This document shows positions 1 to 33,015 of a stretch of DNA of 33,015 bases, piece by piece. Numbering within the stretch: position 1 is the stretch's first letter; each line of letters begins with the position of its first letter. The notes beneath the pieces are model-generated. The model was not told where the DNA came from, made no database searches, and saw only the letters and a program-made list of their open reading frames with translations. The DNA is taken from positions 1-33,015 of the IMG/VR virus record IMGVR_UViG_3300047562_003538; one strand, written 5' to 3'. The DNA is from a virus. Both the position numbers and the translations under genes were made by a program.

Positions 1-977
1 GTATTATCCCAACCCATGACAGTATCAGCTGAAAGAGATCCGCCATTCTTGAGTTGAATGTCATCAGCATTAACTGTGATGCCAATACCAGCACCAACTG
101 CTAAGTCAACAGTTTGACCTTCTCCAGCAGAAGAAGTCTTAGCAAGACCAGCACCTGCAGTTACATCAGCAACATAGTTGCCAGTTGTATCTGTGCCGAG
201 AGCAACAGAGTTGGCAGCAATGGTAGCAGTGAGAGTTGCGTTAGCAAGATCGGTAACAGTTACATTACCAGTTAAATCACCACCAAGAGTAATTGTGAAA
301 TCAGCAACGTTAAAATCTAGTTTACCGTTGGTGTCGTCGTAGGTTACAGAAATACCAGATTCGCTGTTGGAGCTAACCATAGCACCAACAGTGTCTTGGA
401 CATACTCATCATTAATAGTTACAGCACCAGAGGTAACTGTGAAATTAGTAGAGTCGAAAGAAGCAACACCCTTATTTGATGTGGTTGCATCTTCAGCAGA
501 AATTGTAATCTGATTATCTGATACTGCAGTATCAATACCTTCTCCACCAGTAAAGGTTAGAGTTTCTCCAGTATTGAAATTATCACTAGTGCCAGTATCT
601 GCGGCAAGGGTGAATGATGACGCAGCAGGAGCTTGGAATGATAAATTGCCACTACCATCGCTAACGAGTACGTTACCAGCACTACCAACTGTTGATGGTA
701 GTTTTAGAGTAATATTAGTTGCTACATCAGGAGCGGCAAGACTTACGCTACCACCACCACTTCCATCAGTGCGTGAGTATAACTTAAGTGCATGGCCAGT
801 CGTTGCTGTTTCTTTTACCCAATAACGAGCCGATCCTAAAAATTTGTTGTTGCCAGATGTGCCATCAAGACCAAGATATAAATTGTATTCATCATTTACA
901 AACGCGGGCTCACCTGCGGCGAGGCCAGGCAAATTTGCTTGCGAGCCTCTTTTAAACTTAATCGTTGGTGCCGCCAT
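1..977 (-). CDS. Tail-fibre-like structural protein, 5' part (runs off left edge)
   Basis: The reading frame is open from ATG 977 to the window edge, giving at least 325 residues, so the C-terminus is missing. The N-terminus carries the IKFKRGS..LPGLAAGEPAF pattern followed by NLYLGLDG. This short head is common on cyanophage fibre and adhesion proteins, where it probably docks the fibre to the virion. The rest is low-complexity, rich in Gly, Ser, Thr and Asp, with repeated units of the type GDLTGNVTVTDLANATLT and DDIQLKNGGSLSAD, as expected of a long trimeric beta-structured shaft. It has no Cys. AGGA lies eight bases before the ATG, and a late-promoter box AATAAATA is at 1011-1018, so it has its own late transcript. 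The exact receptor role is inference. Confidence 0.75.
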   Translation of the reverse strand, partial: MAAPTIKFKRGSQANLPGLAAGEPAFVNDEYNLYLGLDGTSGNNKFLGSARYWVKETATTGHALKLYSRTDGSGGGSVSLAAPDVATNITLKLPSTVGSAGNVLVSDGSGNLSFQAPAASSFTLAADTGTSDNFNTGETLTFTGGEGIDTAVSDNQITISAEDATTSNKGVASFDSTNFTVTSGAVTINDEYVQDTVGAMVSSNSESGISVTYDDTNGKLDFNVADFTITLGGDLTGNVTVTDLANATLTATIAANSVALGTDTTGNYVADVTAGAGLAKTSSAGEGQTVDLAVGAGIGITVNADDIQLKNGGSLSADTVMGWDN

Positions 978-1010
978 GTGTTTATCCTACGAGATACGAT
1001 TTTCTTTTAC

Positions 1011-1018
1011 TATTTATT
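1011..1018 (-). promoter_or_regulatory. Late promoter box for left-edge fibre gene
   Basis: The minus strand reads AATAAATA, matching the T4-type late consensus NATAAATA, in the gap between the 115-aa gene and the fibre gene. The predicted start near 1005 leaves a 28-base leader with an AGGA Shine-Dalgarno. No -35 element is expected for this promoter class. Confidence 0.65.
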
Positions 1019-1020
1019 AT

Positions 1021-1368
1021 TTAGAAAGACCCAGCATCAACATCAACTAGGTTATCCAAGTCAACATCGAGTTGGTCGATGAAGTCTTGTGGTAATCCAG
1101 GTTGGACAGTTTGGGTAGTATCTGCAGCTGCAGAGAGCACCGCATCAGGATTTACAAATTTATATTTTTGTGCTACTGCGTCATATACCATTACATAATT
1201 ATTTGTAGTAGTGCCAGTTTTATCTAACGCAGATGTATCTACGTTACCCAAATCTTCTAGTGATTCTGCCACGATGTATGAAGTTGATACTTGAGTATTT
1301 GTTGCCGATTCCAATGTCACATTAGTTTCATTATTATATGACATTGTTACTTGATATTCTTCTGCCAT
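1021..1368 (-). CDS. Small virion structural protein, 115 aa
   Basis: This small acidic protein starts at ATG 1368, whose A is the last base of the upstream TAA stop (TAATG), so translation is probably coupled. Residues about 55-80 contain NYVMVYDAVAQKYKF, a pattern seen in cyanophage fibre-associated proteins. The C-terminus ends in the GLPQDFIDQLDVDLDNLVD..AGSF type of tail, which I recall from cyanophage structural proteins. It sits between the 110-aa Ig-like protein and the large fibre gene, in a late-expressed cassette. No catalytic motif, signal peptide or membrane segment is visible. A role as fibre connector or cap is inference only. Confidence 0.7.
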   Translation of the reverse strand: MAEEYQVTMSYNNETNVTLESATNTQVSTSYIVAESLEDLGNVDTSALDKTGTTTNNYVMVYDAVAQKYKFVNPDAVLSAAADTTQTVQPGLPQDFIDQLDVDLDNLVDVDAGSF

Positions 1369-1700
1369 TAACTAATACCTGGAGTAACGGTAACTTGTCC
1401 TTCTACCACACGAGTTTTTACTCCGCCTGGTGAAGTAATAAGAATGTCATAACTATATCTTCCTGGTTTCAAGATACTGGTTGCAAAACTACTCATAGAT
1501 AGTTTTAATTTGCCATCAGGTCTGCTCAAAAAAGAAACACCAAAATTTGTTGATGATGAAGAAGTGTAGTGTTTTTTAATCTTAGCTTCGGCAGTATAAC
1601 CAGTCAAATCTAAAGCAACATTGTTAGATCCAGTGACCGTGAATGTCGCTTCAAAATCTGCTCGTTGCTCAACAACCAAATTGATAGGAATAGCCGCCAT
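1368..1700 (-). CDS. Small beta-sandwich structural protein, 110 aa
   Basis: A frame extends three codons further to a TTG at 1709, but ATG 1700 is the better start: it gives MAAIPINL, and the predicted late transcript begins near 1720 with GAAGGG as the likely ribosome site. The sequence alternates hydrophobic and polar residues (DLTGYTAEAKIKK, then ILKPGRYSYDILITSPGG, then VVEGQVTV), resembling the N-terminal domain found in several phage baseplate or adhesin upper proteins (BppU-like). A beta-sandwich with a virion attachment role is likely; the family name is a guess. It follows a combined terminator and promoter and overlaps the next gene by one base. Confidence 0.7.
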   Translation of the reverse strand: MAAIPINLVVEQRADFEATFTVTGSNNVALDLTGYTAEAKIKKHYTSSSSTNFGVSFLSRPDGKLKLSMSSFATSILKPGRYSYDILITSPGGVKTRVVEGQVTVTPGIS

Positions 1701-1707
1701 TAGACAC

Positions 1708-1740
1708 AAAAAAACCCTTCTTATGTATTTATAAGAAGGG
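1708..1740 (-). terminator. Intrinsic terminator after the 69-aa gene
   Basis: The minus strand has a perfect 10-bp stem (arms 1740-1731 and 1724-1715) with a 6-base loop, followed directly by seven T. It begins eight bases after the stop of the 69-aa gene, so it closes the transcript that carries that gene. The stem and loop also contain a late-promoter box. Confidence 0.85.
1726..1733 (-). promoter_or_regulatory. Late promoter TATAAATA inside the terminator hairpin
   Basis: The exact T4 late consensus TATAAATA lies across the loop and the first arm of the hairpin. With T4 spacing, transcription would start at about 1720, inside the second arm. The new RNA would carry only half of the stem and could not form the terminator. 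It would serve the 110-aa gene, the 115-aa gene and beyond. Confidence 0.7.
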
Positions 1741-1747
1741 TATTAAA

Positions 1748-1957
1748 TCATTCTTCAGTTGTTTCTTCTGAAGGCAATTCTCCTAGGTCACCAGGAGAAG
1801 ATTCTTGTTGCTCTAGCAATTCTAGAGTTTCAAGACCACCAATCAATTTTAGTTTATATTCTTTTGCTTTTGCCAACTCTCCTTGGATTTGCTCAATTTT
1901 TTCATCAATTTCTTTGAGTTGGTTTTGGAAGTTTACTTTCAAGTCAGTTGTTGCCAT
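1748..1957 (-). CDS. Coiled-coil protein, 69 aa
   Basis: Residues about 8-50 form a clear heptad-patterned coiled coil (NQLKEIDEKIEQIQGELAKA followed by YKLKLIGGLETLELLEQQ), and the tail is acidic, ending in GELPSEETTEE. It has no Cys, signal peptide or membrane segment. It has its own late promoter at 1983-1990 and is followed immediately by a strong terminator, so it is mostly a one-gene late transcript. Its place between two fibre genes suggests a fibre assembly factor or small trimeric connector. This is inference; I do not recognise the family. Confidence 0.7.
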   Translation of the reverse strand: MATTDLKVNFQNQLKEIDEKIEQIQGELAKAKEYKLKLIGGLETLELLEQQESSPGDLGELPSEETTEE

Positions 1958-1982
1958 GTATAATCAAAATAAAGACACGGTA

Positions 1983-1990
1983 TATTTATT
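1983..1990 (-). promoter_or_regulatory. Late promoter box for the 69-aa gene
   Basis: The minus strand reads AATAAATA in the 45-base gap after the 1648-aa gene. The predicted start near 1977-1978 gives a leader of about 20 bases before ATG 1957. Confidence 0.65.
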
Positions 1991-2002
1991 ATAGCACAGA
2001 TG

Positions 2003-5000
2003 TCAACTTGCGACGTAATTCTTTTGAATAATCAATCTGTTGAGGTAATCATTGTTATCAAAAGCAGGAGTGTATTTTAATATCACATTTCCAGCACTAA
2101 TTTCAGCTGTGAATGATCCTAGAGATTTTACGGTATATATTGTGCTGTATTCATTTACATATGTATTTGTGCCATCATGAACTACCATTATTTTTGTTGA
2201 ATGGACCCATGATGGATTGACAGTATTTTTTGCTTGAATGAGATATTCAGCAGTATCAAATCTTGATGTTGGGAATGTATCTAAAGTAATGGTGGAAGAT
2301 GTAGTAGAATCAACAACTTCTAAGTTATCTCCAATTTTAACAATCTTTAGAATGCCGAAGTTAGCAGTGTCTAGTCCAGATTGATAGTATAAGAATTGTG
2401 GAGCATCTTGAGGGACAACAAATTTAACTAAATCGCCAACATTACTACTGCCATTTCCAATAACACCATCGGTATAGAGATTAGCACCAATAGCACCTGG
2501 AGAAGTTACAATATTAAATGGATGTCCAGTGACATCTCCTAAACGGAAGACATATTCCTTACCTGCAACTAGTTGTAAATCTGGAATAGTGCCATATGAT
2601 TTGCCAACATTCTCATCAAAAATCACATATCTGTTTGCTTGAAGAGAAACTTGGAATGTTGGCACACCCGCAACACCAACACCAATTGCAATTTCAGATG
2701 GATTTGCTGATAAAGTGCCATTATTACCAAGTAAAGTCTTTGGTGCAATGTTTTGAAGTTTTCCTAAAGTAACAGATTTGTCACGAATATCAACTACATT
2801 TTGAGTATCGATAGTAAATCTATCATATAAGAAACTAGCAACACCACGAGTACTAGACCCGCTTGCTTGACCAGTTGTATAAGAAACAGCATTAACATCT
2901 AACTCAACAAATCCACTTTCATTCAATTCACCAGATGTTACTAGACCCCCAGAAAGATAACTTCCTGGAGCACCTGCTCTAGCATAAGTAAATTCTGTGC
3001 CACTAGTTACAGTTACTTGATATAGACCATTATAAGTGTCTGGGATTACTTGCTCAATTTCTACATAATCGCCAGTAGTTAATAAGTGAGCTGTAGCAGT
3101 AGTTACTGTGGCAATATTAGACGCCCAAGCAATTGCAGAAATATTTACTGGAGTGCCAGTTTTCTTGAGAGTTTCTGCTGTGCCTGCAACAGTAATAGCA
3201 GAATTTGTTGGTGGTAAAATACCCTTAACAACTGGTGTAAATTTGTTGAGACCGTTTAGATAAGTATCATCATTCGCAACACCAGTGCCCAATCTGGATG
3301 GTGAAATAAGACCAGAAACAATAGCAGCAGCATCTAACTGGTTGAGAGCAATCAACTCCCAATTATTTGCATCAGTTGCAGGAAGACCTGTTAGAATCCA
3401 AGTTTGGAGAAGAGTTAATGGGTCTCCATCTGCTTCATTCTTTTGGATAACAATATCACCAGCCTTCAGTGCATCGCCCAAGAAAGCAAGAGAATCACCA
3501 ACAGTTAAATCGGGACTGGTTGGTAATGTTTGGTCAACTGTAATAGTATTAGTTGCAACATCAATACCACCAATTGCAATTCTGGTATTGTTGGGAATAT
3601 TTGTGCCAGTTACAACTAGACCATCAACCAAATCTGTAACACTATTAAGAGTGATTGTATTAGCAGTATTGCTTACAATTGTCTTAGTTGCTACAGGAAT
3701 ATATGCTTGTAATCTTTCTGCTTCTGTTTCTACAGTATATACAACAAAAGTTGATGTCTGTGGAATCTGTGAAGAATCAATCTTGCCAGTAGCATCCAAT
3801 TGGACAATAAGACCAGGAATACTAGATGTGCCTTTGTTTAGACCAATAAAGTTTCCTAAAACTGAAGTTTTGTTGATGTAATCTCTAACCGCTTTTTGTG
3901 TTGGTAATACAGTATCAGACCTGCCAACAGGACCACCAAGATTATTATCTGGCGAAAATTCAAAGATTGGGACGCCAGGAGACCCTTTAAGTTGTAAAGA
4001 ATCTAGGACGCCAAGAGCAACAGACCCATTAAATGTAACCTTACCACTTCTAAGGTTAACATTGAAGAAAGGACCAACACTGAAGTTACCACTCTGGTCG
4101 GTAGCACTGACATATGTCTTACCAGACTTAACTTCTACATTCTGTTTTGCTGCATCAGTAATACCACCATTTTGTGGGAATGCGGTGTAGTTGATGCCAG
4201 TGCCAACATATTCAAATGTGTGTGAAGAGCTGTTGACAGTAGAGGGAGCAAATAACTGAGCAGATGCGTTATTTGAAATTGCTGAAATTTCTGAGTTTGA
4301 TAGTGGGAAATTTGTGGTAAATTCTGTGAAGTTTCCTGGGTCATATGAAAGTACTTCACCGACAACATGCTCATTACCAGTTGGGTCTAAACCAAGACCT
4401 GGAATTTTTAGAATATAATTTGGAATAGGTGGAGCTTGATAACCAGTTACATTAATCTTGGTATATACAGAACCTGAGGCAATCTCAATTTCACCTGTAG
4501 TGCCGCCACCAACAAAATTGACAGCATCATAAGCAACATTTTCAATAATAGTAATGATATTGTTTTGGAAATCTACAGTATCAATTACCTTTCCTGTGCC
4601 ATTGATATCTGGTGTTGAGACATGGTTTGAAATAGTAATAGTTTGACCTCTTTCAAACTTACCAATATCAACAATAGAAACTTCGATAGTTGCTCTAGTT
4701 GCTGTGCCACCTGCTTCCGATGAAAATGTAGTGCCAACAATATTACTTGGAGCAGTGTTAATATCTGTCTTGGTAATATTTTGAATACTAGAAACTTGAC
4801 CTCCAGCAAAAATAGGTAATACGTTATCCGAAAAACCTACTGCCTTGAGACCCTCAAAACCAAAGTTTGTAGCGGAGTTGGTAATAGATGCATAACCACC
4901 AGATTCTGCAAGGACACCAACGGATTCAAAAACTTGGAAAACAGAAACTAACTGTGCATATGCATCATTCTTTAGGTGGAAACCAATTGACCCAAATACG

Positions 5001-6949
5001 ATTTGAGTGAATGCATCCACAACCATAGACTCAAGAGGGCTATTGCCATCGAGCTGAGCACCATCAGCAAACAGACCACCTGCTCTTGTCTTAGACGCAT
5101 CATATTCTCCTAAGTTAGAATCATAAACTGCTCTACCTAACTTGGAGATACATGAGCAGTTTTGTGTATATGGTGATAAGAAAATTCTTTCTTTTGGTGG
5201 GATTACATAGAAAATATCAAGAGTTGCTGCTTGACCAACGGGAATATTGCTAGCAAGAGTTAACTGTTGGTCACTATCAATAGATTGAATAGTGTAACTG
5301 TTTCCATTTACTTTGATAGTCCAACCTACTTGGAATTCTTCAGTAAATATAGTATTAACATTACCTAATACAACAGGACTGTTATCATTTAACGTTACAC
5401 GTCCTTTTCCACGGAAACCACTTTGCTCTGGATATGCCACAGCATATCTCCAAGTAAATGCACTCTGAGAAACAAAGGCACCAGTAATATGTTTTGATGC
5501 TACAGTTGCTTCGCCTGTAATTGGGTCATTAACACCTCTGTTAACAATGAAGGTGTTTGTGGATGTATTGAAATCAATTACCTCCATCCATTCTTGATCA
5601 ATTAAAATAAAACCAGGACCAATATTATATTGAGGTATATCACCACCTTGAATAATAGAGGTAACAATATTTTCTAAAGTGCTAATATATGCTTGTGCTC
5701 TAGCACATGCTGGATAACCAGCAGTATCTTGAATAATTGGTGAATATGTCCATCCTGGATCATTTGACCAATTGATTAAAATTTCTTGCTGTGCATGATA
5801 TGACAATCTTTCGATTGCATAAATTAATTCAATTTCTTCTCCTTGAATTGCTGCAATTAATTCGCCATTAGCATCGTTGTATGCTAATCCGTTTTGAATA
5901 GACTTGACGTTGCCACCACTTCTCAAGTCAGCAACAAAACCATCGACAATATAACCTAAATCTCTCTCGCAAGTTACTTGGTCGTAATCTGGATTATTAA
6001 CTAACGCTGGGAATTGCGCTAGCATATCTGCAATCGCACTAGCAATTAGATTAGTTTTTCTGAATTCAATTGTATTTCCACTGTCTGGAAATACACCATC
6101 AATTTTTTGTAGAGTGTGCCCTGGTAATACTCTAAAAGTTTGGTCAACTGCAGTTAATGTGCGATTATCAGTTGGTTCCGTTTCGAGATAACCCAAACCA
6201 CCGTTAAAGTTATCTTCAAACACCATGTAGTTGATGTAACAACCAGATGTTACCCAGAAGATATCTCTACCTTCATTTTCTGGAATAACAATAGTTTCTC
6301 TTAAGTTGTCACCAACAATCGAAGTGCCTTTTGGTAAATAGATTGGGTTATCTTCATAATACTTACCAGTAGCTACACGGATAGTAGTATTACCATCAGT
6401 TGCCGCCGCTGCTTTTGCTGCTGCTTTGATTGTGCGGAATGCTTTTGATGGACTTGCACCAGTGTTAGCATCATCACCATTTGGTTTTACATATAAAACG
6501 TTTTGGTAATCTGCTTCACCAAGAGGAGTTGGAGTGCCCCAACCTTGTGCAGTCTTAGGACCATATAATTCTTTCTTTGCACTATCAAAGTAGTAATCGT
6601 TTAGTTTACCTAATGTGCTGAGTGGTGCTACAACACCAGAAAGAATTTGCTCAGAAAAAGAAATGGTGCTAGCTGGCCAAGCACCATTTTCTTTAGGTCC
6701 ATATAAATCATTGGTTGTAGTATCTAACCAGAAGTCACCATTAGCACCATCTCCTGCCGTAGGAGCACCAGCACCATTTAAAAACTCACCACCGTCTGCA
6801 GACCCAGCAGTAATCTGGTTGATTGCCGCGACAATACTTGGCAATCCACTGGAGAGTTGAGTAATATCACCTACATCAGTTGCTAGAGAATTAATCTCCT
6901 GACGCTGTTGGTCAAAGGTATAACTTTTGGGAACGTTTCTTAGTGCCAT
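2003..6949 (-). CDS. Giant fibre-like structural protein, 1648 aa
   Basis: This is a multi-domain virion protein. Residues about 1-50 have a short helical head. Residues 55-150 hold two copies of a FWLDTTTNDLYGPK-like unit (the second is YYFDSAKKELYGPK). From about 150 there is a pectin-lyase-like segment starting LYVKPNGDDANTG followed by AFRTIKAAAKAAA, typical of parallel beta-helix spikes. Near 1018 lies LPTQKAVRDYI, a motif common in tail fibres. Residues about 1440-1530 look cupredoxin-like (YVFRLGDVTGHPFNIV) but lack the Cys/His/Met end loop. The last 70 residues (KIMVVHDGTNTYV and on) match a C-terminal module I recall from many cyanophage fibres. It starts as TAATG with the 70-aa gene. 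It is probably a host-contacting fibre or baseplate spike; the enzyme-like fold need not be active. Confidence 0.75.
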   Translation of the reverse strand: MALRNVPKSYTFDQQRQEINSLATDVGDITQLSSGLPSIVAAINQITAGSADGGEFLNGAGAPTAGDGANGDFWLDTTTNDLYGPKENGAWPASTISFSEQILSGVVAPLSTLGKLNDYYFDSAKKELYGPKTAQGWGTPTPLGEADYQNVLYVKPNGDDANTGASPSKAFRTIKAAAKAAAATDGNTTIRVATGKYYEDNPIYLPKGTSIVGDNLRETIVIPENEGRDIFWVTSGCYINYMVFEDNFNGGLGYLETEPTDNRTLTAVDQTFRVLPGHTLQKIDGVFPDSGNTIEFRKTNLIASAIADMLAQFPALVNNPDYDQVTCERDLGYIVDGFVADLRSGGNVKSIQNGLAYNDANGELIAAIQGEEIELIYAIERLSYHAQQEILINWSNDPGWTYSPIIQDTAGYPACARAQAYISTLENIVTSIIQGGDIPQYNIGPGFILIDQEWMEVIDFNTSTNTFIVNRGVNDPITGEATVASKHITGAFVSQSAFTWRYAVAYPEQSGFRGKGRVTLNDNSPVVLGNVNTIFTEEFQVGWTIKVNGNSYTIQSIDSDQQLTLASNIPVGQAATLDIFYVIPPKERIFLSPYTQNCSCISKLGRAVYDSNLGEYDASKTRAGGLFADGAQLDGNSPLESMVVDAFTQIVFGSIGFHLKNDAYAQLVSVFQVFESVGVLAESGGYASITNSATNFGFEGLKAVGFSDNVLPIFAGGQVSSIQNITKTDINTAPSNIVGTTFSSEAGGTATRATIEVSIVDIGKFERGQTITISNHVSTPDINGTGKVIDTVDFQNNIITIIENVAYDAVNFVGGGTTGEIEIASGSVYTKINVTGYQAPPIPNYILKIPGLGLDPTGNEHVVGEVLSYDPGNFTEFTTNFPLSNSEISAISNNASAQLFAPSTVNSSSHTFEYVGTGINYTAFPQNGGITDAAKQNVEVKSGKTYVSATDQSGNFSVGPFFNVNLRSGKVTFNGSVALGVLDSLQLKGSPGVPIFEFSPDNNLGGPVGRSDTVLPTQKAVRDYINKTSVLGNFIGLNKGTSSIPGLIVQLDATGKIDSSQIPQTSTFVVYTVETEAERLQAYIPVATKTIVSNTANTITLNSVTDLVDGLVVTGTNIPNNTRIAIGGIDVATNTITVDQTLPTSPDLTVGDSLAFLGDALKAGDIVIQKNEADGDPLTLLQTWILTGLPATDANNWELIALNQLDAAAIVSGLISPSRLGTGVANDDTYLNGLNKFTPVVKGILPPTNSAITVAGTAETLKKTGTPVNISAIAWASNIATVTTATAHLLTTGDYVEIEQVIPDTYNGLYQVTVTSGTEFTYARAGAPGSYLSGGLVTSGELNESGFVELDVNAVSYTTGQASGSSTRGVASFLYDRFTIDTQNVVDIRDKSVTLGKLQNIAPKTLLGNNGTLSANPSEIAIGVGVAGVPTFQVSLQANRYVIFDENVGKSYGTIPDLQLVAGKEYVFRLGDVTGHPFNIVTSPGAIGANLYTDGVIGNGSSNVGDLVKFVVPQDAPQFLYYQSGLDTANFGILKIVKIGDNLEVVDSTTSSTITLDTFPTSRFDTAEYLIQAKNTVNPSWVHSTKIMVVHDGTNTYVNEYSTIYTVKSLGSFTAEISAGNVILKYTPAFDNNDYLNRLIIQKNYVAS

Positions 6950-7161
6950 TACTTACCAGCTATTTCTCGTAGAAGATTTTTTATTTCAGACAATTCACCT
7001 TTCAAAGTTTCCACATCTGACTGAAGATTTTTGATAATCCCAGAAGCAGAACTGGACCTCTTACTATTTTCAAATAAACTTTTATCTGTATTTATTATGG
7101 CACCAGTGGTGTTGTCACGGTAGAGGTCATCGTGTCCCTCTACCTTAGAAAATTTATTCAT
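6949..7161 (-). CDS. Coiled-coil linker protein, 70 aa
   Basis: The N-terminal half (EGHDDLYRDNTTGAIINTDK) is a compact polar segment, and residues about 42-70 form a coiled coil (IIKNLQSDVETLKGELSEIK). It overlaps both neighbours: the upstream 2835-aa gene ends in TGATG and this gene ends in TAATG with the 1648-aa fibre gene. The three are therefore translationally linked. The size, coiled coil and position between a baseplate giant and a fibre suggest an adaptor that joins them, which is inference. The codons at 7089-7096 also contain an AATAAATA box that could act as a promoter for the fibre gene. Confidence 0.7.
   Translation of the reverse strand: MNKFSKVEGHDDLYRDNTTGAIINTDKSLFENSKRSSSASGIIKNLQSDVETLKGELSEIKNLLREIAGK
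7089..7096 (-). promoter_or_regulatory. Possible internal late promoter before the fibre gene
   Basis: AATAAATA occurs within the coding region of the 70-aa gene, about 140 bases before the 1648-aa start. It matches the late consensus, but an eight-base AT-rich motif can occur by chance in coding DNA, so support is weak. Confidence 0.3.
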
Positions 7162-10100
7162 CAGTATGCCGCTACGATTCTTGCGTCTTGAATCTTAGGA
7201 ATGTAACAAGGATTGGATGCCCTCATAACAATCTTAACAGCGAATGAAGCAAACTCATTCAAATCGGAAACACTATACTTGTGCTCTTTGTATGAAGATT
7301 GTGATTCAAACAATCCAGAGATAGCTGCTTCATTAGAAGGAATTACCTCTGTATCTGGCAAACCAGTGCCATTAAATGGAGACCATTCAATGTCATCAAA
7401 GACCAATTGAGAGTTTACAGGTTTTACTTTATAATAAACCTCAACATCATCTTGAGCAGCCATGTTTGCGGTCAATCTAACCTCAACAGTAGTTGCTGGA
7501 TTTGCAAGTGTTACTTCCTTAGTTACATATTTAGCGAGTGATGTGCTATTCTTGGAATTGATATCTGAAGTGTAAATAATACCGCTGCTGTAATCTACTG
7601 CAGAAACTTCAACAAATCCAGGGACAGATTCATTCAAATCCGTTTGGTCTGCTGGCTCAATATTTTGATGCCATAAATTATCACCAATTCTGATAATATC
7701 ACTTACTTGATTAGCACCACTGTTTGAAGAATTTCTTGCAAAATTACCAGAAGCAGCAGATGTGTAATTACCACTAATTGGTGCTTTCTCTTCTAATACT
7801 GTGAGAGTTTCTGTTTTGTCATCCCAAGAAATGATAGTGCCATAAATCTTATTGCCAAATCTATCAGATAGATTTTCCTGGTAAACTTCTACCTGAGTAT
7901 TAGGAGTGAAGTTACTAACAACTCTAGTGATGCCATCTGGGGAAACGGCAACACCAGTAAATGATTGGACACCAAAAGTTAGAGTCTCACCTGCCGCAAA
8001 GACACTGCTATTCTTAACCTTCACATAAACTAGTGACCCAACGACTTTAATAATGTCACCACGGCAATTGGATGTGTTGCCAGTAACACTTTGGTCAACG
8101 GTTGGAATAATTGGGTCACCAGCTTGGTCAACAGGAAGATTTGTAACATTAAACTTGTAAACTGGATAGAATGATAGCAACTTATATCTTCTACCAAATC
8201 TAACTTCATTACCTTCTGCTTTATCGACTTGTGTGGAAATAACCTTGACGGATGAAGACCTCAAATCAATAACAGGAGACAAGTTATCAGCATTAGAGCT
8301 GAAAGTAAACTTGTAGATTAAAGATTCGTCAATATTATTCTTGACTTCATTGAATTTAGAAGCAATAAGTTTCTGATTATCAAAGAAGTGCTCTTCATTC
8401 AAGAATGTTGTCTCGTAATCAGACTGTTGATATGAAGTATAATTTTCTCCTCTAGAATCCTGTGGAATTACATTGGTAGTTTTAACACTAACATTGAATG
8501 GTGTTTCACTGAATGAAAGATACCCAATTCTTGGATATAGTTTTTCATACTTCCTGTTGTATGATGCTAGGACTTTACTGCCACCACCAAAAGTGCTTGA
8601 CCCCGCACCAAGGTCTGATGTGATATTGTATGCATTTAACCCAGAGTTTGTTACTTGGAATAGAGTACTGTTTAAGTATTCCCCTTCGATACCACCAACA
8701 TCATCTACCTGACGGAATGTGACATAAGAATTACCAGAGTCTTCAAAACCACAATTCTTATGCATCACACGCATGATTCTATTGTTGTTTCTAAACAAGA
8801 GAGAATCTGCACTATCATTAGACGATGAATCGACTTGAATTGGATTATTTTCCAGCAATTCATAACCTAGGTTTTCATTAGTTAAACGAATATTTGCAGG
8901 AGTGCCAGTAACAAATACTGCTCTGTGCATAGTAAACTTGATATCTTGACTCAAGTCTTCCGTCCAAGCATCAACATTCTGTGACCTGTATACAGACCCT
9001 AGTAAAGGTTGTTGAGTAATAACTTGAGATGTTGAAATATCAGTTTCCCCAAGTCTTGATGACCAAACTCTATAATCAGTAGAGTCAGTCTCAATGCTTA
9101 AGGAATAGTCGGTATTATTTTGTAGATATACTGGGTGGTCGAATGTGAATCTGGTAGGAGAAACAGAATCTAGAGTTTGACCGTCTTGTGGGTCAACAGA
9201 AACGCCCATTCTGACAGCAGGAGTATCAATTTCAAGCACTGGCTCAATAATTGCTTCTCTGCTAATAGACCCATTTGGTCTGAGGATAACTGAAGGTGCC
9301 TCAGTATAACCACTACCTTCTAAAAGAATGTCGGTATCAAACACTTCACCATTTGAAATATATACGTTTGCTGTTGCTGCACTGCCGCCTGGTAGTTGAG
9401 GACTCTGAATTACAAGAGTTGCAGAATCATATCCCTCACCATAATCGGTTACTTTAAGAGCAACGATTTTACCAGAGTCTTTTGCGATAGTAACAGTCAG
9501 TGTAGTATTATTGAGAGTGTTAAATTCTGTCAGAGATGGCACAGATAAAACTTCGTTTTGCTGGAATGCAGTCCCACTTAAACTTGTATAATTTGACAAT
9601 ACTAAAGTGTAAACTTGGTCACTATTTAATGATACTGTATTTTGTAATGTGGGTAGTAATTTATTACCATTTTGGTCTACTACTTCCTTAACTACACCTT
9701 TAACACCAGATGTGGTGCCAGAAATACTTTCGCCAATAGTTAGATTGAGAGTGCCGCTAGCATAAATTCTCAGGTAAGTATTTGATGCCTTAACTACTTC
9801 TGTGCCAGGGACAACATATGTGCCTGGTTTGCCAGATGTAGTGTCTGTTAAATAAACTCTAATTGGAAGAGTTTCACTCTTTTGAGCAAAGTAGAGGTCA
9901 ATATCGGTGACAAAACAACCACCCTCCATATTCTCTACGCGGAATGTTTGAGAAAGTGGACTTGGTTTTGCTTGTGTTGAAGCATTATCAATAAACTGAA
10001 TACCTTCAGATGCTTTCAAGAAAGCGGGAATGGTTGAAATAATTGAAGCAGGTTGATTTGGGAAAGTGCCAGTGCAATAATACTTACACTCTGCAAAACT

Positions 10101-13100
10101 ATCTACGCTACTATCATTGGCATCTTCGGAGCTTGTTGTAAATCTAATTGTCTTGATACCTGTGGAAAAGTTTAATTCTTCTGCATCCTCACCAGTTTCA
10201 TATGAAACACTATTCAAATCACCTGTCCAAACAGTATTTTGAAGAGGTGCTTTACCTGCAGGGAAAATGAGCAAACCACTAGCATCACCATTTACATCTG
10301 TTTTAATAGCAGACCCATCAGCATTTACCCCAAATGGTTGCAGTGAGTTGCCAGCAATACCCGTAAATCTAGTATCTTGACAAACCCATCTGGCAACATT
10401 TCTGCCATCAATAAATGCATAGAATTTAGTATTTGGTTTTAATCTACGAAGAGTAAACTTAATCGCTTTAGACCTTGCAAACAACTGAAGTGAAGACGCA
10501 ACAGTGGTTTGTCCAGTTGTTGTAGTTGTAATACCTTTACCAACTTCATTATTCTGAGGACTTACATTGGAAGAAGTTGAAATAGTTGCTGCAACAACAT
10601 TTGCTTCTGTATTGGATGTGATATCGTTAAGTGAGCTGATGTTAAAGAAAGACCTATTTGTGCCAATCCAGTTAGTAATATAGAAATTGTTTAGACTTGC
10701 GTAACCTTCTCTTGCATCTGATTTATTTACAAATACAGAGAATACCTTAGTATCATTATTTAAAATTGTGGGAGACTGAGTGTTATCATACCAATGGTCA
10801 ATTGAAGGACTGATTGAAGCATCACCAACATACTGGACAACTACGAATGGATTTGGATTAATTTTACCATCTTGTGTTGCAAATTTATTTGAAATAAACT
10901 CTTGCTTTCCATATGGGAGAGTTAATAGGTTGCCAGTCTTTTGGTAACCATCAATAGATCTTGCCTGATTAGTTGTAACTACTTCTCTTAACCCATATGA
11001 ATTCTCTACAGTTGGAGCAGTCAAGATAGATTGCTGGGTATCAATAGAGCACTTATAATCTAGTGACTTAAGATTACCAACACCATGATTCTCGAAATTA
11101 TCTACAATAATACCAGACTTAAATCTATCGAGACCAATATCATCTTTGATTTGAGTATTAAATGTCTGTTGCTCAAGAATACTTAATGTAGTGTAGTATT
11201 CTAGACGCTCAATGCGCTTCTCAAGTTTGCCGATATCACGCATCGTGTAACGACGATTATCAACTGGGGTTACACGAATGTCTTTAATGCTGTTGGTGTA
11301 AGCAGGAATAAAAAGATAGTATAGAGCAATCGCATCATCTGGTGATTCTGGTTTTGATGGATTGAGTGATGAGTTACCTTTCTTGACAACAAAATTGCCT
11401 TTCTTATTCAGGAAAACACCATCAATTCTATCTAGATACTGCTTGCTATTAAACCCAAATGTATACTCTAGATTTTCATCGTGTGCTGGCGTTGCTGAAG
11501 GAATACCACCAGACCCGTTGAATGAAACGGTATTATTGCTTTCTAGAAGTGACTTATTCTGGAATCCAGTAATCAAAGAGTTGACATCTACCTTGGGGCG
11601 GAAATCAACAACATCTGCTAAGAATACTCTACCAAGTGATGGTGAGTTAAAATGAGGAATGTCGGAAACTGGGACACCAGTGAGTAGATATGAATCAACT
11701 GTGGTAAAGTCTCCTTGTGAATGCTCGAAGTAATTAAAGACAATTACAATCTGACCAGCAGGAGCATCGTAACCAGGCTTCAATACAAGTCTAGCAACAT
11801 CATAGAAAGTATCTCTTTGTCCATCATCGAATGTAAATCTCTCGGTTACGTCATAACCCTCAATTACATTATTTTGGTCGTCTAGGGTAGGAGGATTGGA
11901 AACAGACCCCTCAAAGACCCTAATATCGGTGCCATAAGTGCCGAATGCATCCGCATAGGAAATAACATCTGCAGTCTTTGCGTCATAATCATATCCACGG
12001 AAAGGAATAACTTTATCACCAGAAGATACAACAACAATTCTCTTATTTCTGATAGCAGTCTTAGTTTTAGGTGATGCTTTGTCAACTTCAATAGTTGCAG
12101 TCAACTTTAACACAACGTTTGACGCAGAAGATGCGTCACTGCGGAAGATAAGATTATCTAAAGTAATAGAAACACCACCTGATGATAGTGCTGACACTTG
12201 GTCACCAGTGATATACATAACATCACCATTTTGTAAACCAGTATCAGAATTTCCTTTGTCTAATACTGTTAGTAAGAAATTGCTTTCTCTAAATTCAATA
12301 AATCTTTGTGTGCCAAACTTAAGTTGAGCAGAGAAAGTAATTTGCCCACCAGAAGTAGATGAAGTTGTGATGAAATCTCTACGAATGTAATACTTAATCT
12401 TGGTGTCATCGCTATCTTGAATCAAGCTGCTAGCAGACTTGAATCCTAATGGGAATAGGAGTGATGAATTTTCTGGATTAGTAATCTTTGTTCTCTTTCT
12501 TACAAGAGTAGCGTTGACAACATCTTCTTTTAGTGCGGTATCAAGATAAACTTGTCCTCTTACTAGTCCACTAGGAGGAGTTACAGTTTCTACAATACTT
12601 CTTCTCAAGACACCAGTAGAATCGACAAACTCAACAATGTCACCAGGAAGTAAATCTACAGTTGGATTGCCAGAGAATGCTAAACAAGTCAATACTTTCT
12701 TGCCAGCAGTCCCCTCAAAAGATGAGGCGGTTACATCTTTGCTGGTTGAGTATGATTTGTCAAATGTTTCAACGTCTGCAGTGAATTTATTGACCTCACC
12801 ATCACCAAACTCAGAGAATAAAGACTTTACACTCTCGTTTGTGTATGTTAATACAGTATTCTTGAATAAAACAGCTTTTACAACTGCTGATGTTGGTGGA
12901 GTGCCAGCATCAAAATTTACTGTAACTTGTGGAGCAGAGATATATTCATCCTTCAATGCTTTGCGATCTTTAATTTCGATATTAATAACTTTGCCACCAA
13001 CAATAATTGGTTTTACTACAGAAACATCAAAATCTTTGCCATCAATATTCAATGGTTTTGTCGAAACCTCTGAAGTTGACTGTGTATATTGAGACCCTCT

Positions 13101-15668
13101 CTTGGTTACAATGAAGTGAGAAATAGTATTGTCTTTTGCAATTCTTAAAACATTTCCAGACTCATCTACAACTGTCTCTCCAGAAATAAAAGTGCCAGAA
13201 ATTACTTTGATGTGCAGTGTATTAAATGAAGAGTAGCTAGAATCTGCAGACCCTTCAATAACTCCATAAGCACCACTGGTCCCACCAGTAATATAATTAC
13301 CCGATTTAAATCCTGTAGTAACAGGAGAATCTAAAGTTAATTTTGTGAAGAAGATTGGGTTAAAATATTCAACTTTAAAAATGGAATTGTAAATACCATT
13401 ACCAGTTGAATCTCTACCCTTAGAAATAACTTTATCGGTTTCCTGGTTAAACCCATCTCCTCTTTTTTGCAGAGAAATGTTTTTGGGTTTACAAATACCA
13501 ATAACAGGAGTAATCAATTCGCTATAATCTACGATTTCTCCGTAGGGTAGAATTTTATTTCCTTCTGAAATTGGTACCACCAATTCGATATTGCCAGATG
13601 CAGAAGATTGTGGATCCGCAGCTAATTCATATTCAAAATACTTAGATGTTACGTTGCTTAAAACAGTAGCACTTGTAGCATTATAAGTGGATGGAATAGC
13701 ACCTGAAATTGAAATAGTATTACCAGCAACCAAACCATGATCTGTTACTGTGGTTACTTTTGCAATATACTTATTAACACCATTTTCTACGCGCAATTCA
13801 TACTGCAAATCCGAAACTTGGATATTGACTCCACTCGCTTGCCAGTAATAATTTTGTGCTCTGAAGTCACCATCATCAGTAGCACTGCCAGTTGTGCGAG
13901 TAAATAATTGTCTTCTTTTTACTTCTGCTCCAGAAGAATTTCCTAATGCTTCTGGCACAAAATCTGAATTGTCAAATTCCAAGAATTTTGATTCTAAATC
14001 TCTTTTGTTTCCTAATACAGTTAATTCTAGATAAATTTCTCCGCCAATATCATCTGGTCTTGTTAATTGTGAGAATCCAATAACATCAACATAATCGATT
14101 GCTGTCCCAGCGAGAGTATCTGCTAAATCTGAGACATACCATAACTTAGTGCCTAAAATTGCACTGTAATCATTTGCAGGAGACTTTGCTTTAACATAGA
14201 TAGTTTTTACAGCATAATCATGAATTAGATTTGTTTTAGTTGCAGACTTAAGTGGTAAACCTCTTCTACCAACCGTTTTTCTGGTGCCTGAATCACCGTT
14301 ATATCCCAGATAACCATCATTGAATAATCTAGAAAAATAAATCGTTGGATATGATGATAGTTGCTGACCCTCAGAGTTTAAAGGAATAGTGCCATAAACA
14401 TTAGTGACACTAAATGAGGGCACTCCATAAGTTTTAATTCTATTATTTTCTTTGATTAAAACATCTCTTGCTTTATCAACTTCAAGAAACTTAGTTTCTT
14501 TGTTGACAATCTCGTAACCTCTGACATATGCTTTGCCAGCACCCATACCAGAAACTAATTTCGCCTCAGCATCTTCTTGAGATAAACCTTGTGGTCCAAC
14601 TGTGCCATCGACTCTAGTTGGATACAATCCTTGATTCCCAGGTCTTTGCCAATATTCTCTCAATTCAATTGGGAAGTTATCTACAACGTAGTCACCAGAT
14701 TCATCATATGTTCTTCTAGCAAGAGTATCTTCTAGTACGTTATATTCTTTCTTGTTAACTTTCTTTTGAATTACACCTAATCTGAGATTCAACAATTCAA
14801 TAAAGTTATCGCCAGTATCGGCAGTTAAATCTACTGCCTTTAGATTTAAATTAATTTGTAGTCTATGTGCGCCAGGAGCTGAAAAGTTTGATGACCCTCT
14901 AGCATTATCATATAGGGTAATATCTTTTTCTGGTGTAACTAATTCTTCTTCGATTTCAAAACCAACTTTCAAAGATGGTTGAGAATAATACTTGTCAACA
15001 ACTAGTAGGCTCTCATTGCACTGCACAAAGAATCCATTGACAAAGTAAATACCTGTTTCTACTTTAACAGCAGAAGCGTATCCCATTGCTGGACTATCAA
15101 TGAGAGTTGCTTCTAAAGTATCTGGATTGATACTTGTGACAGAAGATGGTAATGAGCTGCCATCTGTGCCCACAGTTAAAATTGGACTACTTGGAATATT
15201 TGCTTCTAACTCTTCTCCCTGTCTGAATTTTGCCTCACTATCATCACCACCACTGATATAGTTGACAAAGATAGTATCAGATTCAGTTTCAGAACCATAT
15301 GCTGCTTCGACAACAATGCCCTGTACACCAGAAGTTAATCCAGTTAGGGTAACACCGATGAGGTCTTTGATATCATATTTGTTGAATACAATTTCCCCAC
15401 CAACATTTTCAGCAACTTCGGAAACAGAGGCAAGTTTTACATAGTTTAGTCTATTGTTAAATGAGACTTCACCAGGAATAACCTGTTGCCCCTGTTTGAA
15501 TTGATATTTTCCAAATTGCTCAATCTGATTCTGTAGAATAGATTGTAATGTGGTTAATTCCCTAGACTGAATAGAGTATCCTGGTCTAAAAAGGACTTTG
15601 TAGAAATTTTTAGACGCATCAAAATCGTCATTATACTCTTTGGTATTTAAGTTTGTATTTTGTGGCAT
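7161..15668 (-). CDS. Giant virion structural protein, DUF4815-type, 2835 aa
   Basis: It lies directly after gp8, where T4 has gp9 and gp10, and is probably a baseplate or tail-fibre network protein. The N-terminus (VLFRPGYSIQSRELTTLQSI, then LQNQIEQFGKYQF and QQVIPGEVSF) is the pattern I associate with the DUF4815 family of cyanophage structural proteins. A helical hairpin at about 1476-1500 (KLEKRIERLEYYTTL) is followed by GLDRFKSGIIVDNF. Around 1910-2250 is a beta-rich module with GGCFVTDIDLYFAQKSE and FTFDHPVYLQNNTDYSLSIE, resembling phage carbohydrate-binding-like domains. Many GE/TSG..G repeat units lie between. There is no Cys-rich, signal or membrane segment. The gene starts 38 bases after gp8 and shares its TGA with the next ATG. 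Recognition as structural is firm; the exact baseplate role is unknown. Confidence 0.8.
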   Translation of the reverse strand: MPQNTNLNTKEYNDDFDASKNFYKVLFRPGYSIQSRELTTLQSILQNQIEQFGKYQFKQGQQVIPGEVSFNNRLNYVKLASVSEVAENVGGEIVFNKYDIKDLIGVTLTGLTSGVQGIVVEAAYGSETESDTIFVNYISGGDDSEAKFRQGEELEANIPSSPILTVGTDGSSLPSSVTSINPDTLEATLIDSPAMGYASAVKVETGIYFVNGFFVQCNESLLVVDKYYSQPSLKVGFEIEEELVTPEKDITLYDNARGSSNFSAPGAHRLQINLNLKAVDLTADTGDNFIELLNLRLGVIQKKVNKKEYNVLEDTLARRTYDESGDYVVDNFPIELREYWQRPGNQGLYPTRVDGTVGPQGLSQEDAEAKLVSGMGAGKAYVRGYEIVNKETKFLEVDKARDVLIKENNRIKTYGVPSFSVTNVYGTIPLNSEGQQLSSYPTIYFSRLFNDGYLGYNGDSGTRKTVGRRGLPLKSATKTNLIHDYAVKTIYVKAKSPANDYSAILGTKLWYVSDLADTLAGTAIDYVDVIGFSQLTRPDDIGGEIYLELTVLGNKRDLESKFLEFDNSDFVPEALGNSSGAEVKRRQLFTRTTGSATDDGDFRAQNYYWQASGVNIQVSDLQYELRVENGVNKYIAKVTTVTDHGLVAGNTISISGAIPSTYNATSATVLSNVTSKYFEYELAADPQSSASGNIELVVPISEGNKILPYGEIVDYSELITPVIGICKPKNISLQKRGDGFNQETDKVISKGRDSTGNGIYNSIFKVEYFNPIFFTKLTLDSPVTTGFKSGNYITGGTSGAYGVIEGSADSSYSSFNTLHIKVISGTFISGETVVDESGNVLRIAKDNTISHFIVTKRGSQYTQSTSEVSTKPLNIDGKDFDVSVVKPIIVGGKVINIEIKDRKALKDEYISAPQVTVNFDAGTPPTSAVVKAVLFKNTVLTYTNESVKSLFSEFGDGEVNKFTADVETFDKSYSTSKDVTASSFEGTAGKKVLTCLAFSGNPTVDLLPGDIVEFVDSTGVLRRSIVETVTPPSGLVRGQVYLDTALKEDVVNATLVRKRTKITNPENSSLLFPLGFKSASSLIQDSDDTKIKYYIRRDFITTSSTSGGQITFSAQLKFGTQRFIEFRESNFLLTVLDKGNSDTGLQNGDVMYITGDQVSALSSGGVSITLDNLIFRSDASSASNVVLKLTATIEVDKASPKTKTAIRNKRIVVVSSGDKVIPFRGYDYDAKTADVISYADAFGTYGTDIRVFEGSVSNPPTLDDQNNVIEGYDVTERFTFDDGQRDTFYDVARLVLKPGYDAPAGQIVIVFNYFEHSQGDFTTVDSYLLTGVPVSDIPHFNSPSLGRVFLADVVDFRPKVDVNSLITGFQNKSLLESNNTVSFNGSGGIPSATPAHDENLEYTFGFNSKQYLDRIDGVFLNKKGNFVVKKGNSSLNPSKPESPDDAIALYYLFIPAYTNSIKDIRVTPVDNRRYTMRDIGKLEKRIERLEYYTTLSILEQQTFNTQIKDDIGLDRFKSGIIVDNFENHGVGNLKSLDYKCSIDTQQSILTAPTVENSYGLREVVTTNQARSIDGYQKTGNLLTLPYGKQEFISNKFATQDGKINPNPFVVVQYVGDASISPSIDHWYDNTQSPTILNNDTKVFSVFVNKSDAREGYASLNNFYITNWIGTNRSFFNISSLNDITSNTEANVVAATISTSSNVSPQNNEVGKGITTTTTGQTTVASSLQLFARSKAIKFTLRRLKPNTKFYAFIDGRNVARWVCQDTRFTGIAGNSLQPFGVNADGSAIKTDVNGDASGLLIFPAGKAPLQNTVWTGDLNSVSYETGEDAEELNFSTGIKTIRFTTSSEDANDSSVDSFAECKYYCTGTFPNQPASIISTIPAFLKASEGIQFIDNASTQAKPSPLSQTFRVENMEGGCFVTDIDLYFAQKSETLPIRVYLTDTTSGKPGTYVVPGTEVVKASNTYLRIYASGTLNLTIGESISGTTSGVKGVVKEVVDQNGNKLLPTLQNTVSLNSDQVYTLVLSNYTSLSGTAFQQNEVLSVPSLTEFNTLNNTTLTVTIAKDSGKIVALKVTDYGEGYDSATLVIQSPQLPGGSAATANVYISNGEVFDTDILLEGSGYTEAPSVILRPNGSISREAIIEPVLEIDTPAVRMGVSVDPQDGQTLDSVSPTRFTFDHPVYLQNNTDYSLSIETDSTDYRVWSSRLGETDISTSQVITQQPLLGSVYRSQNVDAWTEDLSQDIKFTMHRAVFVTGTPANIRLTNENLGYELLENNPIQVDSSSNDSADSLLFRNNNRIMRVMHKNCGFEDSGNSYVTFRQVDDVGGIEGEYLNSTLFQVTNSGLNAYNITSDLGAGSSTFGGGSKVLASYNRKYEKLYPRIGYLSFSETPFNVSVKTTNVIPQDSRGENYTSYQQSDYETTFLNEEHFFDNQKLIASKFNEVKNNIDESLIYKFTFSSNADNLSPVIDLRSSSVKVISTQVDKAEGNEVRFGRRYKLLSFYPVYKFNVTNLPVDQAGDPIIPTVDQSVTGNTSNCRGDIIKVVGSLVYVKVKNSSVFAAGETLTFGVQSFTGVAVSPDGITRVVSNFTPNTQVEVYQENLSDRFGNKIYGTIISWDDKTETLTVLEEKAPISGNYTSAASGNFARNSSNSGANQVSDIIRIGDNLWHQNIEPADQTDLNESVPGFVEVSAVDYSSGIIYTSDINSKNSTSLAKYVTKEVTLANPATTVEVRLTANMAAQDDVEVYYKVKPVNSQLVFDDIEWSPFNGTGLPDTEVIPSNEAAISGLFESQSSYKEHKYSVSDLNEFASFAVKIVMRASNPCYIPKIQDARIVAAY

Positions 15669-15706
15669 CTCTACTCAAAGTAACAGGTTAAATGATGTAA
15701 AAGATA

Positions 15707-17584
15707 TCAGAATTCAATAACTAGTTTGATATCTTCGATTTGGTCAGGAGCACGGGTGATGAGTCTTCTGTTTTCAACATAAACAATCTCACCTGTATTC
15801 TTTGCTAATTCAGGAGTAGCAAGACCAGCAGTGAAAGTAAGACCCAATAGTGGTAGCACAGCACCACCTGTTGAATAACCTGTTTCTACAGCGCCTTCAA
15901 TCAACGAAGTTTGACCTTGTACAAGTCTTGCAGCATCCGAAACAAATGCTCTTACAACACCATTATCAGTATGTAGGTCAGAGCTTTGGAAATACTTTAG
16001 AGTACCTGAGGTTGGAGTTTGACCTGCAGGGACTTCATCCCAAACCCAAGAAACTACAGTGCCATATGCAAATTCGTTAGCAGCAACTTCTTGCTTAACA
16101 ACTTCATCTGGTTGGAATGAACCATTAACATTATTCAACTTGAGAGCGTAAATGGCGCTAATTGTATCTTGAGTTGCAAAATCTGTAGATGGAGCAGGAA
16201 GTCTAGGATTCTTAATAATACCAATTCTGCGGAAATCGTTGTCTACAGGGAAGTCACCAGAACCTTCTGCATAGGTTAAACGAATATTTGCCATGATTCT
16301 CTTGGCGAGAAGCTCAGTGATTGGGTCTGCGCCATGACCACCTTTTGGTGGGACAATAATTTCTACATCGCCAGAAGCATTTGCTGCAACAGTGAATGGT
16401 GATGTTAAGTCAGGATTCTCAAAAAGGAATCCATCTTTTAGAAGGACACTTGCGTAAGTATAACCACTGCCACTAATGTTAACTCTAGCACCAGTATTAT
16501 CAACTAGATATGCATTACTAATTTGACCATTTGAATTTGTTTCAATCCTTAGTCTACCGTTTGCACCATCACCTTTGATTTCAGTATACATAACCTCACT
16601 CTGAGGGAGGTTGTTGCCTTTGCTTCTAATAACAATTGAAGTGATACTTCCTGCTTGTGTTGCTGCTAATGCAGTAACAGTTGCATCTTCGACAATTGGC
16701 ATGAAATCTGTTGAAAGGAATCTCAACACATCATTTGTTGGGATGGTATATAGATATTTCCAAACATAACCATTTGTTACATCAGGAAATTCGGTGAAAA
16801 TACCAGTTGCTGAATCATAAACACCTTCACCAGTAGGACCAGGATTTCTCTTTGGCTCTAATGATGCATTGATGCCAGATGGATTATCTACTGATGCACC
16901 ATTAGAAAGACATTTAAATACTTCATAGTTGTTATTAATAACATAGTATTGTGCATTAGCAAGAGACTCGGCGGGAGTTAAACTACCAGCACCATCAGGG
17001 TCAACTTGTGCTGCTCTAGCATAAGAGTAGTCAGGTCTCCACATGTCAAACTTTGGATTGACAGTTGGATTCCAATTGAATCTTCTTACGACTGCTCTTA
17101 CTTGGTCACTACCAATTCTCTTTAGAGCAATCATGTCATCATGAATACTCTTTTCTTCTTCGTCGTTATCTGCTGGTCTTAGAGGAATCTCGTCAGTAGC
17201 ATATCTGTAAACCGCCGCATATGCAGTAGAATTAGAAGAATTTCCTCTAATCTGACTACCAATACCAGGGACTGCAGAAATATTTGGGAAAACACCTGAC
17301 AAAAGAAGACTGTTGGGGTAAACTGCTTCTACAGTTGCTCGGAATGAAGAAGTCTGTAAAGTAACGCCACTGCCAGTGACATAGATTTGCTCTCCAACTG
17401 AGAAACTGCCGACAGCAGAATAAATCTCTAAATATGCATTCCACTTTTGGGGACGACCTACAAAGAAGTAGGATTTTGTTCTTTCGTCAGAAGTTGCTTC
17501 AGTGCCTGTAGCGCCTTCGGATAAAGATTCCAAAAATTGCTTAGCATTAAAGATTCTGAATTTTTCAGAAATGATGGCGGCCAT
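15707..17584 (-). CDS. gp8: Baseplate wedge subunit gp8
   Basis: In T4, gp8 binds gp7 and gp10 in each baseplate wedge. The protein here follows T4 gp8 along its length: SEKFRIFNAKQFLESL then YFFVGRPQKW at the start (T4 SKFRTEKMLNFY, FGRSEPW), RAVVRRFNW, YYVINNNYEVFKCL, GYVWKYLYTIP (T4 GYVWEYLFEIP), FRRIGIIKNP (T4 FRQISIITNP), and the C-terminus GEIVYVENRRLITRAPDQIE (T4 GEMIYMENRPPIIMAMDQTE). T4 gp8 is 334 aa; this one is 625, with added beta segments at about 50-120, 310-400 and 490-570. AAGGG precedes the ATG by six bases. A doubled late promoter lies at 17623-17636, so gp8 starts its own late transcript, which continues into the 2835-aa gene. Confidence 0.92.
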   Translation of the reverse strand: MAAIISEKFRIFNAKQFLESLSEGATGTEATSDERTKSYFFVGRPQKWNAYLEIYSAVGSFSVGEQIYVTGSGVTLQTSSFRATVEAVYPNSLLLSGVFPNISAVPGIGSQIRGNSSNSTAYAAVYRYATDEIPLRPADNDEEEKSIHDDMIALKRIGSDQVRAVVRRFNWNPTVNPKFDMWRPDYSYARAAQVDPDGAGSLTPAESLANAQYYVINNNYEVFKCLSNGASVDNPSGINASLEPKRNPGPTGEGVYDSATGIFTEFPDVTNGYVWKYLYTIPTNDVLRFLSTDFMPIVEDATVTALAATQAGSITSIVIRSKGNNLPQSEVMYTEIKGDGANGRLRIETNSNGQISNAYLVDNTGARVNISGSGYTYASVLLKDGFLFENPDLTSPFTVAANASGDVEIIVPPKGGHGADPITELLAKRIMANIRLTYAEGSGDFPVDNDFRRIGIIKNPRLPAPSTDFATQDTISAIYALKLNNVNGSFQPDEVVKQEVAANEFAYGTVVSWVWDEVPAGQTPTSGTLKYFQSSDLHTDNGVVRAFVSDAARLVQGQTSLIEGAVETGYSTGGAVLPLLGLTFTAGLATPELAKNTGEIVYVENRRLITRAPDQIEDIKLVIEF

Positions 17585-17622
17585 AGTTTTCCCTTATTGT
17601 ATTATTTCTGTTAATTCCGAGT

Positions 17623-17636
17623 TATTTATATTTATA
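17623..17636 (-). promoter_or_regulatory. Two overlapping late promoter boxes before gp8
   Basis: The minus strand holds TATAAATATAAATA, which is two exact TATAAATA boxes offset by six bases. Predicted starts are near 17623 and 17617, giving leaders of about 33-39 bases before ATG 17584. It is intergenic, between the gp7-like stop and gp8. Confidence 0.75.
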
Positions 17637-17640
17637 CTGT

Positions 17641-20600
17641 TTAAACCAAACTTCTCAAGTAGTCACCAGCATTGTGAGCGACTCCTCTAGTCATAGAGTA
17701 TTCGTAAACTTCACTGATGCTATTATCAATTACAAAGAATTTATCTCCTTGTGGTTGGACATAAATGCCATGTGGGTTTGTCAAATTGCCAGAAAGAATT
17801 CTATTGCCAGTATATGAAGCAGTAGTGATATCCCATGCAGTGGCCATAGTGTATTCATAAACAGTATCATTTTGTGTGCCAACGACAAAGAATTTGCTTC
17901 CGTCAGGTTTGAAGTCAATACCAAGAGGGAAATCATCTTCATTGTCAACATTAAATGATACATTATCATATACAGATGAAGAAATATCCCAAGGTGTTGA
18001 CATGGTGTATTTAAATACTTCCCTAGCATTATCAATGCCACCACCAAGGACGAATAACGTCACGCCGTCAGATTTGATATAAAGTTGCGTTGGAGCTTGG
18101 TCAACACCTGTATTTACATCAAAGCTATTGTTTGAGTATGAAGCAGTAGAAATATCCCATGGTGTTGTTAATGTATACTGATAGATTCTTTGGTTTGCAG
18201 GTGCTGCGAATGATACAGAGCTATTGCCGCTTACATACATTTCAGTGCCATCTGGTTTAAAGAATAAACCCTGAGGATTAAATTCTTCCGAAACAATACT
18301 GAAAGTATTAGCAAATACTGCAGATGTAATATCCCATGATACTGCCAAATTGTATTGATGGACAGAATCTGATGCAGTGCCAACAATATACATGTAATTT
18401 CCATCTGGAGAAATGTAAATGTCTCTAGGACCAGAAACTGCTTCCTGAGCAGATACATTAAAAGTAACACCAAGATGAGATGCAGAATTGATATCCCATG
18501 CTCCAATATTATTATTAAATCCTCTCCTAACGCCAGTGAATCTATCACTTAGTTTACCATCATATGTTACAACTTCACCATTAATCAATAGTTTGCCTGA
18601 TGATGGGAATCTATCGGTGCTTGGGACATAAACTGTAGTATCAGTATCAGATAAAGAAGAATCAAGAATTGCACCATATTCATTGATTGTTGGCCAAGTC
18701 AATTGCCAATTAGCACCATTTGCTCCTAGTGATGACTCGCTTCTGTCAGCAAAATCTCCAATCGTAATGGTTGGATAATAGATTTCTATCTCCTGTAAGG
18801 TATTCTGTTGACTAATTGATTGACCTGCATATGATGCAACACCCAAATCTAGACTAAACTTGATATTTTCATATACAGAGAATCTATTACCAAGTTGTCC
18901 AAACTCATACTTATCTACATCTACACCACTGCTGTATACATCACATGTGCCGAAATCTGCAAATACGGTAATAAGTTTCGTAACAGTAGAGCTAGATTCA
19001 ACATTGATTGGTTGGACAATAGTTGACTTTCTGTTATATGAAATACTTACAATACTGTTAACGTCTGCAACAGCAGCATCAAGAATAGATACAATTTCTC
19101 TTTGCGCTTCAACAATTGAAGCATCTTTTACTGCTGGAGTGACAATGATTGTGGGATTTGTAGAATCGTATCTTACTTTAGTAGCGATTGTTGCAGTGTA
19201 ATCAGGTACTGCTTTAGACCCAATATCAAGTAAGAATTGCGTAGTAACAGTAAAGAATGCATTAATTGTTGGTTGTAGGAATAAATCTGTCCTACTTTCG
19301 ACTACTCTATCTGGAGACCTAAGAATATTATATCCTCTGGTGATGTAAACTTTAGGTGGAGCAGAATAACCACTACCAGCATTTGTTAAAACTACATCAA
19401 TAATTTCGCCACGGTCCATCACCACAAAACCAGCAGCGCCGCCGCCTGTTACTGGTCCAGTAATATTTCCATATTCATCTCTAGGGGGTTGTGGCACAAA
19501 AACTAATTTTGGTGTATCACTATAACCAAAGGCATTTGGTTGGATATTGATTGGATTTGTAACCAATACAGATTGATTGGGGTTTGTGGCAGTAATATAT
19601 TCTCCACTTCTCAATAAAACTTTGTTTGTAATATCTAAGAATACTAAACCACTTCTAGTAGTTACTACTTTTGGAATAATAATTCCTTTAGAAACTACAT
19701 ATGCATATTCTGCATAATTTCTTTGATTCCAGGTAATAGAAGTTACTTTACCTTCTGTTAACTGTGCTAAAACACTTAAACCAATGCCATCAATTTGACC
19801 ATTGTAATCAGTAACACCTACCTGACCCCAATGATTATCCTTAATTAAATCTTGTCTCCTATGTCCAAGTTTTTTGAGAATTTCTGGGACTAAAAGGACT
19901 TCGCGGTAATCTTTTTCTCCATCTACCTTAATTTTATCTCCAACATTAATATTATTTTTATAAGTAGGACTTAACTCAGTGCCGAACATCCATCCTGCTT
20001 TAGTTTTGAAGACTTCTTGATTTCTCTCGTCATCTTCAATATAATCAGTTATAGAAACAATATTAGTAGGATTGATTGTGAATTCACTTACAGATTTTTT
20101 GTATGATGTAAGTTTGATTGGATATTGTGTATCAAATTTAAAATTTTGTTGCCTAAAAATAATTCTTAGGGTAGGATTGCCTTGACCATCAGTGCTAGCA
20201 TAAGCATTTAAAATTTCACCAACAGCAGTCCATTCGGAGAAAGAATTGCCTTGATAAACAGTATTATATTCTAATAATTGCTCATTGCTGATAATGGCAT
20301 CTGAAACTAAATCAATCCTATTAAAGAATTTATTATTTTCAAAATTATAGAAAGTTAGTTTTCTTTCAGTTTCTCTGCCATACAAATAGAGAATATTAAT
20401 AATTTGTCCTGGTCTTGGTGGTTCTGCAAATGTAATTTGAGATCCAGTTACACTATAAGCACGATTTCTAATCTGTAATACACCCTCAATGAATACAAGA
20501 ATAGTCCTATCATTGTTTACTGTGACAGTTTGATTACCAAGAACCGTCCTCATAGTGAAAGGACCTTTTCTTACACCATTATACAAATCAGTTTCTAACT

Positions 20601-23600
20601 GTAGTCTTTCATAGTTGCCTACACTATAAGCAAAGAATCTAGTATAATTTACATCATCTAATCTTCTTGGAGCATCGATGAATACAATGTCATTTGGAGT
20701 TTGAGTCCTATCGATATAATAAGAAGCAAAAGCGGGAATCAAAGGTGTCATTTTGTTTTCTTGAATGACACCATCTAAAGAAACAAGTAAATTTTCTTTA
20801 GCATCTAAAATAACATCTGTACCATCTTCATAATACAATGCAAATCGAGTAGATACTCCATCAAATTGCTCTTGAATATTCTTAATCTTTCGGAAATATT
20901 GATTATTGAGAGCATCATTCTTAAATCTTACTAATCTACCAACAAACTTTTGTGCTTCGATGTCTTGATTGTTTGCTCTTCTAGGACCAAGAGGTGCTTT
21001 TGCAAATGTGATAGTAGACCCAGACACAGTGTAAGCCACACCTGGCTCTTGCACAACACCATCAATAGTAATGAATAAATTATTTTGATTTGCGACGTTA
21101 AGAATGCCAGATCCAGGGAGAATCATATTAAATGACGTTGTGCCTACAATGTTTCCAGCTTGGTCAAAATCTCCATCAAATGGTTGTTGCAACTCAAATT
21201 GATATGAAAGTAATTCAGTGGTATCAATGCCAGATACCAATACACTACCTCTACCTCTTTGAATATTTGTGTCTCTAACACTAATTGTAGATTGTGTAAT
21301 CTGTTGTCTAGTGCTTCTGATAGTAACTTTGTTTTTTTCTGGATCCCACAATTCGAGAATACTAACATTTTCGATAATGTTTTGCTTCTCAGGCATCTGT
21401 GTGCTAGCAGTTGCATCAATAGCAACTTCGCCAAACATCTTGAATCCAGATGGGTGGACAGTCTGTTTAACTAACTTTTTCCAAATGTTGATTGGAGTCT
21501 TGGATTTAACAACATACGAATAGTCTTGATAGAAGAAAGAATCTGCCATCTTTTGACTATATGCTGATGGTTGTCCTCTATTAGTATCAAAGTAACCAGC
21601 ATTATCATAGTAAGACTTAATTTCTGGACTGAATATAGATGTGAAGACATTAGTTACATCTGCACTGCGATTTAACAATGTGCCAGTAACTGGCAACCCA
21701 GATTTAAATTCACCGACTACATTCTTTACTTTCAAGAAGTTTTTCTTTGGGTTATAACCATCTTTTGCTAATTGACCTTCAGCAATCAAGAATCCACCTT
21801 CGTATTGCTTGATAACTTCACCATTCAAGAAATTTTTATCAGTCAAGTTTGTCACTTGTAATATCTGATGAGAGGTGAAAATAGATGAAATGGAAGCATC
21901 ATTATAGTATGCAGCACCATTATATGAAATAGTTACATTATTTGGATATCCAATAGTTTTACTGTTAAAATACACCTTCACATCGCTCTCTAACACATAA
22001 ATTAGAGGCTCACTAGTAAATGTGTAGTCTTGTAATAATTGAATAGCAACAATATCACCATTTACTCCAACAACAATGTTGAAATTCAAAAACAGTGTTT
22101 CACCAGCATCAATTAAAGCAATTACTGGTTTGGAATAATTTCTTCCTGCATATCCTATTGATATTGATACTATTTTATTATTTTGACGGTCATAATTCAA
22201 TACTGGTAAACATGTGTTAGTTTCAGATGGTAAAACACCAAAAGTTGTTGGGACTTTTTTATATTGTTTACCAGAATTAACAATACTTACCTTATCAATT
22301 TCGCCAGTAGCAAAAATTGAGTTAGTGGTATATGAATAAGTGCCAGTGCCATCATATTCAGGTGTTACCGATAAATCATATGCAAATGATAGAGGTGAAA
22401 CATAGTTGACAGTTTTCTCCCCTTGTAGTGGGTCATCAATGATTGACAAATATGCATCATCTGATGATACTACACCAGCCTTATCAAAATAATAGTAATT
22501 TGTAAAATCTATTGGTTGCTTTTCTGTGTATGTGTTGGATGGAGATGCATCACCAAATCCAAAAGTAACCATAACAAATGATGTATTTGCATCACCCGTG
22601 CCAGGAAGCAAAGACCCACGAATAGATTCTGTTGTTAGAATATTTTTATTTCTGCTTGGCGAAAACTCCAAGAATGACCCACCCATAGATGGGTCGCTAG
22701 TGATAAATTTATATCTGTAATATTTTTGGACTTTAATAATTGGATTTGGAGTCCATGGACCAGCATTTGTATATTTGGAAAACTCAAATTTGAATTGCGC
22801 TGGAGAGACAACAGAATCAATAATTACCAATTTTGATGGAGTGCCATCATCAGTAAACGTTGAATTGAAATTCAATTCTTCGATAGAATCTAGGGATTGG
22901 TCTAAATTGTAAATAACGGTCAATTCTTGCTTTGTAGAATCATATGATTTTACAATAGGACTACTTGTTGTGCCACCAAGTTGAGTGCCTTCATTAAAAA
23001 TATATTTTGCAGTATCAAAAGTAACTGCGTTACCGTTAAAATGATTTGTTTTGGTAGTATTTTCGACACCACGAATAACAGTAACATGGTTGTCTGTAAC
23101 AGAAGTTACTTTGACTTTTTCTTTGTTAATTTTAAGAATATCATCTGCAGCTACACCACTAGCATCTGCAAGAGTCAAAATAGTATTGTTGATACCAAAA
23201 CCAACGTGGGTTACTTCTATGTAAAGATATGATTGACTTACAGACCCCGCAAGACGTTGTAAGTCAGCATCATCTACAACCAAAATATCACCAATTTGAT
23301 ACGTTGCTCCTTTGGTGGTAATAGCAACATTAGTTACAGCACCATTAGAGACAGTAATTGTCGCTTTTGCATTTCCTTCCGCCCCAGGTGCTCCAATATA
23401 AGAATCTGCAGCGTCTACGATAAAACCACCAGCGTTTCTTGTTCTAGTCTGGTCAGCAAATAGTAATTCGACATCGGTATAAACACCATCAGTATAGTCA
23501 GCACCACCATTGAGTAACTTGGTTACGCCAATTCCAGTATCATCAATAGTAGTGTTGAGTGAAGGAGCAAATAGTTTTACAGTCTGGTAAATTCTACGTC

Positions 23601-26600
23601 TTACATGATAGTCTGTAGTTGAATTTGCTTGATTTGGAATGATATCGATAGTTACTTTATCATCAACTGTTACATTGTGATTTTCAGTAGTTGTAACTAG
23701 ACCAATATTATCGTTGAGATTGAAAATCTCGACACCTTTACTTAATTCATCTACTTGTGAAATCCTTGCTCCAACTGTGTCGTCAATAACTTCACTTCTT
23801 AGATAAAAATCTAAGGAAGTGATGAAATCTCCATCATCCACTCTCACTTTTACAGTGTTGCCAGCATTGACCTGCTCTAATATTAATCCTCTACCAATTT
23901 CACTGGTAGCAACCACACCAAATGACGATGTGGTAGTTAAAGATACTGGATTGCCAGTTGGAGTCGTTGAAATCTGGAAACTATTGGCAGTTGAATTGAT
24001 TACATAATAAATTGTGTTAGCACTAATACCACTGCCAGTTTGTGGGAATGAAATTCCATCACCATCTTCAAATGGATTGAATGCAACTCTTAAAGTATCA
24101 CTGGTTATTGATAAAACAGTTGCTTCTGTGCCATTTGTTAATCTTACAACAGTATTGCTGCTAAAGAAAGACTCCGTATCTACAATAAGGTTTAAAACAC
24201 GCAAACCAGAGTTTAATTTGTTGACAGTATCAAATGTGCCTGTTACGTTCCTTAAAACGAAATCATTTGATGAGAAAATATCACCAACCACCTCTCCAGA
24301 AGCATTTGTGCCTTCTTGAGTAATAATTGACTTATCAAAGAAATATACAGGATTTTTTGACGTAATTTTTACTGCTTTTACTTGAGTAGACTCAATAGAA
24401 GCAATTTGCTTACCTTTTAGACTAGAAACATCAGCAACTAAACCACCGCCTTCAGTCTGACGATTATCAGCAAAAACTTTACTACCAATTGAGAATGTAG
24501 AAGGCGATGATTCTACGGTAGAAGACGTTACACTACCTTCTATAGTTGTTTCGATTACTGCAGAGGCAGAAACACCATTATTTGGTGTTAGAGAAGTCTT
24601 TAATCTTCTTGCTCTCGATGGGACATTGAGTTGATTAATAGAAGAATTGTAATTAGACTCTACTGGAATTGAATAGAATCTTTCACCAAGGATATATGGG
24701 AATACTGGTGTGCCACCAACTGTCATGGTGATAAAATAAGCATAAACACCATTTGGGTAGTCTGGTGTTACACAATATCTACCATTATTTTCATCCAAAG
24801 TCCCAAATCTATGCTGATAACGATAATCAGCAATAAATGACCCTAATGGGTATGTTGCAACATCTGGACCATCAGAATCACGCGCTGCTTTGATTCTCCA
24901 GCTAGATGTCATTCTTTCAACACCAGATGCTGGGTCTAACGGGTCGTCATATCCATATGGACCATAAATTGGATTCCCATCATATGCATATCCAATAATT
25001 GGAGAATGCTGATTAGAATTAGTGTCTCCGAGTGATGTTCTTAAGGAAACAGGGTTTCCGACATGTGCATATCCATATCCAAAAGATTTTGTAAAGTTTT
25101 CAAATAGATACCCGTTTTCTGAATCTAAGTTGTTAACTTCAAAACGATTTTTCTTCCATCTCTTAATACTAGCAGTTGCTTCAGCACCTTTACCCACCGC
25201 AACAACTTCTACACTCACATTTGCTTGAGTATAAAACTTACCTTCGGAAATTTTATTAAATCCGATGAGTTTTCCCTCTGTAGAAACAATAGATGTGTAT
25301 TGTGCTAATCTGCCATTGTTTAGAGAGTCTCTAATGACAATTAAAGGTGGTGATGAATAATACTCACCTGGGTCAACGATTGTAAGTTGTGTTACCTTGT
25401 CTTTGGTGACAGTTGCTGTAACAATAGCGCCTCTACCAGAAGTAATCGTAACTGCTGGGTTTGTAGTGTAGTTTTTACCAGGATTTACAACTTCAATACT
25501 CTCGACAACTTCACCAGAGAGTTTTGCTTTGCCTACTGCTTCCTTGTCGCCATCAATAAGCACAAAAGGTGCTGCCTTATAACCACTACCCTTTTCGGTG
25601 ACGGTAAAGTGAGTTAGACCACCAAATACAACATCATTTTCATCATAATCCTTGTAACCATAAGCAAGCACACCATTTAAGAAGATACCAATGTCTCTAG
25701 TTGGTGTTGGATACAATTCCGTATTTCTAATTGACTCTTTACGAATCAATTTTAAGAATTTTTGGTCTTGTGGTGTTAAATTAGTAAAAGTGCCAATAGA
25801 ATAAGTTGGCAAACCACTAGAGGCAATGTAATAGTATTGCTCATCCTCATAAATCGCCTGAACATCTGTTAAAACTTCTGTTAGACCAGAAATACCACTT
25901 TTAGCGATATTATTATTCAGTTTCCATCTAACATCAGATTTTGTTTTGTCATAAATGACTGGATTGCGAGTTTCAAATCCAGAATCACTAATTTGGACAA
26001 CATCACCTTCGGTAGAATATGGATTTCCTGAAGAAACCTTCAATCCATATAGAATACCGTAACAAATAAATCTAACAGTGTATTCTACACCATCTTCTTC
26101 GTAGGATGCAGTTAGATTTGCATAATTATAAACTGGAGTATTGACTGGCCAATCTCCATTACCAGTTCTTGAGTCTACAGTAAACTGGTTGACGTTTTTG
26201 TCTCTATAAGTAAAGGTTTCGCTACCAATTTGTAACTTACCTTTAGTGGTCTTCCAACCAGTAGTTGAAAATACGTCAATTCTATTACCAGCACCGACAG
26301 AAGGTAGCAATCTCGACGTTAAGAATGATTTTTGTGCTATGCTAAACTCACCAACGATAGTTTCTGGTGCAAGAGCAATTTCATAGATGCTCTCGCCATC
26401 AAAATTGCCCAAGAAGTTGACATTATCAATTGTTGCAAGAGCATTGCCGACAGAAGTATCATAAGTGTCTACTTCTTGACTTAATCTTTGACCAATTACC
26501 TTATTTGGGTCTCCAGATAAGACTTTTACACGAAGAGCAAACTTGTTAATCCAATCGGAGGTCGATGCCTTGAGCGTGCTATCCTTTGGGTAGTAGATTG

Positions 26601-27270
26601 ATGGAATATCTTCAGCATCTTGAGCAACAATCGAATTAAAAATGAAATTGATTGATTGCTCGGTGCCTTTTGCTCTATAAAACTGTTTAATGTTTTTGAT
26701 TAGAGTCCTTTTGTCAACTTCTGGTTTTAAAGACTCTTCTGGGAATGATGCTAGATACTGAGTTTCGTAATTTTTGACAAATGCGTACAAAAATAGGTTA
26801 CTAATATTGTACACAGTTGCACCACTTAGGTGCTCAACACCATTGCCATAATTTCCAGTAGTCCATCTCGAAGCATTATACAAATCACCAAGTTTCGTGG
26901 TACCACTGACATTACGAACACAATTAACTAAAGTAGTAGCAGTTTTTGACCCGTAGAAAATGACTTCATCATCAATTAAAACGTAACCATTAGTTTCTGG
27001 GAATGAATCTGTATTTTCAAGAGTAATTACAGTGTCTCCAGCAGCAATATTTGCTGTACATTCTGTAAATTCCGATAAAAGACTCTTCTCATAAAAGTCA
27101 ATATCTGTATATTGGGTTAAATTCTGAATAATGTCAAGAGGTTGGCCCCTTAATTCAAGCTGCTCATAGTATTTCTGCAAGAATGCAGAAAACTTTGGAT
27201 ATTCAGCGGAAATAAAGTCAGGTAATTGCTTATTGACTAACGCAGAAATTCTTTTCTTAATTGCAGCCAT
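17641..27270 (-). CDS. gp7: Giant gp7-like baseplate wedge protein, 3209 aa
   Basis: It lies between gp6 and gp8, the T4 gp7 position. Residues 1-235 resemble the C-terminal helical region of T4 gp7: PKFSAFLQKYYEQLE (T4 SNFEAFCEAYIQYLS), then DKRTLIKNIKQFYRAKGTEQ (T4 DKRDAVARFFESRSYDFYST), then SINFIFNSI (T4 SYKFLFKVL). Near 1935, WKKLVKQTVHPSGFKMFGE matches T4 WKSDVIRFVHPVGFGFIA. Between them about 1700 residues are inserted, including GSGY-type repeats at about 545-660 and a YHYH-like domain at about 755-865 (GYAYDGNPIYGPYG, LDENNGRY, FPYILGERFY). Residues 2020-2300 hold three DGVxQ beta units. Residues about 2915-3200 are five propeller-like repeats. T4 gp7 is 1032 aa. The ATG is four bases after the gp6 stop. 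Wedge function is strongly suggested by position and motifs. Confidence 0.75.
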   Translation of the reverse strand: MAAIKKRISALVNKQLPDFISAEYPKFSAFLQKYYEQLELRGQPLDIIQNLTQYTDIDFYEKSLLSEFTECTANIAAGDTVITLENTDSFPETNGYVLIDDEVIFYGSKTATTLVNCVRNVSGTTKLGDLYNASRWTTGNYGNGVEHLSGATVYNISNLFLYAFVKNYETQYLASFPEESLKPEVDKRTLIKNIKQFYRAKGTEQSINFIFNSIVAQDAEDIPSIYYPKDSTLKASTSDWINKFALRVKVLSGDPNKVIGQRLSQEVDTYDTSVGNALATIDNVNFLGNFDGESIYEIALAPETIVGEFSIAQKSFLTSRLLPSVGAGNRIDVFSTTGWKTTKGKLQIGSETFTYRDKNVNQFTVDSRTGNGDWPVNTPVYNYANLTASYEEDGVEYTVRFICYGILYGLKVSSGNPYSTEGDVVQISDSGFETRNPVIYDKTKSDVRWKLNNNIAKSGISGLTEVLTDVQAIYEDEQYYYIASSGLPTYSIGTFTNLTPQDQKFLKLIRKESIRNTELYPTPTRDIGIFLNGVLAYGYKDYDENDVVFGGLTHFTVTEKGSGYKAAPFVLIDGDKEAVGKAKLSGEVVESIEVVNPGKNYTTNPAVTITSGRGAIVTATVTKDKVTQLTIVDPGEYYSSPPLIVIRDSLNNGRLAQYTSIVSTEGKLIGFNKISEGKFYTQANVSVEVVAVGKGAEATASIKRWKKNRFEVNNLDSENGYLFENFTKSFGYGYAHVGNPVSLRTSLGDTNSNQHSPIIGYAYDGNPIYGPYGYDDPLDPASGVERMTSSWRIKAARDSDGPDVATYPLGSFIADYRYQHRFGTLDENNGRYCVTPDYPNGVYAYFITMTVGGTPVFPYILGERFYSIPVESNYNSSINQLNVPSRARRLKTSLTPNNGVSASAVIETTIEGSVTSSTVESSPSTFSIGSKVFADNRQTEGGGLVADVSSLKGKQIASIESTQVKAVKITSKNPVYFFDKSIITQEGTNASGEVVGDIFSSNDFVLRNVTGTFDTVNKLNSGLRVLNLIVDTESFFSSNTVVRLTNGTEATVLSITSDTLRVAFNPFEDGDGISFPQTGSGISANTIYYVINSTANSFQISTTPTGNPVSLTTTSSFGVVATSEIGRGLILEQVNAGNTVKVRVDDGDFITSLDFYLRSEVIDDTVGARISQVDELSKGVEIFNLNDNIGLVTTTENHNVTVDDKVTIDIIPNQANSTTDYHVRRRIYQTVKLFAPSLNTTIDDTGIGVTKLLNGGADYTDGVYTDVELLFADQTRTRNAGGFIVDAADSYIGAPGAEGNAKATITVSNGAVTNVAITTKGATYQIGDILVVDDADLQRLAGSVSQSYLYIEVTHVGFGINNTILTLADASGVAADDILKINKEKVKVTSVTDNHVTVIRGVENTTKTNHFNGNAVTFDTAKYIFNEGTQLGGTTSSPIVKSYDSTKQELTVIYNLDQSLDSIEELNFNSTFTDDGTPSKLVIIDSVVSPAQFKFEFSKYTNAGPWTPNPIIKVQKYYRYKFITSDPSMGGSFLEFSPSRNKNILTTESIRGSLLPGTGDANTSFVMVTFGFGDASPSNTYTEKQPIDFTNYYYFDKAGVVSSDDAYLSIIDDPLQGEKTVNYVSPLSFAYDLSVTPEYDGTGTYSYTTNSIFATGEIDKVSIVNSGKQYKKVPTTFGVLPSETNTCLPVLNYDRQNNKIVSISIGYAGRNYSKPVIALIDAGETLFLNFNIVVGVNGDIVAIQLLQDYTFTSEPLIYVLESDVKVYFNSKTIGYPNNVTISYNGAAYYNDASISSIFTSHQILQVTNLTDKNFLNGEVIKQYEGGFLIAEGQLAKDGYNPKKNFLKVKNVVGEFKSGLPVTGTLLNRSADVTNVFTSIFSPEIKSYYDNAGYFDTNRGQPSAYSQKMADSFFYQDYSYVVKSKTPINIWKKLVKQTVHPSGFKMFGEVAIDATASTQMPEKQNIIENVSILELWDPEKNKVTIRSTRQQITQSTISVRDTNIQRGRGSVLVSGIDTTELLSYQFELQQPFDGDFDQAGNIVGTTSFNMILPGSGILNVANQNNLFITIDGVVQEPGVAYTVSGSTITFAKAPLGPRRANNQDIEAQKFVGRLVRFKNDALNNQYFRKIKNIQEQFDGVSTRFALYYEDGTDVILDAKENLLVSLDGVIQENKMTPLIPAFASYYIDRTQTPNDIVFIDAPRRLDDVNYTRFFAYSVGNYERLQLETDLYNGVRKGPFTMRTVLGNQTVTVNNDRTILVFIEGVLQIRNRAYSVTGSQITFAEPPRPGQIINILYLYGRETERKLTFYNFENNKFFNRIDLVSDAIISNEQLLEYNTVYQGNSFSEWTAVGEILNAYASTDGQGNPTLRIIFRQQNFKFDTQYPIKLTSYKKSVSEFTINPTNIVSITDYIEDDERNQEVFKTKAGWMFGTELSPTYKNNINVGDKIKVDGEKDYREVLLVPEILKKLGHRRQDLIKDNHWGQVGVTDYNGQIDGIGLSVLAQLTEGKVTSITWNQRNYAEYAYVVSKGIIIPKVVTTRSGLVFLDITNKVLLRSGEYITATNPNQSVLVTNPINIQPNAFGYSDTPKLVFVPQPPRDEYGNITGPVTGGGAAGFVVMDRGEIIDVVLTNAGSGYSAPPKVYITRGYNILRSPDRVVESRTDLFLQPTINAFFTVTTQFLLDIGSKAVPDYTATIATKVRYDSTNPTIIVTPAVKDASIVEAQREIVSILDAAVADVNSIVSISYNRKSTIVQPINVESSSTVTKLITVFADFGTCDVYSSGVDVDKYEFGQLGNRFSVYENIKFSLDLGVASYAGQSISQQNTLQEIEIYYPTITIGDFADRSESSLGANGANWQLTWPTINEYGAILDSSLSDTDTTVYVPSTDRFPSSGKLLINGEVVTYDGKLSDRFTGVRRGFNNNIGAWDINSASHLGVTFNVSAQEAVSGPRDIYISPDGNYMYIVGTASDSVHQYNLAVSWDITSAVFANTFSIVSEEFNPQGLFFKPDGTEMYVSGNSSVSFAAPANQRIYQYTLTTPWDISTASYSNNSFDVNTGVDQAPTQLYIKSDGVTLFVLGGGIDNAREVFKYTMSTPWDISSSVYDNVSFNVDNEDDFPLGIDFKPDGSKFFVVGTQNDTVYEYTMATAWDITTASYTGNRILSGNLTNPHGIYVQPQGDKFFVIDNSISEVYEYSMTRGVAHNAGDYLRSLV
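17660..18505 (-). repeat. Five propeller-like repeats in the gp7-like C-terminus
   Basis: Five units of about 53-60 codons repeat. Each has a P.gi.f.pDG core followed by a Y.l...WDI..A element (WDINSA, WDITSA, WDISTA, WDISSS, WDITTA). The DNA complement ATCCCA recurs at about 17831, 17985, 18153, 18332 and 18491. The pattern suits a beta-propeller. Confidence 0.75.
20380..21200 (-). repeat. Three DGVxQ beta units in the gp7-like protein
   Basis: Residues about 2020-2300 repeat a unit of the form LFITIDGVVQ...YTVSGSTITFAKAP. The second copy is LVSLDGVIQ and ends DIVFIDAPRR; the third is ILVFIEGVLQ and ends YSVTGSQITFAEPP. The middle copy is the most diverged. Confidence 0.65.
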
Positions 27271-27274
27271 TTAA

Positions 27275-29095
27275 CTACTCTTGAATAATAGTGAATTTAC
27301 TCTTTGTGATATCTACATCTAAGAACATCTCTCTAGCAGAGACGATATCATTCTGTGCAGGCATTGCACGAATCTCAATTTTGTCATCATTAAAACTTCC
27401 CTTGAGAATAATCAAATCATACATTCTCAATTCGCCTGTCCCATAATCAATTTCTCCAAGATTAGAGTTTAGGACTTTCTTTTCTCCTGTTACACTATCT
27501 AATTTATAAAGGACCAATTTACCACTTCTATCTTCAATGTATACAGTATCTAGGGGGTATTCACGGACGGTAAATCCAGTGCTACGAATGGTTGGCATGT
27601 CATCGGAGACAATTGGATTCTTAAAACAAATCTCATAGTAGAATTTTGAGTTGATAGCAGGATAAAAATCCTTTCTCATCTCAACTGTCGTCAAATTGGA
27701 CATAATTGATGGGTCAGAATCATCAATTACACCAACAAACTTACTGAAACGGAATTTTCCGTTAAATTTTTCGGTATCTGACAACTCAATGTAGTCTTCA
27801 ATGTTTTTAATTGCCAAAGATTTAATCTTATCTGACTTATAAGTAGTTAAAGCAGTGTTATAATAAATTTTTGAAGTCAATTCGACATAAAGAATCGAAG
27901 GATCGACAATTTTTGGAGTTACCGAGGCAACACTATACTTTTTCAACTTCTTTTCTAAGTCTCTTTTGGTAAAAGACGTAAGAGCGGTCGAATATTTTGG
28001 TTTTACAACGATTTTTACAACCCCATACTCTGGTGGGTCATCCTCTTCACCACCAAATGCTGTAATATCAGCAACTGATGGGTATAGATTCCTTACAATC
28101 GCTTTATAGTCCTCTGCAGTAACTGCTCTATCCTGAGTAGCATAGTTTTTCGCTGCATTAAACTTAATTCTATCAAGACTTTCTGAATATTCACCACCAG
28201 AGGATTGTGAAACAAGAGTAAGGTTGTTTACAGTAACTGCCAGAGCATTTAAATTCTGAGATGAGGTGCTACCAAAGTCTGCATCTTCTAGTAAACCATT
28301 GAATGAGAAAATCTTGGCACCATTCGTTGCAGGACCAGGAGTTGTGAGATAGGAAATCTCGACATACTCACCATCTTCTAGTTTTCTACCAAAGACTCCA
28401 TCACCAAACTTAATCTCATAGTTTTCATCTTCAATCTCAGTTAGGAAGAAAACTTTACTCTGTGGGTCTACATTGAGAATATTCTCCGCATAGTCATACA
28501 AATCAAACGCAGTCGATTGCTGTGATTGAAAGACTTTTACACGAATCGTAGTGTTATCAATGTTTTGGTTATTGAGAATAAATCTTTGATTCTTGAGACT
28601 AGCGTTGACTGTATGATAGTCTGTAATGATAGTGCCAGAATAAATCTCTACATTCTCAAAAAGTGCAGTGCCATTATTAATGGGCACCTTAATATCGTCT
28701 AAAATACTATACTGATATACGGTATTATCGAATAAGGCGGTGAATGCCTTACCACGTCGCATTACCGCTGTTACAGGGGCATTTGGAGAGGTGTAGGAGA
28801 GGGTTGCATTGACTACTGCCTTCGATGCCGTAGCACTTTTTGGACGATATCCTAACTGTTTTGCGATTGCTACAACATTATCTCTGAGAGTAGCAGAATC
28901 CAAAAACATTTCATTCACCACCATGTTGGTGTTGAATGCTGTGTAATAAGTATTGTATGCTAATACATCAATGAGTTGTGCTAATGCACTACCTTCAAAG
29001 TCGTAGTCAGTAAAATCTGTCTGCGACCTCATGTATTCCTTGAGGGCAGTCTTGATGTTAGCGAAGTCTAGTTGGTTTAACTGAGAGTATGGCAT
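27275..29095 (-). CDS. gp6: Baseplate wedge subunit gp6
   Basis: In T4, gp6 dimers form the inner ring of the baseplate and hold gp7, gp25 and gp53. The N-terminal block is diagnostic: FTDYDFEGSALAQLIDVLAY at residues 28-47 (T4 FLDYDFEGSRLNVLCDLLAY), then SATLRDNVVAIAKQLGYRP (T4 ANLRSSVVQAAQDNGYLP). The middle has FGDGVFGRKLEDGEYVEISY and DRAVTAEDYKAIV (T4 QRCVTATDYDTFV), as in baseplate J-like proteins, then YGVVKIVVKPK. Length 606 aa compares with 660 in T4. The ATG lies three bases after the gp25 stop, and the stop is four bases before the gp7-like start, so the three are one unit driven from the late promoter before gp25. It has no anomalies beyond a shorter C-terminus. Confidence 0.95.
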   Translation of the reverse strand: MPYSQLNQLDFANIKTALKEYMRSQTDFTDYDFEGSALAQLIDVLAYNTYYTAFNTNMVVNEMFLDSATLRDNVVAIAKQLGYRPKSATASKAVVNATLSYTSPNAPVTAVMRRGKAFTALFDNTVYQYSILDDIKVPINNGTALFENVEIYSGTIITDYHTVNASLKNQRFILNNQNIDNTTIRVKVFQSQQSTAFDLYDYAENILNVDPQSKVFFLTEIEDENYEIKFGDGVFGRKLEDGEYVEISYLTTPGPATNGAKIFSFNGLLEDADFGSTSSQNLNALAVTVNNLTLVSQSSGGEYSESLDRIKFNAAKNYATQDRAVTAEDYKAIVRNLYPSVADITAFGGEEDDPPEYGVVKIVVKPKYSTALTSFTKRDLEKKLKKYSVASVTPKIVDPSILYVELTSKIYYNTALTTYKSDKIKSLAIKNIEDYIELSDTEKFNGKFRFSKFVGVIDDSDPSIMSNLTTVEMRKDFYPAINSKFYYEICFKNPIVSDDMPTIRSTGFTVREYPLDTVYIEDRSGKLVLYKLDSVTGEKKVLNSNLGEIDYGTGELRMYDLIILKGSFNDDKIEIRAMPAQNDIVSAREMFLDVDITKSKFTIIQE

Positions 29096-29098
29096 CGA

Positions 29099-29497
29099 TT
29101 ATCTCGTCCTTTGTAGGAGAAGTTCGGTTGTCAATGGACCCGAGTCAAGCTCTCTGCCGATAATTTCATACTCAATGTAAACGTCATATGAATTATTTTC
29201 ATAATCAGGTGTGGTATTTACATCCACCAGTCTAATACGACGCTCATAACGGTCTACTAAACTGTAAATTTCATCACTAATGGTAGCAGCAGTCGCATAA
29301 TCAAGTAAATCGAATAATAAATCAGGAATTCTGCTACCAATTAGTGGTTGAAAAGGTCTTTCTCCTCTTCTTGTCATTACCAAATTCTGCAGTGCAATCT
29401 TAATAGCGGTCTCATTTTTTGATACCAGAACATCATCAGTGTTAGGGTGCTTACCAAAGGTAACACTAACATCCTTGAATGTCTGAAAGGTGGGCAT
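29099..29497 (-). CDS. gp25: Baseplate wedge subunit gp25
   Basis: gp25 is the small wedge protein that nucleates sheath assembly; it is the counterpart of TssE in type VI secretion. The diagnostic core is NLVMTRRGERPFQPLIGSRI (residues 39-57 from ATG 29497), matching T4 GIITTRKGSRPFDPEFGC, followed by DLLFDLLDYATAATISDEIY and YERRIRLVDV (T4 YEPRIDKLAV). The frame extends upstream to TTG 29518, but the late promoter at 29522-29529 predicts transcription from about 29516, which would cut through that codon. ATG 29497 therefore is the likely start, giving 132 aa, the same length as T4 gp25. It is the first gene of the gp25-gp6-gp7 unit. Confidence 0.93.
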   Translation of the reverse strand: MPTFQTFKDVSVTFGKHPNTDDVLVSKNETAIKIALQNLVMTRRGERPFQPLIGSRIPDLLFDLLDYATAATISDEIYSLVDRYERRIRLVDVNTTPDYENNSYDVYIEYEIIGRELDSGPLTTELLLQRTR

Positions 29498-29521
29498 AGA
29501 GACACCACTACGAGTCAAAAG

Positions 29522-29529
29522 TATTTATC
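29522..29529 (-). promoter_or_regulatory. Late promoter box for gp25-gp6-gp7
   Basis: The minus strand reads GATAAATA, matching NATAAATA, in the gap between the 65-aa gene and gp25. The predicted start near 29516 gives a leader of about 19 bases to ATG 29497. Confidence 0.7.
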
Positions 29530-29570
29530 ACAGTTGCTGACGGAGTTTCGCGCCTATGTCGGAGACCCGC

Positions 29571-29768
29571 TCATAACCATTCTACATAGTCATCAAATCC
29601 ATTCTTACCGCCACACCATTTCTCTAGACGATTTTCTGGTATCGCATACTTCTTCATTCGCGCTTTTTTCATCAATGCATCGCTTCTGGGGTCTGTAATT
29701 AACACAGAAGTCCCGAAATCTTGCTGCATCATCGCAGGAACGTTATCTGGAATAGGTTTGTTAGCCAT
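29571..29768 (-). CDS. Small conserved-type phage protein, 65 aa
   Basis: It starts at ATG 29768 with AAAGAG about eight bases upstream. The protein is basic in the middle (ALMKKARMKKYAIPENRLEK) and ends in WCGGKNGFDDYVEWL. It has one Cys and no membrane segment or signal peptide. I recall similar small proteins next to gp25 in T4-like cyanophages, but no function is known to me. It is the last gene before the gp25 late promoter, on the same strand as the upstream 149-aa gene, 49 bases after it. An unrecognised virion or assembly protein is possible. Confidence 0.7.
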   Translation of the reverse strand: MANKPIPDNVPAMMQQDFGTSVLITDPRSDALMKKARMKKYAIPENRLEKWCGGKNGFDDYVEWL

Positions 29769-29817
29769 CTGTTTTCTCTTTAAAGGTCAAACAGAACTTT
29801 TAGAGGGGTTGCTATCC

Positions 29818-30267
29818 CTATCTTTTGATTAATTCGTAGTCATCTTTAAGAATTTCGCGCAAAAATTCATCGCTCCAGTGGTCGTAATACGGGGTATTCC
29901 CCAGTTTTTCACGCATTTTCCGCAACTTTTCTTTGTTTTGCATCAAAATTATGTTGTAATACCCGTTATTCGTCTGAATTTCCCCAATATACGACGCTCT
30001 ATCTGCCGCATCTTCCAAAAATACATACTCTGGATAGATTTCATTGAGAGATTCGACCCACTCATCGACATCTTCAGGCGTTAATTCGCGTTCTACAACA
30101 AAAATGACGACATCGAAACCTTTAATAGGCTCGATATCGCCAACAAGACACTCAATAATAGTATAACTTGCTTCTGAGGCATAGGGACAGACTGCAAAAC
30201 CTCCCATTTCTGGGCGCAATACCGCTAGTTTGCGAATCCACTCCCTAATATGTGCCTCTTTTTTCAT
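29818..30267 (-). CDS. Unrecognised protein, 149 aa
   Basis: The start ATG overlaps the stop of the 48-aa gene (ATGA), with AAGGG five bases upstream inside that gene, so translation is coupled. The sequence mixes helices and strands: KKEAHIREWIRKLAVLRPEM, then GFAVCPYA, then FDVVIFVVERELTPEDVDEW, ending in a charged helix (LREILKDDYELIKR). The CPYA segment vaguely recalls DUF1415-type proteins, but I cannot support the assignment. It is cytoplasmic by composition, with no signal or membrane segment. The alpha/beta layout suggests a compact globular domain. Function unknown. Confidence 0.75.
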   Translation of the reverse strand: MKKEAHIREWIRKLAVLRPEMGGFAVCPYASEASYTIIECLVGDIEPIKGFDVVIFVVERELTPEDVDEWVESLNEIYPEYVFLEDAADRASYIGEIQTNNGYYNIILMQNKEKLRKMREKLGNTPYYDHWSDEFLREILKDDYELIKR

Positions 30268-30410
30268 GCTTTCCCTTGACCCCGATACCTTTTTTTAGCA
30301 CCATTGCGTGATGTTGCACTCAAACGAGTATTTTTAGAGCGACCCTGACGAGTCATCTTAGGCGGTCCAGCAACATAACCGCTCTTACTGAAACTTGGAG
30401 ATTTTGCCAT
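30264..30410 (-). CDS. Small basic protein, 48 aa
   Basis: Short gene from ATG 30410 to TGA 30264. The product is strongly basic and Ser/Gly-rich (begins MAKSPSFSKSGYVAGPPKMT, then RQGRSKNTRLSATSRNGAKK, ending RYRGQGKA). It has no Cys, acidic residue or hydrophobic stretch, which suggests nucleic-acid or virion-surface binding by charge. I recall near-identical short proteins in other T4-like cyanophages in the same setting, which supports a real gene. It has a TGNTATAAT-type promoter just upstream (30436-30441), and its stop overlaps the start of the 149-aa gene. Function unknown. Confidence 0.75.
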   Translation of the reverse strand: MAKSPSFSKSGYVAGPPKMTRQGRSKNTRLSATSRNGAKKRYRGQGKA

Positions 30411-30435
30411 AAGTCTTTTTCGTGACAACCTATGT

Positions 30436-30441
30436 ATTATA
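30436..30441 (-). promoter_or_regulatory. Extended -10 promoter before the 48-aa gene
   Basis: The minus strand reads TGGTATAAT, a perfect -10 with the extended TGN. The position 17 bases upstream (AATGCA) is a poor -35. It is intergenic between the PAAR stop and ATG 30410. The predicted start near 30429 gives a leader of about 19 bases. It looks host-sigma-like, not late. Confidence 0.5.
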
Positions 30442-30452
30442 CCACAAATTTC

Positions 30453-30791
30453 TCAGTTTGCATTAACGTTTGCAGACCCTCCTGTAATACTTCCATCATC
30501 AGCCGCATCATATTGACGTGCTAACGCTTTGCCATTGACTCTAACAGTGCTACTACCTTGCTTAACAGTCGCTGTATGTGATATACAAATGGAAGGATTT
30601 GTAGGAGGACCAGGAGGTGCTATACCTCTCTGACTCTCAATCGTGTGAGGAGATATCTGTGTGCCCTGTAAAGCTGCTAGTTTACCATTAATATAAACGT
30701 TGGTGGCAGCATTTGTAGAAGAAATAGTAGCAGTAGTATCACACAGATGTCCTGTGTTAATATAATCTCCTACTCTGGCAACTCCTGGCAT
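30453..30791 (-). CDS. PAAR-type spike-tip protein (gp5.4-like), 112 aa
   Basis: PAAR proteins form the sharp metal-binding tip at the end of the central tail spike; in T4 this is gp5.4 (97 aa). The sequence shows the two-lobed PAAR pattern: GVARVGDYINTGHLCD, then NVYINGKLAALQGTQISPH, then ICISHTATVKQGSSTVRVNG, then KALARQYDAADDG. H15, C17, H49, C69 and H72 are candidate metal ligands. AGGTG lies a few bases before the ATG, and the start lies within the end of the coiled-coil gene (22-base overlap). Gly/Pro-rich residues 56-66 (GIAPPGPPTNP) are typical of the loop between lobes. The fold is well supported; direct partnership with a gp5-like spike outside this window is inference. Confidence 0.85.
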   Translation of the reverse strand: MPGVARVGDYINTGHLCDTTATISSTNAATNVYINGKLAALQGTQISPHTIESQRGIAPPGPPTNPSICISHTATVKQGSSTVRVNGKALARQYDAADDGSITGGSANVNAN

Positions 30792-31018
30792 TCTTCACCT
30801 GCCAAAACATCTTCGATATTATTTAGACGCTCATGTAACTTATCTAAGACTTTATCAATTTTCTTATAGTCTTCACCTGGAGCGCGATAATACATTACAA
30901 ATGGATCAGGAATCTTCTCCAATCTCTTCTCCAACTTCTCTATCCGAGACGATAAACTGTCGAGCTGCTTCAAGATCTCTATCAAGCTCTGCTTCAGTTG
31001 TGGGTCCATAGTATCCAT
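30770..31018 (-). CDS. Coiled-coil protein overlapping two genes, 82 aa
   Basis: The most likely start is ATG 31018, because GGTGG lies eight bases upstream; ATG 31009 is an alternative, and the TTG at 31051 is less likely. Residues about 7-35 form a long coiled coil (LKQSLIEILKQLDSLSSRIE, then KLEKRLEKI), and a second helix follows (DYKKIDKVLDKLHERLNNIE). The first 113 bases overlap, in a different frame, the end of the 108-aa gene, while the last 22 bases overlap the PAAR gene. A well-formed heptad pattern in an overlapped frame is unlikely by chance. It could help assemble or hold the PAAR tip. If ATG 30895 were used instead, only a 41-aa protein would be made. Confidence 0.6.
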   Translation of the reverse strand: MDTMDPQLKQSLIEILKQLDSLSSRIEKLEKRLEKIPDPFVMYYRAPGEDYKKIDKVLDKLHERLNNIEDVLAGEECQELPE

Positions 31019-31232
31019 AATCATCACCACCAAAACTACTCTTATCTTCAAAGACTACTTTACCGTCTTCGATTCTTTCAATAATAATATTGTCACCAGG
31101 ATCCTGAAGACCTGAATACCATTTATCTGCTGCATCTAACATATAGTCAGCAACAGCATCGATATCATCAAATCTCAGGTCTTCGATTACTTTACCGTCT
31201 TTACCGACGATATTAAATTTAAATTCAGACAT
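30906..31232 (-). CDS. Acidic protein of unknown function, 108 aa
   Basis: Residues 1-65 read as a small alpha/beta unit (SEFKFNIVGKDGKVIEDLRF, then DAVADYMLDAADKW, then NIIIERIEDGKVVFED). The C-terminal 45 residues are very acidic and helical (TEAELDRDLEAARQF). No signal, membrane segment or catalytic motif is seen. Its ATG lies 8 bases inside the upstream 52-aa gene, so the two are coupled. Its 3' part overlaps the coiled-coil gene out of frame. The family is not recognised. Its place in the chain just before the PAAR protein hints at a tail-tip role, but this is only context. Confidence 0.7.
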   Translation of the reverse strand: MSEFKFNIVGKDGKVIEDLRFDDIDAVADYMLDAADKWYSGLQDPGDNIIIERIEDGKVVFEDKSSFGGDDYGYYGPTTEAELDRDLEAARQFIVSDREVGEEIGEDS

Positions 31233-31383
31233 CTGCTTTCTTTAGTAAAATAGAATCATCATTATATTCCCATTGTAGCACATCTCCAATGTCCCAGCCA
31301 AGACTATCAAGAATCTCTTCAGGAATAGGTAGGATTAAATCATCATTATCCTCGTCGTATTCGATATGACTTGTATACTTCAT
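31225..31383 (-). CDS. AbrB/MazE-like swapped-hairpin protein, 52 aa
   Basis: It runs from ATG 31383 (ATGA overlap with the preceding stop) to TGA 31225. The core DLILPIPEEILDSLGWDIGD followed by VLQWEYNDDSILLKK fits the AbrB/MazE swapped-hairpin pattern (pxxlLpiP..i...lg...GD.v.......i.l.K). Such proteins bind DNA as dimers and often act as antitoxins or transcription regulators. No toxin ORF of usual kind is adjacent, so a regulator of nearby phage genes is more likely, or a repurposed domain. The overlap with the 108-aa gene (8 bases) suggests coupled translation. The fold assignment is from the pattern alone. Confidence 0.7.
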   Translation of the reverse strand: MKYTSHIEYDEDNDDLILPIPEEILDSLGWDIGDVLQWEYNDDSILLKKADV

Positions 31384-31577
31384 TTTTCCAATTTGATTAC
31401 TTCTACATCATGCACTGATGATGCACTTTCGTTTTCACTTTTAGCAACAGCAGTTGCATCCTTCTTTAATTTAAATACTTCTGCTTGTGTTTCATCTTTA
31501 GTCCAGCGACCTTCAGTATAATACATATCGCCAGGTGCTAGTTTTGATAGGCTAGGTGCCTTTAAAATATAAGCCAT
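31380..31577 (-). CDS. Small protein, 65 aa
   Basis: A perfect Shine-Dalgarno AAGGAG lies five bases before ATG 31577, inside the last codons of the 80-aa gene. The start MAYILKAPSLSKLAPGDMYY then EGRWTKDETQAEVF looks like a small beta unit. The C-terminal half is lysine-rich and includes KLKKDATAVAKSENES. The stop overlaps the start of the AbrB-like gene (ATGA). I recall similar short proteins in T4-like cyanophages, with no known function. There is no Cys or membrane segment. It is part of the same leftward chain as its neighbours. Confidence 0.7.
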   Translation of the reverse strand: MAYILKAPSLSKLAPGDMYYTEGRWTKDETQAEVFKLKKDATAVAKSENESASSVHDVEVIKLEK

Positions 31578-31578
31578 G

Positions 31579-31821
31579 TTACTCCTTTATGGTGATAAAA
31601 TCTTTAGGTGCTTTGGTTTGTGGTAATGCAATATCTCCGTCGCGTAATCTAATTAAGTCGGCGGCTCTATGGAGTGCTGCTCCAACTTCTACTCGCCTTT
31701 CATTCATTGCAAGGGCTTTGCAAATCTTTTCACATTCTACTCTCTCAAATTCTGCTGCCGCTTGAATCAACTCTGTGATACCAAGCTCCTCAGCAATCTG
31801 TTGTAATTGCTTACTTGTCAT
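31579..31821 (-). CDS. Helical protein, 80 aa
   Basis: The frame extends to a TTG at 31860, but ATG 31821 gives a natural start (MTSKQLQQIAEELGITELIQ). The product is mostly helical and mildly acidic, with AAEFERVECEKICKALAMNE and RRVEVGAALHRAADLIRLRD. Two Cys occur in the middle. The LQQIAEELGI start looks like a helix-turn-helix-type helix pair, but I do not see a complete motif. It is the first gene of the leftward chain and faces the plus-strand unit across a short divergent region (31822-31888). Function unknown. Confidence 0.65.
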   Translation of the reverse strand: MTSKQLQQIAEELGITELIQAAAEFERVECEKICKALAMNERRVEVGAALHRAADLIRLRDGDIALPQTKAPKDFITIKE

Positions 31822-31839
31822 AATAATAGCACGCTTTAC

Positions 31840-31845
31840 ACTATA
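31840..31845 (-). promoter_or_regulatory. Weak candidate -10 for the leftward chain
   Basis: TATAGT on the minus strand lies about 20 bases before ATG 31821, in the divergent gap. There is no convincing -35, and the leader would be only about 8-10 bases, so support is low. Confidence 0.25.
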
Positions 31846-31853
31846 TAGCAAAC

Positions 31854-31882
31854 TTGACAACTCTCTGCGTCCCTGCTATGAT
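31854..31882 (+). promoter_or_regulatory. Near-consensus sigma-70 promoter, rightward
   Basis: TTGACA (31854-31859), a 17-base spacer, and TATGAT (31877-31882) make an almost ideal host-type promoter. The predicted start is at about 31889, exactly at an ATG, so the transcript may be leaderless for one frame or carry a 19-base leader to ATG 31908. Host-type promoters of this quality usually serve early phage genes. Confidence 0.8.
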
Positions 31883-31907
31883 ACAACCATGAAATGCTTT
31901 TCACATT

Positions 31908-32234
31908 ATGAAAAATTTTGCAAGTCTTCTCGCATTACCTGCAATGCTACCCCTCGTGCTGGTAGGCAATGCCCATGCATGTCTTCGGAGTGTCATCTGT
32001 GCTTCTGGACAAACCAACTATTTTGAGATGGCACAGCGTCAGCAAAAACAAGCAGAGTTGGCACAGTATTATCCACAACCCCAACCCCAATACCATGGAC
32101 CCTCCTTCTTCCAGGGTAGCAGCGGTCCTGTGGTAGTGCCTCCCACTGTTATTAATCCTCCAGGTCCCAGGGAGTGTAGGAAGCGCCGTGTGAGTTTCTT
32201 GCTAGTCTTTGAAAGGGAGACGGCAGACTGCTGA
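31908..32234 (+). CDS. Exported small protein with signal peptide, 108 aa
   Basis: It is the only convincing plus-strand gene. The first 24 residues are a textbook signal peptide: MKNF, a hydrophobic core (ASLLALPAMLPLVLVG), and a cleavage site at NAHA followed by CLRS. The mature part has a Gln/Pro/Tyr-rich stretch (KQAELAQYYPQPQPQYH), then VVVPPTVINPPGP, and ends basic with a Cys. Two Cys near the mature N-terminus could form a disulphide or a lipid-linked Cys, though the lipobox is not typical. The ATG has no good Shine-Dalgarno. The 3' end overlaps the facing 87-aa gene by 33 bases. An envelope-directed early or accessory function is likely; the exact role is unknown. Confidence 0.65.
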   Translation: MKNFASLLALPAMLPLVLVGNAHACLRSVICASGQTNYFEMAQRQQKQAELAQYYPQPQPQYHGPSFFQGSSGPVVVPPTVINPPGPRECRKRRVSFLLVFERETADC

Positions 32235-32465
32235 TACACCCCACTCAATAATATTCCAAACTAAAAGAATGATGCCGATGCACAACCAGGCGATAGCCTC
32301 AACTGCAGCGGTGTCATTCTTTTTTCGTCTGGAAGTCTTTGGGCGACTCCTCATAGTCTCTTTGATGACTCTCTTGCTAGAGCGATACTGCTTCTCTTGG
32401 AAGTCTCGGACGGTATTGTATTTGCCCCTCTCGGTGGCTCTTCTGAGGTGTTGACCTTTTTTCAT
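32202..32465 (-). CDS. Single-helix membrane protein, 87 aa
   Basis: The N-terminal half is strongly basic (KKGQHLRRATERGKY, then RSSKRVIKETMRSRPKTSRR), followed by a hydrophobic helix at about 53-80 (AVEAIAWLCIGIILLVWNII) and a short C-terminal tail. The positive-inside rule puts the basic part in the cytoplasm. The ATG overlaps the stop of a 39-codon ORF (ATGA), suggesting coupling. Its 3' end overlaps the facing exported-protein gene by 33 bases. A small phage membrane protein (for example holin-like or envelope modifier) is possible, but nothing specific is recognised. Confidence 0.55.
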   Translation of the reverse strand: MKKGQHLRRATERGKYNTVRDFQEKQYRSSKRVIKETMRSRPKTSRRKKNDTAAVEAIAWLCIGIILLVWNIIEWGVSAVCRLPFKD

Positions 32466-32581
32466 GGTTTTACGAAGCTAACTAACTCTCTCAGGGTTAT
32501 CCAAATATATGATACCTGCTCCCTCAGAGTCGTGCGAGTTTCTGGGCGAAATTTTTTTGGGAAAAATTTTTTTATTTTCAT
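32462..32581 (-). CDS. Possible basic 39-aa peptide coupled to the membrane protein
   Basis: ATG 32581 opens a short frame ending with TGA at 32462, which overlaps the next ATG (ATGA). The peptide begins MKIKKFFPKKFRPETRTT and then repeats LREQVSYIWI and LRELVSFVKP. It is basic and amphipathic. GAGAG lies about 13 bases upstream, a poor Shine-Dalgarno distance. The overlap and the internal repeat support a real small gene. It could also be a leader that controls the membrane protein, or chance. Confidence 0.35.
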   Translation of the reverse strand: MKIKKFFPKKFRPETRTTLREQVSYIWITLRELVSFVKP

Positions 32582-32662
32582 GAATATATATCGCTCTCTT
32601 TCAAAGTTTTGTAGGTTAATAGTATCTATCAATTTTGGTTTCGCTCGGCCACCCGCTAGTAC

Positions 32663-32691
32663 AAAAAAACCCCTAGGCGACTGCCTAGGGG
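32663..32691 (-). terminator. Intrinsic terminator after the 88-aa gene
   Basis: A perfect 9-bp GC-rich stem (arms CCCCTAGGC and GCCTAGGGG) with loop GACT is followed on the minus strand by seven T. It lies 24 bases after the stop of the 88-aa gene and separates the foreign-looking edge gene from the rest. Confidence 0.9.
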
Positions 32692-32714
32692 GCATGGTAG
32701 GATGGGCGACTGCC

Positions 32715-32981
32715 TCAGAAGTTGCAGGCGAGGCGCTCACTGCCCCACATGCCAGCGGCACGGTCACGCGCTGCTGCCCTTCGATCTTTTTTATATTGTG
32801 CCTTGGCACGGGCAGCGTTGGCGTCCTTGTCTCCAATCCACTGCCTGCCCAGTCCGACCACAGGGGTGATGGTGAATGCACGTCCGCTGCCTGCGCTGCC
32901 ATTCACTGGGCATGTGCCCTTCACTGAATCAGCACCGCTGCCGAGGTTGCCGATGGTCTGGTGTGCGTTGGGGCGAATCAT
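32715..32981 (-). CDS. GC-rich accessory protein, 88 aa (start uncertain)
   Basis: The DNA is about 60% G+C by eye, against about 37-40% for the structural genes, and the codons follow that. The product has TIGNLGSGADSVKGTCPVNG, then AFTITPVVGLGRQWIGD, then an Ala/Arg/Lys-rich helix (AARAKAQYKKDRRAAARDRA), ending in Cys. The two Cys may pair. No signal peptide is visible from ATG 32981. The same frame is open to the window edge, so the gene may begin further right. A TACAAT box lies 22 bases before the ATG and a terminator follows. It looks like a host-derived or recently transferred gene; the family is not recognised. Confidence 0.55.
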   Translation of the reverse strand: MIRPNAHQTIGNLGSGADSVKGTCPVNGSAGSGRAFTITPVVGLGRQWIGDKDANAARAKAQYKKDRRAAARDRAAGMWGSERLACNF

Positions 32982-33003
32982 GGTCGTCTGTGTGTGTGGT
33001 TGT

Positions 33004-33009
33004 ATTGTA
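33004..33009 (-). promoter_or_regulatory. Possible -10 box before the 88-aa gene
   Basis: TACAAT on the minus strand would give a start near 32997, about 16 bases before ATG 32981. The -35 would be outside the window. The surrounding 16 bases closely match the -10 region at 31874-31889 (TGCTAYRATACAACCA). Confidence 0.45.
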
Positions 33010-33015
33010 GCACCC

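Follow-up and report, generated by a model that had tools for sequence, protein, structure and literature searches.

A T4-type late promoter predicted to restart transcription from inside an intrinsic terminator in marine T4-like phages

We analyzed a 33,015-nt stretch of viral DNA (IMG/VR record IMGVR_UViG_3300047562_003538, positions 1 to 33,015; hereafter the window) and identified a 34-base element between two late genes in which a T4-type late promoter motif lies within a terminator-like hairpin. We consider it likely that this element, at 1708–1741 on the minus strand, is an intrinsic terminator with a built-in late promoter whose restarted RNA escapes termination. According to the proposed mechanism, a polymerase arriving from the upstream gene would copy the full hairpin and halt at the T run, terminator strength in the host being assumed. 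A late polymerase with a gp55-type sigma factor would recognise NATAAATA, eight bases within the arm and loop, and start at G1720. The restarted RNA, having no 5' arm, would form no hairpin and would continue into the tail fibre assembly gene. A single 34-base element could close one transcription unit and open the next in this way. T4-type late promoters consist of a -10 element alone, as in the gp55/gp33/gp45-dependent transcription of T4, and because they need only this short box, a promoter can fit in a hairpin loop.

Anatomy of the element in the window

Proteins encoded in the window match those of T4-like marine phages (Kyanoviridae), and the late tail and baseplate genes are on the minus strand. 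The features of the region are listed below.

1708–1741, minus strand: candidate fused intrinsic terminator and T4-type late promoter (from the sequence, a terminator scan, shuffles and retention in relatives)
1731–1741, minus strand: hairpin 5' arm ACCCTTCTTAT, predicted to be missing from RNA begun at +1
1714–1724, minus strand: hairpin 3' arm ATAAGAAGGGT, containing the predicted start site
1708–1714, minus strand: terminator T tract of 7 T, with the predicted 3' ends of upstream transcripts
1726–1733, minus strand: late promoter motif TATAAATA, at -13 to -6, lying in arm and loop
1720, minus strand: predicted +1 (G) of the late transcript, placed by the T4 spacing rule (PMC1524935), with a 20-nt leader to the ATG
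1368–1700, minus strand: downstream gene, 110 aa, homologue of an L-shaped tail fibre assembly protein (phrog_1084/phrog_3304)
1748–1957, minus strand: upstream gene for a 69-aa coiled-coil-like protein (phrog_580), with its stop codon 6 nt before the hairpin
1983–1990, minus strand: AATAAATA, predicted late promoter of the upstream 69-aa gene

The 47-base intergenic region (1747–1701) reads TAA-TACCCTTCTTATAAATACATAAGAAGGGTTTTTTTGTGTCTA-ATG, with the stop codon on its 5' side and the start codon on its 3' side. On the minus strand, 1741–1714 is ACCCTTCTTAT-AAATAC-ATAAGAAGGGT, in which 1741–1731 forms 11 perfect pairs with 1724–1714 around a 6-nt loop. The T run at 1714–1708 is followed by GTGTCTA and then by the ATG at 1700. 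A terminator scan placed the strongest terminator-like site within positions 1–6000 at this hairpin, which has the makeup of an intrinsic terminator (11 bp, 4 GC pairs, 7 T, about -15 kcal/mol). The promoter motif is of the NATAAATA type and lies 5' of late structural genes on the same strand. T4 late promoters have the motif at -13 to -6 relative to +1 (PMC1524935), and this spacing puts the predicted start inside the hairpin, such that late RNA would lack the 5' strand, as it does at T4 gene e. The initial annotation had proposed an exact motif in the hairpin with the +1 in the second arm, and the motif at 1733–1726 and the predicted G1720 bear this out. The element it described as 33 bases at 1708–1740 is real, and its extent is corrected here to the minus strand and to 1708–1741, one base longer.

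We compared the predicted folds of the two transcripts. Readthrough RNA from the window, taken through the T run, folds at about -15 kcal/mol, whereas RNA from +1 has a predicted energy of 0. Across 12 representative elements (the window, L004, L006, L007, L010, L215, S-PM2, L533, L536, L545, L580 and Melnitz; a thirteenth entry, L584, was excluded because it had been aligned to the wrong motif), the readthrough RNAs ranged from -14 to -19 kcal/mol, compared with 0 to -3 for RNAs from +1. The distance from +1, set by the T4 rule, to the ATG was 16–25 nt in these elements and mostly 19–23 nt.

The window contains seven ATAAATA motifs, all on the minus strand, which carries the late genes; a strong stem spans only one of them, the 1708–1741 site. 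The motif is not in excess (7 observed against 11.5 expected); the late-promoter signal in the window is a matter of strand and position, not of motif number. When the motif was held fixed and the flanks were shuffled with dinucleotides kept, an equal stem with a T tail arose in 16 of 100,000 shuffles, a chance of ~1e-3 once seven motif sites are allowed for. We regard conservation with compensatory changes, described below, as stronger evidence than these shuffle statistics. Minimum free energy folding around every late promoter gave mostly weak, uninformative structures, and Rfam and tRNA scans of the window returned no matches. Elsewhere in the window, tandem overlapping late promoters (TATAAATATAAATA, 17623–17636) precede a gp8-like gene, and the segment at 32001–33015, where low-confidence ORFs overlap on both strands, has a G+C content of ~0.51, against ~0.37 in the rest of the window.

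Conservation at the tail fibre assembly gene and at gp13

ATAAATA occurs shortly 5' of the start codon in most of 80 contigs that encode the downstream protein, most of them without a terminator at that position. Because NATAAATA precedes the gene with or without the hairpin, the promoter appears to be selected in its own right, and its retention is not owed to the hairpin. A terminator around the promoter was confined to the window's close relatives, being present in the ten closest (L002–L011) and in L527. The arms in these relatives differ as pairs (CCCTTCTTAT/ATAAGAAGGG, CCCTTCGTAT/ATACGAAGGG and CCCCTCGTAT/ATGCGAGGGG) and change together, from CTT/AAG to CGT/ACG to CCTCG/CGAGG, with the motif and the T tract constant. 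Another hairpin, CACACTTTCCTT-ATAAATA...AAAGGAGA..TGTGTG-AATG, holds the late promoter in its loop in twelve contigs (L014, L015, L025, L028, L032, L034–L036, L041, L045, L046 and L079) and in methylophage Melnitz-1 (L203). It buries the Shine-Dalgarno sequence AAGGAG, which is the design of T4 gene e. These comparisons suggest that one lineage uses a terminator, and others a translational lock, to keep the tail fibre assembly gene from being expressed by readthrough.

A whole-contig search of relatives identified a second copy of the element, AAAACCCTTCTTATAAATACATAAGAAGGGTTTTTTT, 5' of the neck gene gp13 in contig 3300028569_000020, and S-PM2 has its own version, AAATCCCTATCTGATAAATACAGGTAGGGATTTTTA, 5' of gp13, with the motif at 66798 of AJ630128. 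Eighty gp13 contigs contained a large family of such elements with loops that are often exactly ATAAATA or CTAAATA. Four examples are given here.

gp13 element: TCCCTGCTTC-CTAAATA-GAAGTAGGGA-TTTTTT
gp13 element: TCCCTACCTG-ATAAATA-CAGGTAGGGA
gp13 element: TCCCTACATG-CTAAATA-CATGTAGGGA
gp13 element: GTCCTCTG-CTAAATA..AGAGGAC

The initial annotation had called for a scan of other T4-like cyanophages, and that scan was positive: nine of the ten named phages read first, a set selected for a gp13 resembling that of S-PM2 and not fully independent, carry the element at gp13 (S-PM2, Syn1, S-RIM32, S-RIM44, S-H9-2, Sf-FP1, Sf-CH11, Sf-FR1 and S-RSM4). S-CAM1, the tenth, has no element at gp13, and neither do Syn9, P-HM1, Melnitz, HTVC008M and T4. 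Melnitz carries an element 5' of a baseplate-region gene next to gp5 and 3' of a tRNA gene. Searching the named phages at the DNA level with the window element itself returned nothing related.

We counted covariation on the gp13 set alone; a joint alignment with the tail fibre elements gave differing stem registers. In 15 distinct gp13 elements, 98.2% of stem cells were paired. Double-change cells numbered 18, compared with 6.3 in shuffles, and none of 500 shuffles reached as high a count. The covariation score was 0.355 versus 0.136, and registers slid out of alignment paired at 53% or less. Arm swaps included a G-C to C-G exchange next to the loop and a U-A to C-G to A-U series. The slid control and the arm swaps weigh more because shuffles ignore relatedness. 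By these comparisons, both halves of the element, the predicted stop signal and the predicted start signal, are kept intact by evolution across dozens of relatives.

The CTAAATA loops match a late promoter form reported for Aeh1 (PMC1524935). Over whole genomes, CTAAATA was strongly biased toward the late strand in Syn9 (DQ149023; 23:2), P-HM1 (25:1), Melnitz-1 (17:1), HTVC008M (15:1) and S-PM2 (17:4), and it had no strand bias in T4 (13:18). This distribution suggests that CTAAATA is a second late promoter form in marine T4-like phages.

At gp13, the element is preceded by a gene homologous to the one for the 69-aa protein in the window (shared AKEYKLKLxGGLETLxLL). We found the element directly 3' of a phrog_580-type gene in 46 of 80 contigs that encode this small protein; the next gene is gp13 in 36 of these and the tail fibre assembly gene in nine, and one lies at a contig edge. 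Four more of the 80 (the "prom only" class) carry the element with one stem mismatch. In most of the remaining phrog_580 loci at gp13 the promoter straddles the stop codon, a GAAGGG leader is kept, and the T run and a strong 5' arm are missing. The arrangement resembles a moron-like cassette in that a small 69-aa gene has its own predicted promoter (AATAAATA) and is followed by the terminator element, and in that it occupies different sites with different neighbours (gp13 and the tail fibre assembly gene), with the element present both times. We infer that the element is often carried along as the 3' end of the small phrog_580 gene. Two sister sequences at gp13, G006 with ATAAATACATAAGAAGGGTCTCTG and no 5' arm and G003 with the full element, are likely a gain/loss pair. 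The terminator may arise where a late transcription unit already exists and gains a 5' arm able to pair with the first bases of its RNA. We also considered whether presence of the terminator follows that of a metabolic gene, tryptophan halogenase, inserted 5' of gp13; this is not supported, as L574 has a halogenase-like ending upstream and no terminator.

Second geometry, strand controls and prevalence

About ten further gp13 loci have the motif over the 5' arm, in the arrangement TATAAATACCyCTAGGAAACTAGrGGTATTTTTTT-ATG. The predicted +1 in this second geometry (class II) falls 10 nt into the hairpin, again removing most of the 5' strand. Its covariation, which 32 of 500 shuffles reached, is suggestive only.

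We used reverse-complement motifs as a strand control. Among 348 distinct terminators at T4-like loci, 51 sense motifs, of which a few are second motifs or chance, put the +1 inside the hairpin, versus 4 reverse-complement motifs at the same positions. The fraction 51/348 is not a genome-wide rate because the loci were picked for these genes. Strict cases amounted to one of 147 terminators in five whole named phages and none of 41 in T4; the element is rare within a genome. A virosphere-wide scan (ATAAATA, 4–14 nt, GGGTTTTT) gave no sense excess, with hairpins at 16 of 120 sense sites, 31 of 118 reverse-complement sites and 11 of 119 scrambled sites. In view of the larger reverse-complement count we do not claim that the design is general across the viral collection, and we limit the claim to some T4-like marine phages.

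Other hairpins near promoters were noted in the same material. Upstream of the portal gene gp20 of two distant phages, Syn9 (~113915) and Melnitz-1 (~122450), a hairpin without a T tract encloses a late promoter (TTACCCTGATAAATAGATCAGGGTAA; TTTTACCCGACTAAATAGAAGGGTAAAA). A conserved terminator, GCCCTGTTATATTTATATTAAATGTAGCAGGGTTTTT, lies a few nucleotides 5' of the ATG of a MAESKIQEQDTYxGxYPTVFKKID gene in L218, L220, L286, L288, L303 and L314; this site may be a terminator that holds a promoter of a further type, in another group of phages. Terminators also end shortly 5' of the ATG of the terminase large subunit in L121, where the loop contains ATAAATA, and in L255, which has TATTTATTAATA.

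Alternative readings and relation to known hairpins

The hairpin could instead act mainly as a translational block, with GAAGGG as a ribosome site that is locked in the helix of readthrough RNA and freed in RNA from the inner promoter, the T run being incidental. This logic is established for T4 gene e and I-TevI (PMC3014915, PMC2988022), our hairpin scan recovers T4 gene e and I-TevII, and other lineages have the gene e-type hairpin at the same downstream gene. A GAAGGG-like leader also outlives the strong 5' arm and T tail in some gp13 relatives. A translational lock needs no T tract, yet class I elements consistently keep theirs. The ATG lies outside the helix, the paired GAAGGG is weak and 14 nt away from it, and most genes in the window have no Shine-Dalgarno sequence. 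Pairing with CCCTTC demands GAAGGG anyway. We judge a primarily translational role unlikely, and the ribosome-site function that the initial annotation gave to GAAGGG is weakly supported: the leader retained in gp13 relatives speaks for it, and the spacing and the scarcity of Shine-Dalgarno sequences among genes of the window speak against it.

Scarce intergenic space offers a different account, in which economy forces the two signals to overlap and a start inside the hairpin brings no gain. The two genes are indeed only 47 bases apart, and elsewhere in these phages a terminator and a promoter just stand side by side (28 cases with a +1 at most 60 nt downstream). Because such adjacent arrangements exist, overlap is not forced; moreover, random overlap could place the +1 before or after the hairpin, but two independent geometries place it inside with most of the 5' strand removed. 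Economy alone is thus quite improbable. More improbable still is that an ordinary terminator has an AT-rich loop that happens to spell TATAAATA without promoter activity. Viral terminators often have AT-rich loops, and loops like ATAAATA or its reverse complement occur in unrelated viruses, but NATAAATA precedes the tail fibre gene in relatives without the hairpin, the strand control came out strongly in favour of the sense motif, and the motif stays fixed as the arms change. The terminator with a built-in restart, as the initial annotation first proposed it, is well supported by the conserved promoter, the covarying arms, the conserved T tail, the two geometries and the positive scan; termination, initiation at 1720 and escape of the restarted RNA are still predictions, with the +1 taken from the T4 rule.

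We compared the element to known phage hairpins. At the T4 genes e, soc, 49, I-TevI and segB and at Aeh1 mobE, a late promoter lies inside an inhibitory hairpin (PMC3014915, PMC2988022). The window element resembles the gene e group in having the TATAAATA late promoter in a hairpin and in the predicted escape of late RNA, which would start inside and lack the 5' strand, with readthrough RNA blocked. In the gene e group, however, the helix conceals the ribosome site and so prevents translation, whereas the window helix should end transcription because a T tract follows it and because it ends well before the start codon. It shares with the intrinsic terminators of T4-like phages a GC-rich stem followed by a U tract between genes. 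T4 terminators are described as having a 4-nt loop (PMC2988022), unlike the window element, whose loop and inner arm carry a promoter motif, an arrangement absent from all 41 T4 terminators that we found. In sequence, strand bias and position shortly 5' of late genes, the motif is like late promoters of the T4/S-PM2 type (NATAAATA; CTAAATA in Aeh1), which, unlike that of the window, are not described as lying within a terminator (PMC2984593, PMC1524935). The mobE terminator is followed by a separate nrdB promoter (PMC2988022). There, as proposed for the window, the terminator comes with an inserted gene, and a promoter belonging to the next gene starts transcription again, but the two signals are separate at mobE/nrdB and fused in the window. 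In the full text of the open-licence papers that we searched, no late promoter is described as lying within the hairpin of a terminator. Escape by loss of half a hairpin has precedents in T4 genes e, soc and I-TevI; its use on a terminator appears to be new with respect to these papers.

There is perhaps an even chance that these start-inside terminators form a regulatory element class of marine T4-like phages that insulates and restarts late transcription, occurs mainly as the 3' end of phrog_580 genes and evolved more than once by addition of a 5' arm. With phrog_580 as the carrier, the cassette could therefore sit between different late genes without silencing those downstream. The 34-base element may serve as an insulator-plus-promoter part, and pipelines that call terminators and promoters separately would misread such sites. 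If the restart model is correct, the element would be a transcriptional twin of the T4 trick in which a late promoter in a hairpin frees late RNA from a lock, and it would explain how marine phages that are abundant split their compact late operons into units that can be set one by one.
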